Shown here piece by piece: positions 1 to 64,000 of a DNA stretch of 64,000 nt. The DNA comes from Syntrophaceae bacterium. Lineage in GTDB: Bacteria > Desulfobacterota > Syntrophia > Syntrophales > PHBD01. The notes under the pieces are model-generated. The model did not search any database, was not told the origin of the DNA, and saw nothing but the letters and a program-made list of their open reading frames with translations. The stretch covers positions 186,001-250,000 of the forward strand of contig JABLXX010000002.1 in the NCBI GenBank assembly GCA_013177825.1, in the 5' to 3' direction. How positions within the stretch are numbered: the first letter of the stretch is position 1; each line of letters begins with the position of its first letter. Both the position numbers and the translations under genes were made by a program.

Positions 1-533
1 ACCCGCTCCAGGTGCTTTCCCGTTTCTTTGTCTCTCGATTCTGACAGCTTGGAGAGGGCGAAGATCGTCGAAACCTGCGAGGCGGAGATTTCCTGAACCT
101 GCTCTTCCACGAGGTCTTCCAGGTTGGCCTGGTAACGCCGCAGCTTGAGGTGGGTCTCCACCCGCGCCTCGACCTCTTCAAACTGGAACGGCTTGGTCAC
201 GTAATCAACGCCGCCGCTGCCGAAGGCCTTTACCTTGTCCAGCGTTTCCGTAAGGGCACTGATGAAGATGACGGGGATGTCGCGGAACCGCACGTCCTGC
301 TTCAGCCTTCGGCAGACCTCGAAACCGTCCATCTCCGGCATGGTGATGTCGAGGAGGATCAGGTCGGGCTTCTCGTGCTCCACGGCCTTGATGGCCAGTT
401 TCCCGCTGGGCACGGGTCGCACACGATGCCCCTTTTCCTTGAGCATGCCGGTGAGGAGGGTGAGGTTGGCGGGCACGTCGTCCACGACAAGGATATTGGC
501 CTGGGCCGGATCCGTTTTGTAATCGTTTTTCAT
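1..533 (-). CDS. Response regulator with HD-GYP-type start (partial)
   Basis: The gene starts at ATG 533 and runs off the left edge, leaving about 177 residues. Residues 12-130 form a CheY-like receiver: the acidic pocket is in ILVVDD, the phospho-acceptor is D62 in LILLDITMPEMDG, and the conserved Lys is in VTKPF. A linker helix follows, and the last visible residues (FALSKLSESRDKETGKHLER) are the usual opening of an HD-GYP domain of RpfG-type regulators, which hydrolyse cyclic di-GMP. The metal-binding HD and GYP motifs lie outside the window, so the enzyme call rests on this junction. It begins 3 nt after the stop of the upstream hybrid kinase, so the two are probably co-transcribed and the kinase is the likely phosphodonor. 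Confidence 0.85.
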   Translation of the reverse strand, partial: MKNDYKTDPAQANILVVDDVPANLTLLTGMLKEKGHRVRPVPSGKLAIKAVEHEKPDLILLDITMPEMDGFEVCRRLKQDVRFRDIPVIFISALTETLDKVKAFGSGGVDYVTKPFQFEEVEARVETHLKLRRYQANLEDLVEEQVQEISASQVSTIFALSKLSESRDKETGKHLER

Positions 534-536
534 ACA

Positions 537-3500
537 TTATGCTCCGGTGGAAAAAAGCTCAATCATTGCTTCATATTCGTAACGGGCGGCCATTTGCTGC
601 ATCCGCTGTGTGAAATCCGGATGTTCCGCCGCCATTCGTCCGACCAGTTCGTTCAAGAGGTCCATGTCGGCACTCTCCACGGCATCCCGCATCCGGGAGA
701 CCAACTCCGGGGCAAGGGCGGCGATGATCCGGCGCATCTTCTCGGAATCGCCCGCTTCGCGCGGTGTTGATTCAAGAGCGCCCGTCTCATCGTACAGATA
801 CTCCACCCCGATGAGCCGGCGGATGTTTTCGAACAGTTCCTCTTCCTTGAACGGTTTCGACAGGTACCCGTCGGCCCCGGCGGCGAAGATCCGCTGCCGG
901 TCTTCCTCGAAGGCGCTGGCCGTGACGGCGATGATCGCCGTATCCTTCAGTTCCGGCGACGCCTTGATGATGCGCGTGGCCTCATAGCCGTCCATGACGG
1001 GCATGGTCATGTCCATGAGGACCACCCGGGGCTTCCACTCCCGGATCGCCCGCAGGGCGTCCTCCCCGTTGACCGCCTCCCGCGTGGTGAATCCGACGGG
1101 GCCGAGCAGCCGGGAAAGCAGCCGGCGGTTCGTGTCCCTGTCGTCCGCCACGAGAACGCGGAACTCGCCCTGGCCGGGCTTTAGGCGAAGGACGCGCCGC
1201 TTCGCTTCCTTCGGCTTCACCTGTTCCTCTGCTCCTTCCCGGACGGGAATCTCGAAGTGGAAGGTCGTTCCCTTGCCGACGGCGCTGGTCACCGCGATGG
1301 TTCCCCCCATGACCTGGACGAATCCCCGGCTCAAGGCCAGTCCCAGTCCGGTTCCGCCGCTCTTGACCCCGGCCCGGGTCTGCTCGAAGGCTTGGAAGAG
1401 AAGGCTCGTTTCCTCCTCGGTCATGCCGGGCCCCGTATCCTCCACCTCGAAGCGGAGATTCACCGTGCCTTCCTTTCCGGTCCGGGCGGCGATGCGCAGG
1501 GCGATGCCGCCCTCCTCGGTGAATTTCACCGCGTTCCCCAGGAGGTTGATGAGGATCTGGCGGAGTTTCCCTTCGTCCGTGACCGCCCAGCGGGGGACGG
1601 GTCCTACCTCCTCCAGCAGGAAGCTCAGTTTTTTTGAGTCTGTCCGGATGCGGAACATCCGCTCGATGTCCCGGAGGAAGGCCTGCAGGTCGAAGGTGTT
1701 CGGCGTGAAGGTCGCGCGCCCGGCCTCGATCTTGGACATTTCCAGGATGTCGTTGATGAGCGCAAGCAGGTGCTCGCCGCTGCGGTTGATGATGTCGAGG
1801 TGCTCCCTCGACTGCGGCGAGAGGTCCGGGTCCCGATCCATGAGCTGGGCGAAGCCGATGATGGCGTTCATGGGCGTCCGGATCTCGTGGGACATGTTCG
1901 CCAGGAAGGCGCTCTTGGAGCGGTTGGCCGCGTCGGCCGCATCCTTGGCCTCTTTCAGGATGGTAATGTCCCGGACGGTTCCGCGGAAGCCGACAATCGC
2001 GTCCTGACCGTTTCTCACGGGATAGACGGAGGCGGCCGAGTAGGCGCTGGCTCCGTTTTTCCTGGTCAGCCGCCAGTAGAAGTCCCCGGAGGGTTTGCCG
2101 CTCAGGTAGACTTCGTGGAAAATCCCGTAAACGCGTTTGACTTCTTCGTCGTCCATGTAGGCGCTGAACGGGAGTCCCACCAGTTCCCTCTCCCCGTAAC
2201 CCAGGAATTTCCGCAGGGCCTGATTGCAGAAGAGCATGTTGCCCTTCAGGTCGACCTCATAGTAGCCGCTGTCCATGGTCTCGAGAATGGTCCGGTATTT
2301 CTCCTCGGCCTCCTTCAACTCGGCCTCCATCCGCTTCCTCTCCGTGATGTCGCGGGACACGCCCACAATGCCGGTCATGCGTCCCATGTCGTCACGCATG
2401 GGACTCAACGTTACTTCCGTCCAGAAGGTGGAACCATCTTTTTTGTACTGCTCCAATTCGAGATGTGAAGTGGGATTGCCGCCCTTTTCGATTTCGGGAA
2501 GTGCCCGGAAATAATCCTCCATGAGCACATTCAGTGATTCAGGCGTCATGGCATCGGCAAAGGATTGCCCCATGGCCTCCTCGGGAGTCACGCCCCGCAA
2601 TTTCTGTATTGCGGGACTTATGTAAGTCATACGGAGATTCGTGTCCGTTGTGTAGATCACGTCACCGCTGTTCTCCGTGAGGAGCCGGTACTTTTCCTCG
2701 CTCCGGCGGAGCGCCTCGGCGGCGGCTTCCCGCTCGGCCTCCGCTCTTTTTCGTTCCGAGATGTCGCGGGTCACGCCGTTGAAGGCGACGGGCCTGCCCT
2801 GTTCATCCCTTTTCAGGGCTGCGCTGATCTCCATCCACAGCCGGTCTCCATTCTTGGCGATGTGCTCCGCCTCCATCACGATCCGGTCCGAAGGCTCCTT
2901 GCCCGCAACACTCCTCCTGAAGCCGGCCGTCACGGCCTCCGTGGTCTCCGGGGAGAAAACATCCTCCAGTTTCATGCCCACCGTCTCCTCGGCAGTGTAT
3001 CCGAGAATGCGTTCCACCGAGTTCGAGCAGAACGCGTAGCACATGTCCTTCAGGTCGAAGATCCAGATGATGTCGTTCGTGTTTTCCACCAGGAATTTGT
3101 AATTTTCCTCACTTCGGCGCAGCGCCTCGGCGGCCTCCTGCTTTTCCGCCTCCGCGCGCCTCCGCTCGCTGATGTCGCGGGAAACGCCGAGATAGCCGAT
3201 CAGGCGCCCTTCGTCATCGCGCATGGTCATCATGGAGGCCTCAACCCATACGGTGGAGCCGTCCCTGCGGTACTGCTCGATTTCGATGCGCGCCGTCGGA
3301 TTCTGTCCCTGCTCGATGTCGGGAAGGAAGCGGTCGTATGCGGCGAGGACCGTTTTCAGCGATTCCGGAGTCATCGCTTGGTCCAGCGTCTCGGCCAGGG
3401 CCTCCTCGACGGTGATTCCGCGCAATTTCCGGATGGAGGGGCTGATGTACGTGAAGCGCATTGCCGTGTCGGTGGTCCAGATCACGTCGTCACTGTTTTC

Positions 3501-5354
3501 GGCGAGAAGCCGGTACTTCTCCTCGCTTCGGCGCAGCGCCTCGGCGGCCTGCTGCTTTTCCGTCTCTGCCCTCCTCCGCTCGGTAATGTCCGTTGTCAGC
3601 ATGACGATGCCGATCGGGGCACCCTTTGCATCGCGAAGAAACGTGATGGTGCTTTCCGTCGGGATGATGGAGCCGTCCTTGCGATAGGCCTCCAGCTCCA
3701 GGACTCGCACGTTTTGGCCCGGGAAATCCGGTGCCTGCTCCCTTGCCAGGTCCTCCTGGTAGGCCTTCGTGGCAAATCCCATCGATTCCGGGGTGAGCCA
3801 TTGATTCAGCGACAGCGCCACCGCCTCCTCCTGCGTATATCCCAGCATTCGCCGGACCGCAGGACTCACGTAGGTGTTCTTTAGATTCATGTCCCAGGTC
3901 GAGAGGACGCGGGGGATCGTTTCGACGACCAGCCGGAGCTTCTCCTCGCTCTCGCGCAGGGCCTCTTCCGCTCGCTTGCGCTCGCTGATGTCGATCGCCA
4001 GTCCGTCGAACCGGATGATGCGGCCTTCCTCGTTCCGGACGGCCCGTGAATGCAGAGACAGCCAGACGGGGCTGCCGTCCTTGCGCTGATGCTGAACTTC
4101 GTAGGCCGGGAGGAAGCCCTCCCTGTCCATGATGCGCATGATCTCGCTGCGGTCGGCGGGATTCATGAAGATCTGTGTTGAAATATCCGTGACGGATCTG
4201 ATCAGCTCCTCGGCGGAATCGTATCCGTAAATGCGGGCCAGGGCCGGATTTGCCGAAAGGAACCGGCCCTCCGGCGTGGACTGGTAAATACCCATCAGGG
4301 CGTTCTGGAAGAGGCCCCGGTACTTCTCCTCGCTCTCTCGCAGGGCCTCCTCGGCCTGCCTGCGCTCGCTGATGTCGCGAAGGATGTAGACCATGCCATA
4401 AGGGGTGCCGTCTTCCTGTTCGAGGACGCTTCCGTTCACCTCGTACAGAGACTTCCTGCCCCCTTCCAGGATCAGGTGGTATTCCTTCGGACCGAGGGGT
4501 CCTTCCATCATGAGGATCGTGTTCTGAATCGCCGCCTCGAGATCCTCGGGGGCAATGAAGGAGAGCATGTTCTGCTCGACGATCTCCTCTCTCCTGTACC
4601 CGCTCACTTCGAGCCCCTTATCGTTGATGTAGAGAACCTCGCCCTCGGTGTTTGTGCGGATCACGCTGTCGGGGATGGCCGCGATGAGCCGAGTGGAGAA
4701 TTCCTCGCTCTCCCGGAGCGCCTGGTTCTGCTGCCAGATCTTCTTCGATTTTTCCCAGCTGTTGAACCGCAGCCGGTCCAGGAGAAAAATGAAGAACGCC
4801 ACGACTGCGACGGCGACCAGGAGGTCGTTCAGGCTGTATCGCGCCCGGACGGAGTCGAAATACATCCCTTTCGCGAAGCAGGTACTGAAAAAAACCATGA
4901 ACGATACAGCGAGGATCGACCAGGCCGCCCGCCGGGGGATCGGCAGGAGGGCCAGCAGCGTGGTGACCAGAAGATAGCCGCCGAGATAGGCGGGATCGGC
5001 CTTGGACAGGCCGGTGATCGCCGCCGTTGTGATCTCGAGATAGCCGCTGATGATGATGAGGAAAAGCAGGCTGTAGGGCTTGAATCGCTTGAAGCTCTGC
5101 AGGATCAGGACGGTCAGGCCCACCACCGAAAAGCCGATCCGGAAGGCGATGATGAGCGGTTCGTTCGGATAAAGCTGCCGGTCGATGGGAATATAGGGAA
5201 GCAAAGCGAAGGTTGCAATCAGTGCGACGAGGAAGAGAATCCGGCTGCACTGGTCGTTGAGTTCCTGGAAGAATGTCTCATTATACTCGGACGGACCATT
5301 CCAGGAAACATACGGAACGCGTAGGCGCTCCCGGACGGATTGCCGCATGTTCAC
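537..5354 (-). CDS. Membrane hybrid histidine kinase with seven PAS domains and a C-terminal receiver
   Basis: 1605 residues. Residues about 37-195 hold six hydrophobic segments forming a membrane input module. From about 218 to 1120 there are seven consecutive PAS/PAC units, each ending in a DISERRRAE-like helix; units 4 and 6 are very similar to each other. HisKA follows (phospho-acceptor H1156 in NMSHEIRTPMN), then HATPase (NLLGNAVKFTEEGG, DTGPGM, GGTGLGL), then a receiver with D1448 in VLMDMTMPVMDG, then a helical tail. The start is GTG 5354: it aligns with the ATG of the sister kinase at 8856 and both carry an upstream GGAGG. It probably signals to the regulator 3 nt downstream. The ligand cannot be told from the sequence. 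Confidence 0.95.
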   Translation of the reverse strand: MNMRQSVRERLRVPYVSWNGPSEYNETFFQELNDQCSRILFLVALIATFALLPYIPIDRQLYPNEPLIIAFRIGFSVVGLTVLILQSFKRFKPYSLLFLIIISGYLEITTAAITGLSKADPAYLGGYLLVTTLLALLPIPRRAAWSILAVSFMVFFSTCFAKGMYFDSVRARYSLNDLLVAVAVVAFFIFLLDRLRFNSWEKSKKIWQQNQALRESEEFSTRLIAAIPDSVIRTNTEGEVLYINDKGLEVSGYRREEIVEQNMLSFIAPEDLEAAIQNTILMMEGPLGPKEYHLILEGGRKSLYEVNGSVLEQEDGTPYGMVYILRDISERRQAEEALRESEEKYRGLFQNALMGIYQSTPEGRFLSANPALARIYGYDSAEELIRSVTDISTQIFMNPADRSEIMRIMDREGFLPAYEVQHQRKDGSPVWLSLHSRAVRNEEGRIIRFDGLAIDISERKRAEEALRESEEKLRLVVETIPRVLSTWDMNLKNTYVSPAVRRMLGYTQEEAVALSLNQWLTPESMGFATKAYQEDLAREQAPDFPGQNVRVLELEAYRKDGSIIPTESTITFLRDAKGAPIGIVMLTTDITERRRAETEKQQAAEALRRSEEKYRLLAENSDDVIWTTDTAMRFTYISPSIRKLRGITVEEALAETLDQAMTPESLKTVLAAYDRFLPDIEQGQNPTARIEIEQYRRDGSTVWVEASMMTMRDDEGRLIGYLGVSRDISERRRAEAEKQEAAEALRRSEENYKFLVENTNDIIWIFDLKDMCYAFCSNSVERILGYTAEETVGMKLEDVFSPETTEAVTAGFRRSVAGKEPSDRIVMEAEHIAKNGDRLWMEISAALKRDEQGRPVAFNGVTRDISERKRAEAEREAAAEALRRSEEKYRLLTENSGDVIYTTDTNLRMTYISPAIQKLRGVTPEEAMGQSFADAMTPESLNVLMEDYFRALPEIEKGGNPTSHLELEQYKKDGSTFWTEVTLSPMRDDMGRMTGIVGVSRDITERKRMEAELKEAEEKYRTILETMDSGYYEVDLKGNMLFCNQALRKFLGYGERELVGLPFSAYMDDEEVKRVYGIFHEVYLSGKPSGDFYWRLTRKNGASAYSAASVYPVRNGQDAIVGFRGTVRDITILKEAKDAADAANRSKSAFLANMSHEIRTPMNAIIGFAQLMDRDPDLSPQSREHLDIINRSGEHLLALINDILEMSKIEAGRATFTPNTFDLQAFLRDIERMFRIRTDSKKLSFLLEEVGPVPRWAVTDEGKLRQILINLLGNAVKFTEEGGIALRIAARTGKEGTVNLRFEVEDTGPGMTEEETSLLFQAFEQTRAGVKSGGTGLGLALSRGFVQVMGGTIAVTSAVGKGTTFHFEIPVREGAEEQVKPKEAKRRVLRLKPGQGEFRVLVADDRDTNRRLLSRLLGPVGFTTREAVNGEDALRAIREWKPRVVLMDMTMPVMDGYEATRIIKASPELKDTAIIAVTASAFEEDRQRIFAAGADGYLSKPFKEEELFENIRRLIGVEYLYDETGALESTPREAGDSEKMRRIIAALAPELVSRMRDAVESADMDLLNELVGRMAAEHPDFTQRMQQMAARYEYEAMIELFSTGA

Positions 5355-5391
5355 ATTGACCTCCGTGGCATGTTACGTGCGAAACGCAGCG

Positions 5392-5420
5392 AATGTAAAC
5401 GGATTCCCCCAGTGATGCAA
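5392..5420 (-). promoter_or_regulatory. Sigma70-type promoter for the seven-PAS kinase
   Basis: On the minus strand TTGCAT (5415-5420) lies 17 nt from TACATT (5392-5397), about 38 nt before the GTG start. The sister kinase gene has TTGCAT, 17 nt, TATATT at the matching place, with a similar spacer, so the promoter was copied along with the gene. Confidence 0.6.
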
Positions 5421-5424
5421 CGAT

Positions 5425-5442
5425 AAAAACCCGGTCTCCGGG
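5425..5442 (-). terminator. Short intrinsic terminator after the decayed regulator
   Basis: Read on the minus strand, CCCGG-AGA-CCGGG is followed by five T residues. It lies between the regulator stub and the promoter of the next kinase, so it would end the transcript of the kinase at 5560-8856. The stem is only 5 bp. Confidence 0.45.
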
Positions 5443-5478
5443 CGGAGAACCCGAATATTTAGAAAAGGGGCGAAGCGA

Positions 5479-5556
5479 TAAGGTCAGGTCGGCGGGCATG
5501 TTGTCTGCAATGAGGATGCAGGCCGGTGCGGGATCGGTTTTGCGGGCGATGGCCAT
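5479..5556 (-). pseudogene. 5' remnant of a response-regulator gene
   Basis: An ATG at 5556 lies 3 nt after the stop of the kinase at 5560, the same spacing as between the other kinase and its intact regulator. The first ~26 codons (KTDPAPACILIADNMPADLT) match the intact regulator start (KTDPAQANILVVDDVPANLT). Homology then ends and the frame continues into unrelated sequence containing the next promoter. The receiver lost everything after its first strand: the second acidic residue of the VVDD pair has become N, and the phospho-acceptor region is absent. It is best read as a truncated duplicate rather than a working small protein. Confidence 0.8.
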
Positions 5557-5559
5557 GGC

Positions 5560-8500
5560 TCATGCTCCCGGAGAGAAAAGCTCGATCAGGGTGTCGTATT
5601 CGTATCGAGATGCCATTTCCCGTACAAGCCGGCAGAGGGCCGGGTGATCCGGGGCGACCTGCCCGACCAGTTCGTTCAAGAGGTCCATGTCGGCGCTTTC
5701 CACGGCTTCCCGCATCCGGGAGACCAACTCCGGGGCAAGGCCGGCGACGATCCGGCGCATCTCTCCGGAGTCATCCGCCCCGTGGGGCGCCGTCTCCGAA
5801 ACCCCGGCGTCATCGTAAAGGAACTCGGTCCCGGTGAGCCGGCGGATGTTGTCGAACAGTTCCTCTTCCTTGAACGGTTTCGACAGGTACCCGTCGGCCC
5901 CGGCGGCGAAGATCCTCTGCCGGTCTTCCTCGAAGGCGCTGGCCGTGACGGCGATGACGGCCGTGTCCTTCAGTTCCGGCGACGCCTTGATGATGCGCGT
6001 GGCCTCATAGCCGTCCATGACGGGCATGGTCATGTCCATAAGGACCACCCGGGGCTTCCACTCCCGGATTGCCCGCAGGGCCTCCTCTCCGTTGACCGCC
6101 TCCCGGATGACGAATCCGACCGGGCCGAGCAGCTGCGACAGGAGCCGGCGGTTTGTGTCCCGGTCGTCGGCGACGAGGACGCGGATCTCGTCCTGGCCGG
6201 GCTTGAGGCGGAGGACGCGCCGCTTCATCTCCTTCATCCCCACCAGTTCCTCCGTTCCTTCCCGCACGGGGATCTCGAAGCGGAAGGTCGTTCCCTTGCC
6301 GACGGCGCTGGTCACCGCGATGGTTCCCCCCATGACCTGGACGAATCCCCGGCTCAGCGCCAGTCCCAGTCCGGTTCCGCCGCTCTTGACCCCGGCCCGG
6401 GCCTGCTCGAAGGCCTGGAAGAGGCGGCCGATTTCCTCATCGGTCATGCCGGGCCCCGTGTCCTCCACCTCGAACCGGAGATTCACCGTGCCTTCCTTTC
6501 CGGCCCTGGCGGCGAGGCGCAGCGCGATGCCGCCCTCCTCGGTGAATTTCACAGCGTTCCCCAAGAGGTTGATGAGGACCTGGCGGAGCTTCCCCTCGTC
6601 CGTGACCGCCCAGCGCGGGACGGGCCCGACCTCCTCCAGCAGGAATCGCAGTTTTTTTGCATCTGTCCGGAGGCGGAACATCCGTTCGATGTCCCGAAGG
6701 AAGGCGTACAGGTCGAAAGTGTTCGGTACGAAAATCGCCCGCCCGGCCTCGATCTTGGACATTTCCAGGATGTCGTTGATAAGCGCAAGCAGGTGCTCGC
6801 CGCTGCGGTTGATGATGTCGAGGTGCTCCCTCGACTGCGGCGAAAGGTCCGGGTCCCGATCCATGAGCTGGGCGAAGCCGATGATGGCATTCATGGGCGT
6901 TCGGATCTCGTGGGACATGTTCGCCAGGAACGCGCTCTTGGAGCGGTTGGCCGCTTCGGCCACCGTCTTTGCCTCTTTCAGGTCCTCCTCCACCCGCCGG
7001 ATGTCGGTGATGTCGCGGATGGACTCGATGGCTCCGATGATGTTGCCGTCAACACCGTACAGCGCACTGGCATACCCGACCAGGATGATCCCCAGGCTCG
7101 GGATGAACGCCTCCGCCGAAAGGACGCTCCCCTCGCGGCGGATGTGGCTGTACCTGGCGGCGAGTTCCTCCTCCGGGGTGAACACCAGGTCGATCAGGAT
7201 GGGCCTTCTCTCCCCGTAGAAGGGGAGGGAATATTCGTGGTCGCTTTTTCCGAGGATATCCTCCCTCTTTACGCCCGTGATCGCTTCCATCGCCCGGTTC
7301 CAGGCGGTGACCCGGCCCTCGCGGTCGATGACCATCGTGGCGATGGGGAGAAAATCGATGATGTCCGCCAACCGCCGCTCCGAGTCCCGGAGTGCCGCCT
7401 CCGCCTGCCTGCGCTCGGAGATGTCCCGGGACACACCCACGAAGCCCGTCATCCGTCCTTCGCCGTCCCGCATGGTTCTGACGGAGGCCTCGACCCACAC
7501 GCTTGAACCGTCCTTGCGGTATTGCTCGACTTCCACCCGCACGGTCGGGTTGCCGCCCCGCTCGATTTCGGCGAGGTGGCGATTGTATGCGCTGAAGATG
7601 GCCTCAAACGATTCGGGGGACATCGTATCCGCTGCCTGTTCGTTTACCGCCTCCTCGGGGTCCACGCCCCGCAGTTTCCTGATCGAGGGGCTCACGTAGG
7701 TGAAACGGAATTCCGGGTCCACCGTCCAGATGACGTCTCCGCTGTTCTCGGTGAGGAGACGGTACTTTTCCTCGCTCCGGCGCAGCGCCTCTTCGGATTC
7801 CCGTTTTTCCTCCTCCGCACGCCTGCGTTCGGTAATGTCCTCGATCGTGCCTTCCAGGTAGGATGCTTCTCCCGAATCGTCGGACACCAGGAAGGCGCTG
7901 ATGGAAACGGGAATCCGAGCGCCGTCGGCCCGTTGGAGGACGGTCTCGTATCCCGACACGGGTCCTTCCTGCACCCTTTCCCAGAGGGCGGTCTGGTCCA
8001 TCCGGTCGATGTACAGGTTCGGGAGGCCCGCGGCGTTGAGCGCATCGACCGATTCGAATTTCAGGGACTCCAGCATCGCCCGGTTCGCCGCGAGCACCGT
8101 TCCCTCGGCCGTGGCGAGGAAGATGCCCGTCGGCGAGTGATCGAAGAGCTTGCGATACTTTGTTTCCGAGAGTCTCAGGTCGTGAAGCAGGTCGTCGATC
8201 CTTGCTTTGTCCGCCTGGAGTGTCTCGTTTTGCTGCCCGATCTGTTTCGATTTTTCCCAGCTCCTGAAGCGCAGCCGGTTGAGCAGGAAAATGAAAAAAG
8301 CCACGATGAACGCTGCGATCAGCAGGTCGTTCAGGCTGTAGCGCGCACGGTCGGAGTCGAAATGCATGCCGCCGGCGAATCCTGTGGTGAAAAAAGCCGC
8401 GAGGGAAACCGCCAGAATCGACCAGGCGGTCCACAGGGGGATAGGTACCAGGGCGAGCAGCGTCAGCACGAATAGATAGCCGCCGAGGTAAGCGGGATCG

Positions 8501-8856
8501 GCCCTGGTCAGACCCGTGATCAGCCCCGTGGCGATCCCGACGTAGGCGCTGAGGATGCAGAGGAAGAGCAGGTTGTATCGGTCGAATTGCCGGAAGGCCT
8601 GCAGGATCAGAATCGCGAGGCCGACCACGGACAGGCCGATCCGGAGCACGATGATGAAGGGCTCATGAGGGTGGAGCCTCTGATCGATCGGGATGTAGGC
8701 GAGCCAGGCAAAGGTTGTGATCAGGGCGACGAACAGGATGATCCTGCCGCACTGGTTGTTGAGCTCTTCCCGGAATGTCGCCGGGTCCTCAACCGGACCG
8801 CTTGCGGAAACGAGGGGGCTGCGGAGGCGCCGAAAAAGGGACTGCCGGACATTCAT
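5560..8856 (-). CDS. Membrane hybrid histidine kinase with three PAS domains (tandem paralogue)
   Basis: About 1098 residues. It has the same plan as the kinase at 537-5354: six membrane segments, then PAS units, HisKA (NMSHEIRTPMN), HATPase, a receiver (VLMDMTMPVMDG) and the same helical tail. It has three PAS units rather than seven. The C-terminal kinase-receiver block is nearly identical to the neighbour, while the membrane and PAS parts are clearly more diverged. I chose ATG 8856 (MNVRQSLFRRL) because it aligns with the paralogue's start and has GGAGG upstream. The longer in-frame start at 8919 would lie inside the promoter. Its own partner regulator is reduced to a stub at 5479-5556, so output may pass to the intact regulator at 533 or elsewhere. 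Confidence 0.94.
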   Translation of the reverse strand: MNVRQSLFRRLRSPLVSASGPVEDPATFREELNNQCGRIILFVALITTFAWLAYIPIDQRLHPHEPFIIVLRIGLSVVGLAILILQAFRQFDRYNLLFLCILSAYVGIATGLITGLTRADPAYLGGYLFVLTLLALVPIPLWTAWSILAVSLAAFFTTGFAGGMHFDSDRARYSLNDLLIAAFIVAFFIFLLNRLRFRSWEKSKQIGQQNETLQADKARIDDLLHDLRLSETKYRKLFDHSPTGIFLATAEGTVLAANRAMLESLKFESVDALNAAGLPNLYIDRMDQTALWERVQEGPVSGYETVLQRADGARIPVSISAFLVSDDSGEASYLEGTIEDITERRRAEEEKRESEEALRRSEEKYRLLTENSGDVIWTVDPEFRFTYVSPSIRKLRGVDPEEAVNEQAADTMSPESFEAIFSAYNRHLAEIERGGNPTVRVEVEQYRKDGSSVWVEASVRTMRDGEGRMTGFVGVSRDISERRQAEAALRDSERRLADIIDFLPIATMVIDREGRVTAWNRAMEAITGVKREDILGKSDHEYSLPFYGERRPILIDLVFTPEEELAARYSHIRREGSVLSAEAFIPSLGIILVGYASALYGVDGNIIGAIESIRDITDIRRVEEDLKEAKTVAEAANRSKSAFLANMSHEIRTPMNAIIGFAQLMDRDPDLSPQSREHLDIINRSGEHLLALINDILEMSKIEAGRAIFVPNTFDLYAFLRDIERMFRLRTDAKKLRFLLEEVGPVPRWAVTDEGKLRQVLINLLGNAVKFTEEGGIALRLAARAGKEGTVNLRFEVEDTGPGMTDEEIGRLFQAFEQARAGVKSGGTGLGLALSRGFVQVMGGTIAVTSAVGKGTTFRFEIPVREGTEELVGMKEMKRRVLRLKPGQDEIRVLVADDRDTNRRLLSQLLGPVGFVIREAVNGEEALRAIREWKPRVVLMDMTMPVMDGYEATRIIKASPELKDTAVIAVTASAFEEDRQRIFAAGADGYLSKPFKEEELFDNIRRLTGTEFLYDDAGVSETAPHGADDSGEMRRIVAGLAPELVSRMREAVESADMDLLNELVGQVAPDHPALCRLVREMASRYEYDTLIELFSPGA

Positions 8857-8894
8857 TCTTGCCCACCTCCGTGGGGTGCGCGGGGAACGATTTA

Positions 8895-8923
8895 AATATA
8901 AAGGGATTCTTCCCACCATGCAA
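8895..8923 (-). promoter_or_regulatory. Sigma70-type promoter for the three-PAS kinase
   Basis: On the minus strand TTGCAT (8918-8923) and TATATT (8895-8900) are 17 nt apart, about 40 nt before ATG 8856. The same layout precedes the paralogous kinase. Confidence 0.65.
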
Positions 8924-9012
8924 CTTAAAACAATCCGTGACGGCCCGGGAACGCGGCGAGCGGACGGTGCCGCCGGTCATGAGGCGGCACGGGAGCTGAA
9001 AAACGCCGAGGC

Positions 9013-10296
9013 CTACGGCCTGGGCCGGGAGTGCCGGAGGAGTGTTTCCACGAGCAGGTCCCTCTCCTCGTCGCTTGCCGTATCGAAGGCCAGCACTTCA
9101 TCCGGCATGGCGATGCGGGAGGTGGGGCCGTAAATGGATTCCCGGCCGGTGATGCCGTCTGCAATCTCCTGCGCGTCTTCGATACAGGATACGCCGCCGG
9201 ACAGGATGAAGGACTTGAATCCCCTCATGGCCGCTTCCCTGTACAGTGCAGGCTCCCTGACGCGAGGGTGCCGGAAGGCGTACAGCGCCGCGTCCAGAAC
9301 GGAGACATCGCGGTCCGGCGTCCCCTGGAGAGTTGCGGCCTCGACGGCCTCGCGCCCCATCGGCAACGCGGCGCCGACGCACTCCGCGCCGGCGGGGCCG
9401 GGGGCTTCCGCCCGCCGGGTGGTCTCCAGCGCCCGGGAGATCTCCGCCGGACGCGAGGAGAGAAAGCGGGTGATCCGTTCCGCCACCTCCGCCATGCGTC
9501 CGGGGGGGATGGTCGTGGGGCCGTCCGGGAAAACACAGTACCCGAAAGGCGTGATAATCCGGTCGCAAATGTAGAGCTTCTCGAGGAACATGCGGCCGGA
9601 GCGTTCCCGGTCGCCTCCCGCGAGTTCGAGCCACGCTTGCCTGCTGAAAAACTCCCTTTTGGCGTTGAACATGTATCCTTCGTCGTCCGGGAAAAGATAC
9701 AGCGTGTAGTGCAGCGGAGATCCCACGAAGACGACATCCTCCATCCTGCAGGAGCCGGAGGCCAGGGCCAGGGAGGCGATGAGCACGCATTCGTCGAGGC
9801 AGGAGGTCATGCCCAGCGGGTGTGTTTTCATCCCCTTCAGAAATCGGCCGTACGCCAGGATCACGTCCACGGTCGGGTAGACGTAGCGGGGGGCGGCGCC
9901 ATTGTCGATCAGTTCGTTCAGGAGCCCGACGGCCGGGTCCTGAATGACCTCCATTCCCTTTTTGATGATGGACATGGCCCGGTCGCTGCTGAACAGCTCG
10001 TCGGGGTCCGTGATCGCCTCACGCTCGTAAAGTCCCCAGATCCGGAAGAATTCGATCGATTTGGTATGGTAGAAGTTCCTGTTCACGAATTGGTGGAGCT
10101 TCTTCATGGACGGCTCGATGCCGCCGGGGCCAGCCCCGCCGGAACGGATCCGGCCGGCCAGTTCCCAGAGCGTCGGCGACAGGAGGTTGGCGATCAGAAG
10201 GGCGACGATCAGGTCGGGATAGCGCGCTGCGGTGAAGAGCGACGGACTGACGGCCTTGATGAGATAATCCGCCTGTTTATTCCCTGTTTCCGGCAT
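9013..10296 (-). CDS. Uncharacterised 427-residue protein
   Basis: I do not recognise this family. The protein has no signal peptide. Residues about 18-45 are fairly hydrophobic (YPDLIVALLIANLLSPTLWE) but too broken for a clear membrane span, so it is probably cytosolic or peripheral. Notable points are a Cys-containing stretch, MTSCLDECVLIASLALASG (about residues 160-178), followed by a VVFVGSPLHYTLYLFPDD segment. This recalls, without proving, the Cys-then-His order of transglutaminase-like folds. The C-terminal third is rich in charged helices. It starts at ATG 10296 with a GAAAGG-like site 12 nt upstream. It is a single gene, divergent from the SEC-C gene, with kinase genes downstream on the same strand. 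Confidence 0.75.
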   Translation of the reverse strand: MPETGNKQADYLIKAVSPSLFTAARYPDLIVALLIANLLSPTLWELAGRIRSGGAGPGGIEPSMKKLHQFVNRNFYHTKSIEFFRIWGLYEREAITDPDELFSSDRAMSIIKKGMEVIQDPAVGLLNELIDNGAAPRYVYPTVDVILAYGRFLKGMKTHPLGMTSCLDECVLIASLALASGSCRMEDVVFVGSPLHYTLYLFPDDEGYMFNAKREFFSRQAWLELAGGDRERSGRMFLEKLYICDRIITPFGYCVFPDGPTTIPPGRMAEVAERITRFLSSRPAEISRALETTRRAEAPGPAGAECVGAALPMGREAVEAATLQGTPDRDVSVLDAALYAFRHPRVREPALYREAAMRGFKSFILSGGVSCIEDAQEIADGITGRESIYGPTSRIAMPDEVLAFDTASDEERDLLVETLLRHSRPRP

Positions 10297-10548
10297 CGGT
10301 CGTTTCTGCCTTTCTTCCGTGAATGTTCAGGTTCGTGATGCGAATGATCGGCCGGACGAGGGCCCATGTCAAGCAGGACCATGCAAAGAACCGTGCGAAT
10401 CCGTCCGGCAGGGCTCCCGGCGCAGTATCCGGTCCGGGTGCGGCGGCGTCTTTCACGGAGCCGCCGGTTTGGTCCCCCGGTTTCCCGGATGCGGCGACAG
10501 GTGCCGCCGGTTCGTATGCTTTTTCTCCGGGAAATGGTCACAGGCCGG

Positions 10549-10576
10549 TTGCAAAACGGAAATTTGTCTCTATAAT
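10549..10576 (+). promoter_or_regulatory. Strong sigma70-type promoter for the SEC-C gene
   Basis: TTGCAA (10549-10554), a 16-nt spacer, then a perfect TATAAT (10571-10576), 60 nt before ATG 10636. It lies in the 339-base divergent gap 10297-10635. I see nothing else convincing in that gap. Confidence 0.65.
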
Positions 10577-10635
10577 GCCTCTGCGGCTTCCGCAGGATGT
10601 TTCGTATTTGCACGCGATTCCGAAAGGTTGTGGTA

Positions 10636-11844
10636 ATGGCGTATAAGGACATGGACGACGGTCTGCTGGCCCGGCAGATTTTTTCCGGGGAAGACCGGCT
10701 GGGGGCTGATTTCGTGAAAGAGGTGAAGCGAAGACGGGAGGCGATGCTCCCGATGTTGTGCGAGGTGCTCTTTCACGAGGAGAATTACGACTGGGAGGAC
10801 GGTCGGGGCTGGGGCGTCATCCATGCCGTTTACCTCCTGGGGATCCTCGCGGACCTGCGATCCGTCGATGCCCTGCTGGAGGCCTCCGGCTTTGCGGCGG
10901 ACCGCCAGATCGACTGGATCGCCGAGGCCCTGCCGGAGTGTTACGCCCGCCTCGGTCCCGGGGCCATTCCGCGCCTTCAGGACCACATCCGGGCCAACGT
11001 CGCGCACGGCGAGCCTTATGTGGTCAATGAGATCCTGGGACTGTGGAACCTCTGGCACGATTTCATCGAGGGCCGGGAGGGGGTCGAGGCGTTTCTCCTG
11101 GAGCTCCTCATGGAAACCGCGGGGGATTTCATCATCCGGACGAACCTGATGGCTGATTTCGCCCAGGCGGGGCGGCGGGACCTGAAGACCCTGTTCCGGC
11201 AATACTACGAGCGGGGCGAGGCGGACCTGGAAACGGTCACCTGGGAGGATATGGAGTCGTTTTTCGAGGACAGGTCCAATCCACCGGCCTCCCGCAGGAA
11301 TCTCGAGGATTTCTACGATCCCGACGCCATCCGGGAGCGGGAGCGCCACTGGGCGGTCCGGGAGGCCATGTTCCGCCAGCGGGACTGGGAGGACTGGCTC
11401 CTGGAGAACATGGGGCGCATCGGCCTGAAGGAGCCCTGCCCCTGCGGATCCGGCGGCCTCTTCGAACAGTGCCATCTTCCCTGGGCCGAGAAGGAAAAGG
11501 AACGGCTCCTCCAGGAGGACGAACTTGCCCAGGCCCGCCTTCAGGCCCGGAACTTCGTCAGCCAGGAACGGGCGGAAGAAACGGCCCTGCGCCGATTTCT
11601 CGCGGCCCGGGGCCAGGCGGACCTGTTTCCCCTCATCAAGCGCAGGGCCCTGGAGATCGCCCGGGCGACCACCAGCAAGTCGCGCAGCCGCGGGTTCACG
11701 GCGGCCTTCCAGACGTTCTTCGGCCAGGTGGAGTTCCGCTCGAAAGACGAGTTCAACGAATTCATGGAGCACCTGACCGCCTACTACAACGCCCTGACGG
11801 CCCAGTTCGCGGACCATCCGGGCAACGGTCGGCACCTGCACTGA
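10636..11844 (+). CDS. SEC-C zinc-motif protein with helical (HEAT-like) N-terminus
   Basis: About 402 residues. The N-terminal ~200 residues are amphipathic helices in repeat-like order (LPMLCEVLF, GVIHAVYLLGILADLRSVDALLEA, IPRLQDHI), as in HEAT-like or DUF1186-type proteins. Near residue 270 sits a SEC-C zinc motif, PCPCGSGGLFEQCH, with the usual CxCx(8)CH ligands. A helical tail follows. SEC-C motifs occur at the C-terminus of SecA and in many stand-alone proteins. Here it is internal, and no SecA motor motifs are present. The start at 10636 (MAYKDMDD) is preferred over 10597 because GAAAGG lies 8 nt before it. Role unknown; a protein-binding scaffold is the likeliest guess. Confidence 0.85.
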   Translation: MAYKDMDDGLLARQIFSGEDRLGADFVKEVKRRREAMLPMLCEVLFHEENYDWEDGRGWGVIHAVYLLGILADLRSVDALLEASGFAADRQIDWIAEALPECYARLGPGAIPRLQDHIRANVAHGEPYVVNEILGLWNLWHDFIEGREGVEAFLLELLMETAGDFIIRTNLMADFAQAGRRDLKTLFRQYYERGEADLETVTWEDMESFFEDRSNPPASRRNLEDFYDPDAIRERERHWAVREAMFRQRDWEDWLLENMGRIGLKEPCPCGSGGLFEQCHLPWAEKEKERLLQEDELAQARLQARNFVSQERAEETALRRFLAARGQADLFPLIKRRALEIARATTSKSRSRGFTAAFQTFFGQVEFRSKDEFNEFMEHLTAYYNALTAQFADHPGNGRHLH

Positions 11845-12050
11845 CAGGATCCACCCCCGGGAACAGGGAAGGAAAGGCGCCCGGTTCCGGTATTGCTCTC
11901 CGCACCGACGAACACGAACGATCCGTGTGCAGGTGTGGACGTTCTGCGATTCGACGACCGGCCGGAGATGTCGAGGGAGCCGCATATCGAGGAGTCAGGG
12001 CCTCGGGTGAACCGGGGATTCATATTCAACCCCACGGAAAGGAGACAGCC

Positions 12051-12497
12051 ATGAAGGGAATCGAAGCGGAACGGCGGAAGAGGGGAAACATGTTCTGGAC
12101 GGCATTCGCCGTTCTGTTCCTGGCGGGACTCGTGATGGCCATGCCGGCGCAGGCGCTGCCCGGGGGAAGCTACAGCAAGACCTGCAAGGACTGCATGGAC
12201 GACGGCCAGGAACTGGTCTGCCAGTGCAGCTACAAGGGGAAGTTCTCCGGCACCTCCATTTACTATGGTCTCTGTGAATCCGGCAGCGTAACCAACACAA
12301 GGAGCAAACTGACCTGCACCGCGAAGGGAAGCTTCCGCAGGTCCTGCAAGGACATCTCCTGGAATGCGTCGCGCCTCCAGGCCGTCTGCAAGACGAAGAA
12401 GGGCAAGTGGAACGGCACGGTCCTGAGCAGCTGGTCTTCCTGCGAGAGCGACATTGCCAACTGCGACGGCGCCCTGACCTGCGGCGGATGCAAGTAG
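12051..12497 (+). CDS. Secreted cyanovirin-N homology (CVNH) protein
   Basis: 148 residues starting at ATG 12051, with GGAG 8 nt upstream. Residues 1-35 are a signal peptide (MFWTAFAVLFLAGLVMA, cut after AQA). The mature part has two tandem halves: 38-90 (GGSYSKTCKDC...KLTC) and 92-144 (KGSFRRSCKDISW...DGALTC). They match the CVNH plan: GxFxxSCx(n)LxAxCxT near the start and IxNxDGxLxC at the end (DIANCDGALTC). Family members are small folds that often bind mannose-rich glycans. The mature chain has 12 cysteines, far more than cyanovirin-N's four, suggesting a disulfide-rich exported form. Glycan binding is not shown by the sequence. It stands alone, 206 nt after the SEC-C gene. Confidence 0.85.
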   Translation: MKGIEAERRKRGNMFWTAFAVLFLAGLVMAMPAQALPGGSYSKTCKDCMDDGQELVCQCSYKGKFSGTSIYYGLCESGSVTNTRSKLTCTAKGSFRRSCKDISWNASRLQAVCKTKKGKWNGTVLSSWSSCESDIANCDGALTCGGCK

Positions 12498-12696
12498 GCC
12501 GGAACGACCACCTGCGCCGGAACGTCTCCCGGCGTCGGATCATGGACAATGGACGTTTCATGTTGAAATCGAGCAATCAAACCGCCGGGACGGGAAGCGA
12601 CTCCTGCCGCGGCAATGTTATGACGGCGCGCACCGGAACCGTGCGCCCCTGGCGCAACGGACCTGCCGGGCCGACAGCGCGCCGGCGGGGGGCCGC

Positions 12697-13428
12697 GTGA
12701 AACGGGGCGAACCGATCCTTGCCGCTCCGGACCCGGAGCGTATTTCCCGGGTTCGGGAGATGTTCGGGGACATCGAGGGCCGCTACGATTTCCTGAACCG
12801 CCTGCTCAGTCTCCGCCGCGATGTGGCCTGGCGGCGCTTCGCCGTCAGGCGTATGCGCTTCCTGCAAACCTGGCGGTTCCTCGACGTGGCCACCGGGACC
12901 GCCGACCTGGCCGTCGAGGCCGTGCGGCACCATCGGGAGATCCAGGCGACGGGCCTTGATTTCGTCCCCGGGATGATCGAGGGCGCCCGGCACAAGGTCG
13001 GCGGGGCCGGGCGGATCCGGCTGCTTCAGGGAGACGCTCTGGCTCTGCCCTTTGCCGACGGGTCTTTCGATGTCGCCGCCGTCGCTTTCGGCATCCGGAA
13101 CATGCCCGACCGGCTCGGGGCTCTCCGGGAGATGGCCCGGGTGGTCGTCCCGGGCGGACAGGTCATGGTCCTGGAGATGCACCTTCCGGAGATTCCCGTG
13201 GTCCGTCCCTGCTACCGGTTTTACCTCTGCCGGATCCTTCCCCGCCTCGCCGGCGCCCTGTCGGGCAACCCGGAGGCCTATCAGTATCTCTCCGAATCCA
13301 TCGTTGCCTTCCCCCCGCCCCGTGTCTTCTCCGGCATCATGCGGAGCGCCGGGCTGGAGGCGGTGGAGTGCCATTCCCTGACCCTCGGCGTCACCTGCCT
13401 TCACATCGGCAGAAAACCCCGTCGCTGA
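12697..13428 (+). CDS. ubiE: UbiE/MenG-type SAM-dependent methyltransferase
   Basis: 243 residues. The start is GTG 12697 behind a G-rich stretch; no better ATG exists nearby. The N-terminus VREMFGDIEGRYDFLNRLLS is the UbiE/MenG signature (FxxIAxRYDxxN). Motif I is FLDVATGTADLA (SAM binding), motif II GLDFVPGMIEGAR, then GDALALPFADGSFD and FGIRNMPDRLGALREMAR, followed by RVVVPGGQVMVLE. This family C-methylates demethylmenaquinone to menaquinone (or the ubiquinone precursor). An anaerobe would normally use menaquinone, so a MenG role is likely. No other quinone gene is nearby. Confidence 0.88.
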   Translation: MKRGEPILAAPDPERISRVREMFGDIEGRYDFLNRLLSLRRDVAWRRFAVRRMRFLQTWRFLDVATGTADLAVEAVRHHREIQATGLDFVPGMIEGARHKVGGAGRIRLLQGDALALPFADGSFDVAAVAFGIRNMPDRLGALREMARVVVPGGQVMVLEMHLPEIPVVRPCYRFYLCRILPRLAGALSGNPEAYQYLSESIVAFPPPRVFSGIMRSAGLEAVECHSLTLGVTCLHIGRKPRR

Positions 13429-13580
13429 ACTATCGCCCCCGTCCGTTCCCCCATTCGCCGGTGAAGATCCGGGTCCGTACATCCTTGCAGCACCCCGTTT
13501 CACTCCCAACCCTCTCACCATCAGGCGCCAGGTTTATGACTCGTGCTGATCGAAGGGGCACTATTATGCACATTATGAAT

Positions 13581-13607
13581 TTGACATATGCCTTATCATT
13601 ATATATC
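13581..13607 (+). promoter_or_regulatory. Candidate sigma70-type promoter upstream of the MauE-like gene
   Basis: A perfect TTGACA (13581-13586) is followed after 15 nt by TATATC, in an AT-rich patch that stands out from the GC-rich surroundings, about 80 nt before the MauE-like gene. The spacer is shorter than ideal. Confidence 0.4.
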
Positions 13608-13689
13608 CCCTTACGTCCCGCCTGCGGAGACTCCTGGTTATGCAACGGTCCGCAATCGACAAGACGGGCACCGATAAGCCGGTTACCAG

Positions 13690-14190
13690 ATGAACGCGTC
13701 CCAACTGTCCGATCGTCTGAAAAGAATCCTCGCGTCGCCCCTTCCGTATCATCTGCTCCGGGTGGCGATGGCGGCGCTGTTTCTGTACGCGGGCGGCGTC
13801 AAGCTCCTGGATCCGAAGGCCTTTGCCGTCACCATCTCGGCCTACAACCTGATACCGGAGCCGCTTCTCCCGGTGGTCGCCATCGGCCTGCCGCTGGTTG
13901 AGGTCATCGCGGGAATCGGCCTCCTGTTCCAGGTCCGGGGGAGCCTGACGGGCATCGCCGCCCTGATGGTCCTCTTCATCGCCGTCTTGGGCTATGGCAT
14001 TTTGAGCGATCTGGACGTCGACTGCGGCTGCTTCGGCGCGGAAGAACTGGCCAGGAGGAGCAGCCTTCAGGATGCCTTTATCCGTGATCTCGTGATTACG
14101 GGGATCGTCATTCCCTACCTGTACTGGTACCAGCGTTTCCGGACCCGAGCGGGTCTCAACAGAATCCAGGAAGAGACGAAAGGAGAATAA
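13690..14190 (+). CDS. MauE/DoxX-like redox-associated membrane protein
   Basis: 166 residues with four hydrophobic segments (about 22-38, 52-72, 82-105 and 133-150). The opening LLRVAMAALFLYAGGVKLLDP and the motif DVDCGCFG after the third segment are typical of the MauE/DoxX-like family. These are small membrane proteins that go with periplasmic thiol-redox or methylamine dehydrogenase maturation; the CxC pair is the presumed redox-active site. It lies 6 nt before the periplasmic rhodanese, so the two form an operon and may handle a sulfur or thiol substrate at the outer face of the membrane. Confidence 0.82.
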   Translation: MNASQLSDRLKRILASPLPYHLLRVAMAALFLYAGGVKLLDPKAFAVTISAYNLIPEPLLPVVAIGLPLVEVIAGIGLLFQVRGSLTGIAALMVLFIAVLGYGILSDLDVDCGCFGAEELARRSSLQDAFIRDLVITGIVIPYLYWYQRFRTRAGLNRIQEETKGE

Positions 14191-14196
14191 GGAATC

Positions 14197-14709
14197 ATGA
14201 TGAAACGGAAAGCGGTTTTGGGTATGGCGCTGTGCCTGGCCCTGGTCTTCGGCTTCGCCGGGGCGGCGGTGGCGGCATGGGGCGCCAGGGAACTCGAGAC
14301 GGAAAAGGTCGCCGTGACCTTCGCCGCCGAAGTGGCGCGAGGCGGCTACAAGGTCGTGGCCACTCCGGAACTGAAGGCCTGGATGGACCAGAAGAAACCC
14401 ATGCTGATCATCGACACCATGCCCTTCGAGGCGAGCTACAAGAAGCAGCATGTCCCCGGGGCCGTCCAGATGGAGTTCCCCATCCCGGAGATGACGAAGC
14501 TGGACGACAAGACGAAGGCTGCCCTGGAAAAGCTCCTCGGTCCCGACAAAAACCGCCTGATCGTCTTCTACTGCGGGTTTGTGAAATGCACCCGCAGCCA
14601 CAACGGCGCCATGTGGGCCGTGAAGCTGGGATACAAAAACGTCTATCGCCACCCGGGCGGAATCAAGGCCTGGGACGAGGCGGACTATCCCATTGAAAAG
14701 GTGAAATAG
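14197..14709 (+). CDS. Exported rhodanese-domain protein
   Basis: 170 residues. Residues 1-27 are a signal peptide (VLGMALCLALVFGFAGAAVAA). A single rhodanese domain follows: VVATPELKAWMDQKKPMLIIDT, the KKQHVPGAVQ segment, the active-site loop FYCGFVKCTRSHNGA with the catalytic Cys, and YKNVYRHPGGIKAWDEADYP. The active-site loop carries a second Cys five residues after the first. Rhodaneses carry sulfane sulfur as a Cys persulfide. The pairing with the MauE-like gene 6 nt upstream suggests a periplasmic sulfur or redox relay. The substrate is unknown. Confidence 0.9.
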   Translation: MMKRKAVLGMALCLALVFGFAGAAVAAWGARELETEKVAVTFAAEVARGGYKVVATPELKAWMDQKKPMLIIDTMPFEASYKKQHVPGAVQMEFPIPEMTKLDDKTKAALEKLLGPDKNRLIVFYCGFVKCTRSHNGAMWAVKLGYKNVYRHPGGIKAWDEADYPIEKVK

Positions 14710-14742
14710 GGGAAAGGGCAACCCTCTTTTGACTCGTGAACG

Positions 14743-14780
14743 GCGACGCCGGCGGCTTCCTCCCCGGCGTCGCTCGTTTT
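14743..14780 (+). terminator. Intrinsic terminator after the MauE-rhodanese pair
   Basis: GCGACGCCGG (14743-14752) pairs with CCGGCGTCGC (14764-14773), followed by TCGTTTT. It ends the two-gene unit 34 nt after the rhodanese stop. Confidence 0.65.
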
Positions 14781-14838
14781 GGGATCAATAATGGTGCGTT
14801 GAAGAATTCGGGGCCGGTGCGGAGGCGATTCCGAATCC

Positions 14839-15588
14839 ATGAAAGAAATTCCTTTACTGCTGGAGCAAAGATGTTCACATCATCCTGAAGGTGGCATGTC
14901 CCGCCGGGATTTTCTCCTTTTTCTGCTCCTCACGACGGGGGCCGTGGTCATCGGTCCGCGGGGACGGCTCCTGGCCGCCCAGGTTCCGGGGGCGGCGGCT
15001 TGGCCGAGAGGCTGGCCCGTCCGGGGGACTCCCCTGGCGGCGGATCCGAAAACGGGGACCGTGGCGATGTACGCGGAAATCAGCCTGCGGCACCTCACCG
15101 AGACGACGACCCACTGGGGCATCGGCTGCGAAACGGGAAAATTCGCCGACCGGTTCATCCTGGTCTCGCCGGCGGAGCCCCCGGCGCTTTACGACGCCCT
15201 GATCCGAATCGGGGCGCGGCCCGGGAATAACCTGGCGCCGGACGGTTACGGAAAAACCGTGGAGGGTGACGTCCTAGCCCTGACCGCCGCGTGGCCGGGG
15301 CTTCCGCGGGAGGTGGACGCAGGCGGCCTTTTTTACGACTCCTCGGGAAAGGGGTTCCGGTTCCGCTTCGGCGGGAACCGGAGGGCGGCGGAGGAGCAGC
15401 GGACGGGCTGCCTGACCTGCTTGGAGTCCTGCCCCGTCGGCATCACGAGCAACGCCGTCTATCCGCACCTGAGCACGGCCCGGAGGATCTTCAGGCCCAA
15501 CTCCCGGTTCCGGGGCCGTCCGGAGGTCCTGCCGGCCCGGGAGGCGTTTCCCCTGGTCGTCTTTTACCGGCTGGCCGGGAAGGGGTAA
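14839..15588 (+). CDS. Exported YdjY-like protein with a Cys-rich cluster
   Basis: 249 residues from ATG 14839; a shorter start at residue 20 (MSRRDFLLFLLL) is possible and would begin right at the export signal. SRRDFLLF plus the hydrophobic run LLLTTGAVVIGP looks like a Tat signal, suiting a protein that folds around a cofactor. The centre (THWGIGCETGKFADRFILVS... ALIRIGARPGNN) resembles the YdjY domain. Near the C-terminus lies GCLTCLESCPVG, a CxxCxxxCP pattern able to hold an Fe-S cluster or metal. It sits 54 nt before the Hdr/TVP38 fusion gene, suggesting a shared electron-transfer role, which is inferred. Confidence 0.72.
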   Translation: MKEIPLLLEQRCSHHPEGGMSRRDFLLFLLLTTGAVVIGPRGRLLAAQVPGAAAWPRGWPVRGTPLAADPKTGTVAMYAEISLRHLTETTTHWGIGCETGKFADRFILVSPAEPPALYDALIRIGARPGNNLAPDGYGKTVEGDVLALTAAWPGLPREVDAGGLFYDSSGKGFRFRFGGNRRAAEEQRTGCLTCLESCPVGITSNAVYPHLSTARRIFRPNSRFRGRPEVLPAREAFPLVVFYRLAGKG

Positions 15589-15642
15589 AGCCATTTCGGT
15601 TCGGGGACGGATGCAGTCTGAGGAGACCCGGCGGACAGGATT

Positions 15643-17514
15643 ATGCTGAAGAGAATGAGTGATTCCCGGAAAAATGGATCTGCGAAGGAGGCTGTCGCGC
15701 CGGCGGCGCAGGCGGTCCGTCCCGCCCTGAGGGGACTCCTGGCCGCCATGGCGGCGGACTGCAAGGACTGCAACCTCTGTGTGGAGGAATGCGGGTTCCT
15801 GGAGAAATACGGGACGCCCGGCGAGATCGCCCGGCGTTACGACCCGTCGTCTGCGGAAGGGCAGATCCTTCCCTTCGAGTGCAGCCTCTGCAGCTTGTGC
15901 GACGCCGTCTGCCCCGCCGGCCTCGCTCCCCGGAACCTGTTTATGGAGATGCGCCGCGAGTCAGCGGATCGAGGGAAGGGCGCTTTTCCCGAACACGAAG
16001 GCCTCCTGGCCTACGAGCGCCGTGGCATGTCCCGCCGGTTCACCTGGTACGGCCTCCCCGAGGGCTGCCGGGCCGTTCTCTTTCCCGGGTGCGCCCTGCC
16101 CGGAACGAGGCCGGAGCGGACATGGGAACTGTTCGAAACGCTTCGCGGGAACGAACCCTCTCTGGGCATCGTCCTCGACTGCTGCGGCCGGATCTCCGGG
16201 GACCTCGGCCGGGAAGCCCAGTGCACCGCCATGTTCTCGGAAATGCGGGACTGGCTTTTGGAACGCGGTGTCCGGGAGGTCCTCGTCGCCTGCCCCAACT
16301 GCCACGACATGTTCCGGGAGCACGGCGGCGGGCTGGCGGTCCGGACGGTCTATGAGGTCCTGCCGGTGGCGGAGCCGCCTGCCATGGCAAGTAACAGCGG
16401 CGTGCTGGTCCACGATCCCTGCGGCATCCGCTTTCACGGGGCAGCCCACGACGCCGTGCGACGGCTCGTGGCCGGAGCGGGCATCCGGCCGGCCGACATG
16501 GAACACGCGAGGGAAAGGACGCTCTGCTGCGGCAATGGGGCGGGTGCGGACTGCCTTTCTCCGGAGCTGTCCGGCCGCTGGGCTGGCCGTGCGGCGGCGG
16601 AGATCGGAAACCGCACGGCCGTCACCTACTGCGCCGGTTGCGCCGGCCGGCTGGGCGAGCGCTCTCCTGCGGTTCACGTCCTCGATGTTCTGCGGGAGCC
16701 GGAACAGGCCCTGGCGGGGAAGATCCGGATCGCGAAGGCGCCCTTCACCTACCTGAACCGGCTCCGCCTCAAGAACCGCTTCCGGAAGGAGCTGCCGGTC
16801 GCCGCATCCCGGGAGCGGACCTTCCGGGCCGCTCCGGAAAAGAAGGGCGGGTGGGCCCTGCGGCTGCTCCTGCTGGCCGTTCTGGTGGGGGCCATCGCGG
16901 CGATTCGCCTGACCGGGGCGACCCGCTACCTGGACCAGGATGCCCTGCGGGGCCTCATCGCCGGGTACGGCATCCTCGCCCCGGCCCTTTACATGCTGAT
17001 CTACACGGTGGCCCCGGCGCTGCTCCTGCCCGGCCTGCCGCTCACCATCGCCGGAGGCATTCTCTTCGGCCCCTTCTGGGGGGTCGTCTACACCATCACG
17101 AGCGCCACCGCCGGCGCCTGCCTCGCCTTTCTCGTCGCTCGCTACCTGGCCCGGGACTGGGTCGAGAAGAAGCTGAGAAGCCCGCGGTGGCGGCGACTCG
17201 ACGAGGGGGTCGAGCGGCACGGCTGGAAAGTCGTGGCCTTCACCCGTCTGATCCCGCTGTTTCCGTTCAACCTCCTGAACTACGCCTTCGGGATGACGAA
17301 GATCCGCTTCTGGCCTTACGCCGTGGCGACGTTTCTATGCATGCTCCCGGCAACCGTCGCCTACATTGTTTTTTCGAGTTCGCTCCTGGACCTGATCCGG
17401 GGGAAGGTTTCCACCACGCTGGTAGTCGGCATCGGCCTCGTCGTCCTGGTGTCGCTGATTCCCGTTTTCTGGCGCCGCTGGCAGGCGGGAAGGGGAGGGC
17501 GGGACCCGCTGTAG
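15643..17514 (+). CDS. Fusion of an HdrD-like Fe-S/CCG protein and a TVP38/TMEM64 (SNARE-associated) membrane domain
   Basis: 623 residues. Two [4Fe-4S] ferredoxin motifs (C40xxC43xxC46xxxC50 and C80xxC83xxC86xxxC90P) are followed by two CCG-type cysteine domains (LDCCG near 180 with ACPNC at 217-220; HDPCG at 257-261 with LCCGNG at 294-299 and YCAGC at 329-333). This is the plan of heterodisulfide-reductase HdrD or GlpC-type subunits. After a linker (365-400) comes a membrane region of about five spans, with GGILFGPFWGVVYTITSATA and FTRLIPLFPFNLLNYAFG, the hallmarks of the TVP38/TMEM64/DedA-like family. One continuous frame joins both halves. Thiol/disulfide electron transfer at the inner membrane face is likely; the partner and direction are unknown. 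Confidence 0.9.
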   Translation: MLKRMSDSRKNGSAKEAVAPAAQAVRPALRGLLAAMAADCKDCNLCVEECGFLEKYGTPGEIARRYDPSSAEGQILPFECSLCSLCDAVCPAGLAPRNLFMEMRRESADRGKGAFPEHEGLLAYERRGMSRRFTWYGLPEGCRAVLFPGCALPGTRPERTWELFETLRGNEPSLGIVLDCCGRISGDLGREAQCTAMFSEMRDWLLERGVREVLVACPNCHDMFREHGGGLAVRTVYEVLPVAEPPAMASNSGVLVHDPCGIRFHGAAHDAVRRLVAGAGIRPADMEHARERTLCCGNGAGADCLSPELSGRWAGRAAAEIGNRTAVTYCAGCAGRLGERSPAVHVLDVLREPEQALAGKIRIAKAPFTYLNRLRLKNRFRKELPVAASRERTFRAAPEKKGGWALRLLLLAVLVGAIAAIRLTGATRYLDQDALRGLIAGYGILAPALYMLIYTVAPALLLPGLPLTIAGGILFGPFWGVVYTITSATAGACLAFLVARYLARDWVEKKLRSPRWRRLDEGVERHGWKVVAFTRLIPLFPFNLLNYAFGMTKIRFWPYAVATFLCMLPATVAYIVFSSSLLDLIRGKVSTTLVVGIGLVVLVSLIPVFWRRWQAGRGGRDPL

Positions 17515-17641
17515 CGACCGGCGGTTCCGTCCTGCGGGAAAGGATAGAACGGAAACAGGCTCCTGTGGTAGAAATGCCGGGCTCCTGTCGGGAAACGGGG
17601 GGCCGGCCGCAGGCGGCCAAGCGGCACAAGGAGGAATCGTT

Positions 17642-18244
17642 ATGCGTGATATCATCGATGCCCGGGGCCTGGCATGCCCCCAGCCGGTGATCCTGGCCCG
17701 GAAGGCCCTGGAAACCAGTGAACGGATCGCAGTGATCGTGGACAATACAACAGCGGTGGAGAATATCCGCCGCCTCGGGGCGAAGATGGGCTGCGACATG
17801 GTCGTGGAGGAAAAAGGCGGGGGGATCGTCCACATCCACCTGACCCGCGGCTCCGCGCCGGCTGCGGAGGTGGACCTGGACGAACTGGCCGTCTGCACGC
17901 CCGCGGGCGGAGGTTCTTACATCGTAACCCTTCCGGAGAACCGGATGGGCCGGGGGAACGAGGCCCTGGGGGAGATCCTGATCAAGGCCTTCATCCATAC
18001 CCTGACGCAGCTCGATCCCCTTCCGGCAAAGGTGGTCTGCTACAACACGGGGGTTTTCCTGGCCCTCGACGACTCCCCGGCTCTGGATGACCTGCGCCGG
18101 CTCAAGGATGCAGGCGTGGAGGTTCTCGTGTGCGGGACGTGCCTCAATTTCTTCAACGTCACGGACCGCCTGTCCGTCGGATCGGTGTCCAACATGTACG
18201 AGATCGCCGAATCCATGGCGGCGGCCCGGGTGGTCTCGCCGTGA
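17642..18244 (+). CDS. yedF: YedF-type sulfurtransferase-like selenium metabolism protein
   Basis: 200 residues. The N-terminal ~75 residues are a TusA-like domain with the conserved GLACPQPVILARKAL (reactive Cys in CPxP). The C-terminal ~110 residues are a DsrE-like fold with KVVCYNTGVFLA and VLVCGTCLNFF. This two-domain arrangement is the YedF family associated with selenium metabolism. Its neighbours support this: a DUF3343 protein overlapping by 4 nt and a LysR regulator, the set commonly found beside selenium genes. No selA, selB or selD occurs in the window. AAGGAGG lies about 8 nt upstream of the start. Confidence 0.88.
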   Translation: MRDIIDARGLACPQPVILARKALETSERIAVIVDNTTAVENIRRLGAKMGCDMVVEEKGGGIVHIHLTRGSAPAAEVDLDELAVCTPAGGGSYIVTLPENRMGRGNEALGEILIKAFIHTLTQLDPLPAKVVCYNTGVFLALDDSPALDDLRRLKDAGVEVLVCGTCLNFFNVTDRLSVGSVSNMYEIAESMAAARVVSP

Positions 18245-18471
18245 CGGAGGCGGTCGAGACCTGGTGGGTGGTCCTCTTCGACTCCGTCCATCACGCCATG
18301 CAGGCGGAGAAGCTGCTCATTGAGGAGGGCATTTCCCACAAGCTCATCCCGGTGCCCCGGCACATCAGCGCCGACTGCGGCGTCTGCATTCGTTTCGCCG
18401 CTGCGGAGCGGCCCCGCGTCGCCGATATCCTGGACCGTCGCGGCACGTACCGCGAGATCCGCCCCCTTTAA
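18241..18471 (+). CDS. DUF3343 putative Se/S carrier-like protein
   Basis: 76 residues starting at GTG 18241, which overlaps the yedF stop (GTGA), so the two are translationally coupled. The sequence WWVVLFDSVHHAMQAEKLL, then LIPVPRHISADCGVCIRF, matches the short DUF3343 family, whose paired CGVC cysteines are thought to hold sulfur or selenium. It follows YedF and precedes the LysR gene by 18 nt. Confidence 0.82.
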   Translation: MTEAVETWWVVLFDSVHHAMQAEKLLIEEGISHKLIPVPRHISADCGVCIRFAAAERPRVADILDRRGTYREIRPL

Positions 18472-18489
18472 CGGATTAGAGAATCGAAC

Positions 18490-19461
18490 ATGAACGCCAG
18501 ACAGGACTACTCGCGCAGCATTACGTTTCAGCACCTGGAATCCCTGGCGGCCCTGGCCGAGACCGGCAGCTTCTCCCGGGCCGCCCAGCGGCTCCACCTC
18601 TCCCAGCCGTCCCTTACGCGGCACATCCAAAACCTGGAAGAACTGGCCGGCACACCGCTCGTGGTACGGCAGAGGGAGGGAGGAATCCTCACTTCGGAAG
18701 GTCTGGTTCTCCTCGACTACGCCCGACGGATCCTCCGCCTTCGGGAGGACGCGTGGGACAAGCTCTCCTACAGCCGGGACGGGGGAAGGGGACGCATGAA
18801 CGTGGCCGCGAGCACGATCCCGGCCACCTACATCCTGCCCCGGGTGATCTCCGCCTGGCACCGCCTGCAGCCCGGCATCACGGTCAACGTCCAGACCCAC
18901 GACAGCGAAGAGGCCCTGCAGGCCGTGCTTCACGATCAGGCCGAGATCGGCCTTGTCGGGAAGAAGACGGTTCACCGCGGGATCGTATCCGTTGCCCTCT
19001 GGAGCGACCGCATCGTCCTGGCGGTGTCGCCCGATCATCCCTGGGCCGGGGAGCGCGAGCTTCTCCCGGAGCAACTGTCGGAGGGAGCCTTCATCGGAAG
19101 GGAGCGGGGCTCGGCGACCCGGGCGACCGTGGAGGCGTATATCCGGGCGGAAACCGGCCTGGATCCGTCCTGCCTTCATGCCCTGTGCGAAGTGGGAAGC
19201 TCCGAGGCCGTCAAGGAGGCGGTCCTGGCGGGGGTGGGACCGGCTTTTATCTCCGTCCACGCTGTAAGGCGGGAGGTGGAGGCGGGAAGGTTACGTATTG
19301 TGCCAGTGAGAGGCTGGAACATCGAACGGTCCTTCCACCTGATCCATAAAAAGAACTTCCGGTTCAAGCCCCATCATGCGCTCTTTCTGGACTTTCTGAA
19401 GGAATTCCGGACGGGGGATGAGGCGGATCAGACGCAGAGCTCCACGACGTCGCCGTCCTGA
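18490..19461 (+). CDS. LysR-family regulator, selenium/sulfur-metabolism type
   Basis: 323 residues. The N-terminal winged helix-turn-helix (residues 12-70) includes LAETGSFSRAAQRLHLSQPS, the LysR recognition helix, followed by a linker helix and a periplasmic-binding-like effector domain (RMNVAASTIPATYILP to about 300). Its place 18 nt after DUF3343 fits the LysR group that accompanies YedF/DUF3343 genes. Its last 34 nt overlap the 3' end of the opposite-strand GTPase gene, and the last ~10 residues (DQTQSSTTSPS) look like read-through tail. Its target is probably its own operon; the effector is unknown. Confidence 0.9.
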   Translation: MNARQDYSRSITFQHLESLAALAETGSFSRAAQRLHLSQPSLTRHIQNLEELAGTPLVVRQREGGILTSEGLVLLDYARRILRLREDAWDKLSYSRDGGRGRMNVAASTIPATYILPRVISAWHRLQPGITVNVQTHDSEEALQAVLHDQAEIGLVGKKTVHRGIVSVALWSDRIVLAVSPDHPWAGERELLPEQLSEGAFIGRERGSATRATVEAYIRAETGLDPSCLHALCEVGSSEAVKEAVLAGVGPAFISVHAVRREVEAGRLRIVPVRGWNIERSFHLIHKKNFRFKPHHALFLDFLKEFRTGDEADQTQSSTTSPS

Positions 19462-20414
19462 AGCACATAGTCCCGCTGGACCATCTGGCCGTCCCGGACG
19501 GCCCGCCCCCAGATCCGGGCGTACCGGAGCTTGGCCACGAAGTCCTTGTGGATCATCTCCGCCAGTTCATCCACGGTGCAGCCCGTCGGGATCACGAAAG
19601 GGGCTGTCATGTCCGGGTCCTTCCCCGGCCGCCGGGTGTAGACCCGGGTCACGCCGGACATCCCGTAGAGCCGCTCCAGGAAGGCCATCAGGTTCCGCCC
19701 CGTCTTCGCCGAAATCCCCATGGCGGGGATATTCACCTCCGACAGCTCCAGGAACGTTTCATAGTCCGCCTCGTGTTCCGGACGGTCCGTCTTGTTGACC
19801 GCCACGAGCATCGTCTTGACGAAGGGGATCTTCTTCAGATCCGGCGGGAGCGGGCAGCCCTCCGGGAAGACCCGGAATCCGCCGAGGACGGCGAGGGTCT
19901 CTTCCAGCTGGGTCAGGGGATCCGCCTGGAGATCCAGGAGGACGACGACAATGTCGGACCGGCGGAGCAGGTCCCCCAGCTCCGGGTCGGTGTATTCGGG
20001 TGTGACGGGGGGCGTGTCTATGAGCTGGATCTGGACGTTTTCATAGGGCGCCATGCCCGGCGTGGGCCGGTGGGTCGTGTGCGGGAACTCGCCCACTTCC
20101 GCCGTCGCCTTGGTGAGCCGGTTGAGGAGGGAGGACTTGCCGGTGTTGGGCATCCCCGTGAGAACGACCTGAGCGATCCCCTCCCGCTCGATGCTGTAAG
20201 GGGTCTTCGCCTTCGCCCCCCCCGCCTTCTTCAGTCCCTGCTCCTTCAGCTTGGAGATCCGCTCCCGGAGCATCGCCTTGAGCTTGTCGGTGCCCTTGTG
20301 CTTGGGCATGATGGCGAGCATCTCCTCCAGGGCCTCGATCTTGGCCGCGGGGGTCCGGGCCTCCCGGAAGCGCTGCTCTGCATCGAAGTAATGGGGCGGT
20401 AAGTTGGCCGGCAT
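19428..20414 (-). CDS. TGS-domain GTPase (DRG/Obg-like)
   Basis: About 328 residues from ATG 20414 (MPANLPPHYFDAEQ); a longer start at 20489 lacks support. G1 is GMPNTGKSS, the switch region PHTTHRPTPG, G3 DTPP (where most relatives have DxPG), G4 NKTD, and G5-like ISAKTGRN. A C-terminal TGS domain follows (DELAEMIHKDFVAKLRYARIWG...DGDVVELCV). This is the DRG/Obg-like group of ribosome- or RNA-associated GTPases. The N-terminal ~90 residues are a basic helical region. The gene converges on the LysR gene with a 34-bp overlap of coding ends. Confidence 0.9.
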   Translation of the reverse strand: MPANLPPHYFDAEQRFREARTPAAKIEALEEMLAIMPKHKGTDKLKAMLRERISKLKEQGLKKAGGAKAKTPYSIEREGIAQVVLTGMPNTGKSSLLNRLTKATAEVGEFPHTTHRPTPGMAPYENVQIQLIDTPPVTPEYTDPELGDLLRRSDIVVVLLDLQADPLTQLEETLAVLGGFRVFPEGCPLPPDLKKIPFVKTMLVAVNKTDRPEHEADYETFLELSEVNIPAMGISAKTGRNLMAFLERLYGMSGVTRVYTRRPGKDPDMTAPFVIPTGCTVDELAEMIHKDFVAKLRYARIWGRAVRDGQMVQRDYVLQDGDVVELCV

Positions 20415-20563
20415 GGTCGCTCGAATCGAAACAGGGATGACGGTTTTATAAATCCGATGATCCTGTCGATGCAATGACATTCTCTGCATACGTCTCCCGG
20501 GGCATATGCTGCGGATGGCATAAATAAATATTGAAAACGGGGACTTGCGTCCAACAAGCCGGC

Positions 20564-20592
20564 TTGACTTTCCGGCTGCCCGGCGGTAGCCT
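20564..20592 (+). promoter_or_regulatory. Candidate promoter of the cytochrome gene
   Basis: TTGACT (20564-20569), 17 nt, then TAGCCT, about 70 nt before the cytochrome start. The -35 is good and the -10 weak. Confidence 0.35.
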
Positions 20593-20660
20593 TTCGGGCA
20601 ATCGGTCAGGCGATGGAGATCGTTTGATCGCTGTCGAGAAACGAGAAAGGAGAATCGAAA

Positions 20661-20963
20661 ATGCGGATCTGGAAAAAGCTCGGTATCCTTGCCTGCGCAG
20701 TCCTGTTCCTCTGCGCCATGCTTGGCACCGCCGTGACCGCCGGAGGGCCGCCGCTGAAGGACAACGCGTGCGGTTCATGCCACAAGGACTACGGCAAAAT
20801 CATGCCCAAACAGCATCCGGACGTCGGCAAGGGAGATGCCTGCCTGACCTGCCACGCCCCCGACCCGGCCAAGAGCGAACCGACGAAGTTTTCAACGGGT
20901 GTCCACAAGGTGCATCAGAACGGGAAGGCAAAGCTGGAATGCGCGGCTTGCCATAAGCTCTGA
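20661..20963 (+). CDS. Small periplasmic triheme cytochrome c
   Basis: 100 residues: a signal peptide (about 1-27; ACAVLFLCAMLGTAVTA), then a mature chain of only about 73 residues with three CxxCH haem sites (CGSCH, CLTCH, CAACH, the last four residues from the end). Extra His residues (for example HPDVGK, HKVHQ) can serve as distal ligands, giving bis-His low-potential haems as in cytochrome c3/c7 types. GAAAGGAG precedes the start. It stands alone between divergent and convergent neighbours with its own terminator. A role as a soluble periplasmic electron shuttle is inferred. Confidence 0.9.
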   Translation: MRIWKKLGILACAVLFLCAMLGTAVTAGGPPLKDNACGSCHKDYGKIMPKQHPDVGKGDACLTCHAPDPAKSEPTKFSTGVHKVHQNGKAKLECAACHKL

Positions 20964-20989
20964 GCGGAAATGATGCGCGGAAGAGGAAA

Positions 20990-21017
20990 GGGCCGGTCGG
21001 GAGACCGGCCCTTTTTT
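20990..21017 (+). terminator. Intrinsic terminator after the cytochrome gene
   Basis: Perfect 9-bp stem GGGCCGGTC/GACCGGCCC with a GGGA loop, then six T residues. Strong, and placed 27 nt after the stop. Confidence 0.9.
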
Positions 21018-21060
21018 CTGCGTTCGATCCGGAAGGTCTATCCCCCCATCTCCCGGTTCT

Positions 21061-21477
21061 TCAACCGTCGCATCCGTCGATGACGGAGGCGATTTCGGCG
21101 CGGAGGTTTCCCTCGATGGCCGCCCGCCGGCCCGTCTTCAGATCGACGGCGACGAACATGACATCCGCCTCCAGGATGGTCCGGTCGGTGCCCTGGAGGG
21201 TGACGGTCTGGTGGATGGTGCCGCTTGTCTCGCCCAGGCTGGAGATCCGGGTCCGGATGTCCAGAACGTCGTCCAGGAAGGCGGGCTTTCTGTAGTAGAT
21301 GTGGATCTCGGTGACGGGGAGATAATGGCCGGTTTTCTGCACTCGCTCGAAGAACCCGGGAAACCGGTCGAAGAAGTCGTAGCGGGCTTCCTCCAGCATT
21401 TCGGGATACCGCACGTTGTTGACATGTCCGAACTGATCGAGATGGAATCCTCGAACCTTGATTTCCTTGTTTTTCAT
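21061..21477 (-). CDS. 4-hydroxybenzoyl-CoA-thioesterase-type acyl-CoA thioesterase
   Basis: 138 residues, the usual size for a single hotdog fold. The motif DQFGHVNNVRYPEMLEEARYDFF near the N-terminus matches the 4HBT/YbgC catalytic stretch (DxxGHVNNxxYxxxxExAR), with the catalytic Asp in place. Such enzymes hydrolyse acyl-CoA thioesters and may clear dead-end CoA esters here. The substrate cannot be told. It starts at ATG 21477 with GAGG 4 nt upstream. It is divergent from the 3-hydroxyacyl-CoA dehydrogenase gene. Confidence 0.88.
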   Translation of the reverse strand: MKNKEIKVRGFHLDQFGHVNNVRYPEMLEEARYDFFDRFPGFFERVQKTGHYLPVTEIHIYYRKPAFLDDVLDIRTRISSLGETSGTIHQTVTLQGTDRTILEADVMFVAVDLKTGRRAAIEGNLRAEIASVIDGCDG

Positions 21478-21676
21478 AGGTCCTCATTTCATCACCAGGG
21501 AATGGGGAAGGGCGTTGCACTGCCGGAACGCATGGCCTGTGCGCCGTCAACCACCCGGGCCGACAATAGATGGAAAGCGGGCCATCGTCAAGGGACCTGC
21601 TCCGGATCGTGGACGGCACGAAAAAAAGCAAAACGGGGGCATCCCCGAAAAGGGGCGGATGGATTGCTGCGCAGGA

Positions 21677-21695
21677 GACCGGTTTCAAACCGGTC
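21677..21695. repeat. Perfect 19-nt palindrome in the thioesterase/dehydrogenase gap
   Basis: GACCGGTTTCAAACCGGTC is a perfect palindrome around a central C. It lies in the 395-base gap 21478-21872, which otherwise holds a small CCCC-GAAA-AGGGG hairpin (21643-21655) and the terminator at 21823. The TTTCAAA centre recurs in the terminator at 24356. A short T-rich stretch follows on the plus strand, so it may be a weak terminator or an operator. Confidence 0.5.
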
Positions 21696-21822
21696 CCTTC
21701 TTTTGCAAATCCCTTTTTCACCGGTAGGAAAAGTCCCGAAAGTGTGCTATGAACGCGCCGTTCAACGAGATCGAACGGAGCGGACGACCTTGAACGAACG
21801 GGCGACACAAGACAGTAAACGA

Positions 21823-21852
21823 GGGGCAGAGGGATACTCTGCCCCTTTTTTT
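21823..21852 (+). terminator. Intrinsic terminator or attenuator before the 3-hydroxyacyl-CoA dehydrogenase gene
   Basis: GGGGCAGAG (21823-21831) pairs with CTCTGCCCC (21837-21845), then seven T residues. There is no plus-strand gene immediately upstream, and it stands only 21 nt before the next ATG. It may block read-through or act as an attenuator in that gene's leader. Confidence 0.75.
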
Positions 21853-21872
21853 AGTCAAAAAGGAGAGGAGAC

Positions 21873-22823
21873 ATGGTCAAGGTGAGTGAAATGAAACGGG
21901 CGGTTGTTGTCGGCGCGGGGACCATGGGGCATTCCATCGCCCAGGTCTTTGCCCAGCATGGGATCGAGACCGGGCTCGCGGACACGAAGGGCGAGCTCCT
22001 GGAGCGCGCCATGCGGCTCATCCGGGTCAATCTGGAGACCCTGGCGGCTCATGGATCGGTGAAGCGGAAAGAAATTCCGGCCATCCTCGGGCGGATCATT
22101 CCGTCGACGGACCTGGCTGTGGCGGCGGAAGGCGCCGATTTTGCCATTGAAGCCGTCGTGGAGGTGCCGGACGTCAAAAAAGTCGTCTTTCAGCAACTCG
22201 AGCGGATCTGTCCGGATGGGGCCATCCTCGCAAGCAACACGTCGTCCCTGGACATATTCTCCATCGTTGGTGAAATTCACCGGCCCGAGCGGCTGCTCAT
22301 CACTCACTGGTTTGCGCCGCCCCACATCATTCCCCTGGTGGAGGTCGTTCCCGGGCCCCAGACGTCTCCCGCCGCCATGGACATCGCCGTGAAGCTCATG
22401 CAGCGCCTGGGGAAAAAGCCCGTGGTCCTCAAGCAGTTCGTCCCCAGCTTCATCGTCAACCGGATCCAGCAGATGATTTTTTTCGGCGTCCTGGAGATCC
22501 TGAAGAACGGCTGGGCCTCCCCGGAGGACATCGACCTGGCGGTCAAGACCAGCCTGGGGGTCCGGCTTCCCGTGGTCGGCGCTGTCCAGACCCTCGACTT
22601 CACGGGGTTGGACCTGGTGGACATCATGATCAAGAGCGCCCTGGGCCAGTCGCCGCCCTTCATCGCCGATCCCGTGGCCAGGGGAGAACTGGGCGTGAAG
22701 ACCTCGAAGGGGCTTTTCGATTACGGCGGAAGGTCGGAGGAGGAGATCCTGCGGAAGCGGGACGAGCGCTACCTGGCGGTGCTGGACCAGCTGGAGAAGA
22801 CGGGGGCGTTCGAGCCGGTGTGA
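21873..22823 (+). CDS. 3-hydroxyacyl-CoA dehydrogenase
   Basis: 316 residues. The NAD-binding Rossmann motif GAGTMGHSIAQVFAQHG opens the protein. SNTSSLDI provides the conserved Ser/Asn and THWFAPPHIIPLVEVVPG the catalytic His. The C-terminal 3HCDH domain runs from about 190 (FIVNRIQQMIFF). The family oxidises (S)-3-hydroxyacyl-CoA to 3-oxoacyl-CoA with NAD+. The WFAPPH variant differs from the usual HFFNPxPxM, so the substrate may not be simple hydroxybutyryl-CoA. The start at 21873 has AGGAGAGGAG upstream. It is monocistronic between terminators. Confidence 0.92.
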   Translation: MVKVSEMKRAVVVGAGTMGHSIAQVFAQHGIETGLADTKGELLERAMRLIRVNLETLAAHGSVKRKEIPAILGRIIPSTDLAVAAEGADFAIEAVVEVPDVKKVVFQQLERICPDGAILASNTSSLDIFSIVGEIHRPERLLITHWFAPPHIIPLVEVVPGPQTSPAAMDIAVKLMQRLGKKPVVLKQFVPSFIVNRIQQMIFFGVLEILKNGWASPEDIDLAVKTSLGVRLPVVGAVQTLDFTGLDLVDIMIKSALGQSPPFIADPVARGELGVKTSKGLFDYGGRSEEEILRKRDERYLAVLDQLEKTGAFEPV

Positions 22824-22879
22824 CAACGGGCAGAAGGGGCCTTCCGTCGGATCTGTTTTGAACCGCTTCAAATATCAAT

Positions 22880-22924
22880 GGCAAGGGGGACGGATTGCAT
22901 TCTGTTCCCCTTTGCCGTTTTTTG
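22880..22924. terminator. Bidirectional terminator between convergent genes
   Basis: GGCAAGGGGGAC pairs with GTTCCCCTTTGCC, with six T on the plus-strand side. It lies between the dehydrogenase stop (22823) and the acylphosphatase stop (22926). Confidence 0.75.
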
Positions 22925-22925
22925 T

Positions 22926-23198
22926 TCAGTAGCGAATGCGGAAGTCCTGGAATTCGCCCGAATAGGGCTCTTCCCGGGCCTCCATGTTCGTGACCGTCGC
23001 CGCGGGAGGGCCCTGCCGGCACCAGGCGGCGACGGCGTCCACCGCCTCGTCCTCCCCCTCGACGAGGGCCTCGACCCGGCCGTCCGGCAGATTTCGGACC
23101 CATCCCGTCACGCCCCGGGCTCGGGCCGTCCGGACCGTCCAGGCCCGGAAGGCCACGCCCTGGACGATGCCCGACACGATGATGCGCATTCGTTTCAT
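22926..23198 (-). CDS. acyP: Acylphosphatase
   Basis: 90 residues, the normal length for the family. The two signatures are present: IVSGIVQGVAFRAW, which carries the catalytic Arg, and GVTGWVRNLPDGRVEALVEG, which carries the catalytic Asn. The enzyme hydrolyses acyl phosphates such as carboxyl phosphates. I chose ATG 23198 (MKRMRIIV) because the longer frame upstream has no family similarity. The 318-base divergent gap 23199-23516 holds no clear promoter or other element that I can support. Confidence 0.93.
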   Translation of the reverse strand: MKRMRIIVSGIVQGVAFRAWTVRTARARGVTGWVRNLPDGRVEALVEGEDEAVDAVAAWCRQGPPAATVTNMEAREEPYSGEFQDFRIRY

Positions 23199-23516
23199 CG
23201 AAACGCCCTGTTCTAGAGACTGTGTCCCGCCGGATCGGGGACAGAGGGTGATCGGATCGTCCGGTCCCGAATGCCGGCAGCCGCGGGCCGTTCCCGCCGC
23301 CGGTGACGGCTGCGGCAGGTCTTTTATACCGCCGGCCGCGGCCGATTGCAACGGATCCCCATTTTTTCACCGGACCTCTGTTTTTTCGCCGCCGGCCGTG
23401 CTATCGTCGCCAGGGTGCGGCGATGTCCATTCCCGCCCCTGTTTTCACAAGATCATAAGGAGCGTTCCCCCCCGTTTCCCAGGCCCTTCGGGCCGAACCA
23501 AGAAAGGAGATTTCCG

Positions 23517-24347
23517 ATGCAGGCACTCTTTACCCTTACCCCGGCGGAATCGAAGCGGCTGATCGGCAAGGGCGTGGCATCCCTCCCGAGCATCCAGGAC
23601 GCGAAAAACAAAGGATACCTCCTCATCGGCCGGGGGTCGACCAACGCGTACATCCTCGAGGAGCTGCTGGGGCAGAAGGTCCGCAAGGAGGGTTACGTGG
23701 CCGGCCAGGTTATCCGCGGCGTCCTGTGCGTTCTGGGGGCGGAGGACCGGACGAAGCCCGTCACCTTCCACAAGGGAAAGATCCTTCCCGTGGAGCCGGG
23801 ATCCGTCCTCGACAAGCTGGGTCCCGGAGACGTCATGCTCAAGGGGGCCAATGCGCTGGATGCCAACGGGAACGTCGGCGTCATCATGGTGAGCCCGGTC
23901 GGCGGGACGATGGGACAGTTCTACATGGCCATGAAGGCCCGGGGCCTGGAGATGATCTATCCCGTAGGGCTGGAGAAGATGGTTCCCTCGGTGCCGATGG
24001 CGGCCCAGTACGGAGGGACGCTGACGATGGACAAGGCGATCGGGCCTCCCGTCGGGATGGCCTGCGTTTCCGACGGGATCGTCTTCACGGAGATCGACGC
24101 CATCGAGAACCTGTTCGGCATCGACGCCGTGCACTTTGCCTCCGGCGGCTGGGGCGGCGCCGAGGGCTGCGTCACCCTCATCGTGGAGGGTCCCGACGCC
24201 CGGGTCAACAAGTGCTTGAAGTTCATCGAGCAGAAGATCAAGGGGGAACCCGCCTTGCTGGCGGCGAAGAGTCCGTGCAAGACCTGCACGATTGACTGCA
24301 GCTTCCGGAAGAAGGACGAGAAGAAGCTGCCGGCCTGGCTGCGATAA
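23517..24347 (+). CDS. Uncharacterised 276-residue protein with a C-terminal Cys cluster
   Basis: I do not recognise the family, although the sequence looks like a well-conserved globular enzyme. It starts at ATG 23517 with AAAGGAG 8 nt upstream. The body has repeated Gly-rich turns (LIGRGSTNAYI, VSPVGGTMGQFY, FASGGWGGAEG) that look like ligand-binding loops. The end carries CKTCTIDC, a CxxCxxxC arrangement that could bind a metal or Fe-S cluster, followed by a basic tail. There is no signal peptide or membrane span, so it is probably cytosolic. It is a single gene ended by a strong terminator and convergent with ligA. Confidence 0.8.
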   Translation: MQALFTLTPAESKRLIGKGVASLPSIQDAKNKGYLLIGRGSTNAYILEELLGQKVRKEGYVAGQVIRGVLCVLGAEDRTKPVTFHKGKILPVEPGSVLDKLGPGDVMLKGANALDANGNVGVIMVSPVGGTMGQFYMAMKARGLEMIYPVGLEKMVPSVPMAAQYGGTLTMDKAIGPPVGMACVSDGIVFTEIDAIENLFGIDAVHFASGGWGGAEGCVTLIVEGPDARVNKCLKFIEQKIKGEPALLAAKSPCKTCTIDCSFRKKDEKKLPAWLR

Positions 24348-24355
24348 AGCATGAA

Positions 24356-24390
24356 GGGGGGCGGATTTCAAATCCGCCCCCCGTTGTTTT
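24356..24390. terminator. Strong bidirectional terminator before ligA
   Basis: GGGGGGCGGATTT pairs with AAATCCGCCCCCC (perfect 13 bp around a single C), then GTTGTTTT. It serves the upstream gene and, read backwards, ligA. Confidence 0.88.
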
Positions 24391-24413
24391 GTTCACCGCA
24401 AAAAAAAGATCTG

Positions 24414-26989
<2,576 letters not shown>

Positions 26990-27136
26990 GGTCCTGCCTT
27001 TTCCGGTTTTCCGAGGATGATGGCCATTCTATCGGGGCCGCCGGGGATTGTCAAAACAAAACCGGCCCCGCGGGCCGGCACCGCTTCGCTCACAAAGCCC
27101 CCGTCCACAGGGCCTTTTCAGGGACCGCCGTTTCCC

Positions 27137-27172
27137 TGCAGCAAATGATTCGGCAGTGAAGCATTTGCTGCA
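27137..27172. promoter_or_regulatory. 11-bp inverted repeat, candidate activator (enhancer) site
   Basis: TGCAGCAAATG (27137-27147) and CATTTGCTGCA (27162-27172) are perfect inverted copies separated by 14 nt. The dyad is centred about 197 nt before the predicted transcription start of the catabolic operon, a usual distance for NtrC-class activator binding. It lies in the 406-base gap 26990-27395. Confidence 0.5.
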
Positions 27173-27246
27173 CCCGGGAAAATCCGCCTGTTTTTTCCCC
27201 AAGCCGCAGGAAAACGGCCGTTTTCGGCCTGATCCCCGGGGCCGGA

Positions 27247-27259
27247 TGCATCAAATGCA
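27247..27259. promoter_or_regulatory. Second short dyad upstream of the catabolic operon
   Basis: TGCAT-CAA-ATGCA is a perfect 5-bp inverted repeat, centred about 98 nt before the predicted start. It shares the CAAATG core with the larger dyad at 27137. Confidence 0.35.
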
Positions 27260-27324
27260 CCAATGGGAACGTCCTGCAGCGATCTCGTCCGCTAAATAAT
27301 CAAAAACAACAATGCGTTACGTAT

Positions 27325-27340
27325 TGGCACGCATTCTGCG
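27325..27340 (+). promoter_or_regulatory. Sigma54 (-24/-12) promoter of the catabolic operon
   Basis: TGGCACG-CATT-CTGCG matches the consensus TGGCACG-N4-TTGCW with the invariant GG (27326-27327) and GC (27338-27339) exactly 10 nt apart. The predicted start is near 27351, giving a 45-nt leader with AAGGAGG at 27380. A 7-bp inverted repeat (AATGCGT 27311-27317, ACGCATT 27329-27335) overlaps the -24 element. An NtrC-class activator gene is encoded after this operon. Confidence 0.7.
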
Positions 27341-27395
27341 TTCCACCGGGGCGTTCAAGTTTCCACCGGATAAGGAACAAGGAGGAATAAGCGCG

Positions 27396-28151
27396 ATGGA
27401 TGTCATTCTGTACGAGAAGAACAACGCGATAGCTTCGATTACGTTCAACCGTCCGCAGGCGTTGAACGCCTTGAATTCCGAAGTGAACCTGAAACTGATC
27501 GAGGCATTGGACGCCGCGGAAAAGGATGAAGCGGTGAAGGTGGTCATTCTGACCGGCGCCGGCGACAAGGCCTTCGTCGCCGGGGCGGACATCAAGGAAA
27601 TGCAGAGCCTCGATGCGATCGGGGCGAGGGATTTCGCCCTGAAGGCCAAGCGCGCCGCGGACAAAATCCACCATCTGAAGAAACCCGTCATCGCCGCGAT
27701 CAACGGCTTCTGCCTCGGCGGCGGTCTGGAGTACGCCCTGGCCTGCGATTTCCGGGTGGCCTCCGAAAAAGCCCGGTTCGCCCTCCCGGAGATCACCCTC
27801 GGAATCATGCCCGGGTCAGCCGGGACGCAAAGGCTGCCCCGCTTGATCGGCGCGGGAAAGGCCAAGGAGCTGATTTACACCGGTGCGATCATCGGCGCCC
27901 AGGAGGCCTTGGCCCTGGGACTGGTCAACCACGTCTTCACAAAAGAAACACTGGTCGCGGAGGCGACGGCCATCGCCGGGCAGATTGCCGGCAGAAGCCC
28001 CGTCGCCCTGTCCCTCATCAAGTCGGCGATCAACAGGGGAACGGAGACCGATCTCGAAACGGCATCCATGTTCGAGATCGACTGCTTTGCCCTCTGCTTC
28101 ACAACGGAGGAGCAGAAGCAGTTGATGACGGCGTTCGTGTCCAAGAAATAA
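27396..28151 (+). CDS. Enoyl-CoA hydratase (crotonase family)
   Basis: 251 residues from ATG 27396, with AAGGAGG 9 nt upstream; the in-frame upstream ATG lies before the predicted transcription start. Crotonase motifs are VAGADIKEM (oxyanion hole), GGGLEYALACDFRVAS with the first catalytic Glu, and ALPEITLGIMPGSAGTQRL with the second. Both Glu residues favour hydratase activity (trans-2-enoyl-CoA to 3-hydroxyacyl-CoA) over a mere isomerase. First gene of the sigma54 operon; the next gene, a 3-hydroxybutyryl-CoA dehydrogenase, takes its product. Confidence 0.93.
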   Translation: MDVILYEKNNAIASITFNRPQALNALNSEVNLKLIEALDAAEKDEAVKVVILTGAGDKAFVAGADIKEMQSLDAIGARDFALKAKRAADKIHHLKKPVIAAINGFCLGGGLEYALACDFRVASEKARFALPEITLGIMPGSAGTQRLPRLIGAGKAKELIYTGAIIGAQEALALGLVNHVFTKETLVAEATAIAGQIAGRSPVALSLIKSAINRGTETDLETASMFEIDCFALCFTTEEQKQLMTAFVSKK

Positions 28152-28184
28152 CGAATCCAACGAACCAGGAGCAAGGAGAAGAAA

Positions 28185-29039
28185 ATGAGCAATAAAGTTG
28201 CGGTTATCGGTGCGGGGACCATGGGGTCCGGCATTGCGCAGGTCGCGGCCGAAGGCGGATTCGATGTTGTCATTATCGATACGGCGCAGGATTTTCTGGA
28301 TCGTGGGCTGGGCGGCATCAAAAATTTCATCGGCCGCAAGGTCACCAAGGGATCGCTGACCCAGGCGCAGGGCGATGAAATCCTGTCCCGCCTCTCCACG
28401 GCGACGAATATGGAGGAGGCGGTGAAAGGCGCCGCCCTGGTCGTTGAGGCGGTGTTCGAGAAGGTCGAACTCAAGCAGGAGATTTTCAGGAAGCTCGACG
28501 CCCTCTGTCCGGCGGACGTCATTCTCGCCAGCAACACCTCCACCATCCCCATTTCCACCCTGGCCTCGGTGACCAGGGTGCCCGAGCGGGTCATCGGGAC
28601 CCATTATTTCAGCCCGGTCCCCCTCATGCGGCTCGTCGAGGTGATCCGGGGAGAGAAGACCGGCGACGCGACCGCGGAGCAGACGGTCGATTTCTGCAGG
28701 AAATTCGGCAAGACGCCCATCGTCGTCAAGGACATCCCCGGCTTCATCGTGAACCGGTTCCTGTGCCTGATCTACAACGAATCCTGCAACATGATCCTGA
28801 ACGGCAGCGCCCGGGCCGAAGACATCGATCAGGCCATGAAGCTGGGGTGCAACTGGCCCATGGGGCCCAACGAGATCATCGACCTCGCCGGCGTCGACGT
28901 CTGCGGTTTCGCCATGGACGCCATGTACGCCATGACGGGGGAGGAGCGGTACAAGCCGTCTCCGCTCTTCAAGCAGATGATGGACGAAAAGAAGCTGGGA
29001 CGAAAGACCGGCCAGGGCTTCTACAACTACAAGAAATGA
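28185..29039 (+). CDS. hbd: 3-hydroxybutyryl-CoA dehydrogenase
   Basis: 284 residues, the usual length. The NAD site is VIGAGTMGSGIAQVAAEGG; the catalytic His is in GTHYFSPVPLMRLVEVI; the C-terminal domain starts at PGFIVNRFLCLIYNE and ends GLGRKTGQGFYNYKK-like, as in Hbd enzymes. It converts (S)-3-hydroxybutyryl-CoA to acetoacetyl-CoA. AAGGAG precedes the start, and it lies 33 nt after the crotonase gene in the same operon. It is clearly distinct from the 316-residue homologue at 21873. Confidence 0.93.
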   Translation: MSNKVAVIGAGTMGSGIAQVAAEGGFDVVIIDTAQDFLDRGLGGIKNFIGRKVTKGSLTQAQGDEILSRLSTATNMEEAVKGAALVVEAVFEKVELKQEIFRKLDALCPADVILASNTSTIPISTLASVTRVPERVIGTHYFSPVPLMRLVEVIRGEKTGDATAEQTVDFCRKFGKTPIVVKDIPGFIVNRFLCLIYNESCNMILNGSARAEDIDQAMKLGCNWPMGPNEIIDLAGVDVCGFAMDAMYAMTGEERYKPSPLFKQMMDEKKLGRKTGQGFYNYKK

Positions 29040-29081
29040 CGGACGGAATGCACACAAACCAATGCTCCGGGGGATGACCAT

Positions 29082-30323
29082 ATGAGTAACACGGAAAATT
29101 CCAAAAAGAAGAAACTGCTCGAAGGCGTCAAGGTCGTCGACCTGACCAGGGTATACACCGGGCCGTTCTGCAGCCAGATCCTGGCCGACATGGGCGCGGA
29201 CATCGTGAAGATCGAGGATGCGGGACCGAACACCAACGAACGGAGCTGGGCTCCCTTCGCCCCGGGAACGCAGGAATCCACTTATTTCATCGGCCTCAAC
29301 CGCGGCAAGAAGAGCATCGAACTGAACCTGAAGGAGGCCAGGGCCCGGGAGATCTTTTTCAGGCTCGTTCGAGACGCCGATTTCGTCATGGAGAATTACG
29401 CTCCCGGCGTGGCCGACAAACTCTCCATCGGCTACGCGGAGTGCAGGAAGGTCAAGCCGGACATCATCTACCTGTCCATCTCCGCCTTCGGCCAGTACGG
29501 GCCCCTGAGCAGGCTGCCCGGGTACGACATGCTGGCCCAGGCCATGGGCGGCCTGATGAGCATTACCGGCTACCCGGACAAGCCCCTGCGGGTGGGGTCC
29601 TCCCTGGGCGACGTGATTGCCGGGCTGTACGGGGGGATCGCGCTCCTGGGCGCACTGAACTACCGAAATCTCACCGGCGAGGGCCAGTACATCGACATTG
29701 CGCTGGTGGATTGCATTTTCACCTGCCTGGAAAACAACGTCCCCGCCTACACGGTCACGGGAAGGCCCTCCAGGAGAATGGGCAGCCGGCATCCCGACGG
29801 CGGTCCTTACGACGTCTATGATTGCCGGGACGGGTACGTGGGCGTCGTGGCCTCCAACGAGAAGCTCTGGGGGAGCATGTGCGAAGCGATGGGCAGGCCG
29901 GAGTTGGCGAAGGATCCCAAGTTCGACAGCAATGTCCACCGGATGCAGAACATCGAGGAGATGACGGCCGTCATCAACAACTGGACGGGGAAGCAGTCCG
30001 TCGAGGACGTCGTGGCCAGGCTGCGCGAGGCGCGGGTGCCCGTCGCTCCGATCCTGGAGGTGCCGCAGATCTGTGCCAGCGAGAACACCGCCGCCCGGAA
30101 CATGCTGGTCGAGTTCGACCACGCCACGGCGGGCAGGATCCGCCTGGCGGGCAATCCCGTGAAATACGGCGCTTACGATGCCATCGCCGAGCTGCCCCCG
30201 CCCTTCAAGGGACAGCACACGCCGGAGGTCCTGGCGTCGCTCGGCTACGGGGAAGACGAAATCAAGGAGCTGCTCAAGTCCGGCGTGATCGGCGACGGAT
30301 TCATCAGCCGGGCGAAGAAATAA
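29082..30323 (+). CDS. CaiB/BaiF family CoA transferase
   Basis: 413 residues, typical of class III CoA transferases. The N-terminal pattern GVKVVDLTRVYTGPFCSQILADMGADIVKIE is the family signature. The catalytic Asp is D177 in GSSLGDVIAGLYG, 20 residues before TGEGQYIDIAL. These enzymes move CoA between carboxylates through aspartyl-CoA intermediates. In this operon it probably activates the imported acid by taking CoA from an acyl-CoA product, which saves ATP. Confidence 0.92.
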   Translation: MSNTENSKKKKLLEGVKVVDLTRVYTGPFCSQILADMGADIVKIEDAGPNTNERSWAPFAPGTQESTYFIGLNRGKKSIELNLKEARAREIFFRLVRDADFVMENYAPGVADKLSIGYAECRKVKPDIIYLSISAFGQYGPLSRLPGYDMLAQAMGGLMSITGYPDKPLRVGSSLGDVIAGLYGGIALLGALNYRNLTGEGQYIDIALVDCIFTCLENNVPAYTVTGRPSRRMGSRHPDGGPYDVYDCRDGYVGVVASNEKLWGSMCEAMGRPELAKDPKFDSNVHRMQNIEEMTAVINNWTGKQSVEDVVARLREARVPVAPILEVPQICASENTAARNMLVEFDHATAGRIRLAGNPVKYGAYDAIAELPPPFKGQHTPEVLASLGYGEDEIKELLKSGVIGDGFISRAKK

Positions 30324-30388
30324 GTCCGGTGTTCATGCGGGCCGGCCCCCGGCGAACGGGGAAGCCGGCCGGACAAGGAGTTGCAACG

Positions 30389-31171
30389 ATGAACGATCGA
30401 TTCAGTCTGAAAGGAAAGACCGCTCTCGTCACGGGCGGCGGGAGAGGTCTGGGAAAATTCATTTCCGCGGGGCTGGCGGAGGCCGGGGCGGACATTGTCA
30501 TTACGTCGCGCAAGATGAAGAACCTGGAGGCCGCCGCCCAGGAGATCATGAGCAAATACGGCGTCAAGGCGCTTCCCCTGGCCTGCGATCTGGCCAGCGA
30601 GCAGGAAATCGCGGCGATGGTTGAGGAAGCGTCCAAAACGTTTCCGAAGATCGACATCCTGGTGAACAATTCCGGTGCGACCTGGGGGGCCCCGACCCTC
30701 GAGTTCCCGCTGGAGCGATGGGACCAGCTCTTCAGCATCAACGTGCGGGGGGTCTGGATCCTGAGCCAGAAGATCGCGAACCGGATGAAAGAGCAGGGGG
30801 GAGGGACCATCATCAACATCTCCTCCGTCATGGGATTCCGGGGTTCCGAAGAATCCGTGCACCCCTCGGTGCCCTACAACTCCACGAAGGCCGCCGTAAA
30901 CCTCCTGACCATGAACCTCGCGGTCAAGCTGGCCCCCTTCAAGATCCGGGTGAACGCGCTGGCCCTCGGCTATTTCCACACGGACATGACCTCCTACCTG
31001 GATAAAGACGATTTCAAAGAGGAATACGAGACGCTCTTGGGCATGACGCCCCTGCGCCGGTTCGGCGACGAGGAAGACATCAAGGGCGTGGCCGTCTTTC
31101 TGGCCTCGGACGCCTCGGCCTACGTGAACGGCCACGTCCTGGTCTGCGACGGCGGCTTCCTGGCCAGGTAG
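30389..31171 (+). CDS. Short-chain dehydrogenase/reductase
   Basis: 260 residues from ATG 30389 with AAGGAG upstream. The classical SDR features are TGGGRGLGKFISAGLAEAG (cofactor loop), NNSGATWG, the catalytic Ser in INISSVMGF, YNSTKAAVN (Tyr and Lys), and the Gluconate-5-dehydrogenase-like end GHVLVCDGGF. The residues after the second strand (TSRK) suggest NADP(H). In the operon it may oxidise or reduce a hydroxyl or oxo group on the substrate acid outside the normal beta-oxidation steps, hinting that the substrate is functionalised or cyclic. Confidence 0.92.
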   Translation: MNDRFSLKGKTALVTGGGRGLGKFISAGLAEAGADIVITSRKMKNLEAAAQEIMSKYGVKALPLACDLASEQEIAAMVEEASKTFPKIDILVNNSGATWGAPTLEFPLERWDQLFSINVRGVWILSQKIANRMKEQGGGTIINISSVMGFRGSEESVHPSVPYNSTKAAVNLLTMNLAVKLAPFKIRVNALALGYFHTDMTSYLDKDDFKEEYETLLGMTPLRRFGDEEDIKGVAVFLASDASAYVNGHVLVCDGGFLAR

Positions 31172-31219
31172 CGGGACGGCGGCGAACCCATATCAGAAGC
31201 CAACTTACAGGAGAGAACC

Positions 31220-32365
31220 ATGGATTTCATATTGAACGATGACCAGAAAATGCTTCGGGACTCGGTCCGGCGGATCGCGGAAAGCGAGTTTGCGCCCCGG
31301 GCCGCCGAAGTCGACGCGACGGAAACCTTTCCCCGCGAGGCCTTCAGGATCTTAGGCGAAAACGGGCTCCTGGGCGTCCAGGTACCGGAGGAGTACGGCG
31401 GCGCCGGTGCCGGTATGCTCTCCCTCATCCTCACAGTCGAAGAGGTGGCCCGTGTGTGCGCCTCCACGTCCGTCATCCTGACCACCCAGGCCCTGGCGAG
31501 CGATCCGCTGCTCCTCGCCGGCACCGACGAGCAGAAAAAGGCCTGGCTCTATCGCATGGCCTCGGGACAGTGCCTGGGCGCCTGCGCCATCACGGAGCCC
31601 GGCGCCGGGTCCGATGTCTCGGGGATGAAGACCAACGCCAAAAAAGTGGACGGCGGCTACCTGTTGAACGGGTCGAAAATTTTCATCACCAACGGGGGCG
31701 AGTCCGAGATCGTGACCGTCCTGGCCTACACGGACCGGGCGAAGGGAAACAAGGGCATCAGCATGCTCCTCGTCGAAACGGGCGACAAAGGCTTCGCCGT
31801 GGGAAAACACGAGCATAAGCTGGGGATCCGCGGCTCCGATACGAGAGAGCTGACCTTCGAGGACGTCTTTCTTCCCGAGAACCGGCTCCTCGGCGGCGAA
31901 GGGAACGGCTTCAAGGTCCTCATGACGACCTTCAATTACACCCGGCCCGCTGTCGGCGCCCAGGCCCTGGGAATCGCCCAGGGCGCACTCGATGCGGCCA
32001 TCAAGTACACCAAGGAGCGGGTCCAGTTCGGCAAGCCCCTGTCGTCCTTCCAGGGGCTGCAGTGGATGATGGCGGAGATGGCCCTGGGGGTTGAAACGGC
32101 AAGGACCATGATCTACCGGGCGGCCTCCACGATCGACATGGAGCCCGATTCCCCCGATATCCCCAAAATATCCTCCATGGCGAAATGGTACGCCTCCGAC
32201 ACGGCCATGAAGGTGACGACGGATGCCGTCCAGCTGTTCGGCGGATACGGCTACAGCAGGGAATATCCGGTCGAGCGGATGATGCGCGACGCCAAGATCA
32301 CCCAGATCTACGAGGGGACGAACCAGATCCAGCGGGTCATCATCGCCGGCCAGATCCTCAAGTAG
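31220..32365 (+). CDS. Acyl-CoA dehydrogenase
   Basis: 381 residues, the normal ACAD length. Motifs are CAITEPGAGSDVSGM (FAD binding, signature 1), QLFGGYGYSREYPVERMMRDAKITQIYEGTNQIQR (signature 2), and the catalytic Glu in YEGT. It oxidises an acyl-CoA to the 2-enoyl-CoA that the crotonase then hydrates, passing electrons to an electron-transfer flavoprotein that is not encoded here. AGGAGAG lies upstream. Substrate length and branching cannot be told. Confidence 0.94.
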   Translation: MDFILNDDQKMLRDSVRRIAESEFAPRAAEVDATETFPREAFRILGENGLLGVQVPEEYGGAGAGMLSLILTVEEVARVCASTSVILTTQALASDPLLLAGTDEQKKAWLYRMASGQCLGACAITEPGAGSDVSGMKTNAKKVDGGYLLNGSKIFITNGGESEIVTVLAYTDRAKGNKGISMLLVETGDKGFAVGKHEHKLGIRGSDTRELTFEDVFLPENRLLGGEGNGFKVLMTTFNYTRPAVGAQALGIAQGALDAAIKYTKERVQFGKPLSSFQGLQWMMAEMALGVETARTMIYRAASTIDMEPDSPDIPKISSMAKWYASDTAMKVTTDAVQLFGGYGYSREYPVERMMRDAKITQIYEGTNQIQRVIIAGQILK

Positions 32366-32489
32366 TGATCCCGGTCCCGGAGGCGTCTTCCGTCCGGTTC
32401 GGACGGGGCGCTTCCGGGAGGGGCCTTTCCGAAGATCCCGATGCCCCGGTTTTGATGGGCCCATCGGCAGAGAGAACAAGGAGCAGAAA

Positions 32490-33797
32490 ATGAGCTTTCA
32501 GAAGACCAAAGACGACATCGTGTGCGTGAGTGCCGTCCGGACGCCCTTCGGACGGTTTGGCGGCGCCCTGCGCGATATTGACATCTATGACCTGGGCGCC
32601 ATCCCGATGAGGAATGCCCTGGAACGGATCAAGCTCGACCCCGCCCGGATCGACGAGGTGTGGTGGGGGAACGGGGACACCACCAACACGAAGGATCCCT
32701 ACACGCCGGTCGTGGCGAGGCAGACCATGATCAAGGCGGGCATCCCCCCGGAGCGGCCGTCCATCGCCTTCGACCAGGCCTGCATCTCCGGCATGGATGC
32801 CGCCAAGTACGGGGCCCGCAGCATTCTGCTGGGCGAGGCCGAGGTCATCATGGCCGGCGGCTCGACCAGTTTCAGCACGGTCCCCTTTCTGCTCCGGGGC
32901 ATTCGCTGGGAAGGGAAAAGGCACAGCTCTTTTCCCGTCGAAGATCCTCTGATCCCGCTCGGATACAAGGATTATGCGCCGGTGGCGGTCGATTCGGGGA
33001 ACGTGTCCATCGAATACGGCGTCTCGCGGGAGGAGCAGGACGAATTCGCGTACGCGAGCCATGTGAAATACGGGAAGGCTCTGCAGCGTGGCTTTTTCAA
33101 AAGCGAGATGGTGCCCCTGGAGCTGACCAAAAAGGACAGGAAGGGAAATGTCGTTTCCAGCAAGCTCTTGGAGATCGACGAGCAGTACCGCCCGGACATC
33201 AAGCTCGAGGAGCTGGCCCGGCTGAAGCCCGTATTCGGCAACCCTACCTGCACGGCGGGCAATTCCCCCGGCCTCAACGACGGTGCGACGGCCCAGATCC
33301 TGATGAAACGGGAAAAGGCGGAGGCCCTGGGGTTGAATGCCCTCTACACGATCGTGGCGATGTCGTCGATTGCCCTTCAGCCCCGCATCATGCCGGTCTC
33401 CCCGGCCTTCGCCATCAAGAAGTGCCTCGACACGGCGGGGCTCTCCATCGACGACCTGACCTTCATCGAAATCAACGAGGCCTTTGCCTGCGTTCCTCTC
33501 GTCTCGACGAAACTGCTGTCCAATCAGAGGTTTCTTGCGGGGCGCTATGACGAAATGGTCGGGGAAGCCTCCGAGCGGCCCATCCTCGACAACGACCCAT
33601 CCCGGTATGAACTGCTGAAATCGAGGCTGAATGTCAACGGCAGCGCCATTGCGGTCGGGCACCCGAACACGTCCAGCGGGGCGCGCCTCATGATGACGGC
33701 TGCCTACAACCTGGCCGAAAACGGAGGCGGATACGCCGCCTGCGCCATCTGTGGCGGCCTGACCCAGGGAGCGGGATGCATCATCCATGTGGAATGA
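32490..33797 (+). CDS. Thiolase (acetyl-CoA C-acyltransferase)
   Basis: 435 residues. The nucleophile is C98 in FDQACISGMDAAKYGARSI, the catalytic His is in AVGHPNTSSGAR (the usual form is GHPxGxSGAR), and the acid/base Cys is in CAICGGLTQGAG. IEINEAFA is present. The chain is about 40 residues longer than standard thiolases, partly from a segment near 355-380 (GRYDEMVGEASERPILDNDP), which may shape the substrate pocket. It cleaves 3-oxoacyl-CoA with CoA to acetyl-CoA, the last beta-oxidation step. AAGGAG is 7 nt upstream; the 124-nt gap before it is the longest in the operon. Confidence 0.92.
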   Translation: MSFQKTKDDIVCVSAVRTPFGRFGGALRDIDIYDLGAIPMRNALERIKLDPARIDEVWWGNGDTTNTKDPYTPVVARQTMIKAGIPPERPSIAFDQACISGMDAAKYGARSILLGEAEVIMAGGSTSFSTVPFLLRGIRWEGKRHSSFPVEDPLIPLGYKDYAPVAVDSGNVSIEYGVSREEQDEFAYASHVKYGKALQRGFFKSEMVPLELTKKDRKGNVVSSKLLEIDEQYRPDIKLEELARLKPVFGNPTCTAGNSPGLNDGATAQILMKREKAEALGLNALYTIVAMSSIALQPRIMPVSPAFAIKKCLDTAGLSIDDLTFIEINEAFACVPLVSTKLLSNQRFLAGRYDEMVGEASERPILDNDPSRYELLKSRLNVNGSAIAVGHPNTSSGARLMMTAAYNLAENGGGYAACAICGGLTQGAGCIIHVE

Positions 33798-33858
33798 AAG
33801 GCCTTTGTATTCATCCGACCGATGAATGCTTTTATTCATAATTTGAAAGGAGGCAGTA

Positions 33859-35115
33859 ATGGAAAACAGTTATGGCCAACGGTTCATCCCCATTCCCAAG
33901 GACGATGCGCCCATCGGAGCCACCCAGATTTTCGTCTGGATCTTTGCCTGGCTCGCGCTTGTCCTCGACGTCATGGACTGGCAGCTGCTCTCGGTTGCCG
34001 CGGGCAACATCCTGAAGGAATTCCAGTTCCCGAAGGCCTCGATGGGCCTGCTCCTGGGAGCCCCGCTTCTCGGCGCGGGCGTCGGGGGGCTGATCTCCGG
34101 CTGGCTTTCGGACAAGTTCGGCCGCGTCCGCGTCATGGTTTACTGCCTGGCGTGGTACTCCGTCTTCACCGTTGCCTTTGCCTTCGCGGGCAGCTTCGAA
34201 TCCATGCTGGCCCTGAGAATTCTGGTCGGCATCGGGCTGGGCGCCCAGTGGGGGGTCGGGAATACCCTGGTAGCGGAGGTCATGCCCGCCCGGATGAGAA
34301 TCATGTGCTCGGCGGTCATTCAGACAGGATTCGCCTTCGGGCCCATGCTGGCCGCTTTTTCGGCGAAGTTCATTCTTCCCAGTTACGGGTGGCGGCCCCT
34401 TTTCTATGTCGGTGCCGTCGGACTGGTCATGGCGATCATCGCAAAGTTTGCAATCCCGGAGCCGGAGGCTTGGCTGCAGAAGCGCCATGAAGCGAGATCC
34501 GGCATTGTCAAGCTGGGCAATATTCCCCAGCTTTTCTCTCCCGAACTCAGGGTCAACACGATCTGCGCCTTCGGACTGGTGTGGTTTACGCTGCTGGCCT
34601 ACTGGGGCGCCATGAGCTGGATTCCCAACTGGCTGGTTTCGGAACGGGGCATGAATATCGTGAAATCCATGGATTACCTCATGTGGCTGAACGTCGGCGG
34701 CGTGATCGGCTACATCACCTTCGCGCTGGTTGCCGATCGCTGGGGACGCAAACCCCCCGCGTATGTTGCCCTGGTGGCCTCCTTCGTCGCCGTCATCGTC
34801 TTCGTCAATATCCAGGATGCAACGGCCATGCTGATTTTCGCTCCGATCTTCTCGTTCATCACCTATCCCATTTTCGGGCTGTACGGCGGATACATGTCCG
34901 AGCTTTTCCCCACCGAGGTGCGGGCCACGGCCGTGAACGGCATTTACAACCTGGCCAGGATGACGGCGTTCTTCGCTCCCGGGATTATGGGTGCCATTGC
35001 GGTCACGACCTCCATGACGTTCGCCATCGGCGTCAGTGCCGTCCTGTATCTGGGGTCCGTTGTCCCGCTGCTGTTCCTGCCGGAGACGATCAGGAGAAGG
35101 GCCCGGGCAAAGTGA
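33859..35115 (+). CDS. MFS carboxylate transporter (AAHS-like)
   Basis: 418 residues with about 12 membrane spans. The loop 2-3 motif GWLSDKFGRVRVM and the later ADRWGRKPP are MFS signatures, and the N-terminal DVMDWQLLSVAAGNI with an Asp in span 1 resembles the aromatic acid/H+ symporter (AAHS) group. As last gene of the operon it probably imports the acid that the preceding enzymes activate and oxidise. AAAGGAGG precedes the start. Confidence 0.88.
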   Translation: MENSYGQRFIPIPKDDAPIGATQIFVWIFAWLALVLDVMDWQLLSVAAGNILKEFQFPKASMGLLLGAPLLGAGVGGLISGWLSDKFGRVRVMVYCLAWYSVFTVAFAFAGSFESMLALRILVGIGLGAQWGVGNTLVAEVMPARMRIMCSAVIQTGFAFGPMLAAFSAKFILPSYGWRPLFYVGAVGLVMAIIAKFAIPEPEAWLQKRHEARSGIVKLGNIPQLFSPELRVNTICAFGLVWFTLLAYWGAMSWIPNWLVSERGMNIVKSMDYLMWLNVGGVIGYITFALVADRWGRKPPAYVALVASFVAVIVFVNIQDATAMLIFAPIFSFITYPIFGLYGGYMSELFPTEVRATAVNGIYNLARMTAFFAPGIMGAIAVTTSMTFAIGVSAVLYLGSVVPLLFLPETIRRRARAK

Positions 35116-35223
35116 GGCGGTTTCGAAGCGTGCATCCGGACGTTCGGGCGCTGGGAATTTGTTCTGGAGAGTTGATCCCGAATGTAATATGAAATGAGCG
35201 AAACGTTCGGATTGGGTATGAAG

Positions 35224-35268
35224 GGGGAACCTGGGGAGAGTTCGGTCCTACAGGTTCCCCTTTTTTTT
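35224..35268 (+). terminator. Intrinsic terminator between the catabolic operon and its regulators
   Basis: GGGGAACCTG (35224-35233) pairs with CAGGTTCCCC (35251-35260), then eight T residues. It ends only 33 nt before the kinase ATG, so the kinase/regulator pair either relies on read-through or has a promoter inside or before the hairpin. Confidence 0.88.
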
Positions 35269-35300
35269 GGGAAAACGGCGATGTACCGACGAGTGGTCCG

Positions 35301-37427
35301 ATGAAAAACAATATGCCGTCGCAAAAGAAAATCGAGCAGCTCAAGTTCGAGCTGAAGACCAAGGACAGGATCCTGGCTTCCATCCACAACATCAGCCAAC
35401 TGCTCACCCGCTCCATATCCCTGGACATGATTCTCAACGCCATTGTGAAGGAGACCCGGAGCATTTTCGGCCTGCAGCGGGTGGCCCTGTTCCTGATCAA
35501 ACGCGATGCGGGTCTTCTGGAATGCAAATACATCGTGGGCTTCAATTACGAGGAGACCCAGAGAGCCCTGAATTTCCCGCTGGATCTCGAGCGCCACCGG
35601 TGCAGGGAAACACTGGCCGTAAGGACCGGGAAAACGATCTTCATCAAGGATGCCCAGACCGATCCGCAGATTACGGAGACGGACCGGAAGATGGACCGGT
35701 ACTGGAAGCGCGTCTCCACGATCACGGCGCCTCTGAAAATCAGGAAGGACATCATCGGGGTACTGGAGGGGGACCGGACATACGAAACGCTCGATCTGAG
35801 CAAGGCGGAGATCAAGCTGTTTTCGATCTTTGCGAATCAGGCCAGCATCATCATCGAGAACGCCCGGCTGAACGAGCAGAACCAGAAAAAAATCAAGCAG
35901 CTGCTTTATCTTCAGGAAATTGTGAAGAACACGAGTTCCGTACTGGATTACCGGACGCTTCAGAACATCATCACCGGCAGCGCCATGAACATCACAAAGT
36001 CAACGGCGAGCTATATTTTCCTGAAGCATCGCGACGGGTTGAAAATGGCGGCCTACAAAGGCCCGGCAAAAGCGGGCAGGAAGAAATTCCATCTGGAAAC
36101 GGGACAGGGTCTGATCGGTTATGCCGCGGAACACGAAACGCCCATTCTTGCAAACGATGTAACGTCCGATGACCGCTACGTCGAACTGGTTCCCGGCGTC
36201 CGATCGCAGATCTCCGTTCCCCTGGCCGGCGGCGACAAGGTGGCGGGCGTTCTGACCGTCGTCAGCGACAAGCCCGGTGCCTTCAGTCCCGATGACATGA
36301 GCCTGTTCACGCTCCTGGCCGGCCATGTCTCCGTCATCCTGAAAAACGTGAATCTGTACGAGCAGATCATTCAGGAGAGAAACATTGCGGAAAACATTCT
36401 GGAAAGTTCGCCCAACGGGATCATCACGCTCGACATTCGCAGGAGAATCATTTCCATCAACCGGAAAGCCGAGGAAATCCTGGATCTGAGCAGGTGGCAT
36501 CTCCTCGGCAAGAGAATGGAATACGTGCTTCAGGAGGACATCGTCAGGGCAATCCATTCCGATAAGGAAACGGAAACGGAGGTGAGAATCAAAAGTAGGG
36601 AAGGGGGCGTCCTGATTCTCGGTGTATCCCACACGTCACTGCGGACGAATGAACGGAATTCAGCCGGCACGCTGATTTCCATTCAGGACCTGACGGAAGG
36701 CAAAAAAACGGAAGAATTCATCCGGAGGATGGACCGGCTGCTTTCGCTGGGACAGCTCTCCGCGGGGATTGCCCATGAAATCCGGAACCCCCTGGCGAGC
36801 ATCAATTTCAACGTGCAGATGCTGGCCAAGAAAATCGTCGGCCAGAAAGAGCAGAGCATTGTCAACGATACCCTGATCGGCATCGAGAGAATCAAGAATC
36901 TGGTCAAGGGAATCCTCGATTTTGCAAAACCGGGGATCCCCGCTCTCAGCCGCGGAAACATCAACGGCGCAATTCTGGATGCCGTCATTCTGATGGACCT
37001 GCATTTCAAGAAGAAAAAGATCATCGTGAAACTGGAACTCGGAAGGGACATCCCGGAGATTATTTTTGACCCGCAGCAGATCCAGCAGGTGTTCGTAAAC
37101 ATCGTCATCAATGCCGTGGAAGCGATGCCGCAGGGGGGACGCCTTTTCATCAGGAGTGCCCTCGAGAATGAGGAAGGCGATTCAGGCCGCAGGATACTCG
37201 TTTCCGTGCGCGATAACGGATGCGGCATTGCGGATCCTCATGTCGCCAGAATATTCGATCCTTTCTTCACGACCAAGGCGGAAGGTACGGGGCTGGGCCT
37301 GTCCATCGTCCACAAGATCCTGGATCAGCACAATGCCGCCATCGATGTGGTCAGCCGGGAGGGTGAAGGAGCCGAATTTCTAATCAAATTCAACACAAAC
37401 AGGGAATTGGCAAATGTACCGTTATAA
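35301..37427 (+). CDS. GAF-GAF-PAS histidine kinase (AtoS/NtrB type)
   Basis: 708 residues, with no membrane span, so it is a cytosolic sensor. GAF1 spans about 38-190 and GAF2 208-352; PAS is about 363-465 (ILESSPNGIITLDIRRRIISIN). HisKA has H492 in LSAGIAHEIRNPLAS, and HATPase is about 590-700 (NIVINAVEAMPQGG, DNGCGI, GTGLGLSIVHKILDQH). The kinase type with HEIRNPL pairs with NtrC-class regulators, and the next gene, overlapping by 14 nt, is one. Two GAF domains suggest it senses a small cytosolic ligand, perhaps a CoA ester or acid of the upstream pathway (inference). Confidence 0.94.
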   Translation: MKNNMPSQKKIEQLKFELKTKDRILASIHNISQLLTRSISLDMILNAIVKETRSIFGLQRVALFLIKRDAGLLECKYIVGFNYEETQRALNFPLDLERHRCRETLAVRTGKTIFIKDAQTDPQITETDRKMDRYWKRVSTITAPLKIRKDIIGVLEGDRTYETLDLSKAEIKLFSIFANQASIIIENARLNEQNQKKIKQLLYLQEIVKNTSSVLDYRTLQNIITGSAMNITKSTASYIFLKHRDGLKMAAYKGPAKAGRKKFHLETGQGLIGYAAEHETPILANDVTSDDRYVELVPGVRSQISVPLAGGDKVAGVLTVVSDKPGAFSPDDMSLFTLLAGHVSVILKNVNLYEQIIQERNIAENILESSPNGIITLDIRRRIISINRKAEEILDLSRWHLLGKRMEYVLQEDIVRAIHSDKETETEVRIKSREGGVLILGVSHTSLRTNERNSAGTLISIQDLTEGKKTEEFIRRMDRLLSLGQLSAGIAHEIRNPLASINFNVQMLAKKIVGQKEQSIVNDTLIGIERIKNLVKGILDFAKPGIPALSRGNINGAILDAVILMDLHFKKKKIIVKLELGRDIPEIIFDPQQIQQVFVNIVINAVEAMPQGGRLFIRSALENEEGDSGRRILVSVRDNGCGIADPHVARIFDPFFTTKAEGTGLGLSIVHKILDQHNAAIDVVSREGEGAEFLIKFNTNRELANVPL

Positions 37428-38802
37428 AATTCTGATCGTAGACGACGACACGCTTTTGCAGAACTCGCTGAATTACATCATGGCGGACAAGTACGACACG
37501 CTGATCGCAGGGAGCGGAGAAAAGGCGATCCGGATCCTCGAAAACAACTCCATCGATCTGGTTCTCCTGGACATCCGGCTGCCCGGCATGGACGGCGTGG
37601 AGACGCTGGAAAAGATCAGGAAGCTGAACCAGGAGACGGTGGTCGTGATGATGACCGCCTACGAAGACGTGAAGACCGTCATCAAGTCAATGAAAATGGG
37701 TGCCTTCGACTATCTCGTGAAACCCCTCGATATCGACGAGCTGGACGTGATCATCGAGAAGGCGCTGGGCAATCTCAAGCTCAAGAGAGAAGTCGAGGAG
37801 CTTCGCCGTCAATACCTGAAGGAATTCGACATCGAAGACATTGTCGCCGAGAGCGGGGGGATGAAGCAGGCCTTGAAAACGGCCGGAATCATCGCGAAAA
37901 GCTACGACACGACCGTCCTGGTGGAGGGGGAGACCGGCTCCGGCAAGGAGGTGATCGCCAGGACCATCCAGTATCGAAGCTCGCGGTTCGGGAAACCCTT
38001 CATTTCCATAAACTGCGGCGCCATCAGCAGGGACCTGATCGAGAGCGAGCTTTTCGGCTATGAGAAAGGGAGCTTCACGGGCGGCCTGACGGAGGGGAAA
38101 CGCGGGAAAATCGAGCTCGCCGACAAGGGTATTCTCTTTCTCGATGAAATCGGGGAGCTGCAGCCGTCGGCCCAGGTGAAGCTGCTGAGGTTTCTGGAAG
38201 ACAAGGAATTCTACCGGGTCGGCGGAACGGAGAAAAAGAAGGCCGACGTGAGGATCATTGCCGCCACGAACCGGAACATCGAAAAAATGATCAAGGACGG
38301 CGGCTTTCGGGACGACCTTTACTACAGGCTGAACGTCGCCAAAATCCAGCTTCCTCCGCTCCGGGAGAGAATTGCCGACATCATTCCCCTCACGCTTTTT
38401 TTCATGAACAAATTCAATGATAAATTCGGGAAGAAGTTCCATGGGCTTTCGAAGGAAGCGGAAGAGAGGCTTCTCCGGTATTCATGGCCGGGCAACGTCC
38501 GGGAGCTGAAAAACGTGATCGAGCGCATCCTGCTGATGGAAGACGATGCCATGATCCGGGAGTCGCATCTTGCCTTCATGGAGAGCAACCATTCCGTGCC
38601 GGAATCGAATCACAACGGGGATTTTGTGATGCCTCCCTCCGGGATCAACCTGGACGAGCTGAACAAACGTCTGATCGTTCAGGCCCTGGAACTCAGCAGG
38701 GGCAACAGGACCAGGGCGGCCCGGCTGCTGGGCATGAGCCGCCCCACGATGATCTACCGGATCGAGAAATACGGCATCCGGATCAGCGGCGGGGATGACT
38801 GA
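37414..38802 (+). CDS. Sigma54-dependent response regulator (NtrC/AtoC class)
   Basis: 462 residues. The receiver (1-120) has D53 in VLLDIRLPGMDG and KPLD. The AAA+ domain has Walker A GETGSGKE (172-179), the sigma54-contact loop GSFTGG (219-224, normally GAFTGA), Walker B ILFLDEIGEL (240-249), and RDDLYYRLNV and YSWPGNVRELKN sensor motifs. The C-terminal Fis-type HTH ends NRTRAARLLGMSRPTMIYRIEKYG. It overlaps the kinase by 14 nt. Its probable target is the sigma54 promoter at 27325. The loop changes (A to S, final A to G) are unusual but keep the essential Thr. Confidence 0.95.
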   Translation: MYRYKILIVDDDTLLQNSLNYIMADKYDTLIAGSGEKAIRILENNSIDLVLLDIRLPGMDGVETLEKIRKLNQETVVVMMTAYEDVKTVIKSMKMGAFDYLVKPLDIDELDVIIEKALGNLKLKREVEELRRQYLKEFDIEDIVAESGGMKQALKTAGIIAKSYDTTVLVEGETGSGKEVIARTIQYRSSRFGKPFISINCGAISRDLIESELFGYEKGSFTGGLTEGKRGKIELADKGILFLDEIGELQPSAQVKLLRFLEDKEFYRVGGTEKKKADVRIIAATNRNIEKMIKDGGFRDDLYYRLNVAKIQLPPLRERIADIIPLTLFFMNKFNDKFGKKFHGLSKEAEERLLRYSWPGNVRELKNVIERILLMEDDAMIRESHLAFMESNHSVPESNHNGDFVMPPSGINLDELNKRLIVQALELSRGNRTRAARLLGMSRPTMIYRIEKYGIRISGGDD

Positions 38803-39024
38803 ACCCGATCAGACGTAATGATTTCGATAAGAACAGGTTATGACCGGATCGGCCAAATGGGCTTCCGATCCCCGAACCGCCCGTCCCGGCAGAGTCGGTC
38901 CGCCGCATTGCTTCCGCTTTGGTTTGTGCCGCCGGGTGTCATGATTGTCTGAACAAGATAGATGCCGGGGATGCGGAGTGGATGACCCGCAGCCCCGGAC
39001 CGCAAGTGGTTGAGAGATGTCCGT

Positions 39025-39345
39025 TTAACCGCAGGAGGAACAGGAGCCGCAGCCGCCGCCGGCGCTGACGAAGCCGGACGACAGCTTGAATCCTGTCCCG
39101 TGAGGGGTCTCGATGTAGTCCACGGTGATGGGCTGGATCTCGTTGAACAGGTCCTGGTTGATGACGAACGTGAGGCCGTTCTCCTCGAACACCTGATCAT
39201 CCTGCTTCTGCTCGTCCAGAGCCATTCCCAGGGAGGTTCCCGAACAGCCGCCTTCGAAAACCATCACCCGGATCGGCAGGTTTTCCTTCCTGTTCTTCAT
39301 GAATTCCTTAATCATTTCATTTGCTTTGTCCGTTATCGAGAACAT
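39025..39345 (-). CDS. HesB/IscA-family protein
   Basis: 106 residues from ATG 39345, with AGGAGA 5 nt upstream. The HesB-like fold opens FSITDKANEMIKEFMKN, has the first conserved Cys in FEGGCSGTSLGMALDE, and ends SAGGGCGSCSSCG, a C-terminal Cys cluster richer than the CGCG of classical IscA. Family members deliver Fe-S clusters or iron. The single gene has its own promoter and a leader of about 190 nt in which I find no known RNA element. Confidence 0.85.
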   Translation of the reverse strand: MFSITDKANEMIKEFMKNRKENLPIRVMVFEGGCSGTSLGMALDEQKQDDQVFEENGLTFVINQDLFNEIQPITVDYIETPHGTGFKLSSGFVSAGGGCGSCSSCG

Positions 39346-39542
39346 GTATCTCCTGTCCTTTCCGACACTTCGGTGTCCTTTAAGCGGATGCCTTTCATCG
39401 TAGACAATCCTGGAATCCTTGATCGCAGCTTCCTGGCGCGCTGACTTCATGCGTCCGCCGTCGCACACATGCTCAGTGGGCGCCGCCGGCTTTCGCCTCG
39501 CTGTAGACCGCCAGCAACCCTGCGTCCACAACAGCATAAGAC

Positions 39543-39571
39543 GAATTAAATCATCAGTTGAAGTTTGTCAA
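39543..39571 (-). promoter_or_regulatory. Sigma70-type promoter of the HesB-like gene
   Basis: On the minus strand a perfect TTGACA (39566-39571) is followed by TTTAAT at 15 nt or TAATTC at 17 nt, in a markedly AT-rich segment (39541-39660). It lies in the 449-base gap 39346-39794. Confidence 0.55.
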
Positions 39572-39660
39572 CATACAAGGGATTGATATAATTATAAATA
39601 ATTAGAATATTCCGTAACGTACTATTCGATATCCGCATTTCCAATATAGGCACAAAGAAT

Positions 39661-39695
39661 GATAAGGAACCCGTCCCGGGACCGGGACGCTTATC
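39661..39695. promoter_or_regulatory. Long inverted repeat upstream of the YjiM-like gene
   Basis: CGTCCCGG-GA-CCGGGACG (39672-39689) is a perfect 8-bp dyad. It is flanked by GATAAG (39661-39666) and CTTATC (39690-39695), which also pair. No T-run follows on either side, so it looks more like an operator or RNA hairpin than a terminator. Confidence 0.5.
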
Positions 39696-39752
39696 GAAGC
39701 AGAAATGGGCGAACGATTCACACGCCTGAAGACTCACAGATCATAGGAGCTC

Positions 39753-39768
39753 CGGCGTGTGCGTTGCC
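39753..39768 (+). promoter_or_regulatory. Possible sigma54 promoter for the YjiM-like gene
   Basis: CGGCGTG-TGCG-TTGCC keeps GG (39754-39755) and GC (39766-39767) 10 nt apart and the TTGC box. The predicted start would fall about 15 nt before the ATG, which is tight. Chance GG-N10-GC pairs are common in GC-rich DNA. Confidence 0.3.
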
Positions 39769-39794
39769 GGCTCTGGAAGACATCTGGATGAAAA

Positions 39795-40976
39795 ATGGAG
39801 AACAAACGGATGCAGGATAGTCCGGCAGATCCGCCCACCCCTGTCGACAATCCACACGCTTCAGACCCTCTCGGGCACTATCTCGAATTCCTGTTGAACA
39901 AAAGGGAACAGGGGGCTCGCATCATTGGCTTATACTGCAACTACGCTCCTGTGGAACTGATCCGGGCCATGGATGCCGTCCCCGTCTCCCTCTGCGCGTC
40001 TTCCCGCAGAACCATCCCTGCCGCGGAAGAGATATTGCCCGCAAACCTCTGTCCCATGATCAAATCCAGTTTCGGCTACATCCGCACCAATACGTGCCTC
40101 CTTTATGAGATATCCGACGCCATCATCGGCGAAACAACATGCGACGGGAAAAAGAAGATGTTCGAATTGATTGCCCATCTCAAGCCTACCCACATCATGG
40201 ACCTTCCCCAGCTTCCCGACGAAGCGGGGGCTTTGGATCGCTGGGTCGAGATGGTCGGCAGGCTCAAGACCTTTCTGGAAAGGGAGTTTCAGGCAAGCAT
40301 CACAGAAGATCGGATAGAAGCTGAGATCCTGGAGACAAACAAAAAGAACAGGATCATCAACCGTTTTTTTGATTCGGTCGCCTGCCATCCCCCTCTCGCT
40401 CACTGGCGGGAAATATACGATGTCATCGGCCTCGATTCTTTTTTGGAAAGCGAGAGGTTGAAGTTCGTGATCGAAAGGATCCTGCAGAGACTGGGTGAGC
40501 GGGCTGCGAAAGGAATCCGCTTTGGGAACGACCGTTCTCCCCGGGTCCTCGTGACAGGTTGTCCCATCGGCGGCGACGCAAGCAAGGTCTTGCAGATCAT
40601 CGACGAAGCAGGAGGAGTAATCGTAGGGTTGGAGGCCTGCGGCGGTATGAAGGGTTATTCCATTGAGATGGAGGAGGGGACCGGGGATCCCCTGCGGGCC
40701 GTTGCGGAAGCCACCCTGAAGATTCCCTGCTCCTGCATGACTCCGAACAGGAGGCGTCTTGACGCACTGGATGAGATGATTGCGAGGTTCAAACCCGATG
40801 TGGTTGTCGATGTTGTTCTGCACGCCTGTCACGCATACAACATAGAATCACTGAAAATTCTCGGACATATGAAGGATCGGCACGGGCTGCCCGGTCTGAA
40901 AATAGAAACGGATTATTCCGACGGTGATGTGGAACGGATTCGGACGCGGGTTGAGGCCCTCTTTGAATGCTTGTGA
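39795..40976 (+). CDS. Double-cubane cluster protein / 2-hydroxyacyl-CoA dehydratase-like (YjiM type)
   Basis: 393 residues. Cysteines lie at the conserved points of the HgdB/FldB/YjiM superfamily: LYCNYAPVELI, NLCPMIKSSFGYI, GETTCDGKKKMFE, VTGCPIGGDASKV, EACGGMKG, KIPCSCMTPNRRR and HACHAYNIE. The ETTCDGKKKM motif points to the single-subunit YjiM or double-cubane group rather than a two-subunit dehydratase. Such proteins are reduced by an ATP-dependent activase (YjiL/HgdC type) and carry out low-potential reductions. No activase gene is in the window. ATG 39795 follows another possible ATG at 39788 in a different frame. Confidence 0.85.
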   Translation: MENKRMQDSPADPPTPVDNPHASDPLGHYLEFLLNKREQGARIIGLYCNYAPVELIRAMDAVPVSLCASSRRTIPAAEEILPANLCPMIKSSFGYIRTNTCLLYEISDAIIGETTCDGKKKMFELIAHLKPTHIMDLPQLPDEAGALDRWVEMVGRLKTFLEREFQASITEDRIEAEILETNKKNRIINRFFDSVACHPPLAHWREIYDVIGLDSFLESERLKFVIERILQRLGERAAKGIRFGNDRSPRVLVTGCPIGGDASKVLQIIDEAGGVIVGLEACGGMKGYSIEMEEGTGDPLRAVAEATLKIPCSCMTPNRRRLDALDEMIARFKPDVVVDVVLHACHAYNIESLKILGHMKDRHGLPGLKIETDYSDGDVERIRTRVEALFECL

Positions 40977-41160
40977 CTTCGATGGTTGCTTCTGCTGATC
41001 TGTTCAATGGATCGGGATCCGTCATCATCTCCCCCCGTTCACATCCGCTTGAGGCAACCGGCTGCAAGCCGGACATTGACGGATCCACCGCTCCTGCCGG
41101 GCAAAAGGTCTTTACTCCCGGGAATGGCTGTGGTTTAATCCCGGGCCGAAAGGGGGTCCC

Positions 41161-41373
41161 ATGGTCAGGCTTTCCGACGGGAGCGAGCTCTGCCGCGTCT
41201 GCAATGCAAAACCTTCCGTGGTCCTGTGCGACGGCTGCGAGAAGGCTCTCTGCGTGAACTGTCGGAAATTCGACCTCTGGGGCTACGGCTGCGGCCACGT
41301 GGATACGAAGGTATTCTGCCAGGTCTGTGCCCGGGATCCCCGCATCAACCCGTACGGCGGCTGTATTGACTGA
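41161..41373 (+). CDS. Small Cys-rich zinc-finger protein
   Basis: 70 residues with eleven cysteines and a His (CRVCNAKPSVVLCDGCEKALC, CRKFDLWGYGCGH, FCQVCARD). The spacing CxxC...CxxC...CxxC...CxH...CxxC resembles a B-box-like or double zinc-ribbon fold. AAAGGGGG lies upstream. It ends 4 nt before the YihY-type gene, so the two are one unit, and it may be a soluble partner of that membrane protein. Function unknown. Confidence 0.72.
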   Translation: MVRLSDGSELCRVCNAKPSVVLCDGCEKALCVNCRKFDLWGYGCGHVDTKVFCQVCARDPRINPYGGCID

Positions 41374-41377
41374 GGGA

Positions 41378-42928
41378 ATGCGTACGCCCACGCCCGAAGA
41401 AGGACCCACCAACGGCGCACACCGCTCCCGGTCCATCCTGCACCGGATCCAGATGAAACTCGCCAGCGCCTGGGACGTTCTCGTGGATTCGGTGATCAAC
41501 TACCAGAACAACGGGGACGTGAACCAGGCGGCGGCCATCGCCTTCTACGCCATCCTCTCCTTTCTGCCCCTGTTCATCCTCACCTTTCTGGTGGTGGGGT
41601 ATGTCTTCAGCTCCCACCCGGAGGTGCAGCGGCAGCTCATCGAAGGCATCCAGCGCTTCCATCCCTATTTTACGGGAGACATCCTGATTCAGCTCGGACA
41701 ACTGGACGAGAAAAGCCGGCTTCTGGGCTGGGTGGGCTTCATCACCCTCATCTGGTTCTCCTCGATGATCTTCGGCGCCGCAGAGACCGCCTTCAACCTG
41801 ATCTACCGCACGAAGACAATCCGGAACTATGTGGTTTCGAAGCTGCTGTCCTTCGCCATGATCCCGGCAGCCTGGGCCGTCGGTGTCCTGAGCCTGGGGA
41901 TCACGACCGTCGCGACCGTGGTGGCCAACCAGCCGGTCCTGGCGGACAGCCTCTTCACCCATCTTCCCATCCTGAAGGGTTTCCTGTTCCGCTATGTTCT
42001 CCCTTATATCGTTACGGTGATCTTTTTTACCATTGTCTACAAGGTCATTCCGGTGAACAAGATCACCCTGGGGCTGGCCTTCACGGGAAGCGCCGTTTTT
42101 TCGGCCCTGATGGAGGTGGCGAAACATTTCTTCGCCTGGTACATCGCGAACTACACGCGCTACCACATCATCTTCGGCTCTCTGGAGACCGTGGTCATCC
42201 TGATCATCTGGGTTTTCTACGTGGCCCTCATCTTCCTGTTCTGCGCGGAACTGATGGCCTCCTACCGGCGCCGTGACCTGATCCTTATCGAAAGGGCCCT
42301 CCTGAAACCCGGTGCGCCCGGGATGAAGGTCTGGGAGCGGCTCTTCCGCCGCTTCGGCATCATCTACCCGCCGGGGGGCACGATCTTCCAGGAAGGTGAC
42401 GATGGGCGGGACATGTATTTCATCCTGGCCGGACGCATCCGGTTGGAGAGGAAGGCCGGACGGGTTCGCAAGATCCTGGCGGAGATGGGCCCCGGCGAGT
42501 ACTTCGGCGAGATGGCCACCCTCCTCGAAGCGCCCCGGACCGCCACGGCCAGCGCTCTGGAGGAGAGCGATGTGGCCGTCATCGACGGCGGGACCCTCCG
42601 CCGCCTCCTCCGGGAGAACGACGAGATGTCCATGTTCATGCTGAAGGAGTTCTCCCAGCGGATCCGCCATACCGACGCGCTGGTGGACGAGCTGTCCCAG
42701 TGGTGGCTCCGCCTGGTGGCCATTCTTTATCTGAACCGCTCCTGGCCGCTGCCCGCGGACGCGGATCCGGTGGCGGAGATCGCCGCCTGCTGCGGCAGGG
42801 ATCTCGAGGAGATCCGGGACGTCCTGGCCGATCTGGGCGAGCAGGGGGTCGTCGATTTCCGGGAAGGACGTTTGACCCGATTTGACCCGGAGCGGGCGTG
42901 GGAGGTCAGCAGAACGCATATCTATTAG
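41378..42928 (+). CDS. YihY/BrkB membrane protein fused to a cyclic-nucleotide-binding domain
   Basis: About 516 residues from ATG 41378. Residues 10-290 are the YihY/UPF0761 domain with six spans (AAAIAFYAILSFLPLFILTF, LIWFSSMIFGAAETAFNLIYR, VILIIWVFYVALIFLFCAELMAS), once misnamed RNase BN. Residues about 325-440 are a CAP-type nucleotide-binding fold (GGTIFQEGDDGRDMYFILAGRI, GPGEYFGEMATLLEAPRTATASA). The phosphate-binding cassette FGEMATLLEAPRTATA is intact enough to bind cNMP. The last ~90 residues resemble a Crp-like helical tail without a clear DNA-recognition helix. Its stop codon overlaps the palindromic repeat that follows. Confidence 0.88.
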   Translation: MRTPTPEEGPTNGAHRSRSILHRIQMKLASAWDVLVDSVINYQNNGDVNQAAAIAFYAILSFLPLFILTFLVVGYVFSSHPEVQRQLIEGIQRFHPYFTGDILIQLGQLDEKSRLLGWVGFITLIWFSSMIFGAAETAFNLIYRTKTIRNYVVSKLLSFAMIPAAWAVGVLSLGITTVATVVANQPVLADSLFTHLPILKGFLFRYVLPYIVTVIFFTIVYKVIPVNKITLGLAFTGSAVFSALMEVAKHFFAWYIANYTRYHIIFGSLETVVILIIWVFYVALIFLFCAELMASYRRRDLILIERALLKPGAPGMKVWERLFRRFGIIYPPGGTIFQEGDDGRDMYFILAGRIRLERKAGRVRKILAEMGPGEYFGEMATLLEAPRTATASALEESDVAVIDGGTLRRLLRENDEMSMFMLKEFSQRIRHTDALVDELSQWWLRLVAILYLNRSWPLPADADPVAEIAACCGRDLEEIRDVLADLGEQGVVDFREGRLTRFDPERAWEVSRTHIY

Positions 42929-43048
42929 GCTGTTGACAAACGCCCGTCTGCGGCGTTTCCCTTGTCCCTCGCCAATCGACGTACCAGGGGTACGCCTCAT
43001 GGCTCGGGACTTCGGGGGCCTTGCATCCGGGCATTTTTGAACAGCCTG
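42927..43048. repeat. 122-bp imperfect palindromic repeat element
   Basis: The element starts AGGCTGTT (42927) and ends AACAGCCT (43040-43047). Its two halves are imperfect inverted copies (AAA-GCCCG, TGC, GTCCC, GCCA and CGTACC blocks align) around the centre GTACC-AGG-GGTAC. It begins inside the stop codon of the YihY-type gene. It resembles dispersed REP/MITE-like palindromes that I recall from Desulfobacterota genomes. Only one copy is seen here, plus a lone GGGCTGTTGAGGCG at about 43060. It would fold into a long hairpin. Confidence 0.7.
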
Positions 43049-43125
43049 GAAATGTGTTTTTCTGACGGGCTGTTGAGGCGGTGTGAGAGAGGGCGTGCCG
43101 TTACAGTGAATGAGGAGGAACGGCG

Positions 43126-43959
43126 ATGGAGACACCGGCGGAACGATGGCTTGACGTCAATGGACTTTCGTTTCGGTATCTCGACTGGGGGGGAGACGGA
43201 CTGCCCTTCCTGGTTCTGCTTCATGGAATCGGCGACAGCGCCCATGTCTGGGATCTCTTTGCCCGGGAGGCCCGCCGTCATTTTCGGGTCGTCGCCCTTG
43301 ACCAGCGAGGTCACGGCCGGAGTGGTTGGTCCAGGCCCGCGGCGTATCGTCTGGATGATTATGTGGGGGATCTGGAGGCGGTGGTCGAACGCCTCGCTCC
43401 CCGGAACCCGATCCTCATGGGGCACTCCATGGGAGCCCTTCACGCCACGGCCTTTGCGGCCCGGCATCCCGGCTGTGCGGCGGCCCTGGTCCATGTGGAC
43501 ATCGAGCCCTGCCCGCCGCCCTGGAACAAGAAATACCTGACGGGACTCTACCGCGATCTTCCCGAGTCGTACGAATCGGTCGATGCATTCGTGAGCCGGC
43601 GGATGGAAAACAGCGCCCATGCCGACCGGGACCGCCTCCTAGCGCTGTCTCCCCACAACCTGCGGGAGGAGAACGGCCGGTATTACGCCCTCAGCGACCG
43701 GGAGGTCTACGCCCACTTCGACCCGGACTACGACCTGCGCGCCGTGCTGCCCCGCATCGCCTGCCCGGTCCTGGTCGTGAGGGGCGAGGACAGCCTGGTC
43801 CTGCCTCGGGAACCGGCGGAGGAGATGTGCAGGAGCCTGCCGCTGGGTTCCCTGGCGGAGATCCCCCGGGCGGCCCACCCCGTTCACACGGACAACCCCG
43901 AGGCGTTCCGGGATGCGGTGTTCCGCTTTCTGGCGGATCACGGCCTGCTGGCCGGCTGA
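43126..43959 (+). CDS. Alpha/beta-hydrolase
   Basis: 277 residues, a complete alpha/beta-hydrolase fold. FLVLLHGIGDSAHVWD is the oxyanion strand, LDQRGHGRSG follows, the nucleophile Ser is in GHSMGALHA, the Asp in VVRGEDSLV and the His in AAHPVHTDNP. It may be an esterase, lactonase or C-C hydrolase; the sequence does not decide. AATGAGGAGG lies upstream. It is a single gene after the palindromic repeat. Confidence 0.88.
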   Translation: METPAERWLDVNGLSFRYLDWGGDGLPFLVLLHGIGDSAHVWDLFAREARRHFRVVALDQRGHGRSGWSRPAAYRLDDYVGDLEAVVERLAPRNPILMGHSMGALHATAFAARHPGCAAALVHVDIEPCPPPWNKKYLTGLYRDLPESYESVDAFVSRRMENSAHADRDRLLALSPHNLREENGRYYALSDREVYAHFDPDYDLRAVLPRIACPVLVVRGEDSLVLPREPAEEMCRSLPLGSLAEIPRAAHPVHTDNPEAFRDAVFRFLADHGLLAG

Positions 43960-44058
43960 GCGAGTCCTTCCGGACCGGTCTCCTGAACTTTTGTTTCGAT
44001 CGTTCCATCCTGTGCGATCCACCGAACAATTCGATGAGCCAGCTGTCAGGGATCCCTT

Positions 44059-47000
44059 TTATCGGATGAAAACCACCGACGTGAGAGCGCCCGGTTTCGT
44101 CTCCATTTCCTGCCGGGCGACCTGAAGGCCCATCAGGACGGCCTCCATGGCGTCGACGGGCAGGGAAGAATCGCCAGCCCGGATCATGAGGACACCGTCG
44201 GGAGTGACCGTCGCCGTCAGCCGGGAGGTCAGGCCGCTTGCCGCGGTCAGGGAGAAGGAAACCGATATCCCCGGGGCCGTGTCGGCAACCCCGGGTGCCG
44301 TCCCGGTCGGTGCCGATGCCGTCCGGGTCAGGGAGAGGGCGGTGCTGTTTTCCCGGACCTGGAACGCGCCTGCGAAGGCGGGTGCCGCTCTTCCGTCCTG
44401 CACAAAGACCGGAAGGGTAGCGGTCCCGGCCATGGAATCGGGTATGGCCGACCCGCCGGTAAGCAGGGTCGTGGTCGGTCCCGCCGTCCGGATGATCACC
44501 GGTGCCAGGAAGGAAGAGGATGCGAAGAAGATGCGCTCATCGCGGTGCCGGAGGTCGGCCGCATGCCCGACGTTCTCCCGCGCCGTCTCGATGACGGCCG
44601 CCAGCAGCATGGTCATGCCGGACGGGTTCACATCGGGCGGGGTCGCGGCGACAACGGTGAGGGTTCCGTTGACGAACCGGAGATGGTAGTTGCTCGACGT
44701 CAGGCCGGACGGATCGATGCTGTAGGTTCCGGCCCGGACGGCTCCCTGGCTCGATCCGCTGTAGGCGAGAAGGCCGCCCAGGACGTTGCTGTTTTCCCCG
44801 TTGACGAAACCGGCATAGGTGACGCCGTTGCCGCCGGAATAGGCAGTTCCGTCGTACAGCTTCCGGTCGTCGTTGGCCGTGACGGTCAGGAGGGCCGGGG
44901 TGATGTCCGCCGAGGCGGTGGCCGTGGAATTGTGGAGCCTGTAGTTGCCGCTGTCCGTGCCGTCCAGGGAGATGTCGGCAACGTGGATGGATTTTCCCGT
45001 TCCGGCATTCTTGTCGTCGAAGTCTGCTTTCTGGCTGAAGGTGACGGTGTCGCCGGTGATGATGTCCGATGACGATCCGGTGACCGCGGCCGCCGTGGTT
45101 CCGTCGTAGACCTTGTCTTTCCCCGTATAGCTGACGGTCACGTCCCTGGGGGTGATCGTGATGGCGGAGGTGCCGTCGCCCTTGATGTCGTATCCCTGCT
45201 GTCCGGAATAAAGGCCGCCGATGGTCACGGAGTATGTTCCGACGTCTTTGCCGTCGGTTGTGTAGACCGCGGTTCCGTAGACCTTGCTTTTGTCGAAATC
45301 GTCCGGCACGTTCGTCCACGCGTACGATCCGTTCTTGATGCCGGTGGTTCCGTCGTACACTCTCGTGCTGCTCGCATCGGACAGGATGATGGTGGCGGGC
45401 GTCATGAAATTCCGGAGGAGGGGATAGGTGCAGCCGTCATAGATGCGCCAGACCTTTCCGGTCTGGCCGGCGTCGTCGATATCCCAGCCGGCGGAGGCAA
45501 ACGTGGCCAGGTTCTTCATCTCGGTGGTGGTCTTGCCGATACCGGCGGCGGATGCCGTCCGGCCCGAGGCTTCCATGTCCCAGAAGCTGCCGGTGACCGT
45601 GCCGCTGTTCGTTCCCACGAGCCCGCCGACTTCGGATGTTCCGCTCACCTTGCCGGTGCTGTAGCTGTTCCTGATGGTTCCGCCGGCAGCGTTCGTCCCC
45701 ACGAGTCCTCCCACGGACGAATTTCCGGCAACCGTTCCGGTGCTGTAGGTGTTGGTTACCTCGCCACTGTTGAGTCCGACGAGCCCGCCGACGGACGATG
45801 TCCCGGTCACACTCCCATTGTTGAAAGAGCCGGTCACGGTGTTCATATTTGATCCGGCAACCCCTCCGACGTCGGAGGTTCCGGTCACAGTGCCGCTGTT
45901 GTAACTGTTTTCGATCCTGCCTCCATTCAATCCCGCGAGCCCGCCGGTTCTTTTGGAACCTATCACCGCGCCGGTGTTCCAGCTGTCTTCGATGGTGCCG
46001 CCCATGTCGTTTTTTCCTGCGAGTCCGCCGGCGTCGTCCAGGTCCGTACCGGGGAGATTTCGAACCTCCCCGCTGTTTCCGCTCCTGGTGATGGACCCGG
46101 AATTCGTGCCGACCAGCCCGCCGATACGGGCCAGGCCGTTCATCGTGCCGGTGTTTTCGCTGCTTGTGATGGCTCCTTCGTTCTGTCCCGCGATGCCGCC
46201 GCCGTCTCCCGTACGGACGGTCACCGTTCCGGAATTGCGGCTGTTGATGATTTTCGCCGTGTTCTTGTCTCTGCTGATTCCCGCGATGCCGCCGACAAAC
46301 ATGTCACCGCTCACCGGGCCGCTGTTGCTGCTGTCGCGGACCGTCCCCCGATTGTCTCCCACGAGGCCGCCGACGTACCCGACCCCCGTCACCTTGCCGT
46401 TGCCGTGACTGCTGCCGGTGATGGTTCCTTCGTTGTATCCCACCAGCCCGCCGGTTCCGTTGTATTCGGCATTCATTTCCACGGTGTTTTTTACCGTGGC
46501 CGTGCTGTGGCTGTTGATCACCTTCCCGAAGTTGCGCCCGACCAGCGCGCCCAGGGATCCCGATCCCGTGATGGTGCCGCCCGACAGTCGGACATTGCGG
46601 ACCTCGCCGCTTGTCCCGACCGCGCCGAACAGGCCGCCGGACGATACCTGGCGATTCTTGATGTAGATGTTCGAGATGGTATGGCCCAGCCCTTCGAAGG
46701 TGCCGGTATAAGGATTCGCATTGTCTCCGATCGGTTCAAAGCCGTAACGGACAGGGGGTTTTTGTATGGTTTCGTTCCAGGTATCGGTTCCCTTGGCGTT
46801 GATGTCGGCTCCCAGGGCGTAGTTTTTCGTGAGATCTCCGTTCATGCCCTGGAGATCGGTCCCGGTGCGGCTTTTTTCGGCGCCCAGGCGGGTGATGACG
46901 GTGAAGATCTTCTCCTCGCCCACGAAGCCGAGGCGGGTGCGGAGGTTCTCGCCCTCAGGCAGGTTGACCCTGGCATTGATGAAATAATCCGCCGTGGTCC

Positions 47001-48324
47001 CGTTGATGACGCCGTCGCTTGCCCCCTGGCCGTACTCCAGGGTGAGCCTGGCCGTTCCGGAGCCGTAGAGATCCCGGTTGATCTCGATGTTGCGGTCGGC
47101 GGAGAGGGTGAGGGTGTTGCCGATCCAGGTGACGTGATCGTTGACGAAGATGTCGCCGTCGCCATCGGCGGCGCCGTTGGAGCTCCGGATCGTGAGGCTG
47201 GTGTTGGCCAGGGCCGCGGTTGCCGCGGCGCCGGTCATGTCGCCGCTGCTTTCGGCGATGGTGAAGTCCCGGGGATCGATGAGCCAGAGGCCCGTGGCGC
47301 CGCGTTCGGCCCGGGTGGTGACCCGGGCGTCGTCCCGGACGGTCACCGTGGCCGCGGAGGTCTCGATGAATCCGCCGTTGCCGCCGTCGGGGGCGGAGGC
47401 GTCGAGGGTTCCGCTGACGACCACGGTTCCCCGGTCCCCGTCGGCCAGGAGGAGGATCCGGCCGGACCGGTTCTCCAGGGTCCTGGCCTCGATGACGCCG
47501 GAGTGGTTCACCACGGCCCGGGTGAGCTCGCCGGCAGCCATGGCCGAGAGGATCACCGTCCCGCCGTCGGCCCGGATCAGCCCGCCGTTTTCGATCAGGG
47601 CGTCCACGGTCCCCTGGGGGATGGTGAAGTTGATGAGGCGGTCCCCGGCAAAGTCGAGGTTCACCCTGTCTCCGGCGGCCATGGCCACCATGCCGCCGGT
47701 GGCCTCAATCTCTCCGGTGTTGGAGATGGCCGGGGAGAGGAAGGCGACATGGCCGCCGTTCGCGGCGGTGATGGTTCCCTCGTTGACGATGCGGCCGGCG
47801 ATCCCGGAAGCGGCAAAGGCATGGTTACCGGCCAGGAAGTCCTCGTCGGTGATGTTGAGGGTGGAGGCCACGAGCCCGCCGACGTTGACCTGGGCGGTGG
47901 GACTGAAGAAGATGCCCGCGGGATTTACGAGGAAGACCCGGCCGTTGGCGGAGAGGCGGCCGTAGATCTGGCTGGGGGTCCGGTCCAGGACCCGGTTGAG
48001 GGCGACGCTGGAGGACCCGGGCTGCCGGAAGGTGACGGAGGCGTCGCGGCCGATGTTGAAGGTGTTCCAGTAGGCGATGAGGCGGTCGGTCTGCTGGGTG
48101 ACGGTCATGGAGGAGCCGGTCCGGGTGATGCCGCCCTGGCCGGAGACGATTCGTCCGCCCGCGGGGAGGGTGTTGGGATCGAGGGCACAGACCGGGGCGG
48201 GTCCCGCCAGGATCATGAAAAAAATCGATACCACAAGGAGCGATCCGGCACCGAGGCCCTGTCTCCTGCCGGCCGCGGGAACGACCGGCTTCTTCCTGCC
48301 GATGTGCATAAGATGTCGTTTCAT
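44059..48324 (-). CDS. Two-partner secretion exoprotein (filamentous-haemagglutinin-like adhesin) with GLUG and MBG/YDG repeats
   Basis: 1421 residues from ATG 48324 (MKRHLMHIGRKK) with AAAGGA upstream. The long signal peptide ends near residue 47 (VCA-LDP). Residues about 55-170 are the TPS domain (GGRIVSGQGGITRTG, LIAYWNTFNIGRDASVTF, FLVNPAGIFFSPTAQVNVGG). A beta-helix region follows. Residues roughly 640-1010 hold about ten GLUG repeats (GGLVGxNxGTITxSxNxGxVTG), then two MBG/YDG units (VYDGTT, SGNYRLHNSTAT, KLYDGTAY, LTSSNYHLRFVNGTLTV). The transporter lies 10 nt upstream. It is exported to the surface; adhesion is the family role. The start of the longer frame at 48741 overlaps the transporter and is not used. 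Confidence 0.92.
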   Translation of the reverse strand: MKRHLMHIGRKKPVVPAAGRRQGLGAGSLLVVSIFFMILAGPAPVCALDPNTLPAGGRIVSGQGGITRTGSSMTVTQQTDRLIAYWNTFNIGRDASVTFRQPGSSSVALNRVLDRTPSQIYGRLSANGRVFLVNPAGIFFSPTAQVNVGGLVASTLNITDEDFLAGNHAFAASGIAGRIVNEGTITAANGGHVAFLSPAISNTGEIEATGGMVAMAAGDRVNLDFAGDRLINFTIPQGTVDALIENGGLIRADGGTVILSAMAAGELTRAVVNHSGVIEARTLENRSGRILLLADGDRGTVVVSGTLDASAPDGGNGGFIETSAATVTVRDDARVTTRAERGATGLWLIDPRDFTIAESSGDMTGAAATAALANTSLTIRSSNGAADGDGDIFVNDHVTWIGNTLTLSADRNIEINRDLYGSGTARLTLEYGQGASDGVINGTTADYFINARVNLPEGENLRTRLGFVGEEKIFTVITRLGAEKSRTGTDLQGMNGDLTKNYALGADINAKGTDTWNETIQKPPVRYGFEPIGDNANPYTGTFEGLGHTISNIYIKNRQVSSGGLFGAVGTSGEVRNVRLSGGTITGSGSLGALVGRNFGKVINSHSTATVKNTVEMNAEYNGTGGLVGYNEGTITGSSHGNGKVTGVGYVGGLVGDNRGTVRDSSNSGPVSGDMFVGGIAGISRDKNTAKIINSRNSGTVTVRTGDGGGIAGQNEGAITSSENTGTMNGLARIGGLVGTNSGSITRSGNSGEVRNLPGTDLDDAGGLAGKNDMGGTIEDSWNTGAVIGSKRTGGLAGLNGGRIENSYNSGTVTGTSDVGGVAGSNMNTVTGSFNNGSVTGTSSVGGLVGLNSGEVTNTYSTGTVAGNSSVGGLVGTNAAGGTIRNSYSTGKVSGTSEVGGLVGTNSGTVTGSFWDMEASGRTASAAGIGKTTTEMKNLATFASAGWDIDDAGQTGKVWRIYDGCTYPLLRNFMTPATIILSDASSTRVYDGTTGIKNGSYAWTNVPDDFDKSKVYGTAVYTTDGKDVGTYSVTIGGLYSGQQGYDIKGDGTSAITITPRDVTVSYTGKDKVYDGTTAAAVTGSSSDIITGDTVTFSQKADFDDKNAGTGKSIHVADISLDGTDSGNYRLHNSTATASADITPALLTVTANDDRKLYDGTAYSGGNGVTYAGFVNGENSNVLGGLLAYSGSSQGAVRAGTYSIDPSGLTSSNYHLRFVNGTLTVVAATPPDVNPSGMTMLLAAVIETARENVGHAADLRHRDERIFFASSSFLAPVIIRTAGPTTTLLTGGSAIPDSMAGTATLPVFVQDGRAAPAFAGAFQVRENSTALSLTRTASAPTGTAPGVADTAPGISVSFSLTAASGLTSRLTATVTPDGVLMIRAGDSSLPVDAMEAVLMGLQVARQEMETKPGALTSVVFIR

Positions 48325-48334
48325 ATCGATTCCT

Positions 48335-50077
48335 TTAGAAAAAGAGCATGAACTCGAGGCCGAAGCGGCCGTTCGAGTCGAGATTCTCGGCATCCAGTCC
48401 GGTGGTGCTGCGCCCGTCGTTTTCGCCGATCCTGTGCGCGTAGTAGGCGCGCAGGCTGTACAGGCCGGATTTCCCCACCTGGATTCCGAGACCCGCGCCG
48501 GAGAGCCGGTATTCGTTTTTGCCGGTCGCGTTTGTGATGGCCCCCGGCCAGAGGTCCTTGTAGAGCCGGATCCAGCCGGTATCGATGAACCCGATGAGCT
48601 GTGCGGCGGCCCAGGGAGGCGTGAACGGCAGGGCCAGGCGGGTCTCGAAGGTGAGGATGTGCCCCTCCGATCCGCAGGCCTCCAGTCCCGAGTAGGCCCG
48701 GACGCCGGAATCGCCACCGAGATGAAACTGGTGCGCGGCATCGAGATTGTCCGAGGCGAATTGACCCCGAACCCATCCGAAAAGGGAGACCAGGCGGTTC
48801 AGGTTCTGGAGGCGCGACAGCGAATAGTTCAGCTTGAAGGCCCCGCCACTCACTCCGGGGCCCGCGTCATCGTCGGATTCGTCGTCGGCGTTTCCCGACA
48901 GGTCCGCACGGGTCGCCGACACCGAGAGCAGGGCGTCCGTCCGTCCGCCGCCCCGGAAGGCATCGGCGAGGTTGCCCGACAGGAAAAGGCCCGCCGAGGA
49001 TACCCGCCTGTCGCTGATGTTGACGCCGGCGGCCTCCGATCCCAGGATCTGATACTCCAGCTCCAGGCCCGTCCGGACGTCGGCGCGGCGGGAGCGGAGC
49101 AGGGGATATTCGAACTTCGCACCGATGACGTCACCCCGGAATTTCATGTCGAGGGATGCAAATTCTTCCCCGGGCCTGCCGGCCAGACTGATATAGGACA
49201 GGGTCCCGTTCCATCCGGTCGATCCGAAAGGGATGCTGTAATAGACGGCGGCTCCGATCGAGCGTTCGGCACCCATCGCGAGGAGCCTGATCCTGTCGCC
49301 GATTCTCAGGGGATCGTTGGCGGCGATCATGCCGAATCCCTGCAACGCTCCGGTGTGCCGTGAGCCGAAGCTGTTGCCGATCAGCGACCCCTGGAAGATC
49401 GGCCCTTCGGAGGCATGGACGGCGATCCGGGTTGTGCCCGGCGTCTCCGCCGGCTCCAGGGAGACCCGGGCGCTGATGCCGGGCAGATCGTTCATGAGGA
49501 GGGCCGCCCGCTCGACGTCCTCCATCCGGGCGGAGCCGTCCGCCGGCAGGGCCCGTTCGACGATTCCCTTGAGGAGGGAGGGGCGGATCCGGTGGGGGCC
49601 CTGCATGTCGATCCGGACCTGCCCGTCGAATCGCCCGGCGAGGATGGCAATCTCGACGATTCCCTCCGTGATGTCCTGCCGGGGAAGGTAGGCCCGGGCC
49701 AGGAACAGGTCTTTCTTTTCCCGGAGGTAATTGGTGACGAGGGCTGCCGTCCGCTGCAGGTCGGCCATCCCCATCCGTTTCCCGATGCTGTCTTTAACCA
49801 GGGCCTGCAGTTCGGCCTCCCCGACGATCCCTGCGGCGCCGGTGAAGCGGAACTTCCTGACCGGGACCCTGATCCCCGAATCCTTCACGGGGCCTTCATC
49901 GGTTTTTTTCTCCCGGTCCATCGTGGGCGGCGGCAGGCGGTCAGGAACGGGTGAAACGGACTGCTTCCATTCCTTGAGCAGCGTTCCGGGATCGGGGGGA
50001 GAAACGGCGGCTGCCGTACCGCACAGCAGGATGGCGACCAGGACCGGGCACAGAAAAAGAAATGGCGTATGTTTCAT
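48335..50077 (-). CDS. Two-partner secretion outer-membrane transporter (FhaC/ShlB type)
   Basis: About 580 residues from ATG 50077 (MKHTPFLFLCP). A signal peptide runs to about residue 24. A POTRA_2 domain follows (VPVRKFRFTGAAGIVGEAELQALVKDSIG...YLPRQDITEGIVEIAILAG), then a second POTRA-like region and a 16-strand-type barrel from about 210. The L6 tip motif is SGVRAYSG (family VRGY/VRAY). The chain ends in Phe (EFMLFF), as outer-membrane proteins do. It secretes the adhesin encoded 10 nt downstream. The 304-base gap 50078-50381 upstream shows no convincing promoter. Confidence 0.93.
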   Translation of the reverse strand: MKHTPFLFLCPVLVAILLCGTAAAVSPPDPGTLLKEWKQSVSPVPDRLPPPTMDREKKTDEGPVKDSGIRVPVRKFRFTGAAGIVGEAELQALVKDSIGKRMGMADLQRTAALVTNYLREKKDLFLARAYLPRQDITEGIVEIAILAGRFDGQVRIDMQGPHRIRPSLLKGIVERALPADGSARMEDVERAALLMNDLPGISARVSLEPAETPGTTRIAVHASEGPIFQGSLIGNSFGSRHTGALQGFGMIAANDPLRIGDRIRLLAMGAERSIGAAVYYSIPFGSTGWNGTLSYISLAGRPGEEFASLDMKFRGDVIGAKFEYPLLRSRRADVRTGLELEYQILGSEAAGVNISDRRVSSAGLFLSGNLADAFRGGGRTDALLSVSATRADLSGNADDESDDDAGPGVSGGAFKLNYSLSRLQNLNRLVSLFGWVRGQFASDNLDAAHQFHLGGDSGVRAYSGLEACGSEGHILTFETRLALPFTPPWAAAQLIGFIDTGWIRLYKDLWPGAITNATGKNEYRLSGAGLGIQVGKSGLYSLRAYYAHRIGENDGRSTTGLDAENLDSNGRFGLEFMLFF

Positions 50078-50381
50078 AAAGGCTCCGTCTTTCCTGCAGG
50101 CAAACCCGCATCGGATGAAGTTCTCTTCGCGGGGCGCGGGCGCCGCGGATCTCAAGATGTCGAATGGTCGGGATGACAGGGAAGGGTGGAATATGTCGGG
50201 ACGACAGATAGGGTGAAATCAACAGGGAGACAACGCCTGATAATCTTGTACGGAATTCTTATTTGCTTTAGGTGTTAAGAAGTTACCGTTACCTTGTAAA
50301 AGTGGATGAAATGCAGGGCCACTTTCGGTATCGTGGATGTGTTTCCGAAACCGCCGAAGATGAGGAGGCCGGACCCCGCCG

Positions 50382-51182
50382 ATGCAATCGCGGTATTTCG
50401 AGATCTCTGCTCACAGCCGTCGCCTGGCCGTCCAGGCCGTCGGGACGGCCGGCACCCCGGCCCGACGGAACAGCCCTCCACTTGTTTTTCTCCACGAAGG
50501 ACTCGGCAGCATCGGCCAGTGGCGGGATTTCCCCGAGACCCTCTGTGCCCGGACGGAAACGGCGGGATTCGTGTACGACCGGCTCGGACACGGCCGCTCC
50601 GATCCGCTTCCCGCTCCCCGGACGGTCCGCTATCTCCACGAAGAGGCCCTGGACGTCCTGCCGGCGGTGCTGGATGCGCTGGCTCTGGACCGGCCGGTCC
50701 TCGTGGGTCACAGTGACGGCGGAACCATCGCCCTCCTCTTCGCGGCGGAGTACCCGAACCGGGTCCGGGGGGTGATCACCGAGGCGGCCCATGTCTTCGT
50801 CGAAGAGGAGACCCTCCGGGGGATCCGGGAGGCCGTGGAGCTCTACCGGACCACGGATCTGCGGGAGCGGATGGCCCGCTACCACGGGGACAAGGTTGAC
50901 GCCGTCTTCTCCGGCTGGGCCGATACCTGGCTGTCGGCGGAGTTCCGGCACTGGAACGTCGAGTCTTTCCTCCCCCGCGTCTCCTGCCCGCTCCTGGTCA
51001 TCCAGGGAGCCGACGACCGGTACGGAACGCCGGGCCAGGTGGATGCCATCGTCTGTCAGGCCGCCGACCCGGCGGAGGCGCTCCTCCTTCCCGACTGCGG
51101 CCACATCCCCCATCAGCAGGCCCGCGACCGGGTCCTCGAGGCCATGACCCGGTTCATCCGGTCGCTTCCCGGGACGGCCTGA
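50382..51182 (+). CDS. Alpha/beta-hydrolase
   Basis: 266 residues. It has PPLVFLHEGLGSIGQW (HEGLG instead of the common HGxxG), DRLGHGRSDPL, the nucleophile Ser in VGHSDGGTIAL, the Asp in GADDRYG and the His in CGHIPHQQARD. The HEGLGS pattern and SDGG elbow are found in a subgroup often called MhpC-like hydrolases. The substrate is unknown. GAGGAGG lies about 15 nt before the ATG. Confidence 0.88.
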   Translation: MQSRYFEISAHSRRLAVQAVGTAGTPARRNSPPLVFLHEGLGSIGQWRDFPETLCARTETAGFVYDRLGHGRSDPLPAPRTVRYLHEEALDVLPAVLDALALDRPVLVGHSDGGTIALLFAAEYPNRVRGVITEAAHVFVEEETLRGIREAVELYRTTDLRERMARYHGDKVDAVFSGWADTWLSAEFRHWNVESFLPRVSCPLLVIQGADDRYGTPGQVDAIVCQAADPAEALLLPDCGHIPHQQARDRVLEAMTRFIRSLPGTA

Positions 51183-51311
51183 TGCCCCGGGGAATGGCAC
51201 AGACCCTCTTTGTCGGGAAGACAGTTGATCTTCATGAAAAACTGGTGATATAAGAAAATCTCCGAAGCCCTCTGCCTCGGAATCCCGTGTCGACGACAAA
51301 AGGAGTATCCC

Positions 51312-52613
51312 ATGACCGGGTCGTCCCGAAAGCGCTGCAGTCTTCTCCTGGCCTGTCTGATCCTCCTCCTGGGGATGACGGCCTGCGCCGAGGTCAAGGT
51401 AAACACCCTCCCGACGCCGCCCCCGACCGCAAAGCTGCGGGTCTTCTTCCTGCCGGTTTCCGACGCCCTTTCCGGCAGGATGTATTGGGCGACGTCCCAC
51501 AAGGATTACGCAGAGAGCATGGTCAAGCCGCTGGGGCGATTCCTGCAGGCCACGGGAATTTACGCAATTGTTCCTCAGAGTGATGTGGATGGCGTCCTGA
51601 TGGGACAGGATCCCGAGCGCATATTATGGCAGCGCAACGGATGGGAGGCTGCCAGGAAAGTCGGACGGGCTCTGCACGCTGATTACGTTGTCGTAGCCCG
51701 CCGGGGCTTCCAGGGATTTTTCTTCTTCCAGACGCTCTGGATCAATCTCGAGACGGGCAAGGTCTTCGAGAGCAAGGACCATCCGGGGACCTTCCTGATG
51801 GGGACGGGCAGCCACAAGGAGGAATTCCGGAAAATCGTCCGCCAGACCTATTTCGAAGTCTTTCGTCAGGCCAAGGGGGATCTCCTGGCCACGGCGATCC
51901 GGAAGGGACGGACCATGGAGCGGATGGGGCCGCCGGGGATGCAGGCCTTGCCCGCGACCGAAGCGAGGCATGAGAAAGAGCAGCCCCCGAAAACGCCGGC
52001 GGTTGTGGCGGCGGCGCCCAAAAGAGTGCCGCCGGACAGGCCGGGAAAAGATGTGAGGAAAAGGGAGAAGGCGCCTTCATCCCCTGAACCGGTCGTCGAT
52101 GTGAAGAAGCCGTCTCCGCCTTCCTCCGAAGTTCCCGCCATGACGGACCGGCGACAGGCGGCTATGCAGGACCGCGAGTGGATGCCCATGATGCAATCCG
52201 CCCCGGAGTTAGGAAAAACGCGCCTGGTCGTCTATGATCTGGAGACGACCCAGCCCATGCAGGTTGCGGGCCTGATCATTACGGAGGCACTCCGGGAGGA
52301 GATTTACAAGATCGGCTCCTTCGATCTGGTCAACCGGGAGGACCTGACCCGGGCCATGGACGAGTTGAAACTGCAGCAGTCCGGCCTGGTCCGGGAAAAG
52401 GACGCCGTGAAGATGGGCCGCTGGCTGGCGGCAAGGCAGTCCGTCACGGGTCGTCTGGGATCGCTCGGAAGCACAACGGTCCTGCAGACGAAACGGACCG
52501 ACATCGAGACGATGGGGACGCTCTCCATCGGTTCCCTCAAGGCCCCGATCGGCCGTGAGGAGGATCTTCTCAACGAACTTCCGGATCTGGCAAAGAAACT
52601 CACACAGAAGTAG
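51312..52613 (+). CDS. Lipoprotein with a CsgG-like C-terminal domain
   Basis: 433 residues. The lipobox LLGMTAC puts the lipidated Cys at position 25. Residues 40-200 form a first domain (LRVFFLPVSDALSG...ADYVVVARRGFQGFFFFQTLWINLETGKVFE) reminiscent of CsgG/TolB-N-like folds. A Pro/Lys-rich linker (210-285) follows, then a second CsgG-like domain (TRLVVYDLETTQPMQVAGLIITEALREEIYKIGSFDLVNREDL...ARQSVTGRLGSLG). CsgG relatives sit in the outer membrane and help export or sense envelope state. Whether this one forms a pore is not shown. AAAGGAG lies upstream. Single gene. Confidence 0.85.
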   Translation: MTGSSRKRCSLLLACLILLLGMTACAEVKVNTLPTPPPTAKLRVFFLPVSDALSGRMYWATSHKDYAESMVKPLGRFLQATGIYAIVPQSDVDGVLMGQDPERILWQRNGWEAARKVGRALHADYVVVARRGFQGFFFFQTLWINLETGKVFESKDHPGTFLMGTGSHKEEFRKIVRQTYFEVFRQAKGDLLATAIRKGRTMERMGPPGMQALPATEARHEKEQPPKTPAVVAAAPKRVPPDRPGKDVRKREKAPSSPEPVVDVKKPSPPSSEVPAMTDRRQAAMQDREWMPMMQSAPELGKTRLVVYDLETTQPMQVAGLIITEALREEIYKIGSFDLVNREDLTRAMDELKLQQSGLVREKDAVKMGRWLAARQSVTGRLGSLGSTTVLQTKRTDIETMGTLSIGSLKAPIGREEDLLNELPDLAKKLTQK

Positions 52614-52642
52614 CCTGTAAAGAACCGTTGTCCGAAACCATT

Positions 52643-52664
52643 CCCGGGCCGTTGGCGGCCCGGG
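52643..52664. other. GC-rich hairpin in a 315-base gap
   Basis: CCCGGGCCG-TTGG-CGGCCCGGG is a perfect 9-bp hairpin 29 nt after the lipoprotein stop. It has no following T-run. The rest of the gap 52614-52928 shows only the AAAAGGAGG before the next gene; I see no gene in it. Confidence 0.5.
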
Positions 52665-52928
52665 TGCAATTCGCGCTCGTCATCCCGCTCCCGTTGCCTC
52701 CTTCGCGCCCTCACCGCTCTGGTTTTGCAGCCGGCATCTCTCATTTATTCTCGGAGTTGTCTCAAAACGGATTTTCTGAGGGGGACTCCCGGCCGAAAAT
52801 CCCGAATATCGCAGACAGAAAGGAGGTGAGCCCGCCCGGGCCGCATCAGGGCGGCCATCCGTGAAGCTCGGGTTGCCACCAGGGGAACCGGAAAAGAGGA
52901 CGTCTTTTTTTCCGCAAAAGGAGGGATT

Positions 52929-54257
52929 ATGGCAGCAGTCTTCAAGGATTACGTCAAGAACAAGTTTGCCCGGCCCGGCCCGCTGAAGGGCGTTCGGGTC
53001 CTGGAGGTCTGTACGCTTCTGTTCGGGCCTTCGGGGCCGTCGTTCCTGGCCGAAATGGGTGCCGAGGTCATCAAGATCGAACTTCCCCCGGTGGGGGACG
53101 TGACCCGTTCCCTGAACCCCTTCGGGTGGTTCTACAAGGAACAGTCCCCCATGTTCATGCACATCAACCCCAACAAGTATTACATGGCCCTGGACCTGCA
53201 CATCGACATGGGCCAGCAGATCTTCAAGGAACTGGCCGCCAAGGCGGACATCATCGAGTTCAACCTGCGCCCCGGCGTCACCCGGCGCTGGAACATCGGC
53301 TACGAGCAGGTCAAGGAAGTCAATCCCGGCATCATCTTCATCGAGAAGAACGGCTTCGGACAGTGGGGCCTCTACGCGGAGCAGGACCGGCCCTCCAACG
53401 ACGGCGCCGCCCAGGCCCTTTCGGGCTATGCCTGGATATCGAGCTTTCCCGGCCGGCCTCCCCTCAAGCAGGCCATCTGGATCTGCGACTACTACGGCGG
53501 GCTCATGGGGGAGGTGGCGGTTCTCGCGGCCCTGCACCACCGCCGGAAGACCGGCAAGGGGCAGTTCATCGAGATGTCCCAGAGCGAGAACATCATGCGG
53601 ACCATGGGCTGGGTCTGGCCTTACCAGCAGCTGGCCCAGAAGGGCGTCGGGCCGGCGGGGAACCGGGACCAGTGCATCTGTCCCGCCGACACGTTCCTCT
53701 GCAAGGACAACCTGCTGGCCGCCATCGCCGCGCCGGCGCCGGACGAGTTCCAGGGCCTCTGCGAGGCCATGGGCAAACCGGAGCTGGCGAAGGATCCACG
53801 GTTCGCGGATCACGCCGTGCGTCTGCAGGACGAGAACGCCCTGGCAATCCTCAAGATCGTCGCCGACTGGGCACGGACGAAGAGCGCCGACGAAATCGAG
53901 AATCTCGGAAAACAGAAGGGGTTCGCCGCCACGCGCCTGCACAACGCAAAGGACGAGAACGAGGATCCCCACCGGCGCCAGCGGGGCTTCGTGAAGGAGA
54001 TCGACGACCCCCTCTACGGCCGTTACCCGGAGCACGACTTTCCGGTCATGATGTCCCGGACGCCGCCGAAGATCAAGTGGACCGTCCGCCCCGTCGGCTT
54101 TGACAACGACTTCATCATGACGAAGATCCTCGGGAGAAACCAGACGCAGCTCGACGAGCTCTATCTCCACGGCGTGCTCGGAAAGTGGAAGGACCAGCAG
54201 GGACGCCGTCCGCCCCCGGACTGGGACGGCCAGTCCGGCGCCATCGTGAGGAGGTGA
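52929..54257 (+). CDS. CaiB/BaiF CoA-transferase, catalytic subunit of a pair
   Basis: 442 residues. The N-terminal class III signature is GVRVLEVCTLLFGPSGPSFLAEMGAEVIKIE. The catalytic Asp is D187 in WICDYYGGLMG, exactly 20 residues before TGKGQFIEMSQSE. With the next gene, 6 nt downstream, it forms a two-gene unit like the BbsE/BbsF-type heteromeric transferases of anaerobic aromatic catabolism. The acid activated is unknown. AAGGAGG lies 5 nt upstream. The C-terminus (TPPKIKWTVRPVGFDNDFIMTKILG) resembles the end of the partner, so the two probably arose by duplication. Confidence 0.92.
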   Translation: MAAVFKDYVKNKFARPGPLKGVRVLEVCTLLFGPSGPSFLAEMGAEVIKIELPPVGDVTRSLNPFGWFYKEQSPMFMHINPNKYYMALDLHIDMGQQIFKELAAKADIIEFNLRPGVTRRWNIGYEQVKEVNPGIIFIEKNGFGQWGLYAEQDRPSNDGAAQALSGYAWISSFPGRPPLKQAIWICDYYGGLMGEVAVLAALHHRRKTGKGQFIEMSQSENIMRTMGWVWPYQQLAQKGVGPAGNRDQCICPADTFLCKDNLLAAIAAPAPDEFQGLCEAMGKPELAKDPRFADHAVRLQDENALAILKIVADWARTKSADEIENLGKQKGFAATRLHNAKDENEDPHRRQRGFVKEIDDPLYGRYPEHDFPVMMSRTPPKIKWTVRPVGFDNDFIMTKILGRNQTQLDELYLHGVLGKWKDQQGRRPPPDWDGQSGAIVRR

Positions 54258-54263
54258 TCGAAC

Positions 54264-55613
54264 ATGGCAGAACACAAGAGACCAAAATGGGCGGATTGGG
54301 CGGATCACATCCGGTCGCTGGACGACCCGGCGAAGAATTTCGAGAAGCCGGAAGCCCTCGACGACCTCGTGGTCCTGGACCTGAGCTCCCGCAGCATGGC
54401 CGGGCCCTACTGCACGTCTCTCCTGGCGGAGCTGGGAGCCGAGACCATCCGGATCGAGCCCCCCGGGGGCGACCTGGTGCGGAGCTATTCCCCCAACGGC
54501 TTTCTCCATAAAGGGACGGGGATGGCCTACCTGCAGGAGGGAAGGAACAAGTACCACGTTACCCTTGACCTCGAGAAGGAGGAGGGGAGGGACATCCTCC
54601 GGAACCTGGTCGGGCAGGCGGACATCCTCGTGGAGACCTATCCCGCGGGGGTCATGGACGCCTGGGGGCTGGGCTACGAAGAGCTGGCGAAGCTCAACCC
54701 GCGGCTGATCTTCACATCCATCACCGGCTACGGCCAGTTCGGGCCGGAGAGCAGCCGGAAACAGTACGACTACGACAATGTGGCCCAGGCCCGTTCCGGC
54801 GTTCAGTATGCAACAGGGGAGGTCCTGCCGGAGGGAAAGACCCTGGCGGACATGCCCTACGCCACGTCCACCAAGGCGGGACCCTGGATCGCCTGGTCCA
54901 CCTCGGGAACCTTCGCCGCCCTGGGCATTCTCGCGGCGGTCTACTACCGCGAGGCAACCGGCGAGGGGCAGGCCCTCGACATCTCCACTCCCGAGGCCTA
55001 CGAGCGGCTGAACGACTACATGCTCCACTGGTACGCCGACAAGGGGGTCATCAACGAACGCTTCGGCAACCTGGACACCTGCCTGTGGCTCTACGGCTTC
55101 TATCCCACGAAGGACGGCGGTGTCTTCCTCGGTGGGCTGCGCCTGGAGATGTGGAAGGCCTTCGTCGACATCATCGGCAAGTACGATGCCTGGGAGGCCG
55201 ACACCTGGACGACCCTGGCCCCCTTCATGAAGAAGGACTGGCAGCTCAAGTACCAGGCCATGATCAACCCCGAAACGGTAAAGTACACGAGCGAGGAGCT
55301 GACGCAGAAGTCCATCGACTACGCCAAGAGCGGGCGGCTGGCCCCCATCACGCCTGTGGTGGCGGAGATTGTCTCCCCATGGAAGACCATGCAGGACGAG
55401 GTCTGGCACGACCGCGGGGTCTTCACGCCCGTCCAGGACCCGGTCTACGGATCCATCCTCTGTGCCCAGGCCCAGTGGAAGTCCACGGAGACGCCGCCCC
55501 GGACGAAATGGGTCTGCCGGCCCGTTGGTTATGACAATGGATATGTCTATCTGAAGTATCTCGGGTACGGTCCCGTGAAGCTTCGGGAACTGCAGGAACA
55601 GGGTGTCGTCTGA
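54264..55613 (+). CDS. CaiB/BaiF CoA-transferase family subunit lacking the catalytic Asp
   Basis: 449 residues. The family N-terminus is present (DLVVLDLSSRSMAGPYCTSLLAELGAETIRIE), as are TGEGQALDISTPEA and the C-terminal TPPRTKWVCRPVGYDNGYVYLKYLG. The residue 20 places before TGEGQ, where the partner has D187, is W211 (GPWIAWSTSGTF), so the nucleophile seems lost. It is probably a structural partner of the upstream subunit, class III enzymes being interlocked dimers. It is followed by a strong terminator. Confidence 0.9.
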   Translation: MAEHKRPKWADWADHIRSLDDPAKNFEKPEALDDLVVLDLSSRSMAGPYCTSLLAELGAETIRIEPPGGDLVRSYSPNGFLHKGTGMAYLQEGRNKYHVTLDLEKEEGRDILRNLVGQADILVETYPAGVMDAWGLGYEELAKLNPRLIFTSITGYGQFGPESSRKQYDYDNVAQARSGVQYATGEVLPEGKTLADMPYATSTKAGPWIAWSTSGTFAALGILAAVYYREATGEGQALDISTPEAYERLNDYMLHWYADKGVINERFGNLDTCLWLYGFYPTKDGGVFLGGLRLEMWKAFVDIIGKYDAWEADTWTTLAPFMKKDWQLKYQAMINPETVKYTSEELTQKSIDYAKSGRLAPITPVVAEIVSPWKTMQDEVWHDRGVFTPVQDPVYGSILCAQAQWKSTETPPRTKWVCRPVGYDNGYVYLKYLGYGPVKLRELQEQGVV

Positions 55614-55634
55614 ACCTTAATAATTTCGTGGACA

Positions 55635-55671
55635 ACCGGGAGAAGATCGGATATCTTCTCCCGGTCTTTTT
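55635..55671 (+). terminator. Intrinsic terminator of the CoA-transferase pair
   Basis: ACCGGGAGAAGAT and ATCTTCTCCCGGT form a perfect 13-bp stem with loop CGGAT, then CTTTTT. Confidence 0.92.
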
Positions 55672-55711
55672 ATGAAGGGAAATTTTGCGGAAGAAAGGAG
55701 CGGATAGGATC

Positions 55712-56053
55712 ATGAAGCGCATCGCTTGTTTCTGCCTTCTGGCTGCGGCATTGCTGGCGGCCGGCTGTGCCGGTCCGACCTATTATTACGGAGGTCTGAA
55801 GGACCAGCGCGACGCGAACGCCCAGTCGATCTACCGGGACGGCCTTGCACTTGCGGGAACACAGGATCATCGGGCGGCCATCTCGGAAATGAAAAAGGCC
55901 ATCCTGGCGGATCCCAACCTCACGGAGGCCTATCTGGCTCTCAGCCGCTCCTCTTTCGCCGTGGGTGACTACGACATGGCTTTCTTCTACCGCGTGAAAT
56001 ATGCGGAGCAGCAGGCTTACCGGAACAGGGTTGAATCCTTCCCGATCTTTTGA
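55712..56053 (+). CDS. Small TPR-type lipoprotein
   Basis: 113 residues from ATG 55712, with AAGGAG 11 nt upstream. The lipobox LLAAGC gives the lipidated Cys at position 19. The mature chain has one or two TPR-like helical pairs (SIYRDGLALAGTQDHRAAISEMKKAILADPNLTEAYLALSRSSFAVGDYDMAFFY). It is probably an envelope-anchored binding protein. It lies 10 nt before the patatin-like lipoprotein gene, so they share a transcript. Confidence 0.82.
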   Translation: MKRIACFCLLAAALLAAGCAGPTYYYGGLKDQRDANAQSIYRDGLALAGTQDHRAAISEMKKAILADPNLTEAYLALSRSSFAVGDYDMAFFYRVKYAEQQAYRNRVESFPIF

Positions 56054-56063
56054 CGGCACAGGA

Positions 56064-56999
56064 ATGAAACACTCGTCGGATCCGAAGCGTCGGGCGGCCA
56101 TCGTCAGCCGGTTCCTGCTGGTCCTTCTCGTCTGCGCCCTTTCCTGGTCCTGTGCTCCCAAGGTTATCCCGCCGGCCGCCACGCCCGCGCGGGTCGCCGT
56201 CGTGCTCGGGGCGGGTGCCTCCAAGGGCTTCGCCCACGTGGGTGTCCTGAAAGTCCTGGAGATGAACCGGATCCCCGTGCACATGGTTGTGGGCACCAGC
56301 GTCGGCAGCTTTGTCGGCAGCCTCTACGCCTACGGCTACGACGCCTTCACCCTGCAGAAAATGGCCCTGATGCTGGAGCGGGACGAGGTTGTGGACCTGA
56401 CCCTGCCGAGCAACGGTTTTGTCGAGGGGAAAAAACTCGAGAACTGGGTCAACCGGGCCGTTCAGAATAATCCCATCGAGCGCTTCCGAATTCCTTTCCA
56501 TGCCGTGGCAACGAACATCCAGACAGGGGAGGAGATCGTTTTCGGAACGGGCAACGCGGGTATGGCCGTCCGGGCCAGCTGCTCCATCCCCGGGATCTTC
56601 AAGCCCGCGCGGATCGCCGGGCAGACCTACGTGGACGGTGGAACGGTGAATCCTCTAGCGGTGGATGTAGCGCGACGCTACGGAGCCGACGTGGTCATCG
56701 CCGTGGACATCTCCGGGGGGGTGGACCGGTCCGTTCCCGAGAGCACCATGGAGACGATCCTCAAGTCCATAGACATCATGTACAATCGCATCGCCCTGGC
56801 CCAGACCGCCAGGGCGGACGTCCTGATCCGCCCCAACGTGGCCGGCATCGGCTCCGCCGACTTCACGAAGCGCCACCAGGCCATCCTGGAAGGCGAGCGG
56901 GCCGCCCAGGCGGCCCTGCCGCAGATCCAGGCCATCCTGGTTCGGCTCCAGGCGGAGGGACGCCTGACGCTGCCGGGGGCGGCCCCTCCGGCGAAATAA
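56064..56999 (+). CDS. Patatin-like phospholipase lipoprotein
   Basis: 311 residues from ATG 56064 (MKHSSDPKRR). The lipid Cys is C30 in LSWSCAPK. Patatin motifs are LGAGASKGFAHVGVLKVLE (oxyanion loop), the nucleophile S79 in VGTSVGSFVGSLYA, and the catalytic Asp in YVDGGTVNPLAVD. It is related to the RssA/PlpD group of serine acyl hydrolases. Lipidation suggests action at the periplasmic face of the inner or outer membrane, perhaps on phospholipids. It is paired with the TPR lipoprotein upstream. Confidence 0.92.
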   Translation: MKHSSDPKRRAAIVSRFLLVLLVCALSWSCAPKVIPPAATPARVAVVLGAGASKGFAHVGVLKVLEMNRIPVHMVVGTSVGSFVGSLYAYGYDAFTLQKMALMLERDEVVDLTLPSNGFVEGKKLENWVNRAVQNNPIERFRIPFHAVATNIQTGEEIVFGTGNAGMAVRASCSIPGIFKPARIAGQTYVDGGTVNPLAVDVARRYGADVVIAVDISGGVDRSVPESTMETILKSIDIMYNRIALAQTARADVLIRPNVAGIGSADFTKRHQAILEGERAAQAALPQIQAILVRLQAEGRLTLPGAAPPAK

Positions 57000-57199
57000 T
57001 CCAGGGATTCAATACGCCCTGCTGTTCGTCAGGATGGAAAGCACGGCGAACGGCCTTATCCGCTGTATTTCGTATCCTTGTCTGCCATCCCCAGGAGGCG
57101 GTGCAATCCGCCGCTGATTATCATGGGTTGAAGCGAGACCTTCCCTTTTATTCTTCCGTTTACAAGGCCAGTCCGACGGCTGGGCGATTCTCACCGACG

Positions 57200-57243
57200 A
57201 CTTTTTTATTCTTTCCCGCCTTTCTTAACACCTTTTTAATATC
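57200..57243 (+). promoter_or_regulatory. T-rich control region of the kdp operon
   Basis: Two similar T-tracts, ACTTTTTTATTC (57200-57211) and ACCTTTTTAATATC (57230-57243), are 30 nt apart in otherwise GC-rich DNA, 42 nt before the first small gene. KdpE boxes of other bacteria are T-rich and lie just upstream of the -10. TAATAT (57237-57242) could be that -10. Confidence 0.4.
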
Positions 57244-57284
57244 CCCTCTGCCAGGCTGACAGCCATGAACAAGGGGGAAATACC

Positions 57285-57365
57285 ATGGACGTTCTCTGCG
57301 TCGGCATCGTCATCCTGTTTTTCGGGTTCTGCGTACTCTCTCTCAGGTGGATCGAAAGACTGTGA
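57285..57365 (+). CDS. 26-residue membrane microprotein at the head of the kdp operon
   Basis: An ATG at 57285, with AAGGGGGAAA upstream, opens 26 codons: MDVLCVGIVILFFGFCVLSL then RWIERL. This is one hydrophobic span with a short basic C-terminal end. It lies 13 nt before kdpF and is too short for usual gene finders. Similar one-span small proteins ending in an Arg-Leu tail occur ahead of kdpF in other genomes, from memory. A role as an extra small Kdp subunit or regulator is inferred. Confidence 0.6.
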   Translation: MDVLCVGIVILFFGFCVLSLRWIERL

Positions 57366-57378
57366 GGAGGGGTGGGTA

Positions 57379-57471
57379 ATGTTTCTCTTTCAACTGATCG
57401 GCTGCCTCACGGCCCTGGCGCTTGCGGCCTATCTTCTTATCGCCCTGCTCAAGCCGGAGTGGTTCTCATGA
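57379..57471 (+). CDS. kdpF: Potassium-transporting ATPase small subunit KdpF
   Basis: 30 residues: one membrane span then the family ending (AAYLLIALLKPEWFS). GAGGAGG lies 8 nt before ATG 57379. Its stop overlaps the kdpA start (ATGA). KdpF stabilises the KdpABC complex in the inner membrane. Confidence 0.85.
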   Translation: MFLFQLIGCLTALALAAYLLIALLKPEWFS

Positions 57472-59204
57472 GCATGCCGGGACTGCTTTTTATTGTAATT
57501 TTTTTCGTCCTCCTGCTCTGCCTTGTGAAGCCGGTGGGCCTGTATGTGGCCCGCGTCTACACGGGACAGCCCTGTCCTCTGGACCGGATAACAGACCCCC
57601 TGGAGCGGCTGATCTACAGGATCTGCGGGATCCGGTTCGGGGAGGAGATGAGCTGGAAAGAGTATGCAGCGTCCCTGCTTCTCTTCAATGCCGCGGGATG
57701 CCTTGCCCTCTATGCACTTCAGCGCTGCCAGGCCTTTCTGCCGCTGAATCCGGGGCAGCTCCACCCTGTCCCTCCGGCACTGGCCTTCAACACCGCCGTC
57801 AGTTTTGTCACCAACACGAACTGGCAGGCCTATGCAGGAGAGACGACCATGGCAACACTGACCCAGATGGCGGGTCTGGCGGTCCAGAACTTCCTCTCCG
57901 CGGCCAGCGGCATGGCGAGTCTGGCGGCGCTCATTCGGGGGCTGACGCGCAGCCTTTCGAAAACCGTCGGCAATTTCTGGACGGACCTGGTGCGGACGGT
58001 CGTGCACATCCTGCTACCCCTATCCCTCGTCCTATCCCTGCTTCTTGTTTCACAGGGGGTCGTTCAGTCGCTGGCTCCGTCGGTTCACGTGCCGCTTCTC
58101 CAGCCCTTCCGGGACCATGGGGGAAGAATGGTCGCGGAGCAAGTGATTCCCCTCGGGCCGGCGGCGTCGCAGGTTGCCATCAAGCAGATCGGTACGAACG
58201 GCGGCGGGTTCTTCGGCGCCAACTCCGCTCATCCTCTGGAAAATCCTACACCGGTATCGAACTTCATGGAGCTCCTGGCCATTCTGCTGCTGCCTGCGGC
58301 GCTCTGCTACACCTTCGGCCGGATGGTGGGGGACACTCGCCAGGGATGGGCGATCCTGGCTGCCATGCTGATCATTTTCCTCCCGCTGCTTACCTTATCC
58401 ATGTGGGGCGAGCAGGCGGGGAATCCCGCGCTATCCGGCCTCGGAGTCGACCAAGCCTGGAGCGGCCTTCAGGCCGGCGGGAACATGGAAGGAAAGGAGG
58501 CACGGTTCGGCATCACCGCATCCGCTCTATGGGCCACAGCGACCACAGCCGCCTCGAACGGATCGGTGAACGCCATGCATGATTCCTTCACACCCCTCGG
58601 GGGCCTTGCTTCCCTGTGGCTCATCCAGCTGGGGGAGGTCGTCTTCGGAGGCGTCGGTTCTGGGCTTTATGGAATGCTTGCCTTCGCCGTCATTGCCGTC
58701 TTCGCGGCGGGGCTCATGGTAGGCCGGACGCCGGAGTACCTGGGCAAGAAGATCGATGCCTTCGAAATGAAGATGGCGTCCCTGATCGTCCTGGCTCCCG
58801 CCGCGACCGTCCTCGTCGGCACGGCTGTCGCCGCCGTTACGCAGGCAGGGCTTTCGGGCATCGCCAACCCGGGCCCCCATGGGTTCACAGAGATCCTCTA
58901 CGCCTTTTCATCGGCGGCGAACAACAACGGAAGCGCCTTCGCAGGGCTGAACGCGGACAGCGCCTTCTACAACCTTGCCCTGGGGATCGCCATGCTGGTC
59001 GGCCGCTACTCGGTCATGATCCCGATCCTGGCTATGGCGGGTTCCCTGGCGCGCAAGAAAACGGTTCCAGCAAGTTCCGGAACGCTGCCGACCCACACGC
59101 CGCTGTTTGTCGTTTTTCTTGCCGGAACGGTTCTTCTCGTCGGTGCACTGACCTTTCTTCCGGCCCTGGTCCTCGGTCCCATCGTGGAGTACCTGGCATC
59201 CTGA
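57468..59204 (+). CDS. kdpA: Potassium-transporting ATPase subunit KdpA
   Basis: 578 residues, many membrane spans. The four K+-filter loops are visible: TNTNWQAYAGE, GTNGGGFFGANSAHP, GSVNAMHDSFTPLGG, and SAANNNGSAFAGL. This is the channel-like subunit that selects K+ at micromolar levels and passes it to KdpB. ATG 57468 is used, overlapping the kdpF stop by 4 nt; the longer frame from 57372 has no family similarity at its start. Confidence 0.97.
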   Translation: MSMPGLLFIVIFFVLLLCLVKPVGLYVARVYTGQPCPLDRITDPLERLIYRICGIRFGEEMSWKEYAASLLLFNAAGCLALYALQRCQAFLPLNPGQLHPVPPALAFNTAVSFVTNTNWQAYAGETTMATLTQMAGLAVQNFLSAASGMASLAALIRGLTRSLSKTVGNFWTDLVRTVVHILLPLSLVLSLLLVSQGVVQSLAPSVHVPLLQPFRDHGGRMVAEQVIPLGPAASQVAIKQIGTNGGGFFGANSAHPLENPTPVSNFMELLAILLLPAALCYTFGRMVGDTRQGWAILAAMLIIFLPLLTLSMWGEQAGNPALSGLGVDQAWSGLQAGGNMEGKEARFGITASALWATATTAASNGSVNAMHDSFTPLGGLASLWLIQLGEVVFGGVGSGLYGMLAFAVIAVFAAGLMVGRTPEYLGKKIDAFEMKMASLIVLAPAATVLVGTAVAAVTQAGLSGIANPGPHGFTEILYAFSSAANNNGSAFAGLNADSAFYNLALGIAMLVGRYSVMIPILAMAGSLARKKTVPASSGTLPTHTPLFVVFLAGTVLLVGALTFLPALVLGPIVEYLAS

Positions 59205-59228
59205 AGTCCCGCCGGGGGAGGCGATACC

Positions 59229-61301
59229 ATGGCATATCCGAAGCGAGCCCAATCGTTGTTCCGCGGCCCCCTCATCCGCACCGCCGCGGCGGATGCATTC
59301 CGGAAGCTCCATCCGTTTCTCATGGCGCGCAAGCCGGTGATGTTCGTGGTGGAGGTCTGCGGCCTGTTCACGTCGTTTCTCTTCCTGTGGTCTCTCTGGG
59401 GAGGGGGAGAGGAGGATCCCTCCTTCGTCCTGGCCGTCTCTGCGTGGCTCTGGTTCACGGTTCTTTTCGGCAATTTCGCCGAGGCCCTGGCGGAGGGCCG
59501 TGGAAAGGCTCAGGCTCGGTCGCTGCGAAGCACTCGGACGGACGTGACGGCGAAGCGCCTCTCCTCGCCCGATCCGGCGGAGGCGTGGATTCCCGCTGCC
59601 GCTTCCGGACTTGTCCGGGGGGATCTCGTTCTCGCGGAGGCGGGGGATGTCATCCCCGGGGACGGCGAGGTCGTAAACGGTGTTGCCTCCGTCGACGAGA
59701 GTGCAATCACCGGCGAGAGCGCACCGGTCATCCGGGAAAGCGGCGGCGATCGTAGCGCCGTGACCGGCGGGACCCGCGTCCTGTCCGACTGGCTGATCAT
59801 CCGCATCATGTCGAATCCCGGCGACACGTTTCTCGACCGGATGATTGCCATGGTAGAAGGGGCGAAAAGGCAGAAGACTCCGAACGAGATTGCCCTGGAC
59901 ATTTTCCTGGCCGGTCTGACGCTGCTGTTTCTGCTGGCCACGGCAACGCTCCTTCCTTATTCCATATTCGCTGTCAGGGTCGCCGGAACGGGATCCCCGG
60001 TCACCGTCACCATGCTGACGGCTCTGCTCGTATGTCTGATCCCGACGACCATCGGGGGGCTCCTGTCAGCCATCGGCATCGCCGGCATGGACCGGATGAT
60101 CCGGGCCAATGTGATCGCCATGAGCGGCCGTGCTGTCGAGGCAGCCGGAGACGTGGACATCCTGCTCCTCGACAAGACGGGGACCATTACACTCGGGAAT
60201 CGGGAGGCGACGGCCTTTCTTCCCGCTGCCGGCGTGGATGCCGGGGCCCTTGCCGACGCGGCCCAGCTTGCCTCCCTGGCCGACGAGACGCCCGAAGGGC
60301 GGAGCATCGTCATCCTGGCCAAGAATCAGTATGGCATCCGGGAACGGGACGTCCGGGGGCTCGGTGCCCGCTTCATCCCTTTTACGGCCAGAACCCGCAT
60401 GAGCGGCGTTGACCTGGACGGCAGGAGAATCCGCAAGGGAGCTGCCGATGCCATTGAAGACCTGATGAAGGAACAGGGAGGCGATTATCCCCGGGAGGTC
60501 CGTGCCATGGCGGAAGAAGTCGCCCGGAGCGGAGGCACGCCGCTGGTGGTGGCCGACAGAGACCGGATCCTTGGCGTAATCCGGCTGACCGATGTCGTCA
60601 AGGGGGGGATCCGGGAGCGGTTTTCGGAGCTGAGGCGGATGGGAATCCGCACGGTGATGATCACGGGGGATAACCAGTTGACGGCTGCGGCCGTAGCCGC
60701 GGAGGCCGGCGTGGATGACTTCCTGGCCCAGGCGACGCCGGAGACGAAGCTGAAACTGATCCGGGATTACCAGGCAAAGGGACATCTGGTGGCCATGACG
60801 GGTGATGGAACCAACGACGCGCCGGCCCTGGCCCAGGCCGACGTGGCCGTGGCAATGAACACGGGCACCCAGGCCGCCAAGGAAGCGGGCAACCTGGTGG
60901 ACCTCGATTCGAACCCGACGAAACTCATTGAAATTGTTGGAATCGGCAAGCAGCTCCTGATGACCCGGGGGACCCTGACCACGTTCAGCATTGCCAGCGA
61001 CGCAGCGAAGTACTTCGCAATTCTTCCCGCCGCGTTCGCCGGCATGTATCCGCCCCTGGCGGCGCTCAATGTCATGGGCCTGGCCACGCCGCAGAGCGCG
61101 GTGATGTCGGCGGTCATCTTCAACGCTCTCATCATCATGGCCCTGATCCCCCTGGCCCTGAAAGGGGTCCGGTACCGGCCGGCGAGTGCCGCCGCGGTTC
61201 TCCGCCGCAACCTACTGGTGTATGGTGCGGGGGGGCTGATCGCACCCTTTGTGGGCATCAAGTTGATCGACCTGCTCCTGACAGCCCTGCATCTGATATG
61301 A
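59229..61301 (+). CDS. kdpB: Potassium-transporting P-type ATPase subunit KdpB
   Basis: 690 residues. P-type features: actuator TGES (161-164), [15 protein letters not shown] in the membrane, phosphorylation site D315 in [11 protein letters not shown], nucleotide-binding [11 protein letters not shown], and hinge [31 protein letters not shown]. It hydrolyses ATP to drive K+ uptake through KdpA. GGGGGAGG lies upstream of ATG 59229, 24 nt after kdpA. Confidence 0.97.
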
Positions 61302-61314
61302 GGAGAAAAAGGCC

Positions 61315-61887
61315 ATGAAAGCCCTGCTCCGTCCTTCCGTAACCGTCCTGTTCGTGATGACGCTGCTCCTGGGGGTGGCGTATCCTCTGGCCGTGACCGG
61401 CCTTGCCCAACTGCTTTTTCCGCATCAGGCGAACGGGAGCCTGCTCCTGCGTGGCGGCCGTCCCGCCGGATCCGCCCTGGTGGGGCAGTTCTTCGACGAT
61501 CCGCGCTATTTCCGGGGGCGGCCCTCGGCGACCGGTCCTATCCCGTACAATGCGGCCGCCTCGGGCGGTTCCAACCTGGGACCGTCGAATCCCGCGTTGG
61601 TAAAGGTCATCCGGGAGCGCATCGACGCGCTGCGCTGGGCCGATCCCGGCCAACAGGAAGCAATACCCGTGGACCTGGTCACAGCGTCGGCCAGCGGCCT
61701 CGATCCCCATATCAGTCCGGCGGCGGCTCTTTACCAGGTCTCGCGGGTGGCGAGGGCTCGGGGGCTGGACGAGGAAACCGTGCGGCAAATGGTCCTTGCC
61801 CGCGTCCGGAAGCGGGAACTCGGCATCCTCGGAGAACCCGTTGTCCCGGTGCTGGAGTTGAACATGGCGATGGATGCCCGTCGGTGA
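61315..61887 (+). CDS. kdpC: Potassium-transporting ATPase subunit KdpC
   Basis: 190 residues: one N-terminal membrane span (VLFVMTLLLGVAYPLAVTGLAQL), then a periplasmic domain with the family patterns GSALVGQFFDDPRYFRGRPS, AASGGSNLGPSNPAL and TASASGLDPHISPAAA. It helps ATP binding and stability of the complex. It starts 13 nt after kdpB. Confidence 0.96.
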   Translation: MKALLRPSVTVLFVMTLLLGVAYPLAVTGLAQLLFPHQANGSLLLRGGRPAGSALVGQFFDDPRYFRGRPSATGPIPYNAAASGGSNLGPSNPALVKVIRERIDALRWADPGQQEAIPVDLVTASASGLDPHISPAAALYQVSRVARARGLDEETVRQMVLARVRKRELGILGEPVVPVLELNMAMDARR

Positions 61888-61947
61888 TTCTGTTACACTA
61901 CCGGCAGCATTCCGTAGCAGCGACGATCCCATTCAGGATGCACGGGC

Positions 61948-64000
61948 ATGGAAGACCGGAGACCCGACCCTGATGCACTTCTCGATCAGGCGAAGCGGGA
62001 AGAGGAGCAGCGACGGCAGGGGAAACTGAAGATTTTCTTCGGTGCCGCCCCCGGCGTGGGGAAGACCTACGCCATGCTGGAAGCCGCGGGGAAAAAGCGG
62101 GAGGAAGGCATCGACATCGTGGCCGGGATCGTGGAGACCCACGGCCGCAGGGAGACGGAACAGCTCCTCGAAGGGATCGAGACGCTTCCCCGCCGGAACC
62201 ATTCCTACAAGGGAAGCAACCTCCGGGAATTCGACCTCGATGCAGCTCTGGCCCGCCGTCCCGCCATCCTCCTGGTGGACGAACTCGCCCACACCAATGT
62301 TCCCGGTGCCCGCCACGGGAAGCGCTGGCAGGATGTCCGGGAACTGCTCCACGCCGGAATTTCCGTTTATACGACCGTCAACGTCCAGCACCTCGAGAGC
62401 CTCAACGACATCGTCTACCAGATCACCGGCGTCGTCGTCCGGGAGACCGTCCCGGACTCGTTCCTGGATAAAGCCGAGGAAATCGAATTGATCGATCTTC
62501 CTCCCGACGACCTGTTGCAGCGTCTGAAGGAAGGGAAGGTATATGTCCCCGAGCAGGCCCGGAAAGCCATGGATCACTTTTTCCGGAAGGGGAACCTGCT
62601 GGCCCTGAGGGAACTGGCCCTGCGCCGGACGGCTGAACGCGTCGACGAGCAGATGCAGCGCTACCGGCGGGACCAGGGGGTGCGGGCAATCTGGCCTGTG
62701 GCGGAGAGGATCCTGGTCTGCGTGGGACCCAATCCACGCTCCGTCCGGCTGATCCGGGCGGCCCGGCGAATGGCGGCCGGGCTCCGCGCCGAATGGCTGG
62801 CCGTGAACGTAGAAGCCCCGTCCCACGTCCGGGCCACGGCGGAAGACAAGAGGCTCCTGGCGGAACACCTCCGCCTGGCGGAAAGTCTTGGTGCGGAGGC
62901 GGTGACGCTGACGGGGAGGCGCGTCAGCGAGGAGATTCTCAGCTATGCGCGGTCGCGGAACGTCAGCCGGATCATCGTCGGCAAGCCGACCCATGCGCGA
63001 TGGAAAGACAAAATCCTGGGATCCCCGCTGGATGAAATCGTCCGGGGCAGTGGCGACATAGACGTCTATGTCATCACCGGGGACGCGCCGGAGCAGGACT
63101 CCCGGCCGGCCGGCCGGAGGCCGCCGACGGCCTGGAAGGCCTCGGAATGGATCCGGGCGGCGGCCGCGGTCGCCGCGAGTACGGTTCTTTCGGCTATTCT
63201 TTTTCCCTACCTTGAACTTCTCGATCTGGCCATGATCTATCTCCTGGGCATCGTGGCAACGGCCGTTCGTACCAGCCGCTGGCCGACCCTGCTGGCCGCC
63301 TTTTTCAGCGTTGCGGCCTTCGATTTCTTTTTCGTTCCCCCCTACTATACCTTTGCTGTGGCCGATGCCCGATATATCGTAACGTTCGGGGTCATGTTCG
63401 TCGTGGCCCTGGTCATCAGTGGGCTGACCCTTCGGGTCCGCGAGCAGGCCGAGGCGGCGAGGGGGCGGGAAAGGAAGACAGCGGCCCTCTACGGCTTGAG
63501 CCGCGATCTCGCACGCCTGAGAAAGAAGGATGGAATCGGCGACGTTGCCGCAAGGCACATCGGCGGCGTGTTCCGCAGTTCCGTGGCCATCCTTCTTTCC
63601 GACGAAGAGGGACGGCTTGTCGCACTATCGGGAGGGGCCGACACCTACAGCCTGGATGAAAAGGAAATGGGCGTGGCGCAGTGGGTCCTGGAAAATCGCC
63701 AGGCTGCAGGCCTCGGGACCCAGACGCTGCCGGGGGCGCGGGCGCTGTACCTGCCCATGATCGCCTCGTCGGGCCCGGTTGGTGTCATCGGCATTCTGCC
63801 GGCGGATCCCTGGGAATGGTTCGACCCCGAGCAGGTCCATCTTCTCGAGACCTTCGCCAACCAGACGGCCATGACGATGGAGCGCGTCAATCTTGCCAAG
63901 GAAGCCCACCGGGAGCGGATGAATGCAGAGGCACAGGCCCTCCGGAACGTTTTCCTGAACGCTGTTTCCCATGACCTGAGAACCCCCCTGGCCGTCATCG
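61948..64000 (+). CDS. kdpD: Sensor histidine kinase KdpD (partial, cut by the right edge)
   Basis: 684 residues are visible from ATG 61948, 60 nt after kdpC. The N-terminal KdpD domain has Walker A GAAPGVGKT (32-40) and VDELAHTNVPG. A Usp-like domain follows (ILVCVGPNPRSVRLIRAAR...ILSYARSRNVSRIIVGK), then four close membrane spans at about 395-500 (SAILFPYLELLDLAMIYLLG, FFVPPYY). A GAF-like domain is about 510-655, and the window ends inside the HisKA box at H675 (NAVSHDLRTPLAVI). It senses K+ limitation and phosphorylates KdpE, whose gene should follow outside the window. Confidence 0.96.
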   Translation, partial: MEDRRPDPDALLDQAKREEEQRRQGKLKIFFGAAPGVGKTYAMLEAAGKKREEGIDIVAGIVETHGRRETEQLLEGIETLPRRNHSYKGSNLREFDLDAALARRPAILLVDELAHTNVPGARHGKRWQDVRELLHAGISVYTTVNVQHLESLNDIVYQITGVVVRETVPDSFLDKAEEIELIDLPPDDLLQRLKEGKVYVPEQARKAMDHFFRKGNLLALRELALRRTAERVDEQMQRYRRDQGVRAIWPVAERILVCVGPNPRSVRLIRAARRMAAGLRAEWLAVNVEAPSHVRATAEDKRLLAEHLRLAESLGAEAVTLTGRRVSEEILSYARSRNVSRIIVGKPTHARWKDKILGSPLDEIVRGSGDIDVYVITGDAPEQDSRPAGRRPPTAWKASEWIRAAAAVAASTVLSAILFPYLELLDLAMIYLLGIVATAVRTSRWPTLLAAFFSVAAFDFFFVPPYYTFAVADARYIVTFGVMFVVALVISGLTLRVREQAEAARGRERKTAALYGLSRDLARLRKKDGIGDVAARHIGGVFRSSVAILLSDEEGRLVALSGGADTYSLDEKEMGVAQWVLENRQAAGLGTQTLPGARALYLPMIASSGPVGVIGILPADPWEWFDPEQVHLLETFANQTAMTMERVNLAKEAHRERMNAEAQALRNVFLNAVSHDLRTPLAVI

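What the first reader, a model, noticed from the sequence alone, without database searches (positions are those of the whole stretch)
15643..17514. HdrD-like Fe-S/CCG protein fused to a TVP38/TMEM64 membrane domain
Two ferredoxin motifs and two CCG domains continue in one frame into a DedA-like membrane domain. Hdr-type subunits usually use a cytochrome b-type or other membrane anchor; TVP38 proteins are linked to lipid handling or transport. The fusion suggests a membrane-bound thiol/disulfide reductase acting on a transported or lipid-linked substrate. It sits among a rhodanese, MauE-like, YdjY-like, YedF and DUF3343 genes.
Basis: partly seen in the sequence, partly recalled or inferred. Interest (0 to 1): 0.65.

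Follow-up and report, generated by a model that had tools for sequence, protein, structure and literature searches.

The report
Selenium-locus Fe-S reductase fused to TVP38
A bacterial gene in a selenium-handling cluster joins a heterodisulfide-reductase-type iron-sulfur enzyme to a DedA/TVP38 membrane domain in one protein, a combination found in many sulfate- and metal-reducing bacteria that points to a possible membrane machine for taking up or reducing selenium, a step for which no dedicated system is known.

Summary
In detail: 15643-17514 is one open 623-codon frame with a two-[4Fe-4S] ferredoxin module, two complete CCG domains and a VTT (TVP38/DedA) domain. It is no artefact. The fusion is 82% identical in the same genus. 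Of the 80 best dicluster loci in named genomes 45 are fused, 35 in this order and 10 in the reverse order. Separate adjacent genes also occur; in one relative they overlap as ATGA.

Relatives lie within 3 kb of selD in 8 of 80 loci (0.17 expected), and the nearest NCBI model is named 'diclust_near_Sec'.

The soluble half has the EtfD/HdrB fold and keeps all ten HdrB-type CCG cysteines. The membrane half resembles E. coli YdjX, and the neighbour resembles E. coli YdjY.

Most likely it is a membrane-bound reductase of seleno- or persulfide-type substrates that feeds selenide to SelD. That the VTT domain moves the substrate is a guess; lipid handling has no support. New variant of a known kind.

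The parts
13690..14190 (+). MauE/DoxX-type membrane protein
   Evidence: PF07291 E=2e-27; within 3 kb of the dicluster gene in 8 of 80 loci
14197..14709 (+). Rhodanese with an N-terminal hydrophobic leader and CxxxxC motif (CGFVKC); resembles the rhodanese part of selenoprotein TsoB (UxxxxU)
   Evidence: PF00581 E=8e-18; NF045694 TsoB E=3e-31 over the N-terminal part only, below cut-off; motif of TsoB from PMC13188914; a rhodanese lies within 3 kb in 34 of 80 loci
14839..15588 (+). YdjY-domain protein, probably exported (RRDFL twin-arginine-like leader if started at 14896), GCLTCLESCPVG cysteine motif
   Evidence: NF040466 91.9 bits, cut-off 50; 39% identical to E. coli YdjY, E=2e-39; adjacent to the dicluster gene in 25 of 80 loci
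15643..17514 (+). Fusion protein: dicluster (HdrB/EtfD-like) plus VTT, 623 aa
15751..15924 (+). Two cubane [4Fe-4S] motifs, C40-C43-C46-C50 and C80-C83-C86-C90
   Evidence: Fer4_17 E=1.4e-7; all eight Cys invariant in 39 fusions
16078..16314 (+). First CCG domain: C150, C180, C181, C217, C220
   Evidence: PF02754; five Cys invariant in 39 fusions; C181 is Thr in EtfD
16390..16647 (+). Second CCG domain: C260, C295, C296, C330, C333
   Evidence: PF02754 second stretch; five Cys invariant
16852..17493 (+). VTT (TVP38/DedA, COG0398, YdjX-like) membrane domain
   Evidence: PF09335 E=4.5e-31; 37% identical to E. coli YdjX, E=3e-40
17642..18244 (+). YedF, TusA-DsrE fusion, selenium metabolism
   Evidence: TIGR03527 205.6 bits, cut-off 110
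18241..18471 (+). DUF3343 Se/S carrier; likely GTG start overlapping the YedF stop (GTGA)
   Evidence: PF11823 E=2e-21; the longest ORF starts at 18130
18490..19461 (+). LysR regulator nearest to the selenium-metabolism subfamily
   Evidence: NF040786 236.8 bits against a cut-off of 250, the best of 61 models

Best explanation
A cytoplasmic-membrane reductase of the selenium (and possibly persulfide sulfur) supply route. Shown: one protein joins an HdrB/EtfD-fold Fe-S module with two complete CCG cysteine sets to a YdjX-like VTT domain, in a cluster with YedF, DUF3343, a selenium-type LysR, a rhodanese and YdjY, in a genome with selD and selB. Inferred: electrons from an unknown donor enter the two cubane clusters and reach paired noncubane clusters in the CCG domains, which cleave a seleno-, per- or disulfide bond held on a rhodanese/YdjY-type or small-thiol carrier. 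The released selenide (or sulfide) passes to YedF and DUF3343 and on to SelD. Most speculative: the VTT domain passes the selenium or sulfur species across the membrane from the YdjY/rhodanese side to the reductase; otherwise it only anchors the enzyme.
For: Cluster content. selD with in-frame UGA 29 kb upstream, selB over cut-off. selD within 3 kb in 8 of 80 loci against 0.17 expected, in all four positions/orientations; rhodanese 34, YdjY 25, YedF 11, with density falling beyond 1 kb. A deep 34%-identical fusion next to selD, rhodanese, YedF and DUF3343 in G054. Nearest NCBI model 'diclust_near_Sec'. Fold: EtfD Z 19.1, HdrB Z 16. Ten CCG cysteines invariant, including the one EtfD lacks. Repeated fusion in both orders and tight adjacency when split. 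YdjX/YdjY likeness. A DedA protein was linked to selenite uptake/resistance in Cupriavidus (Ledgham 2005, as cited in PMC8679861).
Against: Most dicluster loci (72 of 80) have no selD within 3 kb; rhodanese and YdjY are commoner partners, which fits sulfur as well. selD is in 356 of 394 genomes of the phylum, so co-occurrence says little (Fisher p 0.017). Loci are related, so the binomial value overstates. The LysR is below its cut-off. No electron donor is identified. No solved structure or transport data for this VTT type; the fold search hardly tested that half.
Confidence: 0.5

Rival explanations
1. Sulfur, not selenium: the protein reduces persulfides or polysulfides delivered by the rhodanese and YdjY, and the selenium genes are neighbours because Se and S trafficking share carriers.
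For: Rhodanese (34) and YdjY (25) are nearer and commoner neighbours than SelD (8). DUF3343 also occurs in SelD-lacking organisms (PMC5322559). Hosts are mostly sulfate reducers.
Against: YedF, the selenium-type LysR and SelD recur at the loci; the NCBI model for relatives is named for Sec proximity.
Confidence: 0.25
2. Electron relay to or from the membrane, as in EtfD or HdrDE: the dicluster passes electrons to quinone or another membrane partner and VTT is only a docking anchor.
For: Closest fold is EtfD, a membrane-bound electron wire (PMC13083937).
Against: No invariant histidine in the VTT part for a heme; the EtfD-type Cys-to-Thr change is absent; no cytochrome b family recurs among the neighbours.
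Confidence: 0.12
3. Metalloid detoxification: the complex reduces or expels excess selenite, tellurite or mercury species.
For: A DedA protein and selenite resistance in Cupriavidus (PMC8679861); COG0398-flavoprotein (mercuric-reductase-like) fusions are known (PMC10127716).
Against: Neighbours are selenium assimilation genes (YedF, DUF3343, SelD), with no resistance genes recurring.
Confidence: 0.1
4. Lipid-linked substrate or lipid scrambling.
For: VTT proteins are flippases or scramblases in other subfamilies (PMC10127716).
Against: COG0398 lacks the UndP-flippase residues (PMC10127716); YdjX and YdjZ do not rescue the E. coli DedA defect (PMC3836016); no lipid genes recur nearby.
Confidence: 0.03

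Closest known systems
NF045663 pyridine nucleotide-disulfide oxidoreductase/dicluster-binding protein ('diclust_near_Sec')
   Same: Homologous dicluster half (E=3e-53, profile 308-668 of 759), selenium-locus association
   Different: Carries a GltD-like flavoprotein half and no VTT; the window protein scores 181 against a cut-off of 530
HdrB/HdrD heterodisulfide reductase
   Same: Fold of the CCG part (Z 16) and all ten CCG cysteines
   Different: VTT in place of a cytochrome b partner; selenium context; no methanogen coenzymes expected; about 15-19% identity
EtfD (mycobacterial ETF:menaquinone oxidoreductase)
   Same: Ferredoxin plus two CCG domains in one chain with a membrane domain; Z 19.1 over 332 residues
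   Different: EtfD has a b heme in an N-terminal membrane domain and Thr539 in the first CCG site (PMC13083937); here VTT at the C-terminus and Cys181
E. coli YdjX-YdjY-YdjZ cassette
   Same: YdjX-like VTT (37%) and YdjY (39%) side by side, rhodanese YnjE and selD nearby
   Different: No dicluster protein in the E. coli cluster; an AhpD-like protein and an ABC transporter instead; function unknown
COG0398 DedA-pyridine nucleotide-disulfide oxidoreductase fusions (PMC10127716)
   Same: VTT domain fused to a thiol-redox enzyme
   Different: Flavoprotein partner, tied there to aerobic metabolism; here an Fe-S partner in anaerobes

Membership tests
HdrB/HdrD-type noncubane Fe-S disulfide reductase | Two CCG domains with five cysteines each | tested here: met
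   C150, C180, C181, C217, C220 and C260, C295, C296, C330, C333 invariant in 39 fusions
HdrB/HdrD-type noncubane Fe-S disulfide reductase | HdrB fold | tested here: met
   5odc_B Z 16.1, 216 residues, rmsd 3.2
HdrB/HdrD-type noncubane Fe-S disulfide reductase | Membrane cytochrome b partner (HdrE) or HdrA partner | tested here: inconclusive
   No cytochrome b among neighbour families seen in 4 or more loci; not searched for by its own model
HdrB/HdrD-type noncubane Fe-S disulfide reductase | Cleaves a disulfide at noncubane clusters | not testable with these tools
   Needs biochemistry
EtfD | Thr in place of the second Cys of the first CCG motif (linear [3Fe-4S]) | tested here: not met
   C181 invariant in 39 fusions; Thr539 in EtfD
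EtfD | Membrane domain with bis-histidine b heme | tested here: not met
   No invariant His in the VTT part
NF045663 diclust_near_Sec | Whole-protein score over cut-off (530 bits) | tested here: not met
   181 bits; dicluster half only
COG0398 (TVP38/YdjX) DedA subfamily | VTT domain nearest to YdjX/YdjZ, no acidic residues in the first re-entrant segment | tested here: met
   PF09335; YdjX E=3e-40; residues 435-482 hold no D or E. COG models themselves were not run
[quoted passage not shown]
   No D or E in residues 435-482; criterion from PMC10127716
Prokaryotic selenium-metabolism gene set (YedF, DUF3343, LysR_Se, SelD) | Physical clustering with known selenium genes | tested here: met
   Window cluster and 80 loci
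Prokaryotic selenium-metabolism gene set (YedF, DUF3343, LysR_Se, SelD) | Restricted to SelD-bearing genomes | tested here: inconclusive
   70 of 72 dicluster genomes have selD against 286 of 322 others; selD is near-universal in the phylum

The most novel reading that the evidence does not exclude
The fusion is a dedicated selenium (or perselenide) uptake-and-reduction machine: periplasmic YdjY and rhodanese load a selenium species, the VTT domain carries it across the membrane, and the noncubane Fe-S clusters reduce it to selenide on arrival for YedF, DUF3343 and SelD. It would give COG0398 DedA proteins, including E. coli YdjX and YdjZ, a first substrate class.
Probability: 0.18. Interest if true: 0.88.

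Novelty: new variant of a known kind. Interest (0 to 1): 0.6.

Why it matters
Two reviews state that no high-affinity selenium transport system has been identified in prokaryotes (PMC13188914; PMC9312934), and COG0398 DedA proteins have no demonstrated bacterial substrate (PMC10127716). A conserved fusion of a COG0398 domain with an HdrB-type reductase inside selenium loci links the two gaps and names genes to delete, including E. coli ydjX, ydjY and ydjZ.

Tried and rejected
Frameshift or assembly error at the junction: rejected. Selenocysteine inside the dicluster domain: reading UGA through in the loci put no Sec at a conserved dicluster position (the one in-range case, L117, is at the very C-terminal end). 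A membrane cysteine as a conserved relay: C571 is Cys in 34 of 39 but Thr here, and C493 is Cys in 21 of 39, so neither is essential. Genome-level co-occurrence with selD: selD is too near-universal in the phylum to discriminate. A search centred on another phylum was not possible. No tRNA gene in the window or the two upstream stretches. Solved structures for the VTT half: none by sequence, and the fold comparison hardly tested that half. Haft and Tolstoy 2025 (the TsoB paper) is not held. No paper found that pairs TVP38 with a heterodisulfide-reductase-like protein or ydjXYZ with selenium. Genes tested around selD in this genome (L119) gave no further selenium hits.

Full report
Check of the observation. 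The frame 15643-17514 on the + strand is open for 623 codons. It carries two [4Fe-4S] motifs, two CCG domains and a VTT domain, all over Pfam gathering scores. The coding signal runs without a break through the junction, and the linker codons change mainly at third positions against the same-genus relative. The same-genus genome has the full fusion at 82% identity, and two other families of the order have it at 67% and 58%.

Is it more than one odd gene? Yes. A scan of named genomes returned 80 dicluster loci. Of these, 31 are dicluster-VTT, 4 dicluster-VTT plus a further membrane domain, 7 VTT-dicluster and 3 VTT-dicluster plus the further domain. That further domain is itself a distant VTT relative (hhalign 94.8%, E=5.6e-8). 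Some of the 35 unfused calls are cut by contig ends or frameshifts, so 45 of 80 is a lower bound. On a tree of the dicluster half the reverse-order fusions sit in a well-supported clade of 25 rows with unfused ones, and starred branches force at least 10 changes of the forward-fusion label. In G026 the two halves are separate genes whose stop and start overlap as ATGA. In G035 and G019 a VTT gene follows 77-105 bp downstream; by eye it is closer to YdjZ. So the two halves belong together functionally, whether fused or not.

What the soluble half is. Its closest solved relative by sequence is mycobacterial EtfD (E=3e-22), then HdrB. The AlphaFold model (pLDDT 88, pTM 0.69) aligns to EtfD with Z 19.1 over 332 residues and to HdrB with Z about 16. 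EtfD has Thr539 where Hdr has a cysteine, and therefore a linear [3Fe-4S] cluster in its first CCG domain (PMC13083937). Here that cysteine, C181, is invariant in 39 fusions, as are the other 17 Fe-S cysteines (alignment to EtfD). The site therefore looks Hdr-like, able to hold two noncubane clusters, and not EtfD-like. This is inference from sequence; no cluster has been measured. The relative placing of the two halves in the model should not be trusted at this pTM.

What the membrane half is. It is 37% identical to E. coli YdjX (E=3e-40) and weaker to YdjZ. Both cluster with the COG0398 type of DedA proteins, which lack the residues of the undecaprenyl-phosphate flippases (PMC10127716), and they do not rescue the E. 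coli DedA defect (PMC3836016). No histidine is invariant in this half, so a heme relay as in EtfD or HdrE is unlikely. Basic residues before the first and after the last membrane helix suggest that both ends face the cytoplasm (inference from sequence).

Context: selenium. The window holds MauE, rhodanese, YdjY, the fusion, YedF, DUF3343 and LysR on one strand with gaps of at most about 130 bp. YedF scores 205.6 against a cut-off of 110; the LysR is nearest to the selenium-metabolism model, just below its cut-off; the rhodanese resembles the rhodanese part of selenoprotein TsoB. YedF, DUF3343 and LysR_Se were proposed as selenium genes by Lin et al. 2015 (PMC5322559), whose text does not mention TVP38, DedA or heterodisulfide proteins. 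The genome has selD with an in-frame UGA 29 kb upstream of the fusion and selB over cut-off. The dicluster half best matches NCBI's 'diclust_near_Sec', and true members of that family in the phylum carry a GltD-like flavoprotein part instead of VTT.

Strength of the link. Within 3 kb of the dicluster gene in 80 loci are a rhodanese (34), YdjY (25), YedF (11), SelD (8) and MauE (8). SelD is expected there 0.17 times by chance (binomial 9e-12). The loci are related, so this value is too small, but selD occurs upstream and downstream and on either strand, which argues for repeated association. Densities of rhodanese and YdjY per kilobase fall more than tenfold beyond 1 kb, an internal control. 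A deeper fusion in G054, 34% identical, lies 2.5 kb from selD with rhodanese, MauE, LysR, YedF and DUF3343. Genome-level co-occurrence is weak because selD is in 356 of 394 genomes of the phylum.

E. coli parallel. ydjX-ydjY-ydjZ and the rhodanese gene ynjE lie in one stretch that ends about 6 kb from selD, and FNR activates ydjXYZ-ynjABCD and ynjE (PMC3688515). The window's YdjY is 39% identical to E. coli YdjY. I found no paper tying ydjXYZ to selenium, and the selD distance alone is weak evidence.

Mechanism. I favour a membrane-bound reductase that releases selenide (or sulfide) from a seleno- or persulfide carrier at paired noncubane clusters, for delivery by YedF and DUF3343 to SelD. The electron donor is unknown; in relatives a flavoprotein fused to the dicluster suggests NAD(P)H as a source. 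Transport by VTT is the least certain step. My estimates: selenium involvement about 0.75, Hdr-like bond cleavage about 0.6, VTT transport of the substrate about 0.3.

Novelty. The dicluster family is already modelled by NCBI, and fusions of COG0398 domains to flavoproteins are published (PMC10127716). The dicluster-VTT fusion and its selenium context were not described in any paper I could search; most subscription papers are not held. Hence 'new variant of a known kind'.

Noticed in passing
L114:7992-9650: Dicluster protein fused to a C-terminal rhodanese domain (552 aa, Desulfobulbaceae), an independent fusion of the same two partners that are neighbours in the window.
   Followed up: partly
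L028:513-2297: Dicluster protein fused to DUF3047 (594 aa), another unexplained partner.
   Followed up: no
L041, L051, L060, L062, L072, L079: Dicluster-VTT proteins of 820-895 aa with a second, degenerate VTT-like membrane domain (hhalign 94.8%, E=5.6e-8), giving two VTT units in one chain, as YdjX and YdjZ do in one operon.
   Followed up: partly
L067:10043-11530: A YdjY-rhodanese fusion (495 aa) next to the dicluster gene and selD.
   Followed up: no
L022:11002-13960: In G054 the fusion lies beside a double-cubane-cluster reductase, its activase and a NifU-like scaffold; double-cubane proteins recur near selenium-locus diclusters (6 of 80 loci).
   Followed up: partly
L121:2498-5200 and L127:5873-8524: 850-900 aa forms with a full GltD-like flavoprotein ahead of the dicluster, in L127 with two VTT genes downstream.
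   Followed up: partly
window 44059-48741 (-): 1560-aa two-partner-secretion exoprotein with YDG, GLUG and MBG repeats.
   Followed up: no
window 20661-20963 (+): 100-aa small multiheme cytochrome (c3/c7 type, several CxxCH) just beyond the selenium cluster.
   Followed up: no
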